Origin: Nitrospiria bacterium
Lineage (GTDB): Bacteria > Nitrospirota > Nitrospiria > JACQBZ01
DNA: 64,000 bases
Direction: 5' to 3'
Assembly (NCBI GenBank): GCA_035517655.1
Contig: DATIYJ010000014.1
Span: 1 to 64,000 of the forward strand
The position numbers and the translations under genes are program-made. The notes beneath the pieces are model-generated. The model did no database searches, was not told the DNA's origin, and saw only the letters and a list, made by a program, of their open reading frames with translations. The first letter of the stretch is position 1, and the number at the start of each line of letters is the position of its first letter. This document shows positions 1 through 64,000 of the stretch, in pieces.

Positions 1-1
1 C

Positions 2-229
<228 letters not shown>

Positions 230-234
230 AATCC

Positions 235-303
235 GTGAGGCGAGAGGCGGTAGGCGTGGGAGGGAAACGTTGTGGATCCGATCTTTTGCTTCTTGCGCCT
301 CAC
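235..303 (+). other. Inverted repeat in the thiC-thi4 gap
   Basis: GTGAGGCG at 235-242 is exactly complementary to CGCCTCAC at 296-303, with 53 bases between. The 3' arm is followed by GTTTTGG, too weak a T-run for a confident terminator. It may be a leader structure of thi4. I looked for TPP-riboswitch landmarks here and did not find them. Confidence 0.25.
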
Positions 304-333
304 GTTTTGGGCCCCACGAAACATAGGTGACGT

Positions 334-1128
334 ATGAATCCAAGAAAAATAACACCGTTGCGCGAGGCCGACATTACGCGGAGCATCGCGCAGGAGTTCT
401 ATAAACAGTTCGATCAGATCATCGAGTCCGATGTCGTCATCATCGGCGCCGGTCCTTCCGGTCTGGTCTGCGGGCGTGAGCTGGCGACGGCCGGGCTCAA
501 GGTCCTGATCATCGAACAAAACGCGCACCTCGGCGGCGGCTTCTGGTCGGGCGGGTATCTCATGACCAAGGCGGCGATCGCCGCACCGGCGCATGAGCTT
601 CTGGTCAAGCTGGGCGTCCATTGCACCGAGGTAAAGCCCGGGATGCATATCGTCGAGGCGGCGCACGCCTGCGCCAAGCTGATCGGCGCGGCGTACGACG
701 CCGGCGTGAAGGTCTTGAACCTGACAAAAGTTGTGGACCTGATCGTTCGCAAGGACAACAAAGTGGAAGGCGTCGTCGTGAACTGGGCCCCGGTCGAGAA
801 CATGGGGCACGATCTCGTTCATGTCGACCCGATCGCACTGGAGTCCAAGATCGTCGTAGATGCGACGGGCCATGACGCGGTGGCGCTGCAGTATCTCAAC
901 AAACGGGGACTGTACAAGACCGTTCCGGGGAACGGCGCGATGTGGGTTGAGAAATCCGAACAGCTTGTCCTGGACAACACGGGCGAAGTTTATCCCAACG
1001 TCTTCATCGTCGGGCTGTCGGTCGCCGCGGTCTACGGCACCCCGCGCATGGGCCCGGCCTTCGGCGCGATGCTGATGTCGGGTCAGATCGGCGCGGACCT
1101 CATTGGGAAGAAACTGGCGCGGTCCTAA
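334..1128 (+). CDS. thi4: Thiazole synthase Thi4, sulfide-dependent (His) type
   Basis: 264 residues, the usual length of prokaryotic Thi4. It makes the adenylated thiazole precursor of thiamine from NAD and glycine. An N-terminal dinucleotide-binding site (VVIIGAGPSGL, about residues 35-45), the acidic EQN strand end and the C-terminal NRMGP-like segment (TPRMGPAFGAM) are visible. In yeast Thi4 the sulfur-donating cysteine lies in a CCMDP segment; here the aligned segment reads VHVDP, with His163 in the cysteine position. In archaeal Thi4 this His form is known to be catalytic and to use free sulfide instead of sacrificing its own cysteine, so the same is inferred here. The start has an AGGTGAC ribosome site. 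It follows thiC. Confidence 0.9.
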   Translation: MNPRKITPLREADITRSIAQEFYKQFDQIIESDVVIIGAGPSGLVCGRELATAGLKVLIIEQNAHLGGGFWSGGYLMTKAAIAAPAHELLVKLGVHCTEVKPGMHIVEAAHACAKLIGAAYDAGVKVLNLTKVVDLIVRKDNKVEGVVVNWAPVENMGHDLVHVDPIALESKIVVDATGHDAVALQYLNKRGLYKTVPGNGAMWVEKSEQLVLDNTGEVYPNVFIVGLSVAAVYGTPRMGPAFGAMLMSGQIGADLIGKKLARS

Positions 1129-1193
1129 ATCCTTTTTACAAGGTCGTTCATTCTGTAGGGGCTTGATTCGTCCCGCCCATCGGGGAAAGTGTC

Positions 1194-1631
1194 ATGCCGT
1201 TCTCTACGGAGTTCGTGGATAACCATCAGGGGTTGCTGTTCGTGGGATCCGGCGTCGTGACGGCTGATGAAATCCTTGATGCGAAGGGAGCGCTTCTTGA
1301 TCAGGAGACTCGCCTTCGCCGCATCCGCCATGCGATGGTCCTTCTGGCGGATGTGACCGACCTCCGTGTCACGACCGACGAGATCCGTCAGCTTGCAAGA
1401 ATAGATGAACGCCTCGCCAAGGTGACGTCCAATGTCGTGGTGGCCGTCGTGGCCGCCAATGACCTTACCTTCGGTCATGCGCGGATGTGGGAGGTGCTGG
1501 CCGACAGCACGGGCTGGAAGACGGCCGTGTTCCGAACCCGTTCGGAGGCCGAAACCTGGCTGCGCGCGATCCTGGCCTCTCCGGTCACGCCGCCGCGCGG
1601 TGGCCATGACGCGGGGACTGCGGCCTTATAG
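1194..1631 (+). CDS. Hypothetical protein, SpoIIAA/STAS-like
   Basis: 145 residues, soluble, no signal peptide or membrane segment. The pattern FVDNHQGLLFVGSGVVTADEILDA, then a long helix and LLADVTDL, resembles small proteins of the STAS/SpoIIAA-like fold (a strand pair followed by a helix and an Asp-rich turn), seen in many environmental bacteria without assigned role. The C-terminal 20 residues look disordered. The gene abuts the next one: its stop is directly followed by the thioesterase start, so the two are probably co-transcribed. I cannot name a function; the fold assignment is tentative. Confidence 0.7.
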   Translation: MPFSTEFVDNHQGLLFVGSGVVTADEILDAKGALLDQETRLRRIRHAMVLLADVTDLRVTTDEIRQLARIDERLAKVTSNVVVAVVAANDLTFGHARMWEVLADSTGWKTAVFRTRSEAETWLRAILASPVTPPRGGHDAGTAAL

Positions 1632-2099
1632 ATGAACAAGGTTGAAAACGACAAAGAAGGCTGGGTGCCGACCTATCGAGGCACCGTTTTTCCGTGGCAT
1701 TGCGATCATATCGGCCATATGAACGTGATGTGGTTCGTCGGGAAGTTCGATGAGGCCACCTGGCAACTCTTCTCGATACTCGGAATTACAGCGTCCTACA
1801 TCCGCAAACAGAGCCGGGGCATGGCCGGACTGGAGCAACGAGTTTCCTATCAGCGCGAGCTGAGAGCGGGCGACGTCGTCTCGATCCGATCCGGCGTTCT
1901 CGAGATGAAGGAAAAAGTGATCCGCTACGTTCACGAGATGCGGAACGACGAGACCGGCGAGCGGTCGGCCATGATGATCGTGACTTCCGTCCATATGGAC
2001 ACGGCCAAACGAAAATCCTGCCCGTTTCCAAAGGAAATCGTCGAAGCCGGCCGCGCCATGATCATTCCGTTTGATCCGCTGGATTGGGGATTTCGCTAG
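1632..2099 (+). CDS. Acyl-CoA thioesterase, 4-hydroxybenzoyl-CoA type hotdog fold
   Basis: 155 residues, the size of a single hotdog domain. The N-terminal VFPWHCDHIGHMNVMWFVGKF segment matches the V..sd.D..GHvNn..Y.. signature of the YbgC/4-hydroxybenzoyl-CoA thioesterase family; the Asp and the following GHMN are the active-site region. Such enzymes hydrolyse acyl-CoA or act on carrier-bound acyl groups in the cytoplasm. The substrate cannot be told. It starts on the base after the upstream gene's stop and is followed 42 bases later by msrA. A second, different hotdog thioesterase lies at 4076-4555. Confidence 0.85.
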   Translation: MNKVENDKEGWVPTYRGTVFPWHCDHIGHMNVMWFVGKFDEATWQLFSILGITASYIRKQSRGMAGLEQRVSYQRELRAGDVVSIRSGVLEMKEKVIRYVHEMRNDETGERSAMMIVTSVHMDTAKRKSCPFPKEIVEAGRAMIIPFDPLDWGFR

Positions 2100-2141
2100 A
2101 AAGAGTTTCCGAAAAGAAACGTATCCATGTCGGGAGGAAAC

Positions 2142-2672
2142 ATGGAAGTCGCGACGCTTGGCGGCGGCTGTTTCTGGTGCCTTGAGGCGGTTTTTGCGGA
2201 TCTGAAAGGGGTCGAGAAGGTCGAGTCCGGATATTCCGGCGGCGCGACCGTCGATCCGACGTACCGTCAGGTGTGCGCCGGAACGACCGGCCATGCCGAG
2301 GTGGTCCGTGTCACGTTTGATCCCAGGGTCGTTTCTTTTAAAGAAATACTTGAAGTATTCTTCTCAATCCACGATCCAACTACACTCAATCGCCAGGGAT
2401 CTGACGTGGGTACACAGTACCGTTCGGCTGTTTACTACCATACTCCGGAGCAGAAAACGATTGCCGAGCAGACGATCAAAGAAGTCAATGCGTCGGGAAT
2501 CTGGGATGCGCCCATCGTGACGGAGATCGCCCCGGTCAGCGTATTTTACAAGGCTGAAGATTATCACCAGGAGTATTACAAGAATCATCCGGAACAGATG
2601 TACTGTCAACTGGTGATTGCGCCCAAAGTCTCAAAATTCCGAAAACAGTATATTGATAAATTGAAGAAGTAG
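2142..2672 (+). CDS. msrA: Peptide methionine sulfoxide reductase MsrA
   Basis: 176 residues. It reduces S-methionine sulfoxide in proteins and free methionine, repairing oxidative damage. The catalytic motif GGGCFWCLE lies at residues 7-15 (nucleophile Cys10), followed by GYSGG, GHAEVV, a DPTT..RQG.D.GTQYRS core and a Y-rich C-terminal region ending HPEQMYC, all typical of MsrA. An earlier in-frame ATG exists at 2127, but the ATG at 2142 is preceded by a GGGAGG ribosome site and places the catalytic motif at its usual distance from the N-terminus, so it is preferred. No MsrB is adjacent. Confidence 0.95.
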
Positions 2673-2820
2673 GGGCGATTCATGAAGTGCCCCGGATCAG
2701 AACCCGATCACCAATCCCACTTCGGAGAAAAGATTTTTCTTCTGATGACTTGGCGTGTACGAACAGCGCTTGCGGGATTAAACATCCGGACTACGTGAAT
2801 CGGGGCATTCGATTATGCCA

Positions 2821-2851
2821 GCTCGAACATTCGGTCTATGCTAATTCGAGC
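2821..2851. terminator. Weak hairpin between convergent msrA and nadA
   Basis: GCTCGAA at 2821-2827 pairs with TTCGAGC at 2845-2851 (7 bp stem, 17-base loop) and overlaps the nadA stop codon. There is no clear T-run on either side, so a terminator role is only a guess. The rest of 2673-2820 shows no convincing gene. Confidence 0.25.
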
Positions 2852-3945
2852 ATCCGATCGAGGGCCACTTTGGCCCAGGTGCGGTCCGCCTCCGGCACGA
2901 TAATCTGATTGACGATGGCGCCGCCCTCAAGCCGTTCCATCGACCAGAGGAGATGGGGAGCGTCGATCCGGAACATCGTCGAGCACATGCAGACCATCGG
3001 TGAAAGAAAATAGATCTCCTTTTCGGGATTATCCCGCTTGAGACGGTTGACAAGATTCAACTCGGTTCCGACGGCCCATCGGGATCCGGCCGGTGCGGCC
3101 GTGACGGTTCGGATGATGTATTCGGTCGAGCCGATGAGATCCGACTTGTCCACCACCTCCATGGAGCATTCGGGATGAACGATCACCTGGATTCCCGGGT
3201 ATTGTTTTTTGAAGAGGTCCACGTGCTGCGGCTGGAACATCTGGTGGACGCTGCAGAAGCCCTGCCAGAGAAAGACCCGCGCCTTCCGGACGGCTTCCGG
3301 ACGATTGCCCCCGTTCGGTCGCAGGGGATCCCAAAGAACCATTTCGTCCAAGGAAATGCCCATCCGTTTGCAGGTATTACGGCCCAGATGTTGGTCGGGG
3401 AAAAAAAGGATCTTCTCGCGCCGCTCGAAGGCCCAGCGGATGATCCGTTCGGCGTTGGTGGAGGTGCAGACCAGACCTCCCCGTTCGCCGCAAAACGCCT
3501 TAAGGTCAGCCGCTGAATTGATGTAGGTGATAGGGGTGATGGTATTCTCCGGAACGAGATGCGTGATTTCCTGCCAGGCTGTCTCTACCGACTCGATATC
3601 CGCCATATCGGCCATCGAGCAACCCGCAGCGAGATCCGGTAGAATAACCTTTTGTTCGGATGTTGTTAGAATATCGGCCGTCTCGGCCATGAATTTGACG
3701 CCGCAGAAGACGATGTATTCCCGATCCTTCCGTTGGGCGGCATACTGCGAGAGTTTCAACGAGTCGCCGGTGTAGTCGGCGAACTTGTACACTTCGTCTC
3801 GCTGATAGTTGTGCCCCAGGAGCAACAGCCGATCGCCTAATCGTGCTTTCACGTCCGAAATCCGTTCATCAAGAATATCGGGCGAAAGCCGGTAATACTC
3901 CTCAAGACCGGTTTCCGGGGTTTTTAATTGAATCGCATTGTCCAT
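2836..3945 (-). CDS. nadA: Quinolinate synthase NadA
   Basis: 369 residues, the long bacterial NadA form. It condenses iminoaspartate with dihydroxyacetone phosphate to quinolinate, the second step of de novo NAD synthesis, using one oxygen-sensitive [4Fe-4S] cluster. Visible are the LLLGHNYQRDEV start of the first domain, FCGVKFMAETA with the first cluster cysteine, the HPECSMEVV segment with the second, and MVCMCSTMF near the C-terminus with the third. The three pseudo-symmetric Rossmann-like repeats fit the family. The gene stands alone on the minus strand; nadB and nadC are not in the window. Its own promoter is seen upstream at 3978-4007. Confidence 0.96.
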   Translation of the reverse strand: MDNAIQLKTPETGLEEYYRLSPDILDERISDVKARLGDRLLLLGHNYQRDEVYKFADYTGDSLKLSQYAAQRKDREYIVFCGVKFMAETADILTTSEQKVILPDLAAGCSMADMADIESVETAWQEITHLVPENTITPITYINSAADLKAFCGERGGLVCTSTNAERIIRWAFERREKILFFPDQHLGRNTCKRMGISLDEMVLWDPLRPNGGNRPEAVRKARVFLWQGFCSVHQMFQPQHVDLFKKQYPGIQVIVHPECSMEVVDKSDLIGSTEYIIRTVTAAPAGSRWAVGTELNLVNRLKRDNPEKEIYFLSPMVCMCSTMFRIDAPHLLWSMERLEGGAIVNQIIVPEADRTWAKVALDRMLELA

Positions 3946-3977
3946 AACGTCACGTTTCTCATATCCGTTGGTGTGTT

Positions 3978-4007
3978 ATTATAAAATGAGGAGGTCCGTT
4001 AAATCAA
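3978..4007 (-). promoter_or_regulatory. Sigma70-like promoter of nadA
   Basis: Read on the minus strand: TTGATT, 18-base spacer, TATAAT. Predicted transcription start is near 3971, giving a leader of about 26 bases before the nadA ATG. It is divergent from the thioesterase promoter at 4040-4068. Confidence 0.65.
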
Positions 4008-4039
4008 GAGGGGAGCGGAACCGATCCACCGGCAACACC

Positions 4040-4068
4040 TTGTTCCTATCGGGAAATTATGTTAGGAT
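4040..4068 (+). promoter_or_regulatory. Sigma70-like promoter, leaderless geometry
   Basis: TTGTTC (4040-4045), 17-base spacer, TAGGAT (4063-4068), then exactly 7 bases to the ATG at 4076. The predicted transcription start falls on or next to the start codon. Confidence 0.5.
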
Positions 4069-4075
4069 GTTTTTT

Positions 4076-4555
4076 ATGAAGGATATCAAAGGCCATTCTG
4101 TTTCAGCCTCCGCTGCGGAAGCGGTCCAGGTCGTCCTGCCCAACGACACCAATCCGTTGGGTAACGTTCTCGGAGGGAGGGTGATGCACTGGATTGATTT
4201 GATCGCCGCCGTGGTGGCCGTCCGACACAGCAAACGACCGGTTGTGACGGCGTCGATGGAAGGGCTTGAGTTCCATTCCCCCATCCGGTTGGGCCAGATC
4301 GCCATTCTGAAAGCGGCGTTGAATTATGCAGGTCGAACCTCGATGGAGGTGGGAGTCGAAGTTTATGCGGAGGATTTCAGAACCGGCCAACGGCACCACA
4401 CCAGCAGCGCGATCCTAACCTACGTGGCGCTCGATGACGCGGGAAGACCGACGCCGGTTCCCCCGTTGCATGCGGAGACGCCGGACGAGAAGCGTCGTTA
4501 CGCGGAGGCCGAACAGCGTTATCAGGGGCGAAAGCAGCGAGGGCCCGGGCGTTGA
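4076..4555 (+). CDS. Acyl-CoA thioesterase, YciA/ACOT-type hotdog fold
   Basis: 159 residues. The pattern LPNDTNPLGNVLGGRVMHWIDLIAAVVA is the hallmark of the cytosolic acyl-CoA hydrolase (YciA/BACH/ACOT) family: N-x2-G-x-V-x-GG-x2-M followed by the D of the active site. The later V.A.ME.L.F..PIRLGQIA strand segment also fits. It hydrolyses acyl-CoA thioesters in the cytoplasm. The open frame extends upstream to 3938, but that extension crosses the promoter at 4040-4068 and lacks family similarity; the ATG at 4076 (or 4067) is the likely start. It may be translated from a leaderless mRNA. Confidence 0.88.
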   Translation: MKDIKGHSVSASAAEAVQVVLPNDTNPLGNVLGGRVMHWIDLIAAVVAVRHSKRPVVTASMEGLEFHSPIRLGQIAILKAALNYAGRTSMEVGVEVYAEDFRTGQRHHTSSAILTYVALDDAGRPTPVPPLHAETPDEKRRYAEAEQRYQGRKQRGPGR

Positions 4556-4580
4556 CACGCGGACAGACATTGTTTAAAAT
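4552..4580 (+). promoter_or_regulatory. Strong sigma70-like promoter before the LOG-family gene
   Basis: TTGACA (4552-4557), 17-base spacer, TAAAAT (4575-4580). The -35 box overlaps the stop codon of the thioesterase gene. Predicted start near 4587, upstream of a terminator-like hairpin at 4598-4626, so that hairpin would be in the leader of the next gene. Confidence 0.7.
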
Positions 4581-4597
4581 AGAATCCGATCGATGAT

Positions 4598-4626
4598 CGG
4601 CCCCTTCTTTCGGGGCCGTTCTATTT
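4598..4626 (+). terminator. Terminator-like hairpin in the LOG-gene leader
   Basis: CGGCCCC (4598-4604), 7-base loop, GGGGCCG (4612-4618), then TTCTATTT. The stem is GC-rich and the tail T-rich, as in an intrinsic terminator. It can end the thioesterase transcript, but because a promoter lies just upstream it could also attenuate the following gene. Confidence 0.6.
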
Positions 4627-4644
4627 CCATCCATCTCGGCGAAA

Positions 4645-5673
4645 ATGGGCAAACGCTACAGTCTTGAGCAGGGCAGTTTTGACGACCACATCATGAACCT
4701 GATTCAGATGTGCGGCGGGTCCCCCCATGCCGATCTGATCAAGGAGATCATCGTGACGGCCTTGAAGTTGGTGGAAGACCCGGCCGCCCGCATCGACGTC
4801 AAAATCCTGAATGCGGCGTTGAGGGAGTTGCGGTTTGCCTTTAAACTCTTCTCCGGCTACCGTCATATTCGCAAGGTGACCATATTCGGTTCGGCGCGTA
4901 CGGCCGAGACCGATCCAACTTACCTGCAGGCCGCCAGCTTCGCCCACAAGATTGTTCGCCGCGGGTACATGGTGATTACCGGCGCGGGAGACGGCATCAT
5001 GAAGGGCGCGCAAGAAGGGGCCGGCCGGAAAATGAGTTTTGGCGTGAACATCCAGCTCCCGTTCGAGCAGTCACCCAATGTGTATATCGAGAATGATCCG
5101 AAACTGGTGACCTTTAAATATTTTTTCACCCGGAAGCTGATCTTTGTTAAAGAAACGGACGCCATCGCCCTCTTCCCGGGGGGATTTGGAACCCTGGACG
5201 AGATGTTCGAATCGCTGACCTTGGTCCAGACCGGAAAGAGCGACATCATGCCGATTGTGCTGATCGACGCCCCGGGCGGGACCTACTGGTCGGAGTGGCG
5301 TCGGAACCTTGAAAAAAATCTTTTGAAGCGGGGACTGATCGCGCCCGAAGACATGCATTTTTTCAAGATTACGGATGATGTGGATGTCGCGGTCAAAGAG
5401 GTGACCGGCTTTTATCACAATTATCATTCCTCCCGGTATATCGGGGATCAATTGATCATTCGCCTGCAACGGCCCCTTTCCGATGCGCTGTTGGACAAGC
5501 TCAACGGAAGTTTTAACGACATTCTAACTCAAGGACGGTTTGTGAGACAGTCGGCCGCCCCGGAAGAGTCCGATGAACCGGATTTGAACCACTTGCCGCG
5601 GCTGGCGTTCCGGTTCAATCGGAAGAGCTTTGGCCGCCTCCGTAACTTGATCGAAACGTTGAACACGGAGTAG
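4645..5673 (+). CDS. LOG-family (lysine decarboxylase-like) nucleotide phosphoribohydrolase
   Basis: 342 residues. The central domain carries the family motifs: FGSARTAETDP, GAGDGIMKGAQEGA, and the signature FPGGFGTLDEMFE (PGGxGTxxE), which lines the active site. LOG proteins cleave nucleoside 5'-monophosphates (cytokinin precursors in plants, various NMPs in bacteria) to free base and ribose 5-phosphate; older databases call them lysine decarboxylases. Here the core is flanked by about 80 N-terminal and 100 C-terminal extra residues, longer than the roughly 190-residue minimal LOG and closer in size to PpnN-like nucleosidases. The exact substrate is unknown. Promoter and hairpin upstream are listed separately. 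Confidence 0.85.
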   Translation: MGKRYSLEQGSFDDHIMNLIQMCGGSPHADLIKEIIVTALKLVEDPAARIDVKILNAALRELRFAFKLFSGYRHIRKVTIFGSARTAETDPTYLQAASFAHKIVRRGYMVITGAGDGIMKGAQEGAGRKMSFGVNIQLPFEQSPNVYIENDPKLVTFKYFFTRKLIFVKETDAIALFPGGFGTLDEMFESLTLVQTGKSDIMPIVLIDAPGGTYWSEWRRNLEKNLLKRGLIAPEDMHFFKITDDVDVAVKEVTGFYHNYHSSRYIGDQLIIRLQRPLSDALLDKLNGSFNDILTQGRFVRQSAAPEESDEPDLNHLPRLAFRFNRKSFGRLRNLIETLNTE

Positions 5674-5713
5674 CCCGTCCAGATTGCGGATTCATGGCGA
5701 TGAAGGACATGAA

Positions 5714-6028
5714 ATGATCGTCGTTGCAAATCGGATTCCGGTCGTGAAAGGCCGCGAACAGGAGTTTGAAAGACAGTTTCTCGGAAGGCCTAAACTGGCC
5801 GATATGATGCCGGGGTTTATCCGAAACGAATTTCTGAAGCCGCTCAACAACGATTATTACGTCGTGTTAAGCTATTGGGAAAGCCGCGAGGAGTTCGAAG
5901 CCTGGGTGAAGAGCGAAGGCTATCAGAAGAATCAGGCCCGGAAGATGAATCGCGATTTTCTGTCGGGACCGGTTCAGATGGATCTTCATGAAGTGATCGG
6001 GATATCGGAACGCGTGAGGGAGATGTAA
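5714..6028 (+). CDS. Antibiotic-biosynthesis-monooxygenase (ABM) domain protein, HmoB/IsdG-like
   Basis: 104 residues, one ferredoxin-like ABM domain: MIVVANRIPVVKGREQEFERQF, then F.RNE.L.P, YYVVLSYWESREEFEAWVKS. This pattern (N-R, W-E-S-x-E-x-F-x-x-W) is typical of small heme-degrading or quinol-oxidising ABM proteins of the HmoA/HmoB/IsdG group. The frame opens at 5684, but the ATG at 5714 has a GAAGGA ribosome site at good spacing and starts the domain exactly. The next gene begins 5 bases after its stop, so the two form a pair. Heme binding is not shown by the sequence alone. Confidence 0.85.
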   Translation: MIVVANRIPVVKGREQEFERQFLGRPKLADMMPGFIRNEFLKPLNNDYYVVLSYWESREEFEAWVKSEGYQKNQARKMNRDFLSGPVQMDLHEVIGISERVREM

Positions 6029-6033
6029 GCCCG

Positions 6034-6699
6034 ATGGCCAACGTCCTCGAAAAGAACAAGCCGGCCCTGTTTTTGCACCAGGTCGAGCTCGGTCCCATGC
6101 AAAACTTCGTCTATTTGATCGGCTGCGAGAAGACGCGCGAGGCGGCGGTGGTGGATCCGGCCTGGGATGTTCCGGCGATCCTCGCGATTGCGAAGAACCA
6201 TGGATTCCAAATCAAGACGGTCCTTCTGACCCATACCCATTTCGACCATATCAACGGCGTGGAAGAACTTCTGAAGCAAACGGACGCCCGTGTTTTTGTC
6301 CATAAGAAGGAGGCCGCCGCGCTCCGGTACGGAGGCGGCAACATCAAGAAGATTGAGAGCGGAGATGCGGTCAAGGTGGGTGATTTGAACATTACCTTTA
6401 TCCATACGCCCGGTCACACCCCGGGATCGCAGTGTTTCTATGTGGGCGACCGACTGATCACGGGGGACACGCTGTTTATCAACGGGTGCGGGCGCTGCGA
6501 CCTTCCCGGAGGGAGTCCGGAAGAAATGTATCACAGCCTGACCGGCACCCTTAGACGTTTGGATGATCACATCAAGGTTTATCCCGGTCATCATTACGCC
6601 CCCGTGCCGGTCTCGACCCTCGGCGATGAGAAACGCCAAAACCCATTTCTGACCAGCGGCTCCATCGAGGAATTTCTCCGACGGACGATGGGACGCTGA
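6034..6699 (+). CDS. Metallo-beta-lactamase fold hydrolase, glyoxalase II / persulfide dioxygenase-like
   Basis: 221 residues. The metal-binding motif THTHFDHINGV, then HTPGHTPGSQC, ITGDTLFINGCGRCDLPGG and the C-terminal PGHHYAP are all present, giving the HxHxDH + H + D + H ligand set of the glyoxalase II / ETHE1 branch. The GRCDLPGGSPEEMY segment is more like ETHE1-type persulfide dioxygenases and hydroxyacylglutathione hydrolase-like proteins than beta-lactamases. Substrate cannot be settled from sequence. It is the second gene of a pair with the ABM protein. Confidence 0.88.
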   Translation: MANVLEKNKPALFLHQVELGPMQNFVYLIGCEKTREAAVVDPAWDVPAILAIAKNHGFQIKTVLLTHTHFDHINGVEELLKQTDARVFVHKKEAAALRYGGGNIKKIESGDAVKVGDLNITFIHTPGHTPGSQCFYVGDRLITGDTLFINGCGRCDLPGGSPEEMYHSLTGTLRRLDDHIKVYPGHHYAPVPVSTLGDEKRQNPFLTSGSIEEFLRRTMGR

Positions 6700-6708
6700 T
6701 CGCGTTGC

Positions 6709-6738
6709 TTGTCAGATTCATTTTGTTTGCCGTATAAT
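6709..6738 (+). promoter_or_regulatory. Sigma70-like promoter of the methyltransferase
   Basis: TTGTCA (6709-6714), 18-base spacer, perfect TATAAT (6733-6738). Predicted start near 6745, only about 6 bases before the ATG at 6751. The box sits inside the longest possible open frame, which argues against starts at 6709 or 6739. Confidence 0.65.
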
Positions 6739-6750
6739 ATGCGACCGTCC

Positions 6751-7560
6751 ATGGAGCCGCCTTTGCAGAATCACGAAGTGGCGTTGGCCTACAAGCGCCT
6801 CACCGAAGATTATGATCGCATCATTGAACGCCAACCCTTTTTTATCAACGCCTATCGCCTCTATGATAAACTCCTGCATCACATCCTGGATGGAAAACGA
6901 TACAAAAAGATTCTGGATGTCGGGTGCGGCAACGCGGCCCAAACGGTTCGGCTGGCCCGATACGGCGATGAAGTGATCGGCGTGGACATTGCCGAGGATC
7001 TTTTGTCCGTCGCCCGAGAGCGGTGTCGCGATTTTCCGAATGTCCGTTTCATGAAAGAGGATGCGCGTAAACTGCCCTTTCCGGATCAAACCTTCGATTG
7101 CGTCCTGTCGTACGGCGACGTATTGAGTCATATTACGGACGGATATGAGCGGGCCCTGTCCGAAATCAGCCGTGTCTCCAGGACCGGGGCCTTGATCTCG
7201 TTCGAGGTGGACAATAAGTGGAACGCCGGGCTCCTTTACAAGCCCCGTGAGCTTCGGGACGCGATCCGGACGCGGGGCCGCGGCCATGACACCCGGGAAT
7301 GGGAAGGAATGCGGTTTAAGACCTTCACGCATCGGGAACTGGCGGATCTCTTGAACCGGCACGGGTTTAAAATGACCGGGTTTCACGGCCACAATATTTT
7401 GGCGTCTCTTATTCCGGATCGTTATGTACTGGAGCAGTATCGGCGGACGTTTTTGGGATCGCTGGCCGTATGGCTTGGAACGATCGACCTCGCGGTTTCT
7501 GGAATGTATCCGTTTAACCGTTTCGGGTTTAATATCATGGTCATCGCCCGGAAAAACTAG
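6751..7560 (+). CDS. Class I SAM-dependent methyltransferase
   Basis: 269 residues with this start. Motif I ILDVGCGNAAQTVRLA binds S-adenosylmethionine, GVDIAEDLLSVARERC is the acidic loop, DARKLPFPDQTFDCVLSYGDVL is motif II/III with a typical FD.V pattern. After the Rossmann core the C-terminal third is basic and aromatic and ends with a hydrophobic stretch. This is the methyltransferase type 11 group; small-molecule substrates are usual, but this one cannot be predicted. In-frame starts at 6709 (TTG) and 6739 (ATG) overlap the promoter, so 6751 is preferred and the mRNA would have almost no leader. Confidence 0.88.
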   Translation: MEPPLQNHEVALAYKRLTEDYDRIIERQPFFINAYRLYDKLLHHILDGKRYKKILDVGCGNAAQTVRLARYGDEVIGVDIAEDLLSVARERCRDFPNVRFMKEDARKLPFPDQTFDCVLSYGDVLSHITDGYERALSEISRVSRTGALISFEVDNKWNAGLLYKPRELRDAIRTRGRGHDTREWEGMRFKTFTHRELADLLNRHGFKMTGFHGHNILASLIPDRYVLEQYRRTFLGSLAVWLGTIDLAVSGMYPFNRFGFNIMVIARKN

Positions 7561-7609
7561 ATGCTCGGCGATCCAGGAGCCGATTAACCGATACCAAGGA
7601 GCGGAAGCG

Positions 7610-8026
7610 ATGGATTTGCTGAATATGCTCGTGAATAAGAAAATCGAGACGATTGAACACGATGCTGTTCTGAAAACCGCCGCCCAACGGATGCGGGATC
7701 ATCGAATCGGCTCTCTAATCGTGACCCGGGGCGGTCGTCCGGTCGGGATCATCAGCGAGACGGACTTGGCCCGCAAGGCCGTCGCGGAAGGGCTGAATCC
7801 CGAGCAGGCCCATATTTCGTCCATCATGAGCAGTCCGATTATTTCGATCGAAATCACCGAGACGCCGGAGCGTGCGAATGATTTGATGAAGGAAAAGGGA
7901 ATCCGGCATCTGGGCATCACGGAGGAGGGGCGATTGACCGGGATCATCTCGGTGCGCGACCTGCTGAGATATTTCAAGGTCTACTACGATGGGATCGGGA
8001 CTTTAAAGGCTAAAAAACAACCATGA
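7610..8026 (+). CDS. Tandem CBS-domain protein
   Basis: 138 residues, two CBS domains and nothing else: first ML.NKKIETIEHDAVLKTAAQRM..HRIGSLIV...PVGIISETDLARK, second MSSPIISIEITET.ERANDLMKEKGIRHLGI....LTGIISVRDLLRY. Paired CBS modules bind adenosyl nucleotides such as AMP, ATP or SAM and regulate partners. The frame extends upstream to 7424 inside the methyltransferase gene, but the ATG at 7610 has an AAGGAG ribosome site and starts the domain. It overlaps the next gene, adenosine deaminase, by 4 bases (ATGA), so the two are translationally coupled; an adenine-nucleotide link between them is plausible. Confidence 0.9.
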   Translation: MDLLNMLVNKKIETIEHDAVLKTAAQRMRDHRIGSLIVTRGGRPVGIISETDLARKAVAEGLNPEQAHISSIMSSPIISIEITETPERANDLMKEKGIRHLGITEEGRLTGIISVRDLLRYFKVYYDGIGTLKAKKQP

Positions 8027-9045
8027 GCGTTAGAAAATCGCGGCAGAATCCGGTAAGGTCCGATCCGAGCCGTATCCAAAAAGTCGAGCTTCACCAGCAT
8101 GTGGACGGCTCGATTCCCGTCGGGCTGGCCTGGAAGCTTATGAAGCGGCACGGACTCAACCCGGTCGAATCGCTGACCCAAATGGAAAAACTCCTGATTC
8201 TCCAGGATGAGGAAATGGGCAGTCTGCTGCGCTATCTGGACAAGTTTCATTACCCTCTTTGGATCACCCAATTTTACGAAAACATCGCTCTCGTCGTTGA
8301 GGCCATTGTGGAAGAGGCCTATCGGAATCAGGTCCGGCTCCTCGAACTCCGATACTCACCGGTCATCCATACCTATGCGGGTCTGACATTGCGGCAGACG
8401 ATCAGCGCGGCCTTGAGCGGAATCAACCGCGCTCGAAAACGATTTTCCGTCCGGGCCGGGTTGATCGTGATCGCCATGCGCCAGCACGGTCCTCACATCG
8501 CCAAGATCCTGGCCCGATCCGCCGTCGCGGAAGGCCAACAGTTTCACGAACGGTCGGGCGTGATCGGGTTCGACGTGGCCGGTCTCGAACGCGGGAATCC
8601 GCCCGGTTTGTTTAAAGAAGCCTATGCCATCGCCCGCACCGGCGGCCTGGGCCTTACGATCCATGCCGGTGAAGATGAAGGGCCGCATGCCGTCTGGCAG
8701 GCCATTGACGAGTTGGGCGTGACCCGGATCGGCCACGGATGTTCATCGGTGCGCGATAAAGTGTTGTTGCGCCGACTGGCCCGCGATAAAATCCTGATCG
8801 AATGCTGCATAACGTCCAACTACCAGACCGGCGCGGTCAAACGCGGCCGTATGCACCCGATCTTCACGTTTCTGGAATACGGGATCCCGGTCGCGATTTG
8901 TACCGACAACACGACCGTCTCCGGCACCAATCAAAACCTGGAAAATAAACGACTCGTCCGAAGGCTTACTGTTTCCCAGCTGGCGATGATCCATCAAAAC
9001 GCCCGCTTCTACACCTTTATCCGAACGGAGCAACAAAGCCGCTGA
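8023..9045 (+). CDS. Adenosine deaminase family protein
   Basis: 340 residues, the usual length. Zinc ligands and active-site residues of the family are visible: ELHQHVDGSIP (HxH plus substrate-binding residues), HAGEDEGPHAVWQAI (metal His and catalytic Glu), GVTRIGHG, and ICTDNTTVSGT (metal Asp). The last motif is TDN rather than TDD, a variant common among bacterial members. The reaction is adenosine or a related 6-aminopurine nucleoside to the inosine form plus ammonia. Adenine deaminase or aminodeoxyfutalosine deaminase activity are alternatives within this fold. It overlaps the CBS gene by 4 bases. Confidence 0.85.
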   Translation: MSVRKSRQNPVRSDPSRIQKVELHQHVDGSIPVGLAWKLMKRHGLNPVESLTQMEKLLILQDEEMGSLLRYLDKFHYPLWITQFYENIALVVEAIVEEAYRNQVRLLELRYSPVIHTYAGLTLRQTISAALSGINRARKRFSVRAGLIVIAMRQHGPHIAKILARSAVAEGQQFHERSGVIGFDVAGLERGNPPGLFKEAYAIARTGGLGLTIHAGEDEGPHAVWQAIDELGVTRIGHGCSSVRDKVLLRRLARDKILIECCITSNYQTGAVKRGRMHPIFTFLEYGIPVAICTDNTTVSGTNQNLENKRLVRRLTVSQLAMIHQNARFYTFIRTEQQSR

Positions 9046-9052
9046 TTCAACG

Positions 9053-9577
9053 ATGAAGACCGGAACGGGGGTTGGGTGGGCTACGGTTGTGCTTCTGGGC
9101 GTCGGGGCGGTGTTTTATCATCAGGAGGTGTCCGATTTTATCCATGCGATGCAGCCGAATTCCATGGAGGCGACCATCACGTTTGGGAAGGCGCTTGATC
9201 CCAGCGGCCGGTTCGTCGTCGATCCCGCGACGACATTCAGCCTCGGTGAAAACGTGGCCTGGGTTGTTCACTTTCAAAAAAATGCCGGAGCGAAAGAATT
9301 AATCGTCTCCCTTTCCGAAATTGGGCCCGATGGACGGGAAATTCCACTCGATCGGAACAAGATGACGGTGGCCCCGACGGATATCGGCCTGTACAATTTC
9401 ACGACCACGCAGGCCTTCTGGGCGCTCTCTCCGAAAGAGACGGGTGTGAATCGCCATGTCTATCGCGTCAAATACCTTAAAGATCGGATCATTGCACAAG
9501 GCGACTTCGCCATTGTGGCGAAGTCCCCGGAGCAACCGCCATCCGACCGGTCGACCAAAACGCCTTCGTTTCCTTGA
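9053..9577 (+). CDS. Membrane-anchored hypothetical protein
   Basis: 174 residues. One N-terminal hydrophobic segment (about residues 8-22, WATVVLLGVGAVFY) is likely a membrane anchor or uncleaved signal; the rest would be outside the cytoplasm. The exported part has a beta-rich look (SLGENVAWVVHFQKNAG, ELIVSLSEIGPDGRE, HVYRVKYLKDRIIAQGDFAIV), like an Ig-like or CARDB-type domain. The tail is Pro/Ser/Thr-rich. I do not recognise a family. It begins 7 bases after the adenosine deaminase stop, so it is probably in that operon. Confidence 0.7.
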   Translation: MKTGTGVGWATVVLLGVGAVFYHQEVSDFIHAMQPNSMEATITFGKALDPSGRFVVDPATTFSLGENVAWVVHFQKNAGAKELIVSLSEIGPDGREIPLDRNKMTVAPTDIGLYNFTTTQAFWALSPKETGVNRHVYRVKYLKDRIIAQGDFAIVAKSPEQPPSDRSTKTPSFP

Positions 9578-9602
9578 CTTCTGATTTTCTCCCCGATATA
9601 GT
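9574..9602 (+). promoter_or_regulatory. Sigma70-like promoter, leaderless geometry
   Basis: TTGACT (9574-9579, overlapping the stop of the previous gene), 17-base spacer, TATAGT (9597-9602), then exactly 7 bases to the ATG at 9610. The mRNA would start at the start codon. Confidence 0.65.
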
Positions 9603-9609
9603 CTACAGG

Positions 9610-10014
9610 ATGAAACCTGCCATCGGCATAATCGGTCTGTTGTCCGTTTTGGTCAGTCTGACTTGGCCGGTTTCTGCGGCGACGGCCGCGGAAGCGGTGT
9701 CACCGCCGGTTTCAAAAACCGAAACCTCAAACAACGTCTATACGCTGCGTGCGAAAAATCATTGGATGGCCAACAAGACGATCAAAGATCTTGTGGAGCT
9801 TTTAGGAGGGACGTCGAAATCCAATCTGTTGAAAGGAAGTCGGCCACAGACGATCCGCATAGAGCTCTCGTTGCCGCGGGATCAGTCGGCCTATTTTATG
9901 TCCAAGCTTTCCGGGCTGGGCATGTTGACGTCGCCGTCCGGTGCGGAAACGAAAAGTCCGAATTCAAAGGACAGCCTCACCTCCCGGATGACCCTCGATG
10001 TATTTGATCCGTAG
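9610..10014 (+). CDS. Small secreted hypothetical protein
   Basis: 134 residues. A clear signal peptide (Lys near the start, hydrophobic IGIIGLLSVLVSL, then a cleavage site near VSAATAAEA) predicts export to the periplasm. The mature part includes RIELSLPRDQSAYFMSKLSGLG, which resembles the anti-sigma-factor/DUF4349-like or zf-type 'sum of squares' small domains only vaguely; no family is assigned. The frame opens at 9574, but the promoter ending at 9602 and the signal peptide both point to the ATG at 9610. 10015-10308 downstream holds only the promoter of the next operon. Confidence 0.7.
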   Translation: MKPAIGIIGLLSVLVSLTWPVSAATAAEAVSPPVSKTETSNNVYTLRAKNHWMANKTIKDLVELLGGTSKSNLLKGSRPQTIRIELSLPRDQSAYFMSKLSGLGMLTSPSGAETKSPNSKDSLTSRMTLDVFDP

Positions 10015-10218
10015 GGGGTGACCCATGGGAACACGAGCGCGGTGAACATCCCGAGCCCCTCGCAAGATCAGACCGTTTGAAGGTGTAAAAACCGTCCATC
10101 CGATCTGTCCGTTGTCGGCAAATTAGAATAGCCGAAATCGGTGTCCGAAAAGATCCGCATCGACAAATATCCTGTTTCGCTATCCCCATGTCACCGATAG
10201 TAAAACCGTCGGGTTTTC

Positions 10219-10247
10219 TTGACAATTCGCTCACTTTCGTATAAAGT
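10219..10247 (+). promoter_or_regulatory. Sigma70-like promoter of the fatty-acid operon
   Basis: TTGACA (10219-10224), 17-base spacer, TAAAGT (10242-10247). Predicted start near 10254, leader about 55 bases, with an AAGGAGG ribosome site before the ATG at 10309. No repressor site of the FadR or FabR type could be recognised by eye. Confidence 0.6.
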
Positions 10248-10308
10248 TTGATAACGGCGCGATTGATCCCGTTGTTCCGGAGAAATCACTCTTCCAAGGA
10301 GGAGGCGG

Positions 10309-11994
10309 ATGCAGAAGCTCTGGCTCAAATCGTACGAGCGTGGCGTTCCGGCGAGCATTAATTATGCCAATATTACCCTGCAGCAACTTCTGTTCGAAAC
10401 CGTCCGGCGATTCCCAAAACGTCCCGCATTGATCTATTACGGCAATACCATCACCTACGAACAGCTCGATCTCCTGAGCAACCGACTGGCCAATGCCCTC
10501 ATCGAAATGGGGGTGCAGAAAGGGGATCGCGTGGCCATCATGCTCCCGAATGTTCCCCAGTGCCTCATCGGTTACTTCGGCGCTTTGAAGGCCGGCGCGA
10601 TCGTGGTTCAGACCAACCCGCTCTACGTCGAGCGGGAACTGGAACAACAACTGAACGATTCCGGGGCCGAGACAATCGTTGCGCTGGACATCTTTTACGA
10701 AAAGATATCCCGGATCCGCCACCGGGTTCCTCTCAAACGGATTATCCTGACCGGCGTTGGGGATTATCTCCCTCCTTTACTCCGGTTGTTCTATCCCATC
10801 AAAGCGATGAAAGAGGGGCAGTGGGTCCGGGTTTCCCATCAACCGCCGGTTTACGACTTCCGGAAGTTGTTGAAACGCTCGGAAGGCGTCCAGCCCATCG
10901 TTCCGGTCAAACCGGATGACACGGCCCTCCTTCAATACACCGGAGGAACCACGGGCGTTCCGAAGGGCGTGATGTTGAGCCACAACAATCTAATGGCCAA
11001 CGCCGTTCAATGCCGACACTGGATGCCCTCGCTCCGAGACGGGGAGGAAGTCTTTCTCGGCGTGGTTCCGTTCTTTCATGTCTACGGCCTGAGCACCTGC
11101 ATGAACCTCGGTCTATTGACCGGGTCCTGCATCGTCCTCCTTCCCCGTTTCAAAACGGATGACGTACTCAAGACGATCGTCCGGCACCGGGTCACCATCT
11201 TCATGGGCGTTCAGGCGATGTACGTCGCCATCAACAATTATTCCCGCATCGGTCAGTTCGATCTTTCATCGATTCGTATCTGCATCAGCGGCGCGGGGCC
11301 GCTTCACCGGGAGGTCCAGGACCGATTTGAGGAACTGACCGGCGGAAAGCTGGTCGAGGGCTACGGATTGAGCGAGGCCTCGCCGGTCACACATTGCACG
11401 CCGATCCACGGCCTTCGGAAGAAAGGCTCCATCGGCCTGCCGTTTCCGGACACGGATGCCAGGATCATGGATCGAGAAACGGGCCGGCAAGAGCTGCCGA
11501 TCGGGGAGATCGGCGAGCTGGCGGTCCGCGGGCCCCAAGTGATGCAGGGGTACTGGAACAAGGACGACGAGACCAAGCAGGTTCTCCGCGACGGATGGCT
11601 GTATACCGGCGACATGGCCCGGATGGATGAGGACGGCTATTTCTACATCGTGGACAGGAAAAAAGACATGATCAAGACCCGCGGCGAGAATGTCTATCCC
11701 CGGGAGGTGGAAGAGGTCCTGTTCCGACATCCGAAGATCAAAGAGGCCGTGGTCATCGGAATCCCGGACACGTTCAGCGTCGAGCTGATCAAGGCCTACG
11801 TGGTGCTGAAGGAGCACGAGCACGCGACCGAGGAAGAGATCCGCGACTACTGCCGGAAGGAGTTGGCCAAGTTCAAGGTCCCGAAGTGGGTCGAATTTCG
11901 GAAGGAGCTGCCCAAGACGATGGTGGGCAAAGTCTTACGGCGCATCCTGCTTGAAGAAGAGTTGGGCCGGAAAAGGTCGGAGGTCGTCCGGTGA
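10309..11994 (+). CDS. fadD: Long-chain fatty-acid-CoA ligase
   Basis: 561 residues, normal for FadD. It activates fatty acids to acyl-CoA with ATP via an acyl-adenylate. Adenylate-forming motifs are complete: the P-loop-like YTGGTTGVPKGVMLSH, VVPFFHVYG, the YGLSEASPVTH motif, DGWLYTGDMARMDEDGYFY, the hinge DRKKDMIKTRGENVYP, and the C-terminal catalytic lysine in PKTMVGKVLRR. Strong AAGGAGG ribosome site. It is the first gene of the operon; the thiolase start overlaps its stop by 4 bases, so translation is coupled. The chain-length preference cannot be read. Confidence 0.93.
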   Translation: MQKLWLKSYERGVPASINYANITLQQLLFETVRRFPKRPALIYYGNTITYEQLDLLSNRLANALIEMGVQKGDRVAIMLPNVPQCLIGYFGALKAGAIVVQTNPLYVERELEQQLNDSGAETIVALDIFYEKISRIRHRVPLKRIILTGVGDYLPPLLRLFYPIKAMKEGQWVRVSHQPPVYDFRKLLKRSEGVQPIVPVKPDDTALLQYTGGTTGVPKGVMLSHNNLMANAVQCRHWMPSLRDGEEVFLGVVPFFHVYGLSTCMNLGLLTGSCIVLLPRFKTDDVLKTIVRHRVTIFMGVQAMYVAINNYSRIGQFDLSSIRICISGAGPLHREVQDRFEELTGGKLVEGYGLSEASPVTHCTPIHGLRKKGSIGLPFPDTDARIMDRETGRQELPIGEIGELAVRGPQVMQGYWNKDDETKQVLRDGWLYTGDMARMDEDGYFYIVDRKKDMIKTRGENVYPREVEEVLFRHPKIKEAVVIGIPDTFSVELIKAYVVLKEHEHATEEEIRDYCRKELAKFKVPKWVEFRKELPKTMVGKVLRRILLEEELGRKRSEVVR

Positions 11995-13196
11995 AAGAAG
12001 TTGTCGTCGTGGATGGAGTCCGAACCCCGATCGGGAATTTCGGCGGAACGATCAAGGATGTGACGAACCAGGAACTCGGGCGGCAGGTCGTCCGGGGGCT
12101 TCTCCAGCGAACTCGGCTCGGCCCTGATTTAATCGAGGAGGTCATTTTCGGCTGCGTCCTGCAAAACAGCGACGCGACGAACTTGGCCAGGGTCGTAAGC
12201 CTGATGGCGGGTCTTCCCATCCCCGTTCCGGCCTACACCGTCCAGCGAAACTGCTCCTCCGGGCTCCAATCCGTCGTGAACGCCTTCCAGAATATCCAAT
12301 GCGGGGACGCCGACGTCCAGATCGCGGGCGGGATCGAGAACATGAGCCTGGCGCCGTACATCATCCGGCAGATGCGCTGGGGAAAACGGCTTCGGCACGG
12401 GGAGGTGATCGACAGCGTTTGGGAGGGTCTGACGGACGCCTTTTGCGGTCAGGTCATGGGCTCCACGGCCGAGAATCTGGCCGAGGAGTTTAAGATTTCT
12501 CGCGAGGAGCAGGACGCGTACGCGCTTGAAAGTCACAGGCGCGCGCTCATCGCCCTTAAAGAAAGTAAGTTCACCGATGAGATCATTCCCGTCACCGTTG
12601 TCCGGACCGGCGCCCGGAGCCGAACGGCTCCGCCGCCGTTTGAGCGGGACGAAGCCCCCGATCCGAAACTGGACGGCGCGCGCCTGGCCCAAAATCCGGC
12701 GATCTTCAAAGAAGGCGGCACGGTGACGGCCGGCAACGCTTGTCCATTGAACGACGGAGCGGCGGCGCTGCTCGTCATGTCGGCCGAGAAGGCCCGTGCT
12801 CTGAACTACGAGCCGCTGGGCTATGTGCGGTCCTACGCCTTTGTCGGCGTGGAGCCCGAGCGGATGGGGATCGGGCCGGCCGCGGCGATTCCGAAGGCTC
12901 TTGAAAAGGCCGGGGCCGGAAAATCCAAATTGAGCCTTCGCGATATTCAGCTGTTCGAGATCAACGAGGCGTTCGCGGCGCAGTATCTTGCGGTGGAGCG
13001 GGTGTTGAAGCTGGACCGCGGGATCGTCAACGTCAACGGAGGGGCGATTGCCCTGGGCCACCCCGTCGGGATGACCGGAGCCCGTCTCATCCTGACGTTG
13101 TTGCGTGAAATGAAACGGCGGGATCTTTCCCTCGGAGTCGCCAGCATGTGCGTGGGAGGGGGGCTGGGCGCCGCGATGGTTCTCGAACGAAAATAA
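11991..13196 (+). CDS. Acetyl-CoA C-acyltransferase (thiolase)
   Basis: 401 residues, standard thiolase II length. It either cleaves 3-ketoacyl-CoA with CoA or condenses two acyl-CoAs. The nucleophile is Cys88 in QRNCSSGLQSV, the general-base His is in GGAIALGHPVGMTGAR, and the second cysteine is in SMCVGGGLGAAMVLE. NEAF in the FEINEAFAAQ segment is also conserved. It is co-transcribed with the ligase and the dehydrogenase; whether it serves beta-oxidation or acetoacetyl-CoA formation depends on chain length, which is not visible. No thiolase partner subunit is needed for this type. Confidence 0.93.
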   Translation: MKEVVVVDGVRTPIGNFGGTIKDVTNQELGRQVVRGLLQRTRLGPDLIEEVIFGCVLQNSDATNLARVVSLMAGLPIPVPAYTVQRNCSSGLQSVVNAFQNIQCGDADVQIAGGIENMSLAPYIIRQMRWGKRLRHGEVIDSVWEGLTDAFCGQVMGSTAENLAEEFKISREEQDAYALESHRRALIALKESKFTDEIIPVTVVRTGARSRTAPPPFERDEAPDPKLDGARLAQNPAIFKEGGTVTAGNACPLNDGAAALLVMSAEKARALNYEPLGYVRSYAFVGVEPERMGIGPAAAIPKALEKAGAGKSKLSLRDIQLFEINEAFAAQYLAVERVLKLDRGIVNVNGGAIALGHPVGMTGARLILTLLREMKRRDLSLGVASMCVGGGLGAAMVLERK

Positions 13197-13218
13197 TGGA
13201 CGTTATCTGGAGAATTCC

Positions 13219-14430
13219 ATGAACATTAAAAAAGCGGCCGTGATCGGAGCGGGAACCATGGGGGCGCAGATCGCCCAGGTGATCAGTCATGCCGGGGTTC
13301 CGGTCATTCTCATGGATATCCATGAGGACGGCGTCGCGCGCGGCCTTGAGACCATTCGGAAGATTTATCAGACCCGCGTGGACAAGGGGAGGATGAAGGC
13401 CGCCGAAGCCGAACAGAAAGCGGCCTTGGTCGTGGGGGCATCGAATTATGACGGATTCGGCGACGTGGATGTCGTTATCGAAGCTGTTTTTGAGGAAATG
13501 GAGGTCAAGCGAAAGGTCTTCACGGCGCTGGATGCCGCCTGTCCCCCGCGGACCGTGCTGGCTACGAACACATCCTCCCTGTCGATTTCGGCGATCGCGT
13601 CGGTCACCCGCAGGCCCAAGCAAGTGATCGGAATGCACTTCTTTAATCCGGTATACGCCATGAAGCTGGTGGAGGTAATCCCGGGTTTGGATACCTCTCC
13701 GGAAACGGTCCATGACGTCGTTGCGCTGGCCGAACGATTGGGAAAGACTCCGATCCGGGTCCGGGAGTGCCCCGGATTTGTCGTGAACCGGTTGCTGATG
13801 CCGTACCTAAACGAGGCCGCCCTTGCTCTTCAGGAGGGGGCGGCCTCGGCGAACGAGATAGACGGGGCGATGAAGGCCTTCGGTATGCCGATGGGACCGT
13901 TCACCCTGTTGGATATGATCGGGATCGATATCGCCGAAAAGGTTTCGCAGATCCTTTATGACGCCTACGGTCCCCGCATGGCGGTGGCCGAGATCCTGTC
14001 CGAGATGGTTGCGGCGAAGCGTTTCGGTCGGAAGAGCGGCGCGGGGGTCTATCGATACGATGACGAAAATGATGAACAGATGACCCAAATCCTTCAAAAA
14101 GTCCGTAAGAATGTCGGGGTCGCCGAAACGGGGTTCGCTCCCGAGCGGCTGCTTCTTTTGATGATCAACGAGGCCGCGATCTGTCTTCAGGAAGGAACGG
14201 CGACGGCCGGCGATCTGGACCTGGCCATGGTTTTTGGAACGGGTTTCCCGCGCGAGAAGGGCGGTCCGCTTCATTACGCCGATCAGGTGGGACTCGATGT
14301 GCTGTTAAAAGAGCTTCAACGCCATGCGGCGTCGCTCGGCCCTCGTTTTTGGCCCGCGCCGATCATCAAGCGAATGGTGGGGGCGGGGTACATCGGCCTA
14401 AAGTCCCGGCGGGGGTTCTTTACGTATTAA
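13219..14430 (+). CDS. 3-Hydroxyacyl-CoA dehydrogenase with duplicated C-terminal domain
   Basis: 403 residues, longer than the about 280 of simple 3-hydroxybutyryl-CoA dehydrogenases. Domain order: NAD-binding Rossmann fold (VIGAGTMGAQIAQVIS, residues 8-23; ATNTSSLSIS; GMHFFNPVYAMKLVEVI with the catalytic His), one 3HCDH C-terminal domain (ECPGFVVNRLLMPYLNEAA...), and a second C-terminal domain in the last 100 residues (ERLLLLMINEAAICLQEG.... GTGFPREKGGPL.YAD). That layout equals the dehydrogenase half of the FadB/FadJ multienzyme. It oxidises 3-hydroxyacyl-CoA with NAD. The separate hydratase gene follows 3 bases later, so the FadB functions are split over two genes here. Confidence 0.92.
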   Translation: MNIKKAAVIGAGTMGAQIAQVISHAGVPVILMDIHEDGVARGLETIRKIYQTRVDKGRMKAAEAEQKAALVVGASNYDGFGDVDVVIEAVFEEMEVKRKVFTALDAACPPRTVLATNTSSLSISAIASVTRRPKQVIGMHFFNPVYAMKLVEVIPGLDTSPETVHDVVALAERLGKTPIRVRECPGFVVNRLLMPYLNEAALALQEGAASANEIDGAMKAFGMPMGPFTLLDMIGIDIAEKVSQILYDAYGPRMAVAEILSEMVAAKRFGRKSGAGVYRYDDENDEQMTQILQKVRKNVGVAETGFAPERLLLLMINEAAICLQEGTATAGDLDLAMVFGTGFPREKGGPLHYADQVGLDVLLKELQRHAASLGPRFWPAPIIKRMVGAGYIGLKSRRGFFTY

Positions 14431-14433
14431 AGG

Positions 14434-15222
14434 ATGCCCATGTCGCAACGACTGATCGCATGTCAAATTGAAGACGACGTGGCCACCGTGACTCTGGACA
14501 ACCCGCCGGCCAATGCCTTAAGCAGCGCCCTTCTCGATGAGCTGAACCGGGTCATCGATGAAATGGGCCGAAATGCGGAGGCGAAGGCGATCGTGATCAC
14601 CGGCGCCGGAAAGGTTTTCGCGGCCGGCGCCGATATCAAGGAAATCGCCGATATTGAATCCGGGAAGCGGGGCCGGCAGCTCAGCGCTCGGGGCCAGGCG
14701 ATCATGGATCGGATCGAACGGATGAACAAATTGATGATCGCGGCCGTGAACGGCCTGTTTTGTCTCGGAGGCGGGCTGGAGCTGGCCATGGCCTGCCATC
14801 TCCGGATCGCGGGCGACCGGGTCCGGCTGGGTCTTCCCGAAATCACGCTCGGCATCATTCCGGGTTTCGGCGGCACCCAGCGCTTGCCCCGTTTGGTGGG
14901 AACCGCGAAGGCGCTGGAGTTGATCCTGACGGGTGATCGCGTCAAGGCCGAAGAGGGCCGCCGGATGGGGCTGGTGAATGAGGTCGTTCCGGACGCCGAG
15001 GTTTTGAGCCGGGCCCGTGCGGTGGCGAAGAAAGTCGCCGGGATGGGTCAGTTGGCGGTCCGCGCGGCGCTGAAGGCGGTTCTAGATGGCCGTACCCAAT
15101 CGCTGGAGTCCGGGCTGGAATTGGAAGCGAAATTGTTCGGCTCACTTTGCGAGACGGCGGATATGAAGGAGGGCCTCCATGCGTTCCTGCAGAAACGTCC
15201 GGCCCGGTTCCGGGATGCGTGA
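14434..15222 (+). CDS. Enoyl-CoA hydratase (crotonase family)
   Basis: 262 residues, typical of crotonases. It hydrates trans-2-enoyl-CoA to 3-hydroxyacyl-CoA. The oxyanion-hole segment GKVFAAGADIKE, the first catalytic glutamate region NGLFCLGGGLELAMACHLRIA and the second, LPEITLGIIPGFGGTQRLPR, are all present, so both active-site glutamates are kept. Its start lies 3 bases after the dehydrogenase stop. With ligase, thiolase and dehydrogenase it completes a beta-oxidation set except for acyl-CoA dehydrogenase, which is absent from the operon. Confidence 0.93.
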   Translation: MPMSQRLIACQIEDDVATVTLDNPPANALSSALLDELNRVIDEMGRNAEAKAIVITGAGKVFAAGADIKEIADIESGKRGRQLSARGQAIMDRIERMNKLMIAAVNGLFCLGGGLELAMACHLRIAGDRVRLGLPEITLGIIPGFGGTQRLPRLVGTAKALELILTGDRVKAEEGRRMGLVNEVVPDAEVLSRARAVAKKVAGMGQLAVRAALKAVLDGRTQSLESGLELEAKLFGSLCETADMKEGLHAFLQKRPARFRDA

Positions 15223-15293
15223 CGGATGACCCGGTGATCAACGGAGGCCGTGTGGGCGACAACCCATCAAAATACCCCGTTCGGGAGGGAAAG

Positions 15294-16370
15294 ATGGCCC
15301 TCGTATTGGCCGGAGGAGGTTTCCCCGGATGGATGTATGAGGTCGGCTGTCTCTCGGCCCTGGACGAGTTCTTTGACAATGGTTTTACCGTAAATGATTT
15401 TGACATTTACGTTGGAACCAGCGCGGGTGCGGGCGTGGCGGCCCTGGTCGCCAACCAGGTCAGGCCGATCGAAATATTCGAGGCGATCCGCGAAAACAAA
15501 GACAGCCCCTTTAATTTCAAAAGCAGCAATATTTACAGCTTCGGTTATCAGGAAACGTGGCAGTTGTTCAAGAAACTGGTCCGGTCACTGGGACCGATGA
15601 TAAGCTATCTGTGGCGGAATCGGAAATGGTTCTCCACAATGGATCTGGTCCACCTTTTCGAGGAATACCTCCCTTCCGGACTCTTCACCCTTCGAAATTT
15701 TGACGATTACCTGGGGTCTTTTTTATCCCAACCCGGTTATACCAACGATTTCCGAAAATTAAAGCGCGAGTTGTACATTCCGGCGATCGACGTCGACCTG
15801 GGGCGGTACGATGTTTTCGGGGAGGGCGAATTCGCCGATGTACCCATCTCGCAGGCCGTCACGGCTTCGTCGGCGATTCCGATCGTCTTCCAGCCGGTCC
15901 AGATCAAGGGGCGGGACTATATCGACGGAGGCGTCGGCCGTGTCGCGTACATGGACATCGCGATCAATCATGGCGCTTCTCTCGTGTTCGTGATCAACCC
16001 CATTGTTCACATCGTCAACGACCGGAGCAAGTTCTGCTTGCCGACCTTGTACGGCTATTGCGGAGGTCTGAAAGAAAAGGGGATGTCGTATATCTTTGAC
16101 CAGGGGAACCGGATCAGCACGGGCACCCGGATTTATCTCGGCCTGAAGCGCTATCAGGCGGAACATCCCGACAAGGATTTCCTTCTGGTCCAACCCGACC
16201 CGTCCGACGCCTTGATGTTCTTGTACAACGTCATCAACCTGGCGGCCCGTCTGGAGATTCTCAACTACGGTTATGTCTCGACCGTGAACGTTCTGAAATC
16301 TCAGTTTACGTCCTTCGAGAAATACTTTGCCAAGCACGGCGTCAAGGTCACATTAAAACGTTTTCGATGA
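15294..16370 (+). CDS. Patatin-like phospholipase
   Basis: 358 residues from this start. Patatin features: the oxyanion loop ALVLAGGGFPGWMYE at the N-terminus, the nucleophile elbow YVGTSAGAGVAAL (GTSAG in place of GxSxG with Ser in the middle), and the catalytic Asp in DYIDGGVGRVAYMD (DGG). The family hydrolyses acyl chains from phospholipids or neutral lipids. The frame is open back to 15147 inside the hydratase gene; ATG 15294 has a GGGAGGG ribosome site and begins the domain, while GTG 15252 (with CGGAGG) is an alternative adding 14 residues. Freed fatty acids could feed the ligase of the same operon. Confidence 0.88.
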   Translation: MALVLAGGGFPGWMYEVGCLSALDEFFDNGFTVNDFDIYVGTSAGAGVAALVANQVRPIEIFEAIRENKDSPFNFKSSNIYSFGYQETWQLFKKLVRSLGPMISYLWRNRKWFSTMDLVHLFEEYLPSGLFTLRNFDDYLGSFLSQPGYTNDFRKLKRELYIPAIDVDLGRYDVFGEGEFADVPISQAVTASSAIPIVFQPVQIKGRDYIDGGVGRVAYMDIAINHGASLVFVINPIVHIVNDRSKFCLPTLYGYCGGLKEKGMSYIFDQGNRISTGTRIYLGLKRYQAEHPDKDFLLVQPDPSDALMFLYNVINLAARLEILNYGYVSTVNVLKSQFTSFEKYFAKHGVKVTLKRFR

Positions 16371-16433
16371 GCCGCGGTCACGTCTCCGGCCGGAGGCCTC
16401 ATTGATCCGGACGCTTTTGAGGACCGGATGGGT

Positions 16434-17141
16434 TTATCCGGGTAATTTGGGGGGCCAGATGACGTAGAGCATCAAATAGGTGACGGAGCTGGTGCAGAGT
16501 GCGATAAGGAACAGCACCATCGTAAACGTGCCGATGATACGGTGACGACGTTCCCCATCCGGGATGAGCCGTTCGATTCCTTTTTCCAGAAAGAGAACGA
16601 ACAAGACGAGAAGAAAACCGGAAATATAAACGATCCAGCAGGCCGTCGAACGACATCGCACGACGGCGATGAGGCCGAAGAACAGAAAAACCGCACCCGT
16701 GACGGTTAAAAAGGCCGACCGGGTCATGGTGAGAAGGCCGTTCTGAAGAACGCGCAGCCCCGATCGTTTCACCGCGACGCGGAAACCCAAGACGATCATA
16801 TAAACCGCGGAAACCAGCCCGGTGCTTACGACCGTGATATGAATCGTCAGCAATGGCGTAAAAAGATAATTATACAGCCACTCCGGCCCTCCAAAACCCT
16901 CCTTCCCTTCCGTCGCCAATGCGCCGAGTCCTCGAGCCAGATAGTACAGCGTAAAATAGCCCAGCATGCTGACCATCGCCCAGAGAGTCAGCGCATGGTG
17001 GCGGTTTCCCTGTTTTTTCTTGCCCATTCTCCAGCCGATCATGAACAGGATCGTGAAGGCCATGGCCATGAGAAAACTCAGGTCTGCGCCCAGGGTCCCA
17101 TGGGCCGGCAGAAAACCGGGTCTGCCCAACAGCTCTTTCAT
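16434..17141 (-). CDS. DUF420 family membrane protein
   Basis: 235 residues with about six hydrophobic segments (for instance LSFLMAMAFTILFMIGW, ITVVSTGLVSAVYMIVLGF, FLTVTGAVFLFFGLIAVV, IVYISGFLLVLFVLFL and the last IIGTFTMVLFLIALC...LMLYVIW). Conserved His residues (RHHALTLW, LLTIHITVV, RRHRIIGTF) fit DUF420/YozB-like proteins, often encoded near heme-copper oxidase genes and suspected to have a role in cytochrome oxidase assembly. No oxidase genes lie nearby here, so the role is open. It is divergent from the response regulator, and convergent with the patatin gene with 63 bases between. Confidence 0.8.
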   Translation of the reverse strand: MKELLGRPGFLPAHGTLGADLSFLMAMAFTILFMIGWRMGKKKQGNRHHALTLWAMVSMLGYFTLYYLARGLGALATEGKEGFGGPEWLYNYLFTPLLTIHITVVSTGLVSAVYMIVLGFRVAVKRSGLRVLQNGLLTMTRSAFLTVTGAVFLFFGLIAVVRCRSTACWIVYISGFLLVLFVLFLEKGIERLIPDGERRHRIIGTFTMVLFLIALCTSSVTYLMLYVIWPPKLPG

Positions 17142-17187
17142 GGTTGGATCCTTTCGAAGGGTCGGTTGTTATGCATGGCCTAAGGTT

Positions 17188-17216
17188 CTTATAACACTCC
17201 CTTCAGACCCCGTCAA
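17188..17216 (-). promoter_or_regulatory. Sigma70-like promoter of the DUF420 gene
   Basis: On the minus strand: TTGACG, 17-base spacer, TATAAG. Predicted start near 17181, leader about 40 bases. Its -35 box lies 6 bases from the -35 box of the divergent promoter at 17223-17251, so a single bound regulator could affect both. Confidence 0.6.
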
Positions 17217-17222
17217 GCTTCA

Positions 17223-17251
17223 TTGACAGTCGGAATGCGGTGTGATAGGGT
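17223..17251 (+). promoter_or_regulatory. Sigma70-like promoter with extended -10, leaderless geometry
   Basis: TTGACA (17223-17228), 17-base spacer, TAGGGT (17246-17251) preceded by TG at 17243-17244. Exactly 7 bases separate the -10 box from the GTG at 17259. Confidence 0.6.
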
Positions 17252-17258
17252 GAATTGG

Positions 17259-17834
17259 GTGAAGACGGAAAACAAATATTGTCTCTGTTGCGGCGAATCG
17301 GTGCCGGTCAATAAAGTCCAACGAGATGGAAAACTTGAAACGACTTGTGTCTATTGCGGTTTTGTTCTGGACGTGGCGATGGAGGAAGAAAGGGGGCTGG
17401 CCGGTTGCATTCTTGCGGCCGACGATTCGGATCTGACGCGCGACCTTATCAGAGAGTCGTTGTTGAAGAAGAAAATGGCCCGATCGGTGCTCTCGTCCAA
17501 GAACGGTCAGGAATTCATCACGTCGTTTACCCGGAGGCTGGCCGAAAATCAGTCCGTCGATTTGGTCATTTTGGATGTGGAGATGCCGGTCATCGACGGC
17601 ATCACGGCTGCGCGTATGATGCGCGCGGTCGAAGGCCAATACGGAAAGGCCAAAGTGCCCATTCTTTTTTTCTCCGCGCACAAATGCGATGAAAACTTGA
17701 AGCGGCAAATCTCCCTCTTCAAACCGGCCAGTTATGTCAATAAGGGAAGCGATTCCGATCCGGAAAAACTCTTGGAACGCATCGATCTCCTGATCGGCTA
17801 TTTCATGATTAATCGCAAAACGCCTACTTCCTAA
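17259..17834 (+). CDS. Zinc-ribbon plus receiver-domain protein (response regulator)
   Basis: 191 residues from GTG 17259. The first 35 residues carry two CxxC pairs (CLCC and CVYC), a probable zinc ribbon. The rest is one CheY-like receiver: acidic pair AADDSD, phosphorylation site VILDVEMPVIDG, Ser in FFSAHK and the conserved Lys in SYVNKG. There is no DNA-binding output domain, so it may act by protein contact or through the zinc ribbon. No histidine kinase is adjacent. Start choice: the frame opens at a TTG (17223) that is actually the -35 box, so translation from GTG 17259 on a leaderless mRNA is more likely. Confidence 0.82.
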   Translation: MKTENKYCLCCGESVPVNKVQRDGKLETTCVYCGFVLDVAMEEERGLAGCILAADDSDLTRDLIRESLLKKKMARSVLSSKNGQEFITSFTRRLAENQSVDLVILDVEMPVIDGITAARMMRAVEGQYGKAKVPILFFSAHKCDENLKRQISLFKPASYVNKGSDSDPEKLLERIDLLIGYFMINRKTPTS

Positions 17835-17869
17835 CCCCCTGATTATTCAGAGTCCTTCGACAAGATTCA

Positions 17870-17898
17870 TTGACTTTTACCCTCCCGCATGGTAACGT
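17870..17898 (+). promoter_or_regulatory. Sigma70-like promoter of the trp operon
   Basis: TTGACT (17870-17875), 17-base spacer, TAACGT (17893-17898). Predicted start near 17905, leaving about 19 bases before the trpE ATG at 17924. That is too short for a Trp-codon leader peptide and attenuator. Confidence 0.6.
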
Positions 17899-17923
17899 CA
17901 AAAAAACTTGAAGAGTGAGCGGA

Positions 17924-19468
17924 ATGAAACCTAAATCGATGAGAACGATCCAGCGCATGCCGGCGTATCACCCCTCGCTGGAAGAATTCATCCGCAAGGC
18001 CAAACAGGGAAATCTGATTCCGGTTTATCGCGAAATCCTGGCTGACCTGGAGACACCCGTGTCCGCGTTTCTTAAAATCCGTGATGAACACTACGGGTAT
18101 CTTCTGGAAAGCGTGGAAGGCGGGGAAAAATGGGCGCGTTATTCCTTCCTGGGAAGCCGTCCGGCGTTGGTCATCAGAGGATCGCTTAATGAATTGACGT
18201 TGATCCGGCCCGGAGGTGTCGAGCGGGTTAAAGTCAAGACGGACCCTTTGGAGACGCTCAAGGGGATCATGGCCGATTACCAACCGGTGGAAGTGGAGGG
18301 AGTGCCGCGCTTCTTCGGAGGCGCCGTCGGCTATCTCGGGTACGATATGATCCGAAGCATCGAACGGCTTCCCGACTTTCACCACGACGGTTTGGACTTG
18401 CCCGTGATGTATTTAATGGTGACCGATACCCTGCTCATTTTCGATAACATGGCGCAGACCATTAAAGTGGTTTCGAACGTCCATCTGTCCGACCGTGGCG
18501 GGCGCGGAACGGACGGCGCGCGGCGGGCGTATCGCGAGGCGATTGATAAAATCGAGGCGATCATCGCCCGTTTGAAGAAAACAGATCGCCTTGATAAGAA
18601 GAGACGTCGTAACGGCGCGAAGAATTCGGAATGGAGGATCGCTTCAAATATGACCCCTCCCGCCTTCCGGAAGATCGTGCGCCGGGCCAAGGAATACATC
18701 CGGTCGGGGGATATTTTTCAAGTCGTGCTCTCCCAGCGATTCGAAACCGAGTCCCGGTCCGCGTCCTTCGATATTTACCGGTCCCTCCGGGTCATCAACC
18801 CGTCGCCGTACATGTATTATCTTCAATTGGACGGCCTCGAGCTGGTCGGTTCTTCGCCCGAGGTGTTGGTACGATGCGAAGACCGCAAGATCGAACTCCG
18901 GCCGATCGCCGGAACCCGTCCGCGGGGCCGGAACGAGGAGGAGGACCGGTTGCTGGAGCGCGAGCTCCTGTCCGATCAAAAAGAATGCGCGGAACACATC
19001 ATGCTGGTGGATCTGGGGCGAAACGATGTCGGACGCGTTTCTGATGTCGGGTCGGTTCGGGTGGAAAGATTGATGGCCGTCGAACGGTACTCGCACGTGA
19101 TGCATCTCGTCTCGCAAATCGAAGGACGGCTCCAAAAGGACAAGGACGTTTACGATGTGATGCGGGCCTGTTTTCCCGCGGGCACCGTTTCGGGCGCGCC
19201 TAAGATCCGAGCCATGGAAATTATCGAGGAATTGGAGCCGACCGGTCGAGGCCCGTACGCAGGCGCCGTGGGTTATTTCAGTTTTTCCGGAAACCTGGAT
19301 ACCTGCATTAATATCCGGACGATCGTGATCAAAGGGGGGCGGGCCTATATTCAAGCCGGGGCCGGAATCGTGGCGGACTCCGATCCCAAACGTGAATATC
19401 AGGAGACGGTCAATAAAGCCAAGGCGATGCTGGTCGCGATCGAAATGGCCCAAGGGGGCCTGGACTAA
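17924..19468 (+). CDS. trpE: Anthranilate synthase component I
   Basis: 514 residues. With TrpG it converts chorismate and glutamine to anthranilate, the first committed step to tryptophan. The N-terminal domain ([11 protein letters not shown].....[19 protein letters not shown]) has the LLES motif of tryptophan feedback binding; the C-terminal chorismate-binding domain has [55 protein letters not shown] and the [12 protein letters not shown] end. Feedback inhibition by tryptophan is therefore likely. ATG 17924 is taken over the GTG at 17915. It is the first gene of a full trp operon and is followed by trpG. Confidence 0.96.
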
Positions 19469-19510
19469 ATAAGGGATGCCCTATCGATGACGCTCGTGGC
19501 GTGACGCGAT

Positions 19511-20074
<564 letters not shown>

Positions 20075-20087
20075 GAGAAACCACCGT

Positions 20088-20561
20088 ATGAGTACGACCG
20101 GCGGAACGGATCTGCAGATGCGTGTGATGGAGTGGCTTGAGAAATACGGTTATGTCACGGCCGGGGTCAGTTTCCTCTTTCTCGGTATGGTTGTTTTCGT
20201 TTTCGGCTGGGTCGAATTCTTGGTGGGTGTTAGGGAGAGCCTCCCAAAGGCCGTTCTGGTCTTAATGAACGAGCTCCTGTTGGTGGTTATCTTGCTGGAG
20301 CTCTTTCGGACGATCATCAACTTCCTCAAAAGTAGAACGATCAGCCTCGAGCCTTTTCTCCACGTCGGCATCATCGCATCGGTTCGGCGTCTTCTGACGA
20401 TCGGGGCCGAAATTACGCTTCAGGTCGAGGTTTCGCCGGTTCGCTTCAACCAGTACCTGCTCGATGCGCTGGTCAATGTCGGTGTGATACTCACCTTGGT
20501 TTTCGCCCTTTATCTTTACCGTGTCCGCGGCATCAAGGCGGAATACATGGTCAAGGGGTGA
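20088..20561 (+). CDS. PsiE-like membrane protein inside the trp operon
   Basis: 157 residues with four hydrophobic segments: YVTAGVSFLFLGMVVFVFGWVEF, LVLMNELLLVVILLELFRTIINF, and two more in the C-terminal half (around ASVRRLLTIGAEITL and LVNVGVILTLVFALYLY). The ELLLVVILLELFRT segment and the overall plan resemble the phosphate-starvation-inducible PsiE family, function unknown. It sits 13 bases after trpG and before trpD, same strand, so it is likely co-transcribed though it has no known part in tryptophan synthesis. It could be an unrelated passenger. Confidence 0.75.
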   Translation: MSTTGGTDLQMRVMEWLEKYGYVTAGVSFLFLGMVVFVFGWVEFLVGVRESLPKAVLVLMNELLLVVILLELFRTIINFLKSRTISLEPFLHVGIIASVRRLLTIGAEITLQVEVSPVRFNQYLLDALVNVGVILTLVFALYLYRVRGIKAEYMVKG

Positions 20562-20613
20562 CGCGTGCCGTTTTTTTCATTCATAGTGTTGGCGACGGAT
20601 GCGCGGATTCTTG

Positions 20614-20643
20614 TTTCCAAGGGATACCATTTCATTCTAGAAT
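20614..20643 (+). promoter_or_regulatory. Possible internal promoter before trpD
   Basis: TTTCCA (20614-20619), 18-base spacer, TAGAAT (20638-20643), inside a 116-base gap in the trp operon. ATTCTAGAAT at 20634-20643 is also a perfect 10-base palindrome. The -35 is poor, so this is only suggestive. Confidence 0.3.
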
Positions 20644-20677
20644 ATGATACATTTCCGTGTTCGGGTAATGGCATAAA

Positions 20678-21691
20678 ATGATCAAGGAAGCGATCGCAAA
20701 AGTGGTGGACGAGGTCAACCTGACCGAGGCCGAGGCCGAGGCCGTGATGCGCGAAATTATGGAGGGCCAGGCGACCTCCGCTCAGATCGCGGCCTACATC
20801 ACCGCGCTTCGGATGAAGGGTGAGACGGTCGAGGAAATCACCGGGTCGGCCCGCGTCATGCGCGAAAAGGCAGTCCGGATCCATGTGAACGATCCGTTTG
20901 CGGTGGATACCTGCGGAACGGGGGGCGACCGGATGAACACGTTCAATATCTCGACCACCACGGCCTTTGTGGTCGCCGGCGCCGGAATCACGGTTGCCAA
21001 GCACGGGAATCGGTCCGTCTCGAGCAGTTGTGGAAGCGCCGATGTTTTAAAAGCGTTGGAGATTAAAATCGATTATCCGCCCGAGAAAGTCGAAGAATGC
21101 CTGAATACGATCGGGATCGGATTCCTGTTCGCCCCCCTTTATCATGGCGCGATGAAACATGCCATCGGACCGCGACAGGAAGTCGGAATTCGGACGATCT
21201 TTAACATTCTCGGTCCGCTGACCAATCCGGCGCAGGCCTCCATCCAGGTGCTGGGGGTGTACGACCAGAATCTGAGCGATTTAATGGCGCAGGTCCTGAT
21301 GAACCTGGGGTCGCTTCACTGTTTTTGTGTGAACGGGCTCGATGGTTTGGATGAAATCACGATCACGACGAAGTCCAAGATCTGCGAAGGGAAAGAGGGA
21401 AAAGTCAAGTGCTACCACATCGAACCCGGCGATTTTGATCTTCCGACCGCCCGCGTGAAAGACATCGTCGGCGGGATGCCGGATCACAATGCCCGGATCG
21501 TCCTGGACGTCCTCGGCGGACAGAAGGGGCCGAGGCGGGACGTCGTCCTGCTGAATGCCGCTCCGGCGGTCGTGGCGGCCGGGAAAGCGCGCACACTCCA
21601 GGACGGAGTCCGCGTGGCGGCGGAATCGATCGACAGCGGGGCGGCGATGGAAAAATTAAAACGACTTCGCGCGATGACGAATCGGTCTTGA
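20678..21691 (+). CDS. trpD: Anthranilate phosphoribosyltransferase
   Basis: 337 residues, the usual length. It joins anthranilate with PRPP. Conserved features: the helical N-terminal domain with [22 protein letters not shown], the PRPP site [44 protein letters not shown] (the anthranilate site), [21 protein letters not shown] and the ILGPLTNPA strand. No strong ribosome site precedes the ATG. It follows the psiE-like gene after a 116-base gap and is followed by trpC at 16 bases. Confidence 0.96.
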
Positions 21692-21707
21692 AAAAGAGCA
21701 ACGAATC

Positions 21708-22508
21708 TTGACCCATTTACGGGCTGTGACATTTCTGGATGACATCGTGGCCTCGACGCGAGAGGCGGTACGGACCGCCAAACTCAAGCGTCCGCCGGCC
21801 GATATGAAACGCCGATGCAGGGATCGCGAGGCGGCGCGGCCTTTTGCGGAATCCTTTTCAGACGGATCCAACCTGAAACTGATCGCCGAGCTGAAACAGG
21901 CCTCTCCTTCGCAAGGCCTTCTCCGGAAGGCGTTCAATCCGGTCTCGATCGCAAAAATTTACGAAGAAGCGGGCGCGGCGGCCCTTTCGGTGTTGACGGA
22001 GGAACGGTTCTTTCAAGGGTCCCTGGATGATCTGGCCCGGGTTCGCTCCGCGGTGACGCGTCCATTGCTGCGGAAGGATTTTCTCATCGATGAATATCAG
22101 GTCTACGAGGCACGGGCGTTTGGCGCCGATGCGATTTTGCTGATCGCCGCCATCCTGGACGACGGTCGGCTAAAGGATTTCCAGGCCCTCGCGCGAGACC
22201 TGGCCATGGACAGTCTCATCGAGGTCCATACCGAGGCCGAGCTGGATCGGGCCCTGAAGACGGAAGCCCGACTGATCGGTATCAACAACCGCGATCTGGC
22301 GACCTTTAAAACCAACCTGGAGACCACGTTCCGGTTGATTACGGGAATTCCGGACGATCGGGTGGTGGTGAGTGAAAGCGGGATTGGTCAAAGAAAAGAT
22401 CTCGATCGCTTGTTTGAAGCGGGGACGGATGCCGTCCTGATCGGCGAAACGTTTATGAGGAGTCCGGACATTCAGGCCAAGATTCGTGAGCTTTTCGGGA
22501 AAATTTGA
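21708..22508 (+). CDS. trpC: Indole-3-glycerol-phosphate synthase
   Basis: 266 residues. It closes the indole ring from the carboxyphenylamino-deoxyribulose phosphate. The (beta-alpha)8 fold landmarks are clear: LIAELKQASPSQGLL, AAALSVLTEERFFQGS, LLRKDFLIDEYQVYEARAFGADAILL, GINNRDLATF (the NNR motif), VSESGI and DAVLIGETFMRSPD. The start is uncertain: TTG 21708 gives full length, a GTG at 21726 would remove six residues. It is not fused to TrpF, which follows 6 bases later. Confidence 0.95.
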   Translation: MTHLRAVTFLDDIVASTREAVRTAKLKRPPADMKRRCRDREAARPFAESFSDGSNLKLIAELKQASPSQGLLRKAFNPVSIAKIYEEAGAAALSVLTEERFFQGSLDDLARVRSAVTRPLLRKDFLIDEYQVYEARAFGADAILLIAAILDDGRLKDFQALARDLAMDSLIEVHTEAELDRALKTEARLIGINNRDLATFKTNLETTFRLITGIPDDRVVVSESGIGQRKDLDRLFEAGTDAVLIGETFMRSPDIQAKIRELFGKI

Positions 22509-22514
22509 GGATGG

Positions 22515-23129
22515 ATGGGGATGCGAGTCAAGATTTGCGGGATCATGAACGTTCACGACGCCTTGGCCGCTGCGGAGTTCGGGGCGGATGCCGTCGGTTT
22601 TGTCCTCTACCGAAGCAGCCCCCGCTATACGGATCTCAAGACGATCAAGAACATCATCGCGCAATTGCCGCCGTTTGTCACGACGGTGGGCGTTTTCGCC
22701 AACGCGGAGGAACGGGAAATCCTTTCGACGGTGAATGAATGCGGACTCGACGTCATCCAGCTTCAGGGGGATGAACCGGCGGACCTCTGCCGTCGCTTGG
22801 GCAGCCGCGTCATCAAGGCGATACGCATCCGAGACAAATTCAGTCTAAACCGGATGATTCCCTACAAGGTGAGGGCCTTTGTCCTGGACACGTTTCGGGA
22901 TGGACAGCTCGGCGGGACGGGCGAAACCTTTGACTGGAATCTGGCAATGGATGCGAAAAAATTCGGAAAAATCATCCTGGCCGGAGGGCTCACGCCGGAC
23001 AACATCCAACAGGCGGTCGAACAGGTCCGGCCCTACGGCGTGGATGTCAGCAGCGGAGTGGAAGAGCGTGTGGGCAAAAAAGACCTTACAAAGCTGAAGC
23101 GGTTCATTGAACTTGCCAAACAGGCGTAA
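22515..23129 (+). CDS. trpF: Phosphoribosylanthranilate isomerase
   Basis: 204 residues. It performs the Amadori rearrangement between the TrpD and TrpC steps. RVKICGIMNVHDALAAAEFGADAVGFVLY carries the catalytic Cys in KICG; then VGVFAN, VIQLQGDE, VLDTFRDGQLGGTGETFDW with the catalytic Asp, LAGGLTPDNIQQAV and VDVSSGVEERVGKKD. Two in-frame ATGs (22515 and 22521) are possible. A 59-base gap with a palindrome separates it from trpB. Confidence 0.95.
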   Translation: MGMRVKICGIMNVHDALAAAEFGADAVGFVLYRSSPRYTDLKTIKNIIAQLPPFVTTVGVFANAEEREILSTVNECGLDVIQLQGDEPADLCRRLGSRVIKAIRIRDKFSLNRMIPYKVRAFVLDTFRDGQLGGTGETFDWNLAMDAKKFGKIILAGGLTPDNIQQAVEQVRPYGVDVSSGVEERVGKKDLTKLKRFIELAKQA

Positions 23130-23149
23130 AAACTGGATGGCTGGGGGAT

Positions 23150-23163
23150 CGGACTTAAGTCCG
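23150..23163. repeat. 14-base perfect palindrome between trpF and trpB
   Basis: CGGACTTAAGTCCG at 23150-23163 reads the same on both strands, in the 59-base trpF-trpB gap. It could be an operator or a small RNA hairpin; there is no T-run after it. A -35/-10 pair near it was not seen. Confidence 0.4.
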
Positions 23164-23188
23164 CTCCTGCTTAAATGACGGTTTTCAA

Positions 23189-24382
23189 ATGACGACCTTA
23201 CCTGATCAGAGCGGTCACTTTGGCATCTATGGCGGACGGTTTGCCCCCGAGACGTTGATGCCGGCGCTAACCGAATTGGAAAAACACTATAAATTCTCAA
23301 AGAATAACAAAAGATTCCAATCTTCTTTTAAGAAATATCTTAAAGAATTTGCAGGCCGGCCCACGCCGCTTTATTACGCCGAGCGCTTAACAAAAAAGCT
23401 CGGCGGGGCCAAGATCTATTTAAAACGCGAAGACCTGTGTCACACCGGAGCGCACAAAATCAACAACACGATCGGCCAGGCCTTGCTCGCCAAGCGGATG
23501 GGCAAACGCCGGGTAATCGCTGAAACCGGCGCGGGCCAGCACGGCGTGGCCGTGGCGACGGTCGCCGCGGTATTCGGCCTGGAATGCGAAGTTTACATGG
23601 GAACCGAAGATATGGAGCGTCAATCGCTCAACGTCTACCGGATGCGGTTGATGGGGGCCAAAGTCTCCCCTGTCGATTCCGGGAGCCGGACGCTCAAGGA
23701 CGCGATCAACGAAGCGATGCGGGACTGGACCACCCATGTACGCACCACCCATTATATCCTCGGTTCGGTTCTCGGTCCCCATCCTTTTCCGGCCATGATC
23801 CGGGATTTTCAAAAAGTGATCGGTATGGAAGCGCGTCAGCAAATCCATAAAACGGAAGGCCGTCTTCCCGACTATCTCGTCGCCTGCGTCGGAGGAGGCA
23901 GCAACGCCATGGGGCTGTTTTATCCTTTCTTGGACGATCGGACGGTCCAGATGATCGGCGTGGAGGCTGGCGGTCATGGAATCGAGAGCGGGAAACACGC
24001 CGCGCGTTTTGCCGATGGATCACTCGGAGTCCTTCACGGAACCATGACCTATCTCCTGCAGGACGACGACGGTCAGATCCGGCTTACGCATTCCGTATCG
24101 GCAGGACTGGATTATGCCGCTGTCGGTCCGGAGCACAGCTACCACTATGATCGGGGCCGGATCCGGTTTACGCATGTGACGGACCAGGAAGCCCTGGCCG
24201 CGTTTGATCTCTTAAGTCAAGTGGAGGGGATTATGCCGGCGCTGGAATCGGCCCATGCCGTGGCCCATGCCGCGAAGCTGGCCCCCCAACTGAAACGAAA
24301 TCAGATCGTCCTGATCAATCTTTCCGGCCGGGGCGACAAGGACGTGATGCAGGTGGCCAAGATAAGAGGAGTGCAACTCTGA
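23189..24382 (+). CDS. trpB: Tryptophan synthase beta chain
   Basis: 397 residues. It condenses indole with serine using pyridoxal phosphate. The N-terminal [19 protein letters not shown], the PLP lysine segment [46 protein letters not shown] (phosphate loop) and the C-terminal LSGRGDKD are all canonical for the TrpB1 type. It pairs with the alpha subunit, whose gene follows 5 bases downstream. Confidence 0.97.
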
Positions 24383-24387
24383 ACGCC

Positions 24388-25194
24388 ATGTCCGGCATCG
24401 ATAAAATTTTTGCAGAGTTACGGTCCAAAAAAGAAAAAGCGCTTATCCCGTATATTATGGCCGGAGATCCCCGGTTGGAACGGACGAAAGAGATGGTGCT
24501 GGCGATGGAAAAAGCGGGCGCCGACATGATCGAACTGGGCGTCCCGTTTTCCGATCCGATCGCGGACGGCCCCGTGATCCAGCGGGCCGGTCAGCGATCC
24601 TTGAAATGCAAAACATCTTTGAAGGATATTTTAAGTTTGGTCGCGGATCTTCGTAAGAAGACGAACATTCCTCTGATTTTGATGACCTACTACAATCCGG
24701 TGCTTAAACTCGGCGTCGAGAATTTATTCAAGGCCGCGGAACGGGCCGGCGTGGACGGGCTCATCATTCCGGATCTTCCACCGGAAGAAGGTCGCGCCGT
24801 GTTGGAGGAGAGCCGCCGATGCGGATTGAATTGGATCTTGTTGTCCGCGCCCACCACCCCGGTGAACCGGCTCAAGTTTTTAGCCAAACAGACCCAAGGG
24901 TTTCTATACTACGTCTCCTTGACCGGCATCACGGGATCATCGCTTAAAGACCTTTCCGAGGTCCGGACCCGGCTGTCGATGATCCGCCGTATGACGGATA
25001 AGCCGGTTGCCATCGGTTTCGGAATATCGACTCCGGAGCAGGCCAAGGCCCTGGGGGAAATGGCGGACGGCGTGATTGTGGGCAGCGCGATTGTTCGGCT
25101 GATCGAGCAGCATTTGGAAGACCCCGAGCTTCCATTCGTAGTCTCGGCGTTTGTGAAGCGCTTAAAGCAGGCCATGACCGGCCGATCCTTCTAA
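24388..25194 (+). CDS. trpA: Tryptophan synthase alpha chain
   Basis: 268 residues. It splits indole-3-glycerol phosphate and channels indole to TrpB. The catalytic Glu is in DMIELGVPFSDPIADGPVIQ together with the D of PFSDP; GLIIPDLPPEE carries the second catalytic Asp; YYVSLTGITG, GFGISTPEQAK and VIVGSAIV form the phosphate site. It ends the trp operon. The signalling gene downstream starts 36 bases later. Confidence 0.97.
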   Translation: MSGIDKIFAELRSKKEKALIPYIMAGDPRLERTKEMVLAMEKAGADMIELGVPFSDPIADGPVIQRAGQRSLKCKTSLKDILSLVADLRKKTNIPLILMTYYNPVLKLGVENLFKAAERAGVDGLIIPDLPPEEGRAVLEESRRCGLNWILLSAPTTPVNRLKFLAKQTQGFLYYVSLTGITGSSLKDLSEVRTRLSMIRRMTDKPVAIGFGISTPEQAKALGEMADGVIVGSAIVRLIEQHLEDPELPFVVSAFVKRLKQAMTGRSF

Positions 25195-25230
25195 GACATA
25201 GTCGGACCCATCCAGTAAAAGGCCATAATC

Positions 25231-26937
25231 ATGATCACGAAACGGGCCTCCAAAGGAAGGCGGAGCACGGATCAAACCGGCGCCGTGCTGCGGTTGAAAA
25301 GAGAATTATCCCTCGAGCGGGCCAAGCGGGAAGTTCTTCAGGGCCTTAGCCGCATACCGTTGGAGGCTCAGTCCCCCGATCGACTTTACGATTACTACCT
25401 CGGCGTGATTCTGAAACTGACCCGGACGAAGGCCGGATCGATCCTTCTGCGGGATGAGGTCACCAACGACCTGGTCTTCGTGGCCTGCAAAGGAAAAGGG
25501 TCGGAAGGGCGCGTCGGAAAGCATCTCCCGGTCGGGGAAGGAGTTGCCGGCTGGGTTGTTCGAACCGGTTATCGGTACTTTACGGGCGACACCGAACATG
25601 AACGGATGGTCAAAAAGGAGTTCGGTCCGGAAATCGGGTCGGCCGCCCAAAATATACTCTGCGTGCCGCTGAAAATCTCCCGACGGGTGCTGGGCGTCCT
25701 GGAAATCTTGAATCGAAAAGACCGAAGGCCGTTTCGGCGGGAGGATCTGAATCTTCTGGATGCGATCGCGGTCCAGGTGGCCACCGTGATCGAGAACACG
25801 AGACTCTTTGAAAAATACGACAGCAAGGTCCGGAAACTCAGGACCTTGAAAGAGATCAGCCGGCTGCTCAATTCGACGCTCGACGAAAAAGAGGTCAAGA
25901 AGCGGGCGGTGGAGGCGGCTACGCGGTTGATGGAGGCGGAGGTCGGATCCCTCCTCCTGATCGATGAGGCGACCGGCGAGTTGTATTTTGACGTCGACCT
26001 GGGCGACCGGGGTAAGCGGGTCAAAGAGATCCGTCTCAAAATCGGGGAAGGCATCGCCGGCTGGGTGGCCAAGACCGGGGAACCGGCGATCGTGGCGGAT
26101 GCGCAGAAGGATCCGCGTTTTGTTCGAAAGGTCGATGAAAAAAGCGCGTTCGTGACCCGCAATATGATTTGCGTTCCGGTCAAGATCCGGGATCGGATCA
26201 TCGGCGTGTTGCAGGCGATCAATAAATTGGACCGGCAGACCTTCTCCAATTGGGATCTGGAGGAATTCCAAAGCCTCGCCGACCAGGTCGCCATTGCCGT
26301 CGACAACGCAAATCTCTACAAGGAACTGCGGGAGACCTTTTTCGGAACGGCCGGGGCGTTGGGGGATGCCATTGAGGCGAAGGATGCCTATACGGCGGGC
26401 CATACGCGTCGCGTTTTAGCTTATTCGATGGCGATGGGAAAGCTGCTCCATCTCTCCGGTCCGGAACTGGACAACCTGAAGCTCGCGGCGATGCTGCACG
26501 ACATCGGCAAGATCGGAATCGAGGACAGCATCCTTCAAAAGCCGGGCAAACTCGAAGACGCGGAACGTCGGCGCATGCAAGAACACACCACCATCGGGTT
26601 TAAAATCGTCGATCACGTGAAGCAGTTGCGCAAAATTGTTCCCGGGATCATGCATCACCACGAGGAATACGACGGGACCGGTTATCCCGGAGGATTGAAG
26701 GGCGATCAGATTCCCCTCATCGCGCGCATCATCGCCGTGGCGGATTGTTTCGATGCCATGACGACCGATCGGCCCTACCGAAAGGGACGCTCCGTCCCGA
26801 CGGCGGTGGAGGAGCTTCTGAAGCTCGCGGGGACTCAGTTGGATGAAAAAGTCGTGGCCGCCTTCCTCCGGGCCTATCGGGCCGGCGACCTTCGCATGAC
26901 CATCGAGTCCGGCTCGTCTTCTGTGCCCGTGGACTGA
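25231..26937 (+). CDS. GAF-GAF-HD-GYP signalling protein (probable c-di-GMP phosphodiesterase)
   Basis: 568 residues. Two GAF sensor domains (about residues 45-195 and 205-370, each with a VGEGVAGWV or IGEGIAGWV motif and a LCVPLK/ICVPVK strand) lead by a helical linker into an HD-GYP domain. The catalytic motifs are intact: AGHTRRV, LHDIGKIGIEDSIL, HHEEYDGTGYPGGLKGDQIP and ADCFDAMTTDRPYR. HD-GYP domains hydrolyse cyclic di-GMP to pGpG or GMP using a di- or tri-iron site. No membrane segment is present, so it should respond to a cytoplasmic ligand of the GAF domains. It follows trpA closely but is unlikely to be functionally linked. Confidence 0.93.
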   Translation: MITKRASKGRRSTDQTGAVLRLKRELSLERAKREVLQGLSRIPLEAQSPDRLYDYYLGVILKLTRTKAGSILLRDEVTNDLVFVACKGKGSEGRVGKHLPVGEGVAGWVVRTGYRYFTGDTEHERMVKKEFGPEIGSAAQNILCVPLKISRRVLGVLEILNRKDRRPFRREDLNLLDAIAVQVATVIENTRLFEKYDSKVRKLRTLKEISRLLNSTLDEKEVKKRAVEAATRLMEAEVGSLLLIDEATGELYFDVDLGDRGKRVKEIRLKIGEGIAGWVAKTGEPAIVADAQKDPRFVRKVDEKSAFVTRNMICVPVKIRDRIIGVLQAINKLDRQTFSNWDLEEFQSLADQVAIAVDNANLYKELRETFFGTAGALGDAIEAKDAYTAGHTRRVLAYSMAMGKLLHLSGPELDNLKLAAMLHDIGKIGIEDSILQKPGKLEDAERRRMQEHTTIGFKIVDHVKQLRKIVPGIMHHHEEYDGTGYPGGLKGDQIPLIARIIAVADCFDAMTTDRPYRKGRSVPTAVEELLKLAGTQLDEKVVAAFLRAYRAGDLRMTIESGSSSVPVD

Positions 26938-26985
26938 TTTTGACCGCCGGGACCCTTCCTCCGCCCGGGTACCCGGCCAATCCTG

Positions 26986-26994
26986 TGCTATAAT
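26986..26994 (+). promoter_or_regulatory. Extended -10 promoter before the lipoprotein gene
   Basis: TG at 26986-26987, one base, then perfect TATAAT at 26989-26994. No clear -35 box at 17 bases, as is usual for extended -10 promoters. Leader about 47 bases to ATG 27048, with a GGGAGGG ribosome site. Confidence 0.5.
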
Positions 26995-27047
26995 CAATTT
27001 CAAGAATCCATCGAAATCCGGCTCACGGCTGACGGGAGGGAATCGCG

Positions 27048-27857
27048 ATGCGCGTGTTTGAAATGCGGTCCGTTGTGTTGGCGGGTCTGACGGTGCTTTG
27101 GCTCTCCGGTTGCGGAGACCACAATAACGTTCTCGGAGGGTTGGCGGACGACCATTCGATTCAGGCCAAGATTCAGAACGGCCAGACGGCGCTGGACCGG
27201 GGCGATTGCCAAACCGCGATCGATAACTTCACCGAAGTCTTTGACCACGATCCGAACGATGCCGATGCGCGGATCAACCTGGCCGCCGCGTATACCTGCC
27301 GGGCCGGATTCAATGTCACCGCATTGATCCACGTCGCGGCCGACTTTGGGGCCGGAACGATTACCAACGATCAACTCTTCCAGACCATTGCGGATAAGGC
27401 CGTGGAGACGATCAGCTCGACCTGGCCCGCGGATCTTTCGACGGCCAAGGGGCTGTTGGCCCAGGATCCGAATGCGCATCCCCCCCTGGCCTTTAAAAAT
27501 AATCCGGATGCGGGATTTAAGCTGTCTATTGTTTCGTTGGTCCAGGCGGTTCTGACCGTCGTCGATATTCTAAACTATGCCGACGGCGTCGCCGACTGCG
27601 TCCAGCAGCAGGGATCGAACGCCTTCGCGAACTGTCAGATTTCCCCCCAGGACGCGACCGACATCATCAACGCCTTGCAGGATTCGGCTCAAACCTTGAC
27701 CGATCTGGGAGTCGCATCGGATGTGACCGATTCGGTCAATACCGTTCTGACCGATATGAACAGCGCGACTCCATCGGATCCCATCAGTTGTCCCGATATT
27801 TTGCAATACCTTCAAAATCAGGGGATTGTTTCGGCCGGGCAGGCGACCTGCACCTGA
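27048..27857 (+). CDS. TPR-like lipoprotein
   Basis: 269 residues. The signal peptide ends in a lipobox WLSGCGD (Cys22), so it is lipid-anchored. The mature protein opens with a TPR-like helical pair (AKIQNGQTALDRGDCQTAIDNFTEVFDHDPNDADARINLAAAY, about residues 41-85). The remainder is Ala/Asp/Thr-rich helical with five further cysteines (DC, TC, DC, NC, SC) that may form disulfides in the periplasm. I do not recognise the family beyond TPR. With the two genes that follow it makes a cell-envelope trio. Confidence 0.75.
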   Translation: MRVFEMRSVVLAGLTVLWLSGCGDHNNVLGGLADDHSIQAKIQNGQTALDRGDCQTAIDNFTEVFDHDPNDADARINLAAAYTCRAGFNVTALIHVAADFGAGTITNDQLFQTIADKAVETISSTWPADLSTAKGLLAQDPNAHPPLAFKNNPDAGFKLSIVSLVQAVLTVVDILNYADGVADCVQQQGSNAFANCQISPQDATDIINALQDSAQTLTDLGVASDVTDSVNTVLTDMNSATPSDPISCPDILQYLQNQGIVSAGQATCT

Positions 27858-27899
27858 CCGGATGAGCCCAAAATGCAATTATCATAATGAGGAGGACCG

Positions 27900-29000
27900 A
27901 TGCTGAACCGGAAAAAAACCGCATGGGTATCGATCATACTTATCGGCGGAATTCTCCTCGCGGATGATGTTCTTGCGGACGAGCTGCCCATTTTCTACAA
28001 GGGCATCCGGCCGCTGGGTATGGGCGGGGCCTTCACGGCCGTGGCGGACGATGAAAATGCGATGTTCTACAATCCGGCCGGTCTCAACAGCATCAAGGGG
28101 TTTGGAGGCGTCGGGATCCTGAATCCCTATGTGGAGGCCAGCAAAAACATCAAATCCTTTTACAACGACGTCAAGGACGTCTCGAATGCCCAGTCCGATA
28201 CGGAACAGGCCGATCTGGCCGCCACCTTGCTCGAAAATTGGCTTGGACAACATCTCCATCTTCGAACGGGATTATTCCCCAATGTCACGATGCATAATTT
28301 CGGGATCGGATTCCTGGGCCAGGCGACGTTCGACGGCGAGGTCCACAACCCGCTCGGCGTCAATACGCTGCAGCTGCGCGGCGGCTACGATCTGGCCCTG
28401 GTGGCCTCCGGCGCCTACGGGTTCAATCTGTTCAACGCCCCGCTCCAGGTCGGAATGACCGGCAAGCTGATCAACCGCCGCATGCTCGACAAGACCTATA
28501 CCACCAGTGATCTCGTCGAGCAGGACGGGATCGATCTGAGCCGGGATCTTCAAAGCGGCAACGGCGTCGGCGTGGATCTGGGGGCGATCTATGCGCCGCC
28601 GGTCTTTCTTGAGCCGGCGTTCGGCGTTTCCCTTCAAAACATCGGGAATGTGAATCTGGGGGACGCCGGCAAACTGGAGCAGCAGCTGAATCTGGGCGCC
28701 GCCCTCCACCCGCCGGTCGGCTTCGGGAAATTGCTCCTGGCTTTGGACGTCATCGATGTGACAAATCAATTGGGGGAAGACCACGATCTTGCCAAACGGA
28801 TCAACGCTGGAGTAGAATACAAACTCCCGATGCTCGTCGCGCTTCGCGCCGGGTTGCATCAGGGATATCCGAGTTACGGTTTTACGGTGGACCTCTGGGT
28901 CCTGAAGGCCAGCTACGCTTACTACATTGAAGAGATCGGGGCCTACGCGGGACAACGGCCGGATCGGCGGAACATCGCCCAGGTCTCGATGGGATTTTGA
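27900..29000 (+). CDS. Outer-membrane beta-barrel protein, PorV/FadL-like
   Basis: 366 residues. A signal peptide (VSIILIGGILLADDVLA) is followed by the motif GIRPLGMGGAFTAVADDENAMFYNPAGL, the start pattern of the PorV/PorQ and FadL/UPF0164 type outer-membrane proteins. The rest alternates polar and hydrophobic residues as in barrel strands and ends in the C-terminal aromatic VSMGF, a typical outer-membrane insertion signal. Its cargo is unknown. A good AGGAGG ribosome site precedes it, 42 bases after the lipoprotein gene. Confidence 0.8.
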   Translation: MLNRKKTAWVSIILIGGILLADDVLADELPIFYKGIRPLGMGGAFTAVADDENAMFYNPAGLNSIKGFGGVGILNPYVEASKNIKSFYNDVKDVSNAQSDTEQADLAATLLENWLGQHLHLRTGLFPNVTMHNFGIGFLGQATFDGEVHNPLGVNTLQLRGGYDLALVASGAYGFNLFNAPLQVGMTGKLINRRMLDKTYTTSDLVEQDGIDLSRDLQSGNGVGVDLGAIYAPPVFLEPAFGVSLQNIGNVNLGDAGKLEQQLNLGAALHPPVGFGKLLLALDVIDVTNQLGEDHDLAKRINAGVEYKLPMLVALRAGLHQGYPSYGFTVDLWVLKASYAYYIEEIGAYAGQRPDRRNIAQVSMGF

Positions 29001-29010
29001 TCGAAGTTGC

Positions 29011-29454
29011 ATGCGGAGATTTGCGCGGATGGGTAAGTTCGGATTTCTTATTCTATTGATTCCTGCTCTTTTGGCAGGCTGCGGTAAAGATAATAATTCC
29101 AACAGCAACGTTCAGGAGGGAGCGGCCGGTGGGGATCTTGTGGTCACGGTGGCGCCGGGCAACCCCGCATCGAGACCCCTCTATCTTTGGACGGACATTA
29201 CCGGCACTGCTGTGAACGCCGCGACCATTACGGTGGCCCGGACGACGGACCTGAATACCATTGTCTGGGGAATCGCAACCAATACTAATACAGATGCGCT
29301 TCAATCCCCATGGCAGCAGGGCTCGCTCTCCACGATCGTTACGCCAATCGTACAAACAGAGGTTGATCTGCAAACCAATGTTACGTACCGCGTTACCGTA
29401 ACAAAGGCGGACAACCAGACCTCTGGATACCATGAGTTTACCCTCCTGCCGTAG
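29011..29454 (+). CDS. Small lipoprotein, beta-rich
   Basis: 147 residues from ATG 29011. The signal peptide has a basic start (MRRFARMGK), a hydrophobic core and the lipobox LLAGCGK. The mature part is Thr/Asn-rich with beta-strand character (ATITVARTTDLNTIVWGI, VDLQTNVTYRVTVTKAD), perhaps a single Ig-like domain. It begins 10 bases after the outer-membrane protein and is probably co-transcribed. The frame is open to 28927 but the signal peptide decides the start. No family recognised. Confidence 0.7.
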   Translation: MRRFARMGKFGFLILLIPALLAGCGKDNNSNSNVQEGAAGGDLVVTVAPGNPASRPLYLWTDITGTAVNAATITVARTTDLNTIVWGIATNTNTDALQSPWQQGSLSTIVTPIVQTEVDLQTNVTYRVTVTKADNQTSGYHEFTLLP

Positions 29455-29494
29455 GAATGCGTCGCAGGACATGCCCGCTTTCCGATCCGTCGTA

Positions 29495-29524
29495 TTGACA
29501 AGCAAACAGCCCGACTGTTATCCT
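29495..29524 (+). promoter_or_regulatory. Sigma70-like promoter of the folate genes
   Basis: TTGACA (29495-29500), 18-base spacer, TATCCT (29519-29524). Predicted start near 29531, about 20 bases before GTG 29552. Confidence 0.5.
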
Positions 29525-29551
29525 ACCCGTGGTTCAGGCCCCAAGACGAAG

Positions 29552-30145
29552 GTGTCGACGATTGAAGAGGAGAAGCGGCGGCTGCGCGGAGAGGTTCTGG
29601 CCCTCCGCAACAAACTCACGACGGGCCAGCGGGTCGTTCGGAGCGCCGATATCCTTCAAAAACTGTTTGAGCTGGAAGCCGTGCGTCGCGCCGGATGGAT
29701 TCATTTCTACGTCTCATACGGCAGCGAGGTCGAGACGACGGGCATGATCGCGCATGCCTTGTCGGGCGGAAAACACGTCACCGTGCCGAAAATGGATCCG
29801 GCATCCAGACGCTTGGTGCTCTCCGAATTAAAGGATCCGGTCCGAGAACTTTCACCGGGACCGATCGGAATTCCGGAACCGGTGTCCGGCGCCTTTCGGC
29901 CGGTCGGGTTCGAGCGGATGGATCTGTTCGTCGTGCCGGGGATCGCTTTTGACCCGCGCGGCAACCGCTTGGGACAGGGCGCGGGTTATTACGACCGGCT
30001 TCTGACGCCGGTCGCGGAACGGGTTCCGATCATCGGACTGGCGTTCGAACTGCAACTGGTTGAAGCGCTTCCAACGGACGATCATGATGTCCGGATGAAC
30101 TGGGTCATCACGGAGAAACGAACGATGGATTGTAGAAAAGCGTGA
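29552..30145 (+). CDS. 5-Formyltetrahydrofolate cyclo-ligase
   Basis: 197 residues from GTG 29552. It converts 5-formyl-THF to 5,10-methenyl-THF with ATP. Typical marks: the N-terminal basic EEEKRRLRGEVLALRNKL, IHFYVSYGSEVETTGMI, GIPEPV, and the signature FDPRGNRLGQGAGYYDRLL (D-x-x-G-x-R-x-G-x-G-x-G-Y-Y-D). The open frame extends to 29432, but a promoter at 29495-29524 lies inside that extension, so GTG 29552 is chosen. folD, the next enzyme in the same one-carbon pool, follows 66 bases later. Confidence 0.9.
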   Translation: MSTIEEEKRRLRGEVLALRNKLTTGQRVVRSADILQKLFELEAVRRAGWIHFYVSYGSEVETTGMIAHALSGGKHVTVPKMDPASRRLVLSELKDPVRELSPGPIGIPEPVSGAFRPVGFERMDLFVVPGIAFDPRGNRLGQGAGYYDRLLTPVAERVPIIGLAFELQLVEALPTDDHDVRMNWVITEKRTMDCRKA

Positions 30146-30211
30146 TGTCATGGCGGATGAACCCGGGGCGCATGGCACCCGCTCCCCTTCAACGGGAAGC
30201 ACGAGGGATAT

Positions 30212-31057
30212 GTGACCGAAATCATCGACGGTAAAAAGATCTCGGCCGAAATCAAAGGCCGGATTAAAGAAAACGTGGCGGTGTTAAAGGCGGAGGGCCG
30301 AACGCCCGGACTGGCCGCGGTGCTGGTCGGCGACAACCCCGCCTCGGTGATCTACGTTCGGAACAAACGGAAGGCCTGCGAGGAGGTCGGAATCTATTCC
30401 GAAGAGCACAAACTTCCGGCCTCCACAAAACAGGAAGACCTGCTCAATCTGATCCTTCAGCTCAACAACGATCCGAAGATCCACGGCATCCTGGTGCAGC
30501 TTCCGCTGCCGAAGCATCTCGATACCGAACAGGTGTTGTATGCCGTTTCCCCGAAGAAGGACGTGGACGGGCTGCATCCCAACAACGTGGGCCATCTCAC
30601 GATGGGCTCGCCGGTGTTCGTGCCCTGCACGCCGGCGGGGGTCATGGCAATCCTGGATTATCACAAGATCCCGATCGAAGGCCGACGGGCCGTGATCGTC
30701 GGACGGAGCAATCTTGTCGGCCGGCCGGTCGGACTGTTATTGATGCACCGGAACGCCACGATCACGGTCTGCCACTCGCGAACCCGCGACATCGGAGCGG
30801 TTTGTCGGGAAGGAGACATCCTGATCGCCGCGATCGGCAAGCCCAGGTTCATCACGGCCGACATGGTCAAGAACGGCGCGGCCGTGATCGACGTGGGCAT
30901 CAACCGCCTCCCGGACGGCAAGCTGGTCGGGGATGTGGATTACGAGCCGGTCTCCCAAAAAGCCGGTTGGATCACGCCCGTGCCCGGCGGGGTCGGTCCC
31001 ATGACGATCGCCATGTTGCTGCAGAACACCCTGGAAGCGGCCGGGAGAAGCCGGTAG
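30212..31057 (+). CDS. folD: Bifunctional methylene-THF dehydrogenase / methenyl-THF cyclohydrolase FolD
   Basis: 281 residues, standard length. It interconverts methylene-, methenyl- and 10-formyl-THF. The catalytic Lys is in [16 protein letters not shown], the Gln-Pro segment [13 protein letters not shown], the folate-site [12 protein letters not shown], the Rossmann [11 protein letters not shown] and the C-terminal [16 protein letters not shown] are conserved. GTG start with GAGGG upstream. panB follows 5 bases after. Confidence 0.96.
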
Positions 31058-31062
31058 CGCCT

Positions 31063-31860
31063 ATGTCCAAGATCACGGTACTCGATCTGCTTAAAAAGAA
31101 ACGCGAGGGCAAAAAGCTCACCATGCTCACCGCATATGATTTCCCGTTCGCCCAGATCGTGGACGAAGCGGGCATCGACATGATTTTAGTCGGCGATTCC
31201 TTGGGTGTCGTGGTTCAGGGAAACAGCAACACGCTTCCGGTGACCATGGACGAGATGCTGTACCATACCCGAATCTCGTCCCGCGCGGTCGAGCATGCGC
31301 TGGTGATCGGGGACATGCCCTTCATGTCGTTTCAGCCCGGCATCGAGGACGCCGTCCGCAATGCATGCCGTTTTATTCAGGCCGGCGCCTCGGCGGTGAA
31401 GCTGGAAGGGGGCGAAGGAGTTGTCGATCGCATCCGGGCGTTGGCCCGAATGGATATTCCCGTCATGGGCCATGTCGGCCTGACGCCGCAGTCGGTCCAT
31501 CGCATGGGAGGTTACAAGGTCCAGGGCCGGGAGCCGATGGTGGCCGAGCGCATTATGAGCGACGCCCGTGCGGTCGAAGAGGCCGGCGCGTTCGGGATCG
31601 TCCTTGAGGGCATCCCTCTGGAACTGGGCCGGAAGATCACCAAGACCCTTTCGATCCCCACCATTGGAATCGGGGCCGGACCTCACTGCGACGGGCAGGT
31701 CCTGGTGCTGCATGATTTGTTGGGTCTGTTTGAGCGATTTCATCCCACCTTCGTCAAGACGTACGCCAATCTCAAGTCCCAGGCTCTTGAGGCCATCCGG
31801 CGGTACAAGGAAGAAGTCGAGCTTGGAAAGTTTCCTTCCGAAGAAGAAAGTTATAAATAA
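31063..31860 (+). CDS. panB: 3-Methyl-2-oxobutanoate hydroxymethyltransferase PanB
   Basis: 265 residues from ATG 31063. It transfers a hydroxymethyl group from 5,10-methylene-THF to ketoisovalerate, the first step of pantothenate synthesis. Conserved: [28 protein letters not shown], the magnesium Asp in VGDSLG and [14 protein letters not shown] with the catalytic Glu nearby, [10 protein letters not shown], and [17 protein letters not shown] longer open frame from 30802 overlaps folD and is not coding. Its neighbour FolD makes its one-carbon donor. Confidence 0.96.
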
Positions 31861-31895
31861 ACCTCCATCCCGGATCGGCGGGTTCCATCCCTATC

Positions 31896-32228
31896 GTGTG
31901 GCGACTGTTTAAAAAGCGACAAAAGGATGATCTTTCGCGATTGGTCTCGGCCTACCGCTTCCTCCTCAAAATCTCCCGGCAGAACACGTCCGAGGCACTG
32001 CAGCCGTGGCGGGGAGCCTTCGGTCAAGCCTGCCAGCTTCTTTTTCGTGACTGGCCTTCCCCGAACGAGTCGCGACGCTTTGAAAAGAAGATGCTCCGCC
32101 GGCTTCAAAAGACCGTCGACGTGCCCCGGGCTTTCATCCTGGCCTTCAACGATTATCTGGATCAGAAGCCGTTGAGCCCGGAGGAACTGGACGAGGTGAT
32201 TCGACGCGGGCGGGAGGTGTTCGGATAA
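31896..32228 (+). CDS. Hypothetical small basic protein
   Basis: 110 residues, GTG start at 31896. Rich in Arg, Lys and Gln, helical throughout; ends with SPEELDEVIRRGREVFG. No signal peptide or membrane segment. A low-similarity protein without family assignment; its strand and distance (36 bases) suggest co-transcription with panB. It is convergent with the aminotransferase gene. Confidence 0.6.
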   Translation: MWRLFKKRQKDDLSRLVSAYRFLLKISRQNTSEALQPWRGAFGQACQLLFRDWPSPNESRRFEKKMLRRLQKTVDVPRAFILAFNDYLDQKPLSPEELDEVIRRGREVFG

Positions 32229-32234
32229 GGCGGT

Positions 32235-33455
32235 TTATTCGTCCAAGGCCTTGGAGAGCGCGGTCCGCATAATGCCAATTCCGCGATCCATTTCGTGTTC
32301 AATCATAATGAGGGGCGGCGCCAGCCGGATGACCGTATCGGAATGAAGCGTCCAGCCAAGGATCAAGCCGGCTTCGCGGCAGTTTGCGACAAACCGTTCC
32401 GTTAGCTTGGCATGGTTCAACTCAAGACCGATTAACAATCCTTTGCCCCGCACGTCCTTCACGCCGCCGATCCCCGACAGTTCTTTTAATCGGTCCGTCA
32501 GGTATTGACCGAGCCGTCCGGCGCGTTCCGGTATTTTGTTCTCGATCAGAAAATCCAGCGAGGCCAGCCCCGCGGCGCAGCAGACCGGATGGCCCCCGAA
32601 CGTCGTCACGTGGGAGAGAGGCGGATCCTCAGACAATGTCTTCATGATTTTCGGTCGGCCCACAAAGGCGCCCAGCGGCATTCCGCCGCCGAGGGCCTTG
32701 GCCAGAACGAGAATGTCCGGCACGATGTTCCAGTGTTGGCAGCCGAAGAGCTTTCCGGTCCGGCCCATGCCGGTCATCACTTCATCGAAGATCAGAATGG
32801 CGCCGGTCTCGTCGCAGCGTTTTCGGAGGGCCGGGAGGAAATCATCCTCCGGCACGATCACGCCGCCCTCGCCCTGGATCGGCTCGATGATCACGGCGGC
32901 CGTCCGACGATCGATGACCTTCAGCGATTGAGACCTGTTAAACGGGAGAAAGGTGACATCGGGCAGCAGCGGACGGAACGGTTTCTGATACACCTCGCGA
33001 CCCGTCACGGAGAGCGAACCCTGGGAATCGCCGTGAAAGCCGCCCTTGAACGCGACGATTTTTTTCCGCTTCGTGTATTTCTTGGCCGTTTTGAGCGCGC
33101 CTTCATTGGCTTCCGTGCCGCTGTTCGTAAAGTACGTGACCGACAGCGGCCGGGGGGCGACCTGGGCCAATCGTTCGGCCAGGCGGACCTGCGGCTCCTG
33201 GATGAACTCGCCGTAGACCATGACATGAAGATAGCGGGCGGCCTGATCGACAACGGCCTTGACCACGGCCGGGTGGGCGTGACCCAGATTCGCCACCCCG
33301 ATGCCGGAGATAAAGTCCAGATATTTTTTGCCCGATCGGTCGGTGATCCAACAGCCCTCGGCGCGGTCCACCTCGATTCCCGCCGGGGTGGAAGAGGTCT
33401 GGCAGACGTAGCGTAAGAAATCGTCCTTTAATATTTTTCCCCTTCTTTCCCTCAT
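32235..33455 (-). CDS. Class III PLP aminotransferase in the LuxE-LuxC operon
   Basis: 406 residues. Fold type I, class III: NSGTEANEGALKTAK (phosphate site), GGFHGDSQGSLS, IIEPIQGEGGVIVP, LIFDEVMTGMGRTG with the PLP Asp, and the PLP Lys in LVLAKALGGGMPLG; HVTTFGGHPVCCAAG follows. These enzymes transfer amino groups between omega-amines or amino acids and aldehydes or keto acids (ArgD, GABA, BioA, amine transaminases). ATG 33455 is decided by an AAGGAGC ribosome site. It is the third gene of the minus-strand operon, 10 bases after the acyl-CoA reductase-like gene. The aldehyde that reductase would make is a reasonable, unproven amino acceptor. A simple ArgD role is the alternative. Confidence 0.88.
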   Translation of the reverse strand: MRERRGKILKDDFLRYVCQTSSTPAGIEVDRAEGCWITDRSGKKYLDFISGIGVANLGHAHPAVVKAVVDQAARYLHVMVYGEFIQEPQVRLAERLAQVAPRPLSVTYFTNSGTEANEGALKTAKKYTKRKKIVAFKGGFHGDSQGSLSVTGREVYQKPFRPLLPDVTFLPFNRSQSLKVIDRRTAAVIIEPIQGEGGVIVPEDDFLPALRKRCDETGAILIFDEVMTGMGRTGKLFGCQHWNIVPDILVLAKALGGGMPLGAFVGRPKIMKTLSEDPPLSHVTTFGGHPVCCAAGLASLDFLIENKIPERAGRLGQYLTDRLKELSGIGGVKDVRGKGLLIGLELNHAKLTERFVANCREAGLILGWTLHSDTVIRLAPPLIMIEHEMDRGIGIMRTALSKALDE

Positions 33456-33465
33456 GCCTTGCTCC

Positions 33466-34896
33466 TTACGTCTTTTCAAGATCGACCCACCGCAGGCGGT
33501 CCGCGATGAAGCGCTTTCCGTCCTGCGGCCATCCAACCGGGGGTTCCTGCATTCGGCCGATCGGGCAGACCCGGTTGATGCCGGCGCGTCCCAGGGCCTC
33601 GGCCAGGGGGAGACGGCGGGATTCGGAAACCATCAGCCCGGTCGCCTGCAGATACGGCCGCCAGGGCTCCAGAAGAGGAGGGACATGCGCCAGGTCATCG
33701 ATCGGTTTGACCCGGACGGTTCGATAGAGAGGGGAGAGAAGGAAGGTCGGATCGGCCTCGTAGATGACGCTCCAGAGCGTTCCGGTCTCGCTTCCAAAGA
33801 CGATCACCTCCTCCCCGTCGGCCTGTTTGATCTCGGCCACGCTCCGGATCTGATGAAGCTGTGCGGATGTCGGGGTGTCGACCGTTCCCCGCGGCAGATC
33901 CTTTTCCAGCCGGGCCATCGCTTCGGCCAGCGTTTTGGCAAACTGGCGCGGGAAATGGTTGCCTCCGGTTTCGACATAAAACAGGTGCGGGGAAAGGCAC
34001 CCTTGCTGATCATACATCGCGACGTCGACGGCGGCGCCTTGGACCACCGGCTTGAGATCGTCCAGGGCTTCGCGCCCGATCAGGCCCAGGCTCACGCGAT
34101 GCCCGTGGCCGATGAAGCGGCCCGAAACCGTTTGATGCCGGGCCGCGGCGAGCCGAACATCCGCGACGGCTTCATCGCTTCCGGTGGCCACGACCAGCTC
34201 GCTCCGGCCGATGGCCACCTCTTCGAGGCTTTGGGATTCGGGACGGCCTCCGGACCAGGCAACCATCGCAAGACAATTCGCGAGACGGGGCTCGATCTGA
34301 ACGAGCGTCTGGGCGAACAGGACCGACGAAACCGGTTCATGGGAAGAGACCTTGCAGAGGCAGGCCGATTTTGTGAGAAGGGTTGAAATGACGTCGGCGA
34401 TTCCGAGGCCGGGGATGTTTCCGGCGAGGATATTCGATGTGACTCGGGGTCCGACGGCACGGGTCAGGCGGGTCGGATCTTCTATTCTCGGCCTAAACTC
34501 GTCCAGAATACGGTCGTCCCCCAGCTCCTGACGGAGCACCCTGTAAAGCGCGTCTTTGCGGTAGCCCTCCAACATTCGGGTGAGGCCCACCCGAACCATG
34601 GCGGGAGAAAGTCCGGTAATATTCGGCAGGACACGCTCGGCGATTTTTCGCGCGGGGTCGTCCGGTTTTAGCCACCGGGCCACGGCGGCGTCAATGATCT
34701 CCACAAGGGCCGCGGTGGGTTGTCCCAAAAGATACCGATCCTGGGCGGCCAGAAGTTGATTAACGACGTCCGAGAGAGTGGTGGCGGTCAAAACAGGTAG
34801 TCGGACTTGAACCGGTCCGAATGACAGCGCCGAAAAATTCGAGATTTTGATCGGAGGCGGAAGAAAAAAGCCGTCGAACGTGAATGGACCGGTCAT
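33466..34896 (-). CDS. LuxC-family acyl-CoA/acyl-enzyme reductase
   Basis: 476 residues, the length of LuxC, an aldehyde-dehydrogenase-superfamily enzyme that reduces a fatty-acyl thioester with NADPH to the aldehyde. The LuxC pattern is visible: NILAGNIPGLGI..., STLLTKSACLCKVSSHEP (cofactor region), VVATGSDEAV, then the active-site cysteine Cys300 in YDQQGCLSPH, and the C-terminal PIGRMQEPPVGWP.DG end. It overlaps the LuxE-like gene by 4 bases (ATGA), so the two proteins are made in a coupled way. No luciferase (LuxA/B) or thioesterase (LuxD) gene is near, so light production is not implied. The aldehyde is presumably used for something else. Confidence 0.9.
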   Translation of the reverse strand: MTGPFTFDGFFLPPPIKISNFSALSFGPVQVRLPVLTATTLSDVVNQLLAAQDRYLLGQPTAALVEIIDAAVARWLKPDDPARKIAERVLPNITGLSPAMVRVGLTRMLEGYRKDALYRVLRQELGDDRILDEFRPRIEDPTRLTRAVGPRVTSNILAGNIPGLGIADVISTLLTKSACLCKVSSHEPVSSVLFAQTLVQIEPRLANCLAMVAWSGGRPESQSLEEVAIGRSELVVATGSDEAVADVRLAAARHQTVSGRFIGHGHRVSLGLIGREALDDLKPVVQGAAVDVAMYDQQGCLSPHLFYVETGGNHFPRQFAKTLAEAMARLEKDLPRGTVDTPTSAQLHQIRSVAEIKQADGEEVIVFGSETGTLWSVIYEADPTFLLSPLYRTVRVKPIDDLAHVPPLLEPWRPYLQATGLMVSESRRLPLAEALGRAGINRVCPIGRMQEPPVGWPQDGKRFIADRLRWVDLEKT

Positions 34897-35990
34897 TGGG
34901 TCCTCAGGATTTCTTCGACCAGCAACGAACAGCCGCGGGCCTCGCTGCCGGAGGCCCGCCCGGTGACCTCAAAGCCGTCCGCGAACGTGCGACCGATGTC
35001 TTCCGTCTGAAGCGCCGAGACCGAACCGCAGTTCGCCAGATCAAAATGGCGCAAAACCCCCGTCGAGCCCTGCGGCCGGTCGTCCAGCGTTTCGGGGTCC
35101 ACCACCCGCGTTCGGACCCAGGGCGGCACCCGTTTGCGTCGCGGGAAGACGAAATCGTCCGAGGCGCCGTTGATGTGGTCCGCCAGAACGTTGTCGTAAA
35201 ACTGCGAGCCCATCTCGGTCATGCCGTACTCGTTGACGATATGCGTCTGAGGAATTCCCAGCGACTCTTCGTACCGTTGATAGAGCTCGGTTTTGGAAAG
35301 GTCGATCTTCCGGCCTTTAAACCCTCCCGTGTCCATGATCCGACTTCCCGGCGGCAGCCGGAAAGACAAGCGGTGATTCCGGACCTGTTCGAGGATCTGG
35401 TGGAAGGCGAGCGTGACGCCCGTCAGGATCACCGGCTCGTCTCGTTCGCAGGCTTCGCTTAACGAATGGAGAAGGCGGTCGATATTAAGGCCGGATCCGT
35501 CGATGTAATAGTCCGCGCGTCCGCTTCCATATTCTTGATGGACGAGCTCCATCATGTGCGCCAAGGAAGAATGAGGCCATGTTTCCGGAGATCCGGTCAG
35601 AAACAGCATCCTCGGAAGAAGCCCGTCCGGCAGCAGATGAGCCGCGAAATTTGGCAGGACCGCCGCGCGATAAATTTCCAACCGCGGGACCGAATGCCGG
35701 CCGCGTTTGGCCGGTCCCTGTGAAGTCCCGCTGGTGAAGAACACCTTTTCGGGTCGATCACAGGCAAAATGGATCTCTTTGAACGCGGCCGTGGGGACCG
35801 CCGGGATCTCGCGCCAGGACCCGACGCCGGCCGGTGTTTTGTCTTTGGCTTCACAGTATCGGCGATAGGATGGATTTCGTTCGAACTGAAACGCAAAAAC
35901 CCGGAGCGCCAACGGCTCAAATTTTCCATGGACGGGCTGCCGGATGAATTCCAGAACCTCGTCGTAAATACTGTCTGTTTTCCGGTTCAT
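34893..35990 (-). CDS. LuxE-family acyl-protein synthetase
   Basis: 365 residues. LuxE proteins (PaaK-like adenylate-forming superfamily) activate an acid with ATP and hand the acyl group as a thioester to the reductase. Seen here: FFTSGTSQGPAKRGRHSVPR (the Thr/Ser/Gly-rich AMP loop), ILTGVTLAFHQIL, RIMDTGGFKGRKIDLSK, VNEYGMTEMGSQFYD and HFDLANCGSVSALQTEDIGR. ATG 35990 is chosen because the longer frame (to 36041) overlaps the promoter at 36004-36032. It is first of three genes: luxE-like, luxC-like, aminotransferase. Confidence 0.9.
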   Translation of the reverse strand: MNRKTDSIYDEVLEFIRQPVHGKFEPLALRVFAFQFERNPSYRRYCEAKDKTPAGVGSWREIPAVPTAAFKEIHFACDRPEKVFFTSGTSQGPAKRGRHSVPRLEIYRAAVLPNFAAHLLPDGLLPRMLFLTGSPETWPHSSLAHMMELVHQEYGSGRADYYIDGSGLNIDRLLHSLSEACERDEPVILTGVTLAFHQILEQVRNHRLSFRLPPGSRIMDTGGFKGRKIDLSKTELYQRYEESLGIPQTHIVNEYGMTEMGSQFYDNVLADHINGASDDFVFPRRKRVPPWVRTRVVDPETLDDRPQGSTGVLRHFDLANCGSVSALQTEDIGRTFADGFEVTGRASGSEARGCSLLVEEILRTQ

Positions 35991-36003
35991 GGCGATGAGG
36001 CGT

Positions 36004-36032
36004 ATTATACGCCAGGGCCGCCTGTGTGGCAA
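36004..36032 (-). promoter_or_regulatory. Sigma70-like promoter of the LuxE-LuxC-aminotransferase operon
   Basis: On the minus strand: TTGCCA, 17-base spacer, perfect TATAAT. Predicted start near 35997, so only about 7 bases of leader before ATG 35990 and no room for a ribosome site. Divergent from the oxidoreductase promoter at 36056-36085. Confidence 0.65.
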
Positions 36033-36055
36033 CTGAGGCATCGGCGTATTTTATA

Positions 36056-36085
36056 TTGACTAGGGGATGGCAGGTGTTCTATAGT
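36056..36085 (+). promoter_or_regulatory. Upstream promoter (P1) of the 2-oxoacid oxidoreductase operon
   Basis: TTGACT (36056-36061), 18-base spacer, TATAGT (36080-36085). Start near 36092 gives a leader of about 178 bases before ATG 36270. Confidence 0.55.
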
Positions 36086-36185
36086 AAATGGGTTGATCAA
36101 TATTCCGTCTTTATTATTCCATAACATAAGGGAATGGACGGATCTGCTGGGTCTTTATAAAAGGCCGAATAGGTCTTTTGGCCCA

Positions 36186-36214
36186 TTGACGAAAAATGTA
36201 AAGTTCGATAGGAT
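36186..36214 (+). promoter_or_regulatory. Downstream promoter (P2) of the 2-oxoacid oxidoreductase operon
   Basis: TTGACG (36186-36191), 17-base spacer, TAGGAT (36209-36214). Start near 36221; leader about 49 bases ending with an AAAGGAGG ribosome site. P1 and P2 lie in tandem. Confidence 0.55.
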
Positions 36215-36269
36215 AATCACAAATTTCCCGGCATTTCAAGAAACGCAACCGTCGTAAAGGAGGCAAGCG

Positions 36270-37163
36270 ATGAGTCTAGATTATGTGAAGACAACTCCAG
36301 GTTTTGAGAAGTACATGCCTAAGGATTACCGCGACCTGGTTGAACACGGTCCGTTCGGGAAAAAAGTCTCCGTCGCACAGGTCGGAACGTTCAAAGAGGT
36401 TCTCGAAGAGCATCCGATGTGCGCCGGCTGCGCCATGACCCTCTTCATCCGCCTGTCTCTCATCGCCTTGCCCAATCCGGAAGACACCATTACCGTCGGC
36501 ACCGCCGGCTGCGGCCGTCTCGCCCTTTCCCAGGCCGCGATCCCGTTTGTGTACGGCAATTACGGCGACACGAACGCCGTGGCCTCCGGCTTAAAGCGAG
36601 GGCTGATGACCCGTTTTCCGGACAAGCACAAGGACGTGGTGGTGATGGCCGGCGACGGCGGGTTGGCCGATATCGGGTTTTCGATGCTGATGCATTCCTG
36701 GTTTCGAAAAGAAAAGTTCACCACGATCATGCTCGACAATGAAGTCTACGGAAATACAGGGGGCCAGGAAAGCGGCATGACCAACATCGGGTCGGTCCTG
36801 AAGATGGCCCCCTTGGGGAAGAAGTTTGAAAAAATCGATATGCCGGATCTGGCCAAGACGGCCGGCTGCGCTTACGTCGCGATCGTCGTGCCCAACAACC
36901 CGCGGCGGGTTGAGCAGGCCATCAAGAAGGCGGTCTTGATCGCCCGGGAAGTCGGCCCGACCTACATTCAGGCCTATACTTCCTGCAACATCGAGTACGC
37001 CATTCCCACTGATAAAGTCATGGAAGACGCCAAGAACGTCGAGAACGACCGCTACCAATTCAAGGAATATATCACCGAAGAAGCCAAACAGTACCTGGCC
37101 GACAAGTGGGGATACAAGGAATACGCCAAGAAGGCCATCCCAACGACGGAGGTGGCGAAATGA
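36270..37163 (+). CDS. 2-Oxoacid:ferredoxin oxidoreductase, beta (TPP-binding) subunit
   Basis: 297 residues. The thiamine diphosphate site reads VMAGDGGLADIG (GDG motif) with LDNEVYGNTGGQ downstream; cluster cysteines appear in MCAGCAM, AGCGRLA and YTSCNIEY. This is the beta chain of a pyruvate- or 2-oxoglutarate:ferredoxin oxidoreductase (PorB/ForB), which fixes CO2 onto acetyl-CoA or succinyl-CoA in the reductive TCA cycle. The five-gene set and the surrounding citrate-lyase and aconitase genes match the Hydrogenobacter-like five-subunit enzymes. Pyruvate versus 2-oxoglutarate preference cannot be decided from sequence by eye. It overlaps the gamma gene by 4 bases. Confidence 0.92.
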   Translation: MSLDYVKTTPGFEKYMPKDYRDLVEHGPFGKKVSVAQVGTFKEVLEEHPMCAGCAMTLFIRLSLIALPNPEDTITVGTAGCGRLALSQAAIPFVYGNYGDTNAVASGLKRGLMTRFPDKHKDVVVMAGDGGLADIGFSMLMHSWFRKEKFTTIMLDNEVYGNTGGQESGMTNIGSVLKMAPLGKKFEKIDMPDLAKTAGCAYVAIVVPNNPRRVEQAIKKAVLIAREVGPTYIQAYTSCNIEYAIPTDKVMEDAKNVENDRYQFKEYITEEAKQYLADKWGYKEYAKKAIPTTEVAK

Positions 37164-37867
37164 GGTTCAATATCCGCATGGCCGGTGTCGGCGGTCAGGG
37201 CGTTGTGACCGCCTCTCACGTCTTCTCGACCGCCGTGATCAACGCCGGCGGCGAGAGCACGATCGTTCCCTTCTACGGGTCGGAGAAGCGGATGGCCCCG
37301 GTCGAATCCTACGTCCGGGTCTCGAGCGACCGCATCTACGAGATCGGCGAGATCATGTTTCCCCATATCATTATGGTATTTCATCCCCAGGTGATCACCC
37401 ATGGCAAGTCCTACACCATGCCGTTTCATTTCGGCATCAAGGACAATGGAACGATCCTGGTCAATTCCAAAGAAGAAATTCCGTTGCCCGGGGATGAAAT
37501 GTCCGATCTGGTCAAGCGGGGGGTCCAATTCCGGTATATCGCGGCGACTCAAATGGCCTTGGACGTCGCCGGGACGGATCTGGCGACCAACATGGCCATG
37601 GTGGGAGCGATTGCCGGGATTACCGGACTGACGACACGGGAAGCGGTGGCCCAAGCGGTCAAGGAGCGTTTCCTGGGAAAGGGCTTCGTGGTATCGGGCG
37701 GCACGGCGTCTCTGGATTCGGTCGTTGAGAGAAAATTCAAGCATAAACAAGAGCTGCTCGAAAAAAACATCGCCGCCGTGAATGCCGCCTGGGATTATGC
37801 CGAAGCCCACGGTTGGCAGATGGGCAAGAAGGAAAAGGCGGTCCCGGCCCAGGCCGGACGGAAATAA
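37160..37867 (+). CDS. 2-Oxoacid:ferredoxin oxidoreductase, gamma subunit
   Basis: 235 residues from ATG 37160, which overlaps the beta stop as ATGA. The N-terminal GVGGQGVVTASHVFSTAVINAGGESTIVPFYGSEKRMAPVESYVRVS is the gamma-domain signature (CoA-binding/structural domain III of PFOR-type enzymes). The C-terminal 40 residues are charged and helical. It has no iron-sulfur motif. Second gene of the beta-gamma-delta-epsilon-alpha operon. Confidence 0.92.
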   Translation: MRFNIRMAGVGGQGVVTASHVFSTAVINAGGESTIVPFYGSEKRMAPVESYVRVSSDRIYEIGEIMFPHIIMVFHPQVITHGKSYTMPFHFGIKDNGTILVNSKEEIPLPGDEMSDLVKRGVQFRYIAATQMALDVAGTDLATNMAMVGAIAGITGLTTREAVAQAVKERFLGKGFVVSGGTASLDSVVERKFKHKQELLEKNIAAVNAAWDYAEAHGWQMGKKEKAVPAQAGRK

Positions 37868-37893
37868 CCCGAACTTAAAAACGAAGGAGCCCC

Positions 37894-38193
37894 ATGTACC
37901 TTGTCGCAAATATCGATCCGCAAATCTGCGGTGCCACCAGTTGCACGCTTTGCACCCAGTTCTGCCCCGAAGCCAATACGATTCAGTACGACAAAGTCCG
38001 TAAAACTGCTTTCGTCTCGGTGGATCGGTGCAAGGGATGCGCACAGTGCGTTTGGGTCTGCGACAATATGGCAAAGCACAACGCCATCAAGATGGTCATG
38101 ATCGATCAATTGCCTGAGGAGTTTACGTCCAAAGTCACTAAGAACATGTCGTACGAGCAGGAAGACCTCAAACCCTCACCCATCAATAAATAA
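37894..38193 (+). CDS. 2-Oxoacid:ferredoxin oxidoreductase, delta (two-[4Fe-4S] ferredoxin) subunit
   Basis: 99 residues. It carries electrons between the TPP site and external ferredoxin. Two cluster motifs: Cys12, 17, 20, 24 in the CGATSCTLCTQFCP segment and Cys46, 49, 52, 56 in CKGCAQCVWVC. The first motif is CxxxxCxxCxxxC, one spacing longer than classic bacterial ferredoxins, as seen in this subunit family. Start has a AAGGAGC site. Third gene of the operon. Confidence 0.88.
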   Translation: MYLVANIDPQICGATSCTLCTQFCPEANTIQYDKVRKTAFVSVDRCKGCAQCVWVCDNMAKHNAIKMVMIDQLPEEFTSKVTKNMSYEQEDLKPSPINK

Positions 38194-38211
38194 AGCGACG
38201 AGCGGAGAGCC

Positions 38212-38976
38212 ATGTACCTGAAAAAAGAGCATCTTCTAAAAAAAGATGAACAATACGTGCTGAAACCTGGACCGGAGGGTTACGTTCCGCCGGCGGCCGC
38301 ATCGATGGGAATCGAACTGCCGGATCCGGGTGAGGGATTGTTCTACGGCCGGAAAACGAACGAAGAGGCCGTCATGGAAGAGATTGCCAAACAGATGCTC
38401 ACCCGAAAAAACCCGACTATTTTTCCGGGACCTTTGGTCCTGTGGGCCTGGAACGAACACGCCAAGATCAAGGGCCAGGCGGTGCTGGAACTTGCCAGCG
38501 AGATCCCGGACGTGATGATCATTCCCATGCCGGACTACCGCCCTAAATATCCGAAAATCGAACCGGAAGAAGAAATCAATCCCAATCATCCCAATCTGAC
38601 GATCTGGCATAACAAGATCGAGGTCTGCATCTTCATCGGCGTGCACTGCCACTACGCCAATCTGACGCTCAAGATGATCCGGGCCGGGACCAATTGCCTG
38701 ACGGTGGCGGTCTGCGCAGAGCAGGGGCATGAGGACGCGATGCTGACGACCCGGGACTCCGATGAGAATAAAATTCGGAGGCTGGCCCAGACGGTTCGGA
38801 AAGTGCGTGAGTCCATGGGAATTCCAGCGCCCACCCGGCCTCCCTACGGCGGAGGAAAGCGCGAAATTGTAACGCCGGAGGAATGGACCCGAATTCGGGC
38901 CCATGGTTTGGCCATGTCGATGGCGGGATCGCCACAGGGGATGCCGTTGCGCGAAGGCCAGATGCCCACGTTTTAG
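38212..38976 (+). CDS. 2-Oxoacid:ferredoxin oxidoreductase, epsilon subunit
   Basis: 254 residues, soluble. The centre FPGPLVLWAWNEHAKIKGQAVLELASEIPDVMIIPMPDYRP and the segment IEVCIFIGVHCHYANLTLKMIRAGTNCLTVAVC look like the extra small subunit of five-subunit pyruvate/2-oxoglutarate oxidoreductases described from Hydrogenobacter and Nitrospira; its exact job is not established. It has no cluster motif and no TPP motif. It sits between delta and alpha, with 18 and about 75 bases on either side. Confidence in membership comes mostly from position. Confidence 0.78.
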   Translation: MYLKKEHLLKKDEQYVLKPGPEGYVPPAAASMGIELPDPGEGLFYGRKTNEEAVMEEIAKQMLTRKNPTIFPGPLVLWAWNEHAKIKGQAVLELASEIPDVMIIPMPDYRPKYPKIEPEEEINPNHPNLTIWHNKIEVCIFIGVHCHYANLTLKMIRAGTNCLTVAVCAEQGHEDAMLTTRDSDENKIRRLAQTVRKVRESMGIPAPTRPPYGGGKREIVTPEEWTRIRAHGLAMSMAGSPQGMPLREGQMPTF

Positions 38977-39051
38977 AAGTTGAGCAGATCCCCGGCGAGG
39001 ACGCGGACGGGAGGGGGCGACGCGAGCCCCTATGACAAGGGAGGAAAAACG

Positions 39052-40419
39052 ATGAGCGAGCCGACAGAAACCGAACAGAAGACCAACCCTCAGGGGGATC
39101 CGATCACATCGGCGGCGGTGAAAGTGCAAGCCGGAAAAGACCCGCATGCCGAGGCCAAAAAGCAGCGAGTGGTTTCACCCGAGCATTTGTTTTTCGAAGC
39201 CCCCCGGGAGCGGGTCTTCATCACCGGTTCGGAAGCCGGAAAGGAAGCGATACGCCGGGCCAACGTCGATTTTTCCGTGGCCTATCCAATCACCCCTCAA
39301 AGCGAGACGATGCAGCTCATCGGCGTGCTTTATGGCGAAGGGTATGTCAAGGAATACTATCGCGGCGAGGAAGAGTACGGCGTGATGTCGGCCATGGCCG
39401 GCGCCTCGCGCGCCGGCGTCCGGTGTTTCACGGCCACGGCCGGACCGGGCACCTTGCGGGGAATCGAAGCGATCGCATCCTGGCCCGGACACCGTCTTCC
39501 CCTCGTGGCCATTTTCACGTGCCGCGTCGTGAACGCGCCGCTCGCGATCCAGCCGGACAATATTGAAATCTCCTATTTGCTGAACACCGGGATGATCCTG
39601 TTCCACGCCGAAAACCAGCAGGACGTGTTCGATTTTATTTTGAAGTCGTTCATCATCTCGGAAATGAACGACGTGACACTGCCGGTGGGCATCGCCTACG
39701 ACGGTTTTTTCGTCACTCACGCGCGCGGTTATGTCATGATGCCACCCAAGGATATCAAGCTTCCCCCCCGCGAAGCCTATCACGGGGCGGTCCCGGTGCT
39801 GGATGCCGAGAATCCGCCGGCGCGTCTTTCCCGCGATGCCCCGGTTCAAAAAAGTAATTTTATGTCTTACAACATCCATGCCGTCTGGCAGCAGGAGATC
39901 TGGGCCGCGCAGGAACGGGCCAAGAAATATATCCGACGGTACATGGACGGTCTTCTGGAAGTGAACAATCCGGATGCGGATATCTTCCTGATCGCCTCCG
40001 GTTCCGCGGCGGCGCAATCCCGCGAAGCGGTTCGGCTGCTCGATGAACAGGGGGTTCATGTCGGACTGATCAAGATCCGGTCGTTGCGTCCCTTCCCGAC
40101 GCTCGAATTGCAGGAGGCCTGCCGCAGGGCCAAGTTGATCGTAATTCCGGAGTTCAATTATCCGGGTTGGATGGCCCGGGAAGTCTCGACCGCGTTGTAC
40201 GGGGAGTGCCAAGCCCAGATCGTCGCCGGTCCCCGCGTGTTCGGCGGGATGACGATGCCGGTGGAGTTGATCGTCGAGCGTGTGCTCGGAGGACTGCACC
40301 AAGTGGATCCGACGCGGGTGCCGGTCGGGGCCAATATCGGCGGAGCGCCTTCCACTTCCACCGAAACCGCGAAACAAGTCTCCAAGGAAGACGTCAATCG
40401 GTTTATGCAAAACATCTGA
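39052..40419 (+). CDS. 2-Oxoacid:ferredoxin oxidoreductase, alpha subunit
   Basis: 455 residues from ATG 39052, which has a GGGAGG site; the frame opens at 38980. After a 50-residue polar N-terminus comes the pyrimidine-binding domain: FITGSEAGKEAIRRANVDFSVAYPITPQSETMQL, YRGEEEYGVMSAMAGASRAG with the catalytic Glu, FTATAGPGTLRG, IPFAP-type substrate loop absent or changed to VNAPLAIQPDNIE, and the transketolase-C region with ASGSAAAQSREAVRLLDEQGVHVGLIKIRSLRPFP. Last gene of the operon; followed by a strong terminator. Confidence 0.92.
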   Translation: MSEPTETEQKTNPQGDPITSAAVKVQAGKDPHAEAKKQRVVSPEHLFFEAPRERVFITGSEAGKEAIRRANVDFSVAYPITPQSETMQLIGVLYGEGYVKEYYRGEEEYGVMSAMAGASRAGVRCFTATAGPGTLRGIEAIASWPGHRLPLVAIFTCRVVNAPLAIQPDNIEISYLLNTGMILFHAENQQDVFDFILKSFIISEMNDVTLPVGIAYDGFFVTHARGYVMMPPKDIKLPPREAYHGAVPVLDAENPPARLSRDAPVQKSNFMSYNIHAVWQQEIWAAQERAKKYIRRYMDGLLEVNNPDADIFLIASGSAAAQSREAVRLLDEQGVHVGLIKIRSLRPFPTLELQEACRRAKLIVIPEFNYPGWMAREVSTALYGECQAQIVAGPRVFGGMTMPVELIVERVLGGLHQVDPTRVPVGANIGGAPSTSTETAKQVSKEDVNRFMQNI

Positions 40420-40444
40420 GCCATTTCTGCCCATTTCGAAATGA

Positions 40445-40482
40445 CGAAGCCCTCCGGTGATCCGGAGGGCTTCGTTTGTTCC
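40445..40482 (+). terminator. Strong intrinsic terminator after the oxidoreductase operon
   Basis: A perfect 13-bp stem, CGAAGCCCTCCGG (40445-40457) with CCGGAGGGCTTCG (40462-40474), a 4-base loop TGAT and a TTTGTTCC tail. It isolates the operon from purC. Confidence 0.88.
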
Positions 40483-40505
40483 TGTCCGTTGTTTCCGTTA
40501 ACGCG

Positions 40506-41441
40506 ATGAAAGGCCTTATGAAAAAACAAAACCGATGGAACGGTCCGTTGGTCCTGGAAACAGACCTGGAAGTTTTGGGACCCCGAAAACAGGGGAAGGT
40601 CCGGGATATTTACGATCTGGGAGACGCGCTCCTTCTGGTGGCCAGCGACCGGATCTCGGCCTTCGACGTCGTCCTTCCGGACGGAATTCCCGGAAAAGGA
40701 TATGTTCTGACTCAACTTTCAAAATTCTGGTTTGAATGGTTCGCGTCGGCCGAAAAAACTTTTTCGCATCATCTGATCACCACCGAAATCGCGGAATTTC
40801 CGGAACCCTGTCGGCGATTTAAAGAGATTTTGGACGGACGGAGCATGCTGGTGCGGAAGGCCGAGCCCCTTCCGGTCGAATGCATCGTTCGTGGGTACCT
40901 GTCCGGCTCGGGTTGGAAGGAGTACCGCCGGGGCGGGACGATCTGCGATCTGCCGCTCCCTCCCGGAATGAAGGAGTCCGATAAACTGCCCGAGCCGATT
41001 TTCACGCCGTCCACCAAAGCCGCGGAGGGTCATGACGAGAATATTTCATTCGACCGAATGAAGGAGGCGGTGGGGGAAGCCGTCGCGAAACAGGCGCGGT
41101 CCTTGAGCCTGGCCGTTTACAAACGGGCCTCGGAGTTCGCGCGCACCCGCGGCATTATCATCGCCGACACCAAGTTGGAGTTCGGCCTCGATACGCGGAC
41201 GGGGGGGCTCATGCTGATCGACGAGGTTCTGACCCCGGATTCTTCCCGGTTCTGGCCGGCGGACGGCTATGCCTCCGGAAAACCTCAACCCAGTTTTGAC
41301 AAGCAGTTCGTTCGCGACTATCTGGATTCCTTGCCATGGGACCACCGTCCGCCGGCGCCTAGCCTGCCGAAGGAAGTGATACAAAAGACCAGCGATAAAT
41401 ATTTCGAGGCGATGGCTCGTTTGACAAGCCGAGCCGTTTGA
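40506..41441 (+). CDS. purC: SAICAR synthase PurC
   Basis: 311 residues, the long bacterial/yeast-type PurC. It joins aspartate to CAIR in purine synthesis using ATP. Motifs: GKVRDIYDLGDALLLVASDRISAFD (the SAICAR signature RDIY..... SDRISAFD), PLPVECIVRGYLSGSGWKEY, TPSTKAAEGHDENISFD, GIIIADTKLEFG and LIDEVLTPDSSRFWP. ATG 40506 is taken; ATG 40518 is the next in frame. It stands alone between a terminator and a convergent gene pair, and is not tied to the surrounding rTCA genes. Confidence 0.95.
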   Translation: MKGLMKKQNRWNGPLVLETDLEVLGPRKQGKVRDIYDLGDALLLVASDRISAFDVVLPDGIPGKGYVLTQLSKFWFEWFASAEKTFSHHLITTEIAEFPEPCRRFKEILDGRSMLVRKAEPLPVECIVRGYLSGSGWKEYRRGGTICDLPLPPGMKESDKLPEPIFTPSTKAAEGHDENISFDRMKEAVGEAVAKQARSLSLAVYKRASEFARTRGIIIADTKLEFGLDTRTGGLMLIDEVLTPDSSRFWPADGYASGKPQPSFDKQFVRDYLDSLPWDHRPPAPSLPKEVIQKTSDKYFEAMARLTSRAV

Positions 41442-41448
41442 ATCCGCC

Positions 41449-41703
41449 TCAGCGGGGGTTCGGATCCCGGACCACGTCGGGGTTTTCGGGGTCTTCCAGG
41501 TCTCCGCGGGCGATGTAATCCGCCCAGATCAGCACCATGTTTCCACTGTCCCGGATCGCCCGAATGCCGTCCTTGAGATGCTGGATCATCGAAGGTGTGG
41601 CGCCGTTGCGTTCGATCTCGGCCAGTTCGTCCGACAGCGTTCGATTCAGTTTTTCCAGCGCGCCGGCGACGTCGGCCAGAGCCTGTTTCATTTGGGGCGT
41701 CAT
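41449..41703 (-). CDS. Small coiled hypothetical protein
   Basis: 84 residues from ATG 41703; entirely helical, with a heptad-like MKQALADVAGALEKLNRTLSDELAEIER stretch and an acidic, Pro-rich end (DLEDPENPDVVRDPNPR). No signal or membrane segment. It starts one base after the stop of the zinc-ribbon gene, so they are an operon pair. Function unknown. It meets purC tail to tail 7 bases away. Confidence 0.65.
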   Translation of the reverse strand: MTPQMKQALADVAGALEKLNRTLSDELAEIERNGATPSMIQHLKDGIRAIRDSGNMVLIWADYIARGDLEDPENPDVVRDPNPR

Positions 41704-41704
41704 T

Positions 41705-42064
41705 TTATTCGTAAGCCTCCGCCGGCATGGACTCGTTGAACTCAAAACGGCAATTTTTGCATCGGAGAAAAAGACGACTGTCACGGACGGTTACGGTGCA
41801 GCGAAAATCCATCTCGGCCCCGCGCAACCCGCACTGCGGACATGGGAATCCCTTCAACCATGAAACGATTTCGGGATTCGATAACTGGTAAAGTTTGAGC
41901 TCGGTGCTGACGGGAAAGCTGTACCGGCAACCCGCGCACATCGCCGTGTAGACATTTTCTCCATCCGGACTTTCGGTCTTGATCCGGACGAGGAATTCCT
42001 GTTTTCGGCAAATCGGACAGGCAATTGTACCCAGCCGCTCTTGTATGGCCTCCGTCGTGGTCAC
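41705..42064 (-). CDS. Double zinc-ribbon protein
   Basis: 119 residues from GTG 42064, chosen because GGAGGAGAG lies just upstream; the frame extends to 42106. It holds four CxxC knuckles in two pairs: CPICR with CAGCRYSF, and CPQCG with CKNCRFEF. That fits two zinc ribbons with an aromatic-rich insert between. Such proteins may bind nucleic acid or partner proteins; no family name recognised. It has its own promoter at 42090-42119 and is divergent from isocitrate dehydrogenase. Confidence 0.7.
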   Translation of the reverse strand: MTTTEAIQERLGTIACPICRKQEFLVRIKTESPDGENVYTAMCAGCRYSFPVSTELKLYQLSNPEIVSWLKGFPCPQCGLRGAEMDFRCTVTVRDSRLFLRCKNCRFEFNESMPAEAYE

Positions 42065-42089
42065 AGGCTCTCCTCCATGAAGTCTGATC

Positions 42090-42119
42090 AGTATAACAGA
42101 CCACAATCTTCCTGCGCAA
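42090..42119 (-). promoter_or_regulatory. Sigma70-like promoter of the zinc-ribbon pair
   Basis: On the minus strand: TTGCGC, 18-base spacer, TATACT. Predicted start near 42083, leader about 19 bases to GTG 42064. Confidence 0.5.
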
Positions 42120-42196
42120 CTTGAACCGCACCCCCTTGTCCAAGGCCGTATTGTGTCTGAAAAAGGCTATTTAGAACTGAAAACGTTAAAAATTGG

Positions 42197-42226
42197 TTGA
42201 CAAGAACGCGATGGACTAAATATACT
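42197..42226 (+). promoter_or_regulatory. Strong sigma70-like promoter of isocitrate dehydrogenase
   Basis: TTGACA (42197-42202), 18-base spacer, TATACT (42221-42226). Start near 42233; leader about 55 bases with GCGAGGAGA before ATG 42288. Confidence 0.7.
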
Positions 42227-42269
42227 CATAAACTCCCCGGCAATGTTGCATTTACAAACAGGATCGTAA

Positions 42270-44519
<2,250 letters not shown>

Positions 44520-44566
44520 AGGACCAACGCACGGCATCATCATCGCACCTCCGCTAAATATTTTCA

Positions 44567-44601
44567 AACTCCCCCGGGGGTGTCAACCTCCGGGGGGAGT
44601 T
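44567..44601 (+). terminator. Hairpin after isocitrate dehydrogenase
   Basis: AACTCCCCC (44567-44575) pairs with GGGGGAGTT (44593-44601), a 9-bp stem with a GC-rich loop. The tail lacks a T-run, so termination is possible but not certain. Confidence 0.4.
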
Positions 44602-44638
44602 CTCGCAAGCCTCCAAAGATTCTTGCGATCCTCCCATC

Positions 44639-44667
44639 TTGAAAAACTTTCCCGAACGGAGTAATCT
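44639..44667 (+). promoter_or_regulatory. Sigma70-like promoter of the GYD gene
   Basis: TTGAAA (44639-44644), 17-base spacer, TAATCT (44662-44667). Start near 44674, leader about 47 bases with a CAGGAGGA ribosome site. Confidence 0.5.
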
Positions 44668-44720
44668 AAACCCGTCCGTTCATTCCTTCCACCGGCGTTA
44701 AACCATCAGGAGGATTCACG

Positions 44721-45005
44721 ATGCCGACCTATGTCTTGCTCAGCACGTTGACCGATCAGGGCCGGAAGACCATCAAGGCCAAACCCAGCCGCATCAACCA
44801 GGTGAACAAAGAAATTGAGTCGATGGGGGCCAAAGTGATCGCCCAGTACGCCCTTCTGGGCCCGTATGACTTTGTCAACATCATCGAAGCCAAGGACAAC
44901 AAGGCCATTGCCAAGATTTCGGTGGAGTTAGGCTCACGAGGCTCGGTCCAATTCCTGACCATGCCGGCGATCCCGATCGATGAGTTCATCGCGTCGCTCA
45001 AGTAG
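44721..45005 (+). CDS. GYD-domain protein
   Basis: 94 residues forming one dimeric ferredoxin-like GYD domain: MPTYVLLSTLTDQGRKTIK, EIESMGAKVIAQYALLGPYDFVNIIEAKDNKAIAKIS and TMPAIPIDEFIASLK. The motif that gives the family its name is here LGPYDFV (G-x-Y-D). Role unknown; small cytoplasmic protein found in many bacteria and archaea, sometimes in one-carbon or aromatic contexts. The lipoprotein frame that follows overlaps its end by 26 bases. Confidence 0.85.
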   Translation: MPTYVLLSTLTDQGRKTIKAKPSRINQVNKEIESMGAKVIAQYALLGPYDFVNIIEAKDNKAIAKISVELGSRGSVQFLTMPAIPIDEFIASLK

Positions 45006-46299
45006 CATTGACCGGTCGGGGGAGGGTTCAATTCGTCGCCGTTTGATGCTGGGCGGGATGCTGGCCGCCGTTTGGTCCGCCTTCGTCGTGGGAGGCTGCG
45101 CGTCGGTTCAGCCCGCGTCTTATTCGCTGCAAGACGGCGAAATCTTCATCGCGTCCCACACGCACTTCTTGAATGTCGCCGTCGCGGTGCTGGAAGACCG
45201 GCGTTCCGCGGAAGAGAAAGCCTGGGCCGCCCAACGGAACCTGCCTTCCAATCTCACCGAAATCGTGACGGAACGGATGCTTGAACATCTTCGGGTCTCG
45301 CACGTCTTTAGCCAAATCCAAGAGGCGTCCGGACCGATTAACCCGTCCTCATCCGATCGCATTCGTGACCTCGGTTCGCAGGGGATCGACGCCGTTCTGT
45401 TCGGTGAGTTGGTTCATTTCTATGGCCAGACCGATTCGAACGGTCGGATCGAGGGGCATGTCCAGTTCGTAAACCTGAGGCTGCTCGGCACGCGATCCGG
45501 ACAACTTCTCTGGGAAGGAACGTCGGATAAGTTGTTGCGGCGACAGGAAAAGCAACCGCGCCTGGCAAGGGATTACGCCGCCGAGGCGCTTCGCGGGGCG
45601 ATCAATCAGTTGGCCATGCAACTGGCGGCCCAAGCATTTTCCGACGCCCAAACGTCTTTATCCGATCGGCCCGAGATGCGACACTGGCGCGTCGGGGTGC
45701 CGCGGCCCGAAGATGCCCGGCCGCCGGAGGAAAAGGACGGCCGTGATCGAAAACTCAAGGGCGATCAGAACTATGCGTTGTACAACGATCCGGCCGGCGG
45801 AGTTCAAATGCTTGATGAGGTGCCCAACCAATGGGCGAAAAACCTCAGGGATCTGCAAATTTTTGGAGAGGTCGTGAGCGTTCATGACCGCGGGGCAGGA
45901 TCCGAGGCGTTGCGGAAATGGTCCGAGGAGGGACTCGATGCCGTTCTGACAAGCCGCTTGACCCGTTTATTCGCGTTGGTAATTCCGCCGCGTGACGAAC
46001 GGCCCTTCCCCATTTGGAGCGGAGGAATGGGGTATCCGCGGCTCTTTAAAGCGACGGCCCTGGTCCGGTTCGAGGATGTTGAACTCATCGAGACCCAAAG
46101 CGGAAAAGTCATATGGAAGGGGCAGGCGGAGGACGGCATCGATCGGATGCTGAAGACTTGGGAACTTCCCGCAGCACTGGTCCGGGAGTCCTTGGATGAA
46201 ACGTTGGCCCGCTTGGCGAAACAACTGTCGGATTTTGTCTCATCATCCAATGAAAAATCCTTCCTGTTCAATGGGTCTAAAGACCTATCCCCGTCCTAA
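44980..46299 (+). CDS. Lipoprotein with a duplicated domain
   Basis: 439 residues from ATG 44980; ATG 45046 would give 417 residues but lacks the basic start. The region RRRLMLGGMLAAVWSAFVVGGCA is a signal peptide with lipobox VGGC. Two similar halves are visible: GIDAVLFGELVHFYGQ ... VNLRLLGTRSGQLLWEGTS and GLDAVLTSRLTRLFAL ... VRFEDVELIETQSGKVIWKGQAED. This strand-loop-strand unit resembles outer-membrane lipoprotein domains of the GNA1162/DUF799 and CsgG-like type (assembly or curli-like export). The linker between the halves is charged. Location is probably the outer membrane. Function unknown. Confidence 0.75.
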   Translation: MSSSRRSSSIDRSGEGSIRRRLMLGGMLAAVWSAFVVGGCASVQPASYSLQDGEIFIASHTHFLNVAVAVLEDRRSAEEKAWAAQRNLPSNLTEIVTERMLEHLRVSHVFSQIQEASGPINPSSSDRIRDLGSQGIDAVLFGELVHFYGQTDSNGRIEGHVQFVNLRLLGTRSGQLLWEGTSDKLLRRQEKQPRLARDYAAEALRGAINQLAMQLAAQAFSDAQTSLSDRPEMRHWRVGVPRPEDARPPEEKDGRDRKLKGDQNYALYNDPAGGVQMLDEVPNQWAKNLRDLQIFGEVVSVHDRGAGSEALRKWSEEGLDAVLTSRLTRLFALVIPPRDERPFPIWSGGMGYPRLFKATALVRFEDVELIETQSGKVIWKGQAEDGIDRMLKTWELPAALVRESLDETLARLAKQLSDFVSSSNEKSFLFNGSKDLSPS

Positions 46300-46319
46300 C
46301 CTCTAGGTCTTTTTTTCTG

Positions 46320-46348
46320 TTGAGGAAATAAACAAAACTGGTTATAAT
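46320..46348 (+). promoter_or_regulatory. Strong sigma70-like promoter of ATP-citrate lyase
   Basis: TTGAGG (46320-46325), 17-base spacer, perfect TATAAT (46343-46348). Predicted start near 46355, leader about 76 bases, ribosome site GTGAGGAG before ATG 46431. Confidence 0.7.
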
Positions 46349-46430
46349 AAATCACTTTTTTCAAAGATACCGAGCTTCCGAACCGATCGATCAAAACTCA
46401 TGAAAAGCTTAAAGCGTGAGGAGACAATAG

Positions 46431-47714
46431 ATGGCAAAGGTGCTTGAAGGCCCGGGAATGGGTTTGTTGAAGAAGTGGGGGATGACCGTTCCGGGCTATG
46501 TGGTTGTCACCTCCACGAACCAACTCGACCAGGCGGCTTCCAACGGAACATGGCTTACAGAGTCCCGTTTGGTTGTGAAGGCCCATGAGGCGATCGGATC
46601 CCGGATGAAGCAGGGCCTGGTGAAGGTGGACCTGGATTGGTCGGGAGCGAAGCAGGCGGCCAAGGAAATGCTGGGGAAGGGCCTCGGCGGGGGGATGACC
46701 GTTTCTCAGGTCATCGTCTCGGAAATGATTCCTCACAAGGACGAATATTATATCTCGGTCAAGTCGACGCGGGAAGGGGCGGAACTGCTCCTGGCCAACG
46801 TGGGCGGAATCGAGATCGAGTCAAATTGGGAACGGATCCAGAAACTCCCCATCCCGATCGGGGAGAATCCCTCCAAAGAAGCGCTGGCGGATTTGGCCAA
46901 GCGGGCCGGGTTCGGCAAAGATCTGGCCCCGAAGATTGCGGAGTTTTCCGCCAAGCTATACCAATGCTATGACCATGAGGACGCTCAGTACCTTGAGATC
47001 AATCCGCTCGTACTGCGTTCGAACGACCAAGAGCTCGTGGCGCTCGATGCGGTGACCTTGTTGGACGCGGATGCCCGGTTCCGTCATCCGGACTGGGACT
47101 TTGCGTTCGCGGCCGAGTTCGGCCGGCCTTATTCCGAGAATGAGCGGGCGGTGATGGAAGTGGATTCCAAGATCAAGGGCTCGGTCAAATTCATCGAGAT
47201 CCCAGGCGGTGATACGGCCCTGCTTCCGGCCGGAGGCGGCGCCAGCGTCTTCTACACCGACGCGGTCGTGGCCCTGGGTGGAAAACCGGCGAATTATTCC
47301 GAGTACTCCGGCGATCCTCCCGATTGGGCCGTCGAGGTTCTGACCGAGAAGGTCTGCGCTCTACCCAACATCAAGCGGATCATCGTGGGCGGCGCGATCG
47401 CCAATTTCACCAACGTCAAAAAGACTTTTGCCGGCATCATCGCCGGATTCCGAAAAGCGAAGGCCGATGGAAAGCTTGACGGCGTCGAGATCTGGGTTCG
47501 CCGTGGAGGTCCCTTTGAAAAAGAGGGATTGGCGGCCATGAAGGCACTGGAGGTCGAGGGATTTTTGATCCATGTCTTTGATCGCAATACGCCCCTGACG
47601 GACATCGTGGACATGTCGTTGAAGAAAGAAGCGACGACGTCCGGCTCCTCCCCCCATAAAAAAGCCGGATCGACGGCCGTGCGAAGCGCGAAGGCCGGGG
47701 AGGCGCGACAATGA
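46431..47714 (+). CDS. aclB: ATP-citrate lyase beta (small) subunit
   Basis: 427 residues. With AclA it cleaves citrate with CoA and ATP to acetyl-CoA and oxaloacetate, the key reaction that lets the TCA cycle run in reverse. It has the ATP-grasp and CoA-ligase fold of succinyl-CoA synthetase beta: PGMGLLKKWGMTVPGYVVV, LVVKAHEAIGSRMKQGLVKVDL, YISVKSTREGAELLLANVGGIEIE, AQYLEINPLVLR. A Ser/Ala/Lys-rich tail of about 30 residues follows the domain. ATGA overlap of 4 bases with aclA couples their synthesis. Confidence 0.95.
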   Translation: MAKVLEGPGMGLLKKWGMTVPGYVVVTSTNQLDQAASNGTWLTESRLVVKAHEAIGSRMKQGLVKVDLDWSGAKQAAKEMLGKGLGGGMTVSQVIVSEMIPHKDEYYISVKSTREGAELLLANVGGIEIESNWERIQKLPIPIGENPSKEALADLAKRAGFGKDLAPKIAEFSAKLYQCYDHEDAQYLEINPLVLRSNDQELVALDAVTLLDADARFRHPDWDFAFAAEFGRPYSENERAVMEVDSKIKGSVKFIEIPGGDTALLPAGGGASVFYTDAVVALGGKPANYSEYSGDPPDWAVEVLTEKVCALPNIKRIIVGGAIANFTNVKKTFAGIIAGFRKAKADGKLDGVEIWVRRGGPFEKEGLAAMKALEVEGFLIHVFDRNTPLTDIVDMSLKKEATTSGSSPHKKAGSTAVRSAKAGEARQ

Positions 47715-49537
47715 GCATCATAGCCGATCGCACGACGCGCGTGGTGATCCAAGGCGGACCGGCCGGTGTGAATGCGGCCCGCCGGATGGCCGAGTTCTGT
47801 CATCTGGCCAAGGCCCCGCTGACGGTCCAGGCCTTCGTTTTTCCTCCGGATGCCGGAAAGATCAACGAAGTCCCTTTCGGAAGCGAGATCGTCTCGATCC
47901 CTGTTTACAAGACCGTGGCCGATGCGGTTGCCGATCATCCGGACATTAACACCAGCTTGGTTTATGTCGGTCCCGACCGGGCTTTCGGCGCGGCCCGTGA
48001 GGCGCTGAACATCGATTCGATCCGTCTGGTTTCAATGATCACGGAAGGGGTTCCCGAGAAGGACACCAAGCTTCTTTCGCGCGCGGCCCGGGAAAAAGGA
48101 AAGGTTTTCAACGGACCGTCCGCCATCGGGATCATCTCGGCCGGCGAATGCCGCCTCGGCGTGATCGGCGGCGCGTTCGACAATTTGGTGCTGAGCAAGC
48201 TTTACCGGCCCGGCTCCTTCGGGGTGATCACAAAATCCGGAGGCCTGTCCAACGAGATCATCTGGATCTGCAGCCAGTTCGCCGATGGGATCACGACCGC
48301 GATCGGAATCGGCGGGGACGCCTATCCGGGGTCGGATTACGTGACTTACCTCGAGATGTTCGAGAAGGACCCGAAAACCCATGCCGTTGTGATCGTGGGC
48401 GAGATGGGGGGAGACCTGGAAGAGCGCGCGGCCGACTGGTATGGGGCGAAGAAGCGCAGGATCAAGCTGATGGCGGTCATCTCGGGCTTCTGTCAGGAAG
48501 TGCTGCCGAAGGGAATGAAGTTCGGCCATGCCGGCGCCAAGGAAGGGATGAAGGGCGAGGGCGGCGCGCGGAACAAAGCCGACCGACTGCGGGAGGCCGG
48601 GGCGATCGTGCCGGCCACTTTCGGAGGGCTCGGTCCCGCGATCAAGGAAGTCTATCAGGAACTCATCGCAAAAGGCGTTGTCAAAGAAGCTCCCGCCGCG
48701 GAGCCGGAGGCCCTGCCCAAGCTTCCCAAGACGATCGAGGAATCCCGCAAGAGCGGCGAGGTTTTTGTGGAACCGCTCGTCAAAACCACGATCTCGGATG
48801 ATCGCGGCGAGGAGCCGCTCTATTACGGGTACGCCGCCTCCGAGCTGATCAACAAGGGCTACCAGATTCCCCACGTCATCGGCCTGCTCTGGAATAAAAA
48901 ACTGATCAGCCCGCAGGAGGCCGAGATCGTCAAGCGGATCGTCATGCTGTCGGCCGACCATGGACCGGCTGTTTCCGGAGCGCTCACGACGATCATCGCG
49001 GCCTGCGCCGGGATTTCAATGTCCCAGGCGGTGGCGGCCGGCCTGATCATGATCGGGCCGCGATTCGGCGGCGCCGTTACGGATGCGGGCAAATGGTTCA
49101 AGTACGCCGTCGAAAACAAGCTTTCGGTCGACGATTTTTTAAACTATATGAAATCCAACGTGGGCCCCGTTCCCGGGATAGGTCACCGTGTAAAAAGTGT
49201 AAAGAATCCTGATAAAAGGGTCAAAGAGCTCGTGAATTACGTGAAGAGTCAGAATCTCTTCACGCCGCATCTGGATTTTGCTCTGGAGGTCGAAAAGGTC
49301 ACCACGGCCAAGAAGGACACCCTGATCCTGAACGTCGATGGGACGATCGCGGCCGTTTTGGTCGACCTCGGTTTCCCGGTCGAAAGCCTAAACGGTTTTT
49401 TTATTTTGGCGCGAACGATTGGCCTTATCGGACACTGGATCGATCAGAAACAGCAGGGCAGCCGCCTGATCCGGTTGTTTGATTATCTGGTAAACTACGC
49501 AGCCCCGAAAAAGAAGGAAGTCCCGCCGCTCAAATAG
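47711..49537 (+). CDS. aclA: ATP-citrate lyase alpha (large) subunit
   Basis: 608 residues. The N-terminal part is the CoA-binding and phosphohistidine domain of succinyl-CoA-synthetase-alpha type (VIQGGPAGVNAARRMAEF, GVITKSGGLSNEI, and the active-site His in KFGHAGAKEGMKGEGGARNKADRLREAGAIV). The C-terminal 250 residues are the citrate-synthase-like lyase domain (DRGEEPLYYGYAASELINKGYQIP, VSGALTTIIAACAGISMSQAV, GGAVTDAGKWF, GIGHRVKSVKNPDKRV, with the His and Asp of the citryl-CoA site). Both halves are complete. No other citrate-cleaving enzyme is in the window. Confidence 0.96.
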   Translation: MSIIADRTTRVVIQGGPAGVNAARRMAEFCHLAKAPLTVQAFVFPPDAGKINEVPFGSEIVSIPVYKTVADAVADHPDINTSLVYVGPDRAFGAAREALNIDSIRLVSMITEGVPEKDTKLLSRAAREKGKVFNGPSAIGIISAGECRLGVIGGAFDNLVLSKLYRPGSFGVITKSGGLSNEIIWICSQFADGITTAIGIGGDAYPGSDYVTYLEMFEKDPKTHAVVIVGEMGGDLEERAADWYGAKKRRIKLMAVISGFCQEVLPKGMKFGHAGAKEGMKGEGGARNKADRLREAGAIVPATFGGLGPAIKEVYQELIAKGVVKEAPAAEPEALPKLPKTIEESRKSGEVFVEPLVKTTISDDRGEEPLYYGYAASELINKGYQIPHVIGLLWNKKLISPQEAEIVKRIVMLSADHGPAVSGALTTIIAACAGISMSQAVAAGLIMIGPRFGGAVTDAGKWFKYAVENKLSVDDFLNYMKSNVGPVPGIGHRVKSVKNPDKRVKELVNYVKSQNLFTPHLDFALEVEKVTTAKKDTLILNVDGTIAAVLVDLGFPVESLNGFFILARTIGLIGHWIDQKQQGSRLIRLFDYLVNYAAPKKKEVPPLK

Positions 49538-49584
49538 CGTCTCTGGAAGTCTGATTCCATCGACGGAGCCGTTTCTCAAACGGC

Positions 49585-49613
49585 TTGACTAGCGCCGCGG
49601 CGGACCGTAAAAT
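49585..49613 (+). promoter_or_regulatory. Strong sigma70-like promoter of aconitase
   Basis: TTGACT (49585-49590), 17-base spacer, TAAAAT (49608-49613). Start near 49620; leader about 29 bases with GAGGGAGGATC before ATG 49649. Confidence 0.75.
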
Positions 49614-49648
49614 GAAGCTTCCACATAACGACGAGGGAGGATCTTTTC

Positions 49649-51895
49649 ATGTCGCTTGAAGTCATCAAAAAACTTTATGCCTCCATGCCGGATAAGCTGA
49701 CGAAGGCCCGGAAGAAATTCGGCCGTCCATTGACGCTGACCGAGAAAATTTTGGTCGCGCATGCCGATAATCTTGAGACGCAGGCCTGGGAACGGGGCAA
49801 GGCCCAGCTTTTGTTAAGACCGGACCGCGTCGCCATGCAGGATGCGACGGCCCAGATGGCGCTGCTCCAGTTCATTCAAGCCGGAAAGAAAAAGGTGGCT
49901 GTTTCCAGCACGGTTCATTGCGATCATCTCATCCGGGCCCAGAGCGGTGCGAAGGAGGACGTTCAGCGGGCGATTGACGAGAATAAAGAGGTCTACAATT
50001 TCCTTCGCTCGGCCTCGCGAAAATTCGGAATCGGGTTCTGGAAACCCGGGGCCGGAATTATTCATCAGGTCGTTCTTGAGAATTATGCCTTTCCGGGCGC
50101 GCTTCTGATCGGAACGGACTCCCACACCCCGAACGGCGGCGGCCTCGGCATGCTGGCGATCGGCGTCGGCGGGGCGGACGCCGGCGAGGTGATGGCGGGG
50201 TTGCCGTGGGAGGTATTGCATCCGAAGTTGATCGGTGTCCGATTGACGGGACGGTTGCAGGGCTGGAGTTCCCCGAAGGACGTCATCCTGTATCTCTGCG
50301 GCCTCTTGACGGTGAAGGGCGGTACGAACAAGATCCTGGAATATTTCGGGCCGGGCGCAGAAACGATCTCCTGCACCGGGAAGGGGACGATCACGAACAT
50401 GGGCGCCGAGCTCGGCGCGACCACCTCGATCTTCCCGTTCGACGACAAGATGGCGGCTTATCTGAATCTGACCGAACGGGCCGAATGGGCCAAGCTGGCA
50501 CAAGCCCACCGCGATAGTCTCACGGCCGATCCTGAAGTCTTCAAATCCCCCGAAAAATATTACGACCAGATTGTCGAGATCAACCTGTCCGAACTGGAGC
50601 CACATGTCGTCGGTCCACACACCCCGGATCTGGCCCGGCCGATCTCCAAGCTGATGACCGAGGCCAAAGAGAAAGGCTATCCGGTCCAATTGAAGGCCGC
50701 GTTGATCGGGAGCTGCACGAACTCCTCGTACGAGGACATCAGCCGTTCGGCGCATATCGCGCAGCAGGGACTCAAGGCCGGACTGAAGGCCAAGACAAGT
50801 TTCCTTGTCACCCCCGGATCGGAGCGGATTTACCATACGATGATCCGAGACGGCTTTATGAAAACTTTTGAAGAGATGGGTGCGACGGTGCTGGCCAACG
50901 CCTGCGGGCCCTGCATCGGACAGTGGAAGCGTTCCGATATACAGCCCAAGGAGTCGAATTCGATCATCAGTTCGTACAACCGCAATTTCCCCGGGCGCAA
51001 CGACGGAAACGCCGAGACGCTCTCCTTCCTTTCCAGTCCCGAAATCGTGACGGCGCTGGCCTTTGCGGGAACGCTCGACTTCAATCCGGTCAGCGGCACG
51101 CTGACGGCGAAGGACGGGACGAAGATCAAATTCGAGCCGCCTCGCGGTGAGGAGTTGCCGGCCAAGGGATTCGCGAAGGGCGAGGAGGGCTACGAAGCCC
51201 CGGCCGAAAACGGCGACAAGCTTCAGATCGAGGTTCCTCCCACGAGCGAGCGGCTCCAACTGCTCAAGCCTTTTCCCCGTTGGGACGGGAAGGATTTCGC
51301 AAAGCTTCCGATCCTGATCAAGGCCAAGGGAAAATGCACGACGGATCATATTTCGCCCGCCGGGCCGTGGCTCAAGTACCGCGGCCACCTGGACAAGATC
51401 AGCGACAACATGTTCCTGGGCGCGAACAACGCCTTCGGCACCGAGCCCGGCAGGGGTGCGGACGTTCTGACGGGGGAATCCAATCTCACCATCGCCGCGA
51501 TCGCCCGGCGGTACAAGGCGAAGGGGATAGGCTCGATCGTGGTCGGAGATGAAAACTACGGCGAGGGTTCCAGCCGCGAGCATGCCGCGATGTCTCCAAG
51601 GTTTCTGGGCGTGCTGGCCGTGCTGGTCAAGAGCTTCGCCCGAATTCACGAGACCAACTTGAAGAAACAGGGCATCCTGCCGCTTACTTTTGCCGATCCG
51701 AAGGATTACGATAAATTCATGCAGAACGATCGGGTCAGCGTCATTGGATTGACCGGTCTCGCGCCGGCAAAACCGGTGGACGTGATCATTCACAATGCGG
51801 ACGGAAAAGATGTAAAGATTAAGGCCAACCACAGTCTGACGGAGCAACAGATCAACTGGTTCAAGGCCGGATCGGCATTGAATGCATTAAGTTAA
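49649..51895 (+). CDS. acn: Aconitate hydratase, mitochondrial-type
   Basis: 748 residues, nearer mitochondrial-type aconitases (about 780) than AcnA (about 890) or AcnB (about 865). It isomerises citrate and isocitrate with a [4Fe-4S] cluster. Seen: [93 protein letters not shown] and [14 protein letters not shown] (the three cluster cysteines), and the swivel domain [22 protein letters not shown]. Lies between citrate lyase and fumarate reductase genes. Confidence 0.95.
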
Positions 51896-51949
51896 GGACG
51901 CGCCGCCTCACGACCGGGAATTGTGGCCGCTTGCGGATCGGAAGGAATC

Positions 51950-52654
51950 ATGGCTGAACGCGTGAATGAAAGCACGATCGGCGCCCACGGGCGGACGATC
52001 ACGGTGGAAATCATGGGACGGCCCTACTCCGTGCCGGAGGGGCTGACCATGCTGCGGGCGATGTGGTACACCGGCCACGAGGTCGTCCGCGGCGCGGGGT
52101 GCCTCGGCGGTTTTTGCGGCGCCTGCGCCGTGACGTACCGGACGCGGGATGATGTCCGCCTCCGCAACGGCCTGGCCTGCCAGACGGTGGTCGAGGACGG
52201 GATGTCCTTCTATCTGAATTTTTCCTATTATCCCGGCCGCAAGGCGCTTTACGATCTCGATCAACTCAAGGATCCCAAACAGGACCTTTTCAAAATTTAT
52301 CCCGAGGCGACGCTCTGCCGGAACTGCAACGCCTGCACCGAGGCCTGCCCGCAGGGCATCGACGTCCGGGACGGCGTCTGGAAATCGGTCTTCGGCGATT
52401 TCGAGAAGGTCTCGGAAATGTTCATGGACTGCGTGATGTGCGGACAATGCATTCCGGTTTGCATTGCCGATATCGCGCCCAATCATGTCGCTCTTTATGC
52501 CAGCCGGGTGCAGGGCGCCCTGCTGACCAAGCCGCCGGAAAACCTCTCCAAACGGGTTACCGAAATTCAGACCGGGAAGTATGCCCCGGAGTGGAAACGG
52601 ATCCTTTCGATGAACGAAGAAGACCTCAAAGCCGCCGCTCAACCCTCAAAGTAA
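51950..52654 (+). CDS. frdB: Fumarate reductase/succinate dehydrogenase iron-sulfur subunit
   Basis: 234 residues from ATG 51950 (GGAAGGAA site). [2Fe-2S] ligands: Cys51, 56, 59, 77 in the CLGGFCGACAV and later C region. Two further motifs are CRNCNACTEACP (Cys123, 126, 129, 133) and CVMCGQCIPVC (Cys161, 164, 167, 171). Canonical SdhB/FrdB has a longer-spaced [3Fe-4S] motif at the last place, so this protein probably carries two [4Fe-4S]-type clusters, like HdrC- or soluble-type fumarate reductases. It passes electrons to the flavoprotein encoded 14 bases downstream. No membrane anchor gene is seen here. Confidence 0.85.
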   Translation: MAERVNESTIGAHGRTITVEIMGRPYSVPEGLTMLRAMWYTGHEVVRGAGCLGGFCGACAVTYRTRDDVRLRNGLACQTVVEDGMSFYLNFSYYPGRKALYDLDQLKDPKQDLFKIYPEATLCRNCNACTEACPQGIDVRDGVWKSVFGDFEKVSEMFMDCVMCGQCIPVCIADIAPNHVALYASRVQGALLTKPPENLSKRVTEIQTGKYAPEWKRILSMNEEDLKAAAQPSK

Positions 52655-52668
52655 GAGAAAGCCAGCGC

Positions 52669-54285
52669 ATGACCGAGATGATCGCCGAATCGAAGGATCG
52701 AGTGTTCCAGGGACGCGATGAGCGCCGGAAGCAGACGATCACGAGCCAAACACCGGAAGAAAAGGACCGGCTGGTCCATGCCTTCCACCCGGATTATAAA
52801 AAGGAAGAGTATCACCGCATCCGAATCGGCCCCAACGCGGGCGAGCGGACCGTACGGGAGGTGGCCGAGCTTCTGGAATCGGACAGCCTCCTTCCGGACG
52901 ATCTGGAGCTGACGCCCCGGTATCGGGTCGATGTTCTCGTCGTTGGCGGAGGCGGGGCCGGGGCGACCGCGGCCCTGACCGCCAAGGCGCAGGGCTCGGA
53001 GGTGATGCTCGTGACCAAATTGCGACTGGGCGACTCCAACACGGTCATGGCTCAAGGAGGGATGCAGGTTGCAATCACGGACGACGACTCGCCCGTCACG
53101 CATTTCTTCGATACCCTTCGCGGCGGGCATCATAAAAACGATCCCAACCTGCTCAAGGTTTTGGTGGAAGAAGGCCCGATGGCCGCCCAATGGCTGATCC
53201 AGCTTGGGGTGCTGTTCGACCGGGACGAAAACGGAAATCTCAGAACGAAGAAGGGCGGCGGCAGCACCAAACCCCGTCTTTTGACCTGCAGTGATTATAC
53301 CGGTCTCGAGATCATGCGCGTGCTGAAGGACGAGGTTTTGAATCGGCAGATCCCGGTTTTGGAGTTTTCGCCCGTCGTCGAATTGCTCTCGGATGCCGAT
53401 GGAAATTGCACCGGCGCGGTGCTCAAGAATATGGACAATGGACAGCTCATCGTGGTCGCGGCCCGATCGGTCATTCTGGCGACCGGCGGAAGCGGACGTC
53501 TCCATATCGAGGGTTTTCCGACGAGCAACCATTTCGGCGCGACGGGCGACGCGCTCGTTCTGGCCTACCGGCTCGGCGCACGGCTCAGCCATATGGATAC
53601 CTTTCAGTACCATCCCACCGGTTCGGTCTATCCGGAGCAGTTGGCCGGGGCGCTGGTGACGGAAGGGATCCGCTCCGATGGCGGGCATCTCGTCAACCGG
53701 GACGGCCGGCGGTTTATCAACGAACTGGACACCCGTGATGTCGTCGCCGCCGCGATCATTCGGGAATGCGCCGAGGGCCGGGGGGTGAAGACCCCGGCCG
53801 GACGCGTCGGTGTCTGGCTGGACGTGCCGATGATCGATATGCTCATGGGCGAGGGAAGCATTTCCAAACGCTTCCCGGCGATGGTGCGACAGTTCCAGCG
53901 CTACGGAATCGATATCCGGAAAGAACCGGTCCTGGTCTATCCCACGCTGCATTATCAGAACGGCGGCGTTGCGATCGACGTGGACGGGCAGTCCCAGGTT
54001 CCGGGCCTGTTCGTCGCCGGGGAGGCCTCCGGCGGGCTGCACGGACGAAACCGTTTGATGGGAAATTCACTGCTCGACCTGATCGTCTTTGGAAAGCGGG
54101 CGGGTCTGGCGGCCGTAAAGCGCGCCAATAAGATGCCGGCCGGAACGCTGACGCTGTCCCATGTGACGCGGTTCCGCAAGGAACTGGAGAAGAATAACAT
54201 CAAACCGACCCGGGTGGCGCCGATCATCCTTCCCGATTACGTCCGTCGGGAAGAAACCGCCCCCGCCGCGGCCGTCAAGCCGTAA
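52669..54285 (+). CDS. frdA: Fumarate reductase/succinate dehydrogenase flavoprotein subunit
   Basis: 538 residues from ATG 52669. FAD site: VDVLVVGGGGAGATAALTAKAQGSEVMLVTK. The covalent-FAD/active-site region of the family is visible as NTVMAQGGMQVAI, VILATGGSGRL, SHMDTFQYHPTGSV, GGHLVNRDGRRF and the C-terminal GLFVAGEASGGLHGRNRLMGNSLLDLIVFGKRAG. A 78-residue charged N-terminal extension precedes the FAD domain. The longer frame (from 52438) overlaps frdB and is not coding. In an rTCA organism it would reduce fumarate to succinate. FrdB is directly upstream; ends the rTCA set. Confidence 0.9.
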   Translation: MTEMIAESKDRVFQGRDERRKQTITSQTPEEKDRLVHAFHPDYKKEEYHRIRIGPNAGERTVREVAELLESDSLLPDDLELTPRYRVDVLVVGGGGAGATAALTAKAQGSEVMLVTKLRLGDSNTVMAQGGMQVAITDDDSPVTHFFDTLRGGHHKNDPNLLKVLVEEGPMAAQWLIQLGVLFDRDENGNLRTKKGGGSTKPRLLTCSDYTGLEIMRVLKDEVLNRQIPVLEFSPVVELLSDADGNCTGAVLKNMDNGQLIVVAARSVILATGGSGRLHIEGFPTSNHFGATGDALVLAYRLGARLSHMDTFQYHPTGSVYPEQLAGALVTEGIRSDGGHLVNRDGRRFINELDTRDVVAAAIIRECAEGRGVKTPAGRVGVWLDVPMIDMLMGEGSISKRFPAMVRQFQRYGIDIRKEPVLVYPTLHYQNGGVAIDVDGQSQVPGLFVAGEASGGLHGRNRLMGNSLLDLIVFGKRAGLAAVKRANKMPAGTLTLSHVTRFRKELEKNNIKPTRVAPIILPDYVRREETAPAAAVKP

Positions 54286-54389
54286 TCCCTCCCGACCGAT
54301 TTCCTGCCCGTTCGGTCTAAACCGGCATATTCCTCCCTTGCATTAACCAATACAATACCTGTCCCTCTCCATTCAAATTTGTCTTGCCC

Positions 54390-54405
54390 GCGACAGTTTT
54401 GTCGC
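54390..54405. promoter_or_regulatory. Palindromic site upstream of the Anbu operon
   Basis: GCGACA-GTTT-TGTCGC at 54390-54405, perfect 6-base arms. It ends 39 bases upstream of the sigma54-like site, a distance where an activator site may lie, though enhancer sites are often further off. The rest of 54286-54511 shows only a weak GACCGA/TCGGTC repeat near 54295. Confidence 0.4.
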
Positions 54406-54443
54406 TCAGGAGCCGTTTTCGCGATTCTATTCGAGGCAAATCA

Positions 54444-54459
54444 GGGCATGACTTTTGCT
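54444..54459 (+). promoter_or_regulatory. Sigma54-like (-24/-12) promoter of the Anbu operon
   Basis: GGGCATG-ACTT-TTGCT at 54444-54459 matches the consensus TGGCACG-N4-TTGCT at all but two fixed positions. The invariant GG (54445-54446) and GC (54457-54458) are exactly 10 bases apart. Predicted start near 54470, leader about 42 bases. A CATAAT at 54486-54491 exists but has no partner -35 box. Confidence 0.55.
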
Positions 54460-54511
54460 CTTAATAGTAGTGGTCAGCTGCGCGGCATAATTTGGAGCCA
54501 GGGAGGATGCG

Positions 54512-55996
54512 ATGAACCCGGAGCAAACGACCGTGCTCGTGGGAAAAATGAAGGCGGAACCTCGTTCGAGGAAATCCACCTCGCCGTCGCGTCCTTTCGA
54601 CGAGATGCATGCGCCGGACGGTTCGGTTCGAGATCATTATCGTCTTTTGGATGAGAGCCTCCGGGCGCTCTCCGCATCGCAGCGGACGCAGAAACGGCGG
54701 GAAGCGGATCGTTTTTTTCACCGTCAAGGAATTACTTTCTCGGTATATGGCGAATCCGCCGGCGCCGAACGGCTCATCCCGTTCGACATCATTCCGCGGA
54801 TCATTCCGGCGAAACAGTGGAAGATTCTCGCGGCCGGCCTCCGTCAGAGGGTTTGCGCCCTCAACGCCTTTCTACACGACGTGTACCATCAGCAGGAGAT
54901 CATCAAATCGGGGCGGATCCCGCCCGAGATGGTGTTCCGCAACCCGCAATACCGGGTTGAAATGTACGGCATCGACGTGCCGCGCGACCTCTACATTCAT
55001 ATCGCTGGCGTCGACTTGGTTCACACGGGTGAGAACGAGTTTTATGTCCTGGAAGACAATCTCCGGACCCCTTCCGGCGTCTCGTATATGCTGGCCAACC
55101 GTCGCATCATGATGCGGCTCTTGCCGGATCTCTTCGCGCGCCAGCCGATCGCGCCGGTGGAACATTACCCCAACCTCCTGCTCGAGACTCTCCGCTCGGT
55201 CGCGCCGGAAGGGGTTCGGGATCCTCGTGCGGCGCTCCTCACGCCGGGTCCCTTCAACAGCGCCTATTTTGAGCACACGTTTTTGGCGCAGCAAATGGGA
55301 ATCGAAGTGGTCGAGGCGCAGGATCTCTTCGTCAAGGGAAACGCGGTCTATATGCGGACGACGGAAGGGCCGGCTCGGGTTCATGTCCTCTACCGGAGGG
55401 TCGATGACGATTTTCTGGATCCCCTTGTTTTCCGACCCGATTCAATTTTGGGTGTGCCGGGGCTTCTCTCGGTCTATCGTTCCGGTGGCGTGACCCTGGT
55501 CAACGCCGTTGGAACCGGCGTGGCCGACGATAAAGCGGTTTACATTTTCGTCCCGGAGATGATTCGTTTTTATCTGGGAGAGGAGCCCATTTTGAAAAAC
55601 GTGCCGACGTATCAGCTGCGCGATCCGGAGGAGCGCGCCTACGTGCTGGCCCATCTGGATGCACTGGTCGTGAAGGAAGTTCACGGTTCGGGAGGATACG
55701 GTATGCTGGTCGGACCGGCCAGCTCGGTCAAGGAGAGAGAGGTTTTTCGCCAACGGATCCTTCGAAATCCCGAGAACTACATCGCCCAGCCGACCCTGGC
55801 GCTTTCAACCTGTCCCACCTTCGTGGAATCCGGAATCGCCCCGCGCCATATCGATCTCCGCCCATTCATCCTGAGCGGCCGCACAATTCAGATGGTGCCC
55901 GGGGGTCTCACCCGCGTCGCCTTGCGAGAGGGCTCCCTTGTTGTGAATTCTTCCCAGGGCGGGGGCACGAAAGACACCTGGGTGCTGGAGGACTGA
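54512..55996 (+). CDS. Circularly permuted ATP-grasp protein (DUF404/407) of the Anbu operon
   Basis: 494 residues. The CP_ATPgrasp_1 type: a first 65 residues poorly conserved, then FFHRQGITFSVYGE, VYHQQEIIKSGRIPPE, DLYIHIAGVDLVHTGENEFYVLEDNLRTPSGVSYML, VKEVHGSGGYGMLVGPASS and ESGIAPRHIDLRPFILSG. Circularly permuted ATP-grasp enzymes form amide bonds with ATP; with the alpha-E and transglutaminase-like neighbours a peptide ligase/protease pathway is suspected. Substrate unknown. GGGAGGA ribosome site. First gene of the Anbu operon, 3 bases before the alpha-E gene. Confidence 0.88.
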   Translation: MNPEQTTVLVGKMKAEPRSRKSTSPSRPFDEMHAPDGSVRDHYRLLDESLRALSASQRTQKRREADRFFHRQGITFSVYGESAGAERLIPFDIIPRIIPAKQWKILAAGLRQRVCALNAFLHDVYHQQEIIKSGRIPPEMVFRNPQYRVEMYGIDVPRDLYIHIAGVDLVHTGENEFYVLEDNLRTPSGVSYMLANRRIMMRLLPDLFARQPIAPVEHYPNLLLETLRSVAPEGVRDPRAALLTPGPFNSAYFEHTFLAQQMGIEVVEAQDLFVKGNAVYMRTTEGPARVHVLYRRVDDDFLDPLVFRPDSILGVPGLLSVYRSGGVTLVNAVGTGVADDKAVYIFVPEMIRFYLGEEPILKNVPTYQLRDPEERAYVLAHLDALVVKEVHGSGGYGMLVGPASSVKEREVFRQRILRNPENYIAQPTLALSTCPTFVESGIAPRHIDLRPFILSGRTIQMVPGGLTRVALREGSLVVNSSQGGGTKDTWVLED

Positions 55997-55999
55997 GCC

Positions 56000-56932
56000 A
56001 TGCTCCTCCGGATAGCCGATCACCTTTACTGGATGGGACGCTATATCGAGAGGGCGGAAGATACCGCGCGGGCCGTGGAGGGGGCTTACCACGCCGCTCT
56101 CCTTCCCAAGGGATATGCCCTTGAGGAATGGGAAAGCCTGCTGGAAATGCTGGGCCAGCGCGACCGGTTTCCGGAACCCTGCGGTTCCGCCTCCACGCTC
56201 GAACTATTACGGTTCGTGATCCTCGATCTTGAAAATCCATCCAGCATTCTGTCGTCCCTCCGATCGGCCCGGGAAAACGGCCGCGCCACATGCGGAACGA
56301 TCTCCCTCGAGGCATGGGAAAGCCTGAACGCCCTCTGGCTCGACCTGAGCGAGATCGATCCGTCGCGTCTGATATCGAACGGGACCCTGCCCCTTCTGGC
56401 TCGCGTGAATGAAGGGACCCAGCTATTCCGGAGCGTGATCCAGACCAAGCTCGATCGCGACGAAGTGTTCCAATGGATCGGCTTGGGGATTTTTCTGGAG
56501 CGCGCCGATTACCTCACCCGGATCCTGCACGCGCGATATCCGTTTCTGTTCAAAAGCGCCAAGGGGGACGCGGCCTATTATTCATCGATGGCTCTTCTCC
56601 GGTGGGCCGGGGCCGTGGACGCCTACCGGAAATTGTATCGCAACGGGGTCACGCCGCGGCAGGTGATCGAACTGCTGGTCTTAAATGAAGAGACCCAGTG
56701 TTCCCTGCATGCCTGCCTGGAGCGGATCAACACCTTCCTCTGCGGGTATTCAAACGGGACGGGCGGGAAAGCGGCGGACGTCGCGACGGATCTGCACATC
56801 CTGTTTCATGAAACCCGGGACACCGACCTCTTCGGGCAGGAGCTGAGCGTCCATCTGGCCGAGGTCGCCCGGAAGCTCCATGGGCTGGCGGGCGAAATCG
56901 ACCGGTGGTTTCAGGGGACGCCGTGCGTCTGA
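56000..56932 (+). CDS. Alpha-E domain protein (DUF403)
   Basis: 310 residues, all-helical: MLLRIADHLYWMGRYIERAEDTARAVEGAYHAALL at the start is the alpha-E signature (R.A..LYWMGRYIER.E..AR), repeated as FLERADYLTRILHARYPFLF in the middle. The family always goes with the ATP-grasp and transglutaminase-like genes of the Anbu cluster; molecular role unknown. Its stop overlaps the next ATG (TGATG) at 56930-56934. Confidence 0.88.
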   Translation: MLLRIADHLYWMGRYIERAEDTARAVEGAYHAALLPKGYALEEWESLLEMLGQRDRFPEPCGSASTLELLRFVILDLENPSSILSSLRSARENGRATCGTISLEAWESLNALWLDLSEIDPSRLISNGTLPLLARVNEGTQLFRSVIQTKLDRDEVFQWIGLGIFLERADYLTRILHARYPFLFKSAKGDAAYYSSMALLRWAGAVDAYRKLYRNGVTPRQVIELLVLNEETQCSLHACLERINTFLCGYSNGTGGKAADVATDLHILFHETRDTDLFGQELSVHLAEVARKLHGLAGEIDRWFQGTPCV

Positions 56933-57732
56933 TGATCCGTCACCAGACCATTTATCGTTACAGCGCTCCGCTCACACGCAGCATTCAGCTTCTCCGTTTG
57001 ATTCCGCATTCGGACCGGCGGCAGCGGGTTCAGGAATGGAGGCTCAGTCTGCCCGCCGACGCGCCGGAATATTTTGACGCGTATGGAAACGTGACCCGGC
57101 TGCTCATCATGGAGGGACGGCATGACGAGATCAAAATCGGCGTTGAAGGTCTGGTCGAGACGTCCGGAAACGTCACCTTTCCTTCGGCCGTGGATCAGCG
57201 CTTTCCGCCGGAAATATTTCTGACGGAAACACCGTTGACGGCGGTTGACGAGCCGCTGAGAAATTTTGCCGATCAACACCGGAACGAAATCGGTTCGAAT
57301 CCCTTCGCCGCTCTCCAGACCCTGATGGAACGGATCCGAAGCCGCGTCCGCTACGTGAAAGGAACCACGCATGTTCAGACGACCGCGGCCGATGTTTTAT
57401 CGCAGGGAAGCGGAGTCTGTCAGGACCATAGCCATCTTTTTATCGCCTGTTGCAGGGCTCTCGGGGTTCCGGCGCGGTACGTAAGCGGGTATGTCTACTC
57501 CGATCCCGATCATCACCCGGAAGTGGCGATGCATGCCTGGGCCGAAGCGTGGGTCGATGGCATGGGCTGGCTCAGTTTCGATGTTTCGAACGGACGACCG
57601 GCAGGCGAAATGCATCTTCGTCTCGCGATCGGACGGGACTATCTGGACGCGTGTCCCGTGAGAGGAGTCCGGTTCGGCGGCGGGGACGAACGGATGGAAG
57701 TCCGTGTTCATGTGGCGACGGCGCAGCAGTAA
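56932..57732 (+). CDS. Transglutaminase-like cysteine protease of the Anbu operon
   Basis: 266 residues. A beta-rich N-terminal domain (IRHQTIYRYSAPLTRSIQLLRLIPHS, the typical Transglut_N) precedes the papain-like core: catalytic Cys in SGVCQDHSHLFIACCRALGVPARYVSGY, His in MHAWAEAWVDGMGWLSFDVSNG with the following Asp. In the Anbu cluster it is thought to cleave or process peptides. ATG 56932 overlaps the alpha-E stop; a GTG at 56923 would add three residues. No signal peptide, so it acts in the cytoplasm. Confidence 0.88.
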   Translation: MIRHQTIYRYSAPLTRSIQLLRLIPHSDRRQRVQEWRLSLPADAPEYFDAYGNVTRLLIMEGRHDEIKIGVEGLVETSGNVTFPSAVDQRFPPEIFLTETPLTAVDEPLRNFADQHRNEIGSNPFAALQTLMERIRSRVRYVKGTTHVQTTAADVLSQGSGVCQDHSHLFIACCRALGVPARYVSGYVYSDPDHHPEVAMHAWAEAWVDGMGWLSFDVSNGRPAGEMHLRLAIGRDYLDACPVRGVRFGGGDERMEVRVHVATAQQ

Positions 57733-57801
57733 ATGGGCGACGATTCCTCCGGTGGGCGAGAAGGAAAGGCTCCGCCCCTATAAAAATAGAAAGGAAATCG
57801 C

Positions 57802-58551
57802 ATGACCTATTGTATCGGGATGTGGCTTGAGTCGGGTCTGGTTTTCGCTTCGGACTCGCGTACCAACGGTGGTGTGGACCACGTCGCCACCTTTCGGAAA
57901 ATGACGGTCTACGAAAAACCGGGGGACCGTGTGCTCGTGATGCTGACCGCCGGCAATCTGTCCGTGACCCAAGGCGTGATCAACATCTTGAGCGAAGACG
58001 CCCATGTCTCCAACGGCCAGGAGACGATTTGGACCGCGACCTCCCTGTTCCACGTAGCTCGAATCATCGGCGGGGCCCTGCGGAAAGTGTACGACGTGGA
58101 CGGAAGCCATCTGAAACAGCACGGCGAGGATTTCAATGCCGCGATCATCCTGGGCGGCCAGATCCGGGCCGAAGCGCCGCGCCTGTTCCATATTTATTCG
58201 GCCGGAAACTTCATCGAATCCACGCCGGAAACCTGTTACTTCCAGATCGGCGAGATCAAGTACGGTAAGCCGATCATCGATCGGCTCATCACCCGTCAGA
58301 GTACTCTGACGGAGGGGGCCAAATGTGCGCTGCTGTCGTTTGATTCCACCATTCGGAGCAACATTTCGGTCGGCCTCCCGATCGATTTGCTCTGCTACGA
58401 GCGCGATCGGCTTCGGGTGGATTTCCGACGCTGCATCGATCAACAGGATCCGTACTTCAACGAGATCAAACGGCTCTGGGGCGAAGGTCTGCGGGAAGCC
58501 TTTGCCACCATGCCGGACCCGTCCTGGCAAGAACGGCTTGATCCGGTTTGA
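57802..58551 (+). CDS. Anbu proteasome-like peptidase
   Basis: 249 residues. Anbu is the ancestral beta-proteasome relative (also called BPH), an N-terminal nucleophile hydrolase forming rings. Removing Met leaves Thr1; Asp17 (SDSRTNGG) and Lys32 (FRKM) complete the catalytic set; GNLSVTQ and the DFNAAIILGGQI strand also fit. Lys32 rather than Lys33 may reflect a one-residue shift. It is the last gene of the four-gene cluster that occurs together in many bacteria (ATP-grasp, alpha-E, transglutaminase, Anbu). A 70-base gap precedes it. Confidence 0.9.
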   Translation: MTYCIGMWLESGLVFASDSRTNGGVDHVATFRKMTVYEKPGDRVLVMLTAGNLSVTQGVINILSEDAHVSNGQETIWTATSLFHVARIIGGALRKVYDVDGSHLKQHGEDFNAAIILGGQIRAEAPRLFHIYSAGNFIESTPETCYFQIGEIKYGKPIIDRLITRQSTLTEGAKCALLSFDSTIRSNISVGLPIDLLCYERDRLRVDFRRCIDQQDPYFNEIKRLWGEGLREAFATMPDPSWQERLDPV

Positions 58552-58738
58552 TTTTCATTTAAAACGGCTTAAAGACGGAACCGCCGGCAGCCCGCGGTCG
58601 ATGCCCGCCTGAAAGTCGGCCCGGCAAGAAGCACCTTCGGTTGACGCGATCCATCCGCCCTTCCATTCCTTGAACTCCTTTTCATTAAAATAGTTCCGGG
58701 CACTTTTGTCCGAGCCCGGTCGACGTTAATGAAGCATA

Positions 58739-58767
58739 TTGACCGGTTCAAATAAAATCGGTATAAT
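58739..58767 (+). promoter_or_regulatory. Strong sigma70-like promoter before the papain-like gene
   Basis: TTGACC (58739-58744), 17-base spacer, perfect TATAAT (58762-58767). Start near 58774, leaving a 283-base leader to ATG 59057 that also contains a small ORF. 58552-58738 itself shows no gene. Confidence 0.7.
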
Positions 58768-58852
58768 TCTTCGTAAATCGTTCCCCCGGCGCGGGTCGTC
58801 CTGCCTTCCAGAACAAACACGATCCCATCCGCCGAACGGAGAGGAGAGCCTC

Positions 58853-59044
58853 ATGGCCCGTCACCTTTCTTGCCGCTGTTCTAAAATACTCGCGTGGAAC
58901 ACCCTTTTTGATTCTCCCTTCCGATTGAGCCGTTCATCCGCGATGATAAAAGGCGGATACGATTTCTGCTGCGCATATGATTTCATGTTTCCGCTTCATA
59001 CCATCAACAGGTATTGTTCTATCCGGTTTGTCTTCACGACTTAA
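58853..59044 (+). CDS. Possible small ORF in the papain-like gene leader
   Basis: 63 codons (ATG 58853) with a GGAGAGGAGAG site upstream. The product is Cys-, Phe- and Arg-rich with no recognised domain. It ends 12 bases before the protease start. It may be a genuine small peptide, a leader peptide or a chance frame in the long leader; I lean to chance. Confidence 0.3.
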   Translation: MARHLSCRCSKILAWNTLFDSPFRLSRSSAMIKGGYDFCCAYDFMFPLHTINRYCSIRFVFTT

Positions 59045-59056
59045 AGGAGGGTTTCC

Positions 59057-59857
59057 ATGGCCAAAGAAAGGAAAGCGCTTCCAACAACCAAAGTCAAAAC
59101 ACAAGATCTCGGCTACGGCTGGATGCCCGATCTGCCGGACCACCGCGACTATCTCTTCAATGCGATTCGTGTGGCACCGGCGGTCCTCCCTCCGGTCGTC
59201 GATTTACGGCATGCCTGTTCGCCTGTCGAAAATCAGGGCGCATTAGGCAGTTGCACCGGCAACGCCCTGGCCGGTGCGCTGGAGTTCTTGGAGAAAAAAG
59301 ACAAGGTCTTCTTTGTGAACCTGAGTCGGCTTTTTATTTACTACAACGAGCGCCGGATCGAGCATTCGACGAAATCGGACTCCGGGGCGATGATCCGGGA
59401 CGGGATCAAAACCCTTAAGAGACAAGGGGTCTGTTCGGAGAAGAAATGGCCGTACATTATTTCAAAATTCGCCGTGAAGCCGAGCCCCGTCTGCTATAAA
59501 GAAGCGGTGGATCATCAAATTACCTCTTACCATCGTCTCCTCACCGTGAACGATATGCGGGCTTGCCTGGCCGAAGGATTTCCGTTTGTATTCGGTTTTA
59601 CGGTTTATGAAAGCTTCGAATCCACCGCCGTGGCGCACACCGGCCTCGTGAACATGCCGATATCCGGGGAACGTGCGATCGGCGGACATGCGGTGCTTGC
59701 GGTGGGATACGACGATACCAAAAGGAGGCTTCTCATTCGCAATTCCTGGGGCGCCGACTGGGGAATGAAGGGGTATTTTACCTTGCCGTACGAATACGTG
59801 GCGGATCGGGATCTTTCGGATGATTTTTGGACCATCCGGCGCGGAGAACGGATGTAG
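59057..59857 (+). CDS. Papain-like (C1A) cysteine protease
   Basis: 266 residues, no signal peptide, start decided by an AAAGGAGGG site. Catalytic residues visible: Gln60 and Cys66 in VENQGALGSCTGNA, His in IGGHAVLAVGYDD and Asn in RNSWGADWGMKGYF. It is an uncommon bacterial member of a mainly eukaryotic family; bacterial C1A enzymes of this short form are often cytosolic or linked to secretion systems. The LPDHRDY segment before the mature domain is short, so no long inhibitory propeptide is present. Function and substrate unknown. Confidence 0.9.
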   Translation: MAKERKALPTTKVKTQDLGYGWMPDLPDHRDYLFNAIRVAPAVLPPVVDLRHACSPVENQGALGSCTGNALAGALEFLEKKDKVFFVNLSRLFIYYNERRIEHSTKSDSGAMIRDGIKTLKRQGVCSEKKWPYIISKFAVKPSPVCYKEAVDHQITSYHRLLTVNDMRACLAEGFPFVFGFTVYESFESTAVAHTGLVNMPISGERAIGGHAVLAVGYDDTKRRLLIRNSWGADWGMKGYFTLPYEYVADRDLSDDFWTIRRGERM

Positions 59858-59931
59858 AGAACGGGCCTGGCGGAAAGCTCCTGAAAGCCATGTTGAGTTT
59901 TTCACCGGCGGATGATTGGTGCGGATAATAA

Positions 59932-59969
59932 AACAGGGTGAGCGCGAGAAATGCAGCGCCCACCCTGTT
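59932..59969 (-). terminator. Bidirectional hairpin between papain-like and multicopper oxidase genes
   Basis: AACAGGGTG (59932-59940) pairs with CACCCTGTT (59961-59969), and AGCGC/GCGC inner bases extend the stem. On the minus strand it is followed by TTTTATTATCC, a good terminator tail for the oxidase; on the plus strand by GTCTTTC, weaker. Confidence 0.7.
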
Positions 59970-59982
59970 GTCTTTCAAGCCG

Positions 59983-62900
59983 TTAATTTAGTTTAAGTTC
60001 GGCCGTTGGAGGGCCGGGTTTAACCCCTCCGTTCAACGGAAGGATCCGCGGGTCCCCGGACTGCAAGACCCGAAGGAAACCCCATTCCCCACCTTCCATG
60101 TAAGCCATCCGGTGATTCATATAGAGGTAATCCCCGGGAAGACGGTAAGGTCCTCCGGCGTTGAAATAGGCGTTGAGAAGTTCCCCGCCGCCGAACTCGT
60201 TGTTGCTGACCATCGAGGCGTTGGGCATGAACGGTTCCTCCGGCCATTGATGGCCCTCCACTCCGAAGACGCCGTTCTGCTCGTTAAACGCTCCGAAAAC
60301 GTGGATGGCGATTGGATCACCCGCATGGGCCTCAAGAATGGGCGTCACAGGATCTCCCGTTTTTCCGTCGGAAACACAGGTGAATAAATTGGTCTGGTCA
60401 CAACCGTTGTCCAAACGCAACTCGTAGGGCTCCGCTCTATAATTGATCCCCACAAGGCCGGCGGCCTTTTCAAGATAAGGCATAAAGCTTGTTCCCAGGA
60501 TGTTGTCCTCGTCCTGGAAGAACAGGGCGAAGTCGCGGTAGTTCGGTCGATTGCGATTTTCCGGGATGGACCTGTCCACGATCACATCGGCCCTCCAGCT
60601 GTTTTCCATGGAGATATCCGTTCCGGTTTCCGGATCGCGGTAGACGGATCCTTTCGGGCCGATAACGATCGCGCCGAAAAGCCCGTCGCGTTGCTGGGCC
60701 ATCGTGCCGTCCGCCCAGTCCTGGACCAAGGCCGCATTTTCCCCCAGTTCGGGAGGGGCGTAGAACGTGTAAACTTTGGAAGCTCCCGGAGCCACGGTCT
60801 GGTCGCCCGGATTGAAACCGATGTTGATTCCCTGAGAGTCGAGAGGGTCGTAAGCCAGGTTATCGGCATGAAACGAGACCTTGCCCCGCTTGAGTTCGTT
60901 CTTCAACGTCACCTGCACACAGTCACCGATGTTGACGTGCAGCGTGAGCGGCATGGGTTGGAATCCGGCCGCGGCGACCTTGGTTTTTTCATTGGCAAGG
61001 ACGAAGATTTTACCATTCGGATTGGAGACTTGTTCTTTGCGGTCGAAGTCAACCTCGATCGGGTCCTGCGCTCGCGGGTTATAGACAAGTCCTTTGTCGA
61101 TAGCAAGCACCTCGAATTTCTTCACCGGGGCCTTATCCGGACAGACCGATTTGGCGGCCGGGGGAATATCTTCGTGCCCGGGCAGCAGCTGAAGGTCTTT
61201 CCTCTCCTTGTCCAGGACCCGAATAATTCCCCAACTTCCCTCTGTCAGGTGGGAAATCCGACCGTTGTAATAGAGGTAGTCTCCGGGCAAATGTTGCGGG
61301 CCGCCGGCTTCCGGAATGGAAAGGTCGTGCCGTTCCGCAATCCCGATATGGATTGCGCTTCGCGGTTGGGAATCGGAATTATACCGCTGGAAACGGAACC
61401 AATGACCCGTGACGTGAAGCGTATGGGTTTCATTGGTCGCCGTGACCAAGGCCCGGATCATGATCGGATCGCCCAAATAGGCCCGCAGTAGCGGGGTATC
61501 CGGGTCTCCATGCACGCGACTGGAAAAAAGCAGGGACGGGTCCGGATTGACCGCTAATCGTCGGCTGATGGGCGCCACCCGCATGTTCAAGGCGCTGCCC
61601 GTGGTGTGCGAACCGCCGTTGATATAGATATTCGGGGTGAGTTTGATGTTTTTCTGTTTTTCTATCGGATAGAGCAGGGTGTTCGCGGCGGCGGCCGCCT
61701 GTTTCAAGAGTTCCGGGGGACTCCCGGTGCTGACGGTGTTGGCCGTGGAAAACACGGTGTCCTGGATGTGTAGGACCATCTCGCGGAAGCTGCCGATGGC
61801 GTCGGTTGAGTGAGGTTCGTTGGTGTGAATGTCCACCACATAACCGCTTCGCTTGAGTTTTCCAGTGACCGGGTCGTGATAGGTCGATCCCGGAGGCTCG
61901 ATAATCGTGCTCCCGAATCCTCCATGTTGCCACGTGATGGCCCCGAAGGCGTGGTCGTGCCAGTAGGTCGTCCCAAAATCGGCATCGGGGTAATACCGAT
62001 AGCGGACGAATTCCACGCTGACGATTTCGCCCTTGGCATGAGTGTAGGATAGGGGAGCCGTAAAGGTGATCTTTTTCCCTGAAATCGACTTGATCCTTCG
62101 AATTTCGAACGTCGTCACCTGATCCATTCCGACACCGAGATCGGTTCCCACATGATAGCGCGCCGCCGCCTTCTCGCTTGTGAGAACGACGGAACTCGCC
62201 CCTGGCTTGACCCGATCCGCCAGGTTTCCATTCATCGCCGGCGGAAGGCCCTTTTTCCCATCGATCAACTCATCTTTGTACGGCCGAACCGCCTGTTCAT
62301 AGGAGAAGCCGGTAATAACTCCGTCCGATGCTTGGTTGTCAAACTGCCAGAAATGCGGATGGATATTGAGCTTGCTGGCATAGCCGTTTTCCTCGTTGTC
62401 TTTCCAGCCGCCGTTCGTCAGGATCACATCGATGCAATCGTAGACGTTGGCTCGATACACCAGCGGAACCCGGAGTTTCTCATCGGCCCGGATGGCCGCC
62501 TCCTCCTCTTTTAATACGTAGAGCAAGCCGTCGTTGTCCACGACCGGAGGATTCTTTCCGTCGCCCTTTGCCAGTGTGATCGGGAGTTGTCCGATGACAT
62601 TGATCCGATAAAGCTTTCGTTGGGCCATATTATCGCTTTGAATCGGACAGAGGCTCCACGGACCTTGCTCACCCGGCCGTGCAGGCCGGGTCGTCTCGAT
62701 GCCGCCGACGCCGCCCGCGCCCTTGGGGCCCCCGGGATCGGCGTAGGGGTTGAACACATCGTCCTTTTCGACCATCCCGCCGCTTTTGACATGGAAGGGC
62801 TCCAGCCACGGGGCCGGTCCGTGATTTCGGGCAAACGGCGGCCGTTTTCCAAAATGCGGCTGCAGAGCCGGCCACGCGATCTTCCCGGTGACCGGATCAA

Positions 62901-64000
62901 ACGCGATCTTTCTCCGCTGGCCCGGGCCGACCTTGATGCCCATGTGTTCAGTTGGCGGGCGGTACTTCGGCCATACTTGGGTCGTTTCAGGCTCGGTCAT
63001 CGCCAGGAGACCTTTAGCCGTCTCGCTCCAGGCCCAATCCAAGACCGTCGCATCATGGGCGAGAATCTGACCCCGTTCATCCGAGACATGGCCGGGCTGA
63101 CCCTGGGTGGGCAGCATCGCCGTGACCCAGTCACGGATGGAAACCTCAACCGGATCGCTGGACCAGTCCGTCCGATCCTGCGTAATCGTGTATTTCTTCC
63201 CGAACCAATCGACGGTTTTTCCAATCAGTTGGATGGAATCCACCGCAGGTTTCACCTTTCCTTTTCGGTCCGGCAGCTCCTGAAGCGGCGGCATGATGTC
63301 CTGCTGGTATCCTGCGGTCTGCAGGGTATTGTAGACCCGCCAGAATCCCCACATCCCGGCGACATAATGATGCGCGACGTGACAGTGGTACAGAAAATCG
63401 GCCGCGAGATGCTGGCAAAGCCCGGCGCCGCATTCGGGCTCCAGATTGAAGACCGTTTGAGGTCCGATGACCTGGACATCCACCAGCTCGCTCTTTCCGC
63501 GCATTCGTGGAAATTTTATCGGTCCCATTCGACCGTAATCAAATTCGCTCTGTTCCGCCTTCGGATCCCGCGGCCATCGGATCGTGCCGCCGTGCGGATG
63601 GTGGGAATGAAAAATGTCCGAGCCGCCATGAACCAGGCGGAATTTGGTCGGATCGCCCAGATAAGCCCTCGGGATGGGTGTGGCGGGATCTCCGAAAACG
63701 TAGGCGCTATAGGCCTCGGCCTCATCTTCAAATCCGAAGCGCGCCTTCTGATTGGCCAGGTTGTTGGTCCCGAACGGCTCGCTGCGGTAGTTCAATGCGC
63801 GGGCGGCGGGTCGATAGGCATCCGTGATCGGGTCGCGCTGCGGAATCATCTCGCCGTTTTTGCTCAGCGGCCGGAAAGCCTCGTCTCCGACTTCATGGTA
63901 CATAATCATGTATTCCCGGAAATCGTGAATCCTCGAGTTCGCGATCATGGCTTCCCACCCGCTCTTGAGCGGCTCACCCGTAAACGGATCAAGATAAGTC
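59983..64000 (-). CDS. Giant multicopper oxidase, N-terminus outside the window
   Basis: At least 1338 residues; the frame runs without a stop to the window edge, and the ATG at 63948 is internal. Five cupredoxin-like units are visible plus the tail of a sixth at the edge. Copper motifs: HSHHPH (63592-63609, HxxHxH), HCHVAHHYVAGM (63352-63387, the full type 1/3 motif with axial Met), HPH in NIHPHFWQFD (62353-62361) and HDH in TYWHDHAFG (61951-61959). The two later even/odd repeats have lost their ligands (e.g. GDYLYYNGRIS, GDYLYMNHRMA, LVQDWADGTM). Such large enzymes include Mn(II)-oxidising MnxG-type and ceruloplasmin-like oxidases; Mn or Fe is a plausible substrate but unproven. The signal peptide would be in the missing part. 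Confidence 0.9.
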   Translation of the reverse strand, partial: TYLDPFTGEPLKSGWEAMIANSRIHDFREYMIMYHEVGDEAFRPLSKNGEMIPQRDPITDAYRPAARALNYRSEPFGTNNLANQKARFGFEDEAEAYSAYVFGDPATPIPRAYLGDPTKFRLVHGGSDIFHSHHPHGGTIRWPRDPKAEQSEFDYGRMGPIKFPRMRGKSELVDVQVIGPQTVFNLEPECGAGLCQHLAADFLYHCHVAHHYVAGMWGFWRVYNTLQTAGYQQDIMPPLQELPDRKGKVKPAVDSIQLIGKTVDWFGKKYTITQDRTDWSSDPVEVSIRDWVTAMLPTQGQPGHVSDERGQILAHDATVLDWAWSETAKGLLAMTEPETTQVWPKYRPPTEHMGIKVGPGQRRKIAFDPVTGKIAWPALQPHFGKRPPFARNHGPAPWLEPFHVKSGGMVEKDDVFNPYADPGGPKGAGGVGGIETTRPARPGEQGPWSLCPIQSDNMAQRKLYRINVIGQLPITLAKGDGKNPPVVDNDGLLYVLKEEEAAIRADEKLRVPLVYRANVYDCIDVILTNGGWKDNEENGYASKLNIHPHFWQFDNQASDGVITGFSYEQAVRPYKDELIDGKKGLPPAMNGNLADRVKPGASSVVLTSEKAAARYHVGTDLGVGMDQVTTFEIRRIKSISGKKITFTAPLSYTHAKGEIVSVEFVRYRYYPDADFGTTYWHDHAFGAITWQHGGFGSTIIEPPGSTYHDPVTGKLKRSGYVVDIHTNEPHSTDAIGSFREMVLHIQDTVFSTANTVSTGSPPELLKQAAAAANTLLYPIEKQKNIKLTPNIYINGGSHTTGSALNMRVAPISRRLAVNPDPSLLFSSRVHGDPDTPLLRAYLGDPIMIRALVTATNETHTLHVTGHWFRFQRYNSDSQPRSAIHIGIAERHDLSIPEAGGPQHLPGDYLYYNGRISHLTEGSWGIIRVLDKERKDLQLLPGHEDIPPAAKSVCPDKAPVKKFEVLAIDKGLVYNPRAQDPIEVDFDRKEQVSNPNGKIFVLANEKTKVAAAGFQPMPLTLHVNIGDCVQVTLKNELKRGKVSFHADNLAYDPLDSQGINIGFNPGDQTVAPGASKVYTFYAPPELGENAALVQDWADGTMAQQRDGLFGAIVIGPKGSVYRDPETGTDISMENSWRADVIVDRSIPENRNRPNYRDFALFFQDEDNILGTSFMPYLEKAAGLVGINYRAEPYELRLDNGCDQTNLFTCVSDGKTGDPVTPILEAHAGDPIAIHVFGAFNEQNGVFGVEGHQWPEEPFMPNASMVSNNEFGGGELLNAYFNAGGPYRLPGDYLYMNHRMAYMEGGEWGFLRVLQSGDPRILPLNGGVKPGPPTAELKLN

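Follow-up and report, generated by a model that had tools for sequence, protein, structure and literature searches.

The gene that runs off the end of the 64,000-nucleotide stretch analysed here (the window) encodes a large secreted copper enzyme of the MnxG-like kind. The enzyme probably combines a trinuclear cluster between domains D2 and D3 with an altered second metal site at the D6/D1 interface and a cupredoxin partner. Its minus-strand open frame of 1338 codons extends from 63999 to 59983 and is truncated at the window end, beyond which the gene runs for a further 929 bases to a start at position 64929 of the contig (C14 of genome G000, 86,340 bases). The full oxidase comprises 1648 residues and begins with a hydrophobic, signal-like stretch. 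The initial annotation had described a very long gene cut by the window and had proposed reading past position 64000; the missing D1 unit and the signal peptide are both found upstream.

The best-matching named relatives are proteins of Candidatus Troglogloeales (71-72% identity), followed by those of Ca. Manganitrophus and Nitrospira (52-58%), which places the host in the Nitrospirota, near the order holding the Mn(II)-oxidising Ca. Manganitrophaceae. Among 196 sampled Nitrospirota genomes the oxidase is detected in 87, comprising 82 strong matches from the class of the window and five weak ones; none of the unmatched genomes listed belongs to that class, 89 further unmatched genomes lying outside the list. 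Such a distribution suggests a core gene of the class, not a rarity. The genome itself has three such genes, two of them split by the assembly at near-identical stretches: contigs C48 and C57, whose first 100 bases are identical, each break off an N-terminal part at the left end, and two C-terminal oxidase pieces occupy the right ends of C57 and C29. Both cut paralogues carry the D1 histidine set described below, and both contig-end C-terminal fragments carry the Glu and His of D6.

The three odd and three even repeats can be aligned over their length, and the MnxG structure 9bxa matches along the chain, so that six cupredoxin domains lie on a single chain (Table 1). Residues are numbered on the full 1648-residue oxidase (P0001), the repeat register was checked by aligning the even domains with one another and the odd domains likewise, and the ligand codons were confirmed one by one with a script. 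D1, upstream of the window end, carries a full HxH/HxH set (HIH at 239-241 and HSH at 287-289). The order HxxHxH, HCHxxxHxxxxM, HPH and HDH, first read from the sequence alone, proves correct codon by codon. D4 additionally has H1227 and is without a Cys, and in D5 the second HxH pair is lost. The register makes E1558 of D6 equivalent to H446 and H1606 equivalent to H517, the further D6 motif positions being occupied by G1553, G1556, M1604 and Y1610. An insert of roughly 90 residues separates HPH from HDH in D3 (window 61951-62361), and is not present in D1 or D5.

Table 1. Oxidase features in the window and paralogue pieces elsewhere in the genome.
Feature	Position	Strand	Remarks
Six-domain MnxG-like multicopper oxidase	59983..64000	-	codons 311-1648; rest of gene to contig position 64929
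D2 HxxHxH: H441 (type 1), H444 (type 2), H446 (type 3)	63592..63609	-	invariant, 115/115
D2 HCHxxxHxxxxM: H515, C516, H517, H521, M526 (type 1 and type 3 ligands)	63352..63387	-	invariant, 115/115
D3 HPH, residues 857-859 (type 2 and type 3 ligands)	62353..62361	-	invariant, 115/115
D3 HDH, residues 991-993 (type 3 ligands)	61951..61959	-	invariant, 115/115
D4 degenerate HxxHxH: H1169 and H1172 retained, third position T1174	61408..61425	-	repeat alignment, codon check
D5 degenerate HxH: H1354, D1356	60862..60870	-	repeat alignment, codon check
D6 degenerate HxxHxH (GVFGVEGH): E1558 at type-3 position	60250..60273	-	E or D in 102/112 rows
D6 degenerate HCHxxxH (MNHRMAY): H1606 is second HCH His; Cys replaced by N1605	60100..60120	-	co-occurs with the four D1 His
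Paralogue pieces	L006:1-3861; L007:1-3903; L007:17774-18235; G000:C29:104681-105031

The 12 ligands of D2 and D3 (eight D2 residues and four D3 His) are identical in all 115 non-redundant homologues, so the motif set is not a product of chance. The D1 set, by comparison, is intact in only part of these homologues. The Priestia (MnxG-type), Streptomyces and Halalkalicoccus relatives have the same D2/D3 ligand residues as here, the Rubrobacter relative keeps them except for an axial Met replaced by Phe, and all four are without an intact D1 set. Since the D2/D3 ligands stay constant while the D1 set decays, D2 pairs with D3. Judged from these ligands, D2-D3 is the sole complete site, with one type-1 copper and one trinuclear cluster, because D6 has no HxxHxH/HCH set to match D1. 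Ligand invariance, the decay of D1 in most relatives and homology to MnxG support both the six-domain reading and the original placing of the cluster between an internal even-odd pair. An AlphaFold model of D1-D4 (44 homologues) has 9bxa as its best fold match; with a pLDDT of 58.7, it is too weak for geometry. Electrons from the substrate would enter at the type-1 copper of D2 (H441, C516, H521 and M526); the HCH motif would then relay them to the D2/D3 cluster, where O2 would be reduced to water.

The C-terminal domains had initially been taken as free of ligands. Most ligands are indeed lost from D4-D6, but D6 keeps Glu1558 and His1606, which would face the complete His set of D1. Three D6 ligands are absent in the repeat alignment and codon check, namely the type-2 His, the first HCH His and the type-1 Cys, the last of which is missing from D4 as well. 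A complete second trinuclear cluster at D6/D1 is rejected for lack of these three. The second HxH/HxH set that the initial annotation had named as a threat to its reading is present in D1 (HIH, HSH), while the C-terminal HxxHxH set that would pair with it is absent from D6.

The co-variation of D1 and D6 was followed in the non-redundant homologues with D6 data, which comprise 24 rows with all four D1 His and 88 others. H1606 is present in 24/24 of the former and 0/88 of the latter, with no row having one trait alone. No other of the 1648 columns predicts the D1 set perfectly, and H1606 is separated from that set by approximately 1,300 residues. On a tree built without these columns, each trait changes three times, always jointly with the other; the changes are placed at Nitrospinota, at the main Nitrospira group and at a second Nitrospira-family paralogue group. 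With only three independent events, significance is out of reach (sign test, p 0.25). E1558 is replaced by Ser or Ala in part of the second paralogue group. All sampled members of genome families f1 and f4-f9 have the D1/D6 set, and none of those sampled from f2 and f3 does. It is also found in three genes of Ca. Manganitrophus GAC4. The third of these oxidases (L010:1333-6165) is divergent (53% identical), lies directly upstream of another oxidase, and carries the D1 set as here, Asp at 1558 and His at 1606.

Three-domain oxidases usually hold a first type-3 copper with His 2 of motif I, His 1 of motif II and His 2 of HCH, and the second type-3 copper with His 2 of motif II, His 3 of HxxHxH and His 1 of HCH. 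Owing to the pseudo-three-fold symmetry of six-domain oxidases, the D6/D1 interface is equivalent to D2/D3. Transferred by analogy, this scheme would assign H241, H287 and H1606 to the first type-3 copper and H289 with E1558 to the second, leaving H239 alone for type 2. Judging from internal homology, H1606 would converge with the D1 histidines. Within the lineage to which Candidatus Manganitrophus belongs, the co-occurrence of H1606 and the D1 His, with Glu/Asp1558, suggests that these residues form a second metal site of type-3-like character. Drift alone would hardly account for the pattern of co-variation, which points to selective retention of a metal site. The D6/D1 interface would then be a reduced and altered version of the cluster, in which H241, H287 and H1606 make up a full three-His site for one type-3 copper, H289 and E1558 lie beside it, H239 is unused and a type-1 copper is missing. 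It would most likely work as a mononuclear or dinuclear metal site, with copper, or with manganese as the substrate. The occupancy and geometry of the site, the substrate and the direction of electron flow are the inferred parts of this scheme.

A possible, though doubtful, alternative is a plain MnxG-like oxidase with one type-1 copper and the D2/D3 cluster, whose D6/D1 residues are metal-free remnants of an ancestral three-cluster protein with a structural role at most. A 2013 survey found that residual ligands persist at other interfaces of six-domain oxidases, D1-D6 included (PMC3600357), and the ligand set varies between lineages through at least three changes. The type-1 Cys of D6 is gone, and the site, short of the D6 type-2 His and the first HCH His, may be a remnant in decay. 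Basic activity does not require it, since Nitrospira relatives without it persist. Against this reading, 24 rows, drawn from several families and about 50-75% identical, keep the four D1 His, E/D1558 and H1606 together, and the D1 and D6 residues are lost jointly rather than piecemeal. The altered second metal site is the preferred account of the interface, and the kept D6/D1 ligand set seems to be previously unreported. If true, the kept site would be an extant intermediate on the path by which an ancestral six-domain protein is proposed to have lost three clusters.

At the third interface, a His/Asp pair is formed by H1172 of D4 (61414-61416) and D1356 of D5 (60862-60864), and is conserved in the same lineage and in the second Nitrospira-family paralogue group. 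Examined as a third site, the pair shows looser linkage than D6/D1; it is possibly another altered metal site. In the proposed mechanism, D4/D5 has scattered ligands only.

Ceruloplasmin shares the six cupredoxin domains and the pseudo-three-fold symmetry, but its trinuclear cluster lies at D6/D1 and its type-1 sites number three (PMC3600357), against D2/D3 and one type-1 site here; a complete D6/D1 cluster of the ceruloplasmin type is not present in this oxidase. The initial annotation had regarded the cluster as rotated. The rotation exists only relative to ceruloplasmin, the arrangement being the normal one in bacterial six-domain oxidases (PMC3600357). The 2013 survey puts the cluster between domains 2 and 3 for every bacterial six-domain oxidase that it analysed and for those of two green algae, and the mononuclear site of the bacterial enzymes is in domain 2 only (PMC3600357). 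A newly rotated cluster unlike those of known six-domain oxidases would agree with complete D2/D3 and incomplete D6/D1 ligands, but it is highly improbable and was rejected, as the location is already published, general for the family and holds in the MnxG-type relatives. An active cluster built from D1 and D2, with the first two domains acting like a two-domain laccase, is equally hard to credit despite the full HxH/HxH set of D1, and was rejected because that set decays in most relatives while the D2 and D3 ligands never vary, the MnxG-type relatives being without the D1 set yet with D3.

The best PDB match is MnxG itself, in the structure of the Mnx H340A complex of Bacillus sp. PL-12 (9bxa; E 2.4e-109 by sequence, 2.6e-118 by profile, and also by fold). 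Both proteins have six cupredoxin domains, with the type-1 site located in D2 and the trinuclear ligands divided between D2 and D3. MnxG, part of the Bacillus Mn(II) oxidase complex, is about 1220 residues long, against 1648 here, and the MnxG-type relative from Priestia is without the D1 His set that is full in the present oxidase. The NCBIfam MnxG model NF041487 scores 117.4 bits, far below its curated cut-off of 3100, and filing the protein as MnxG proper was rejected on this basis. The gene next door also differs, being a cupredoxin here; no MnxE/MnxF-like partner was recognised there, without a dedicated search.

The periplasmic multicopper oxidase of Nitrospira and Nitrospina belongs to the same family (52-56% identical) and differs in that H1606 of D6 and one or more D1 His are replaced. 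The 2013 genome paper of Nitrospina gracilis noted its resemblance to the SG-1 manganese oxidase, and a role in reactive oxygen defence through Mn(III) was proposed for Nitrospina and Nitrospira (PMC3578206). The two 'novel MCOs' of Candidatus Manganitrophaceae (mBio 2022, PMC9040806) come from different species and are probably of the same family, since the GAC4 loci L010 and L012 share the D1 and D6 residues.

The adjacent gene, approximately 40 bases upstream on the same strand (contig C14:64969-65838; L004:6970-7839), encodes a secreted protein of 289 residues. Its only Pfam match is a C-terminal carboxypeptidase regulatory-like domain. The putative type-1 ligands, with CxxHxxM spacing, sit in its central part and are conserved among its homologues: H161 in 94/95, C203 in 93/93, H206 in 93/93 and M209 in 92/92. 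This spacing is that of amicyanin. The predicted model (pLDDT 92.9) matches several cupredoxins, amicyanin among them, with probability 1.00, a target TM of about 0.6-0.7 and E-values just above 0.001. By ligands and predicted fold, the neighbour is a secreted cupredoxin. In 61 of the 70 loci with room to see them, the oxidase has one to four cupredoxin homologues next to it, and the protein is a plausible candidate electron partner, with which the oxidase probably exchanges electrons. At L007:14356-17665, three tandem copies of the cupredoxin gene adjoin a C-terminal oxidase fragment.

By homology to MnxG, oxidation of Mn(II), the most likely substrate, is the leading guess for the function. 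The authors on Ca. Manganitrophaceae treat a role of the two multicopper oxidases in Mn(II) lithotrophy as possible, but unfavoured relative to other proteins, and state that electrons from Mn(II) would need to be delivered to a carrier in the periplasm, not to O2 (PMC9040806). The adjacent cupredoxin is directly relevant to this requirement. An unlikely but consequential extension is that the Nitrospirota lineage including Ca. Manganitrophus keeps two active centres, the O2-reducing D2/D3 cluster and a D6/D1 His/carboxylate site that would oxidise Mn(II) and pass the electrons to the co-encoded cupredoxin, with energy conserved. The cupredoxin and the putative extra site, which is lineage-wide but absent from the nitrite oxidisers of Nitrospira and Nitrospina, make the oxidase route in Ca. 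Manganitrophus directly testable. The placing of the D2/D3 cluster was known before; what merits follow-up is the retained D6/D1 ligand set, together with the candidate cupredoxin partner.

On the other side of the oxidase gene, a papain-like cysteine peptidase, recognised by eye, occupies window positions 59057-59857 on the opposite strand and adjoins the 3' end. Further along, at 54512-58551, lies a cluster resembling, also by eye, a circularly permuted ATP-grasp protein, an alpha-E protein, a transglutaminase and a proteasome-type protease.
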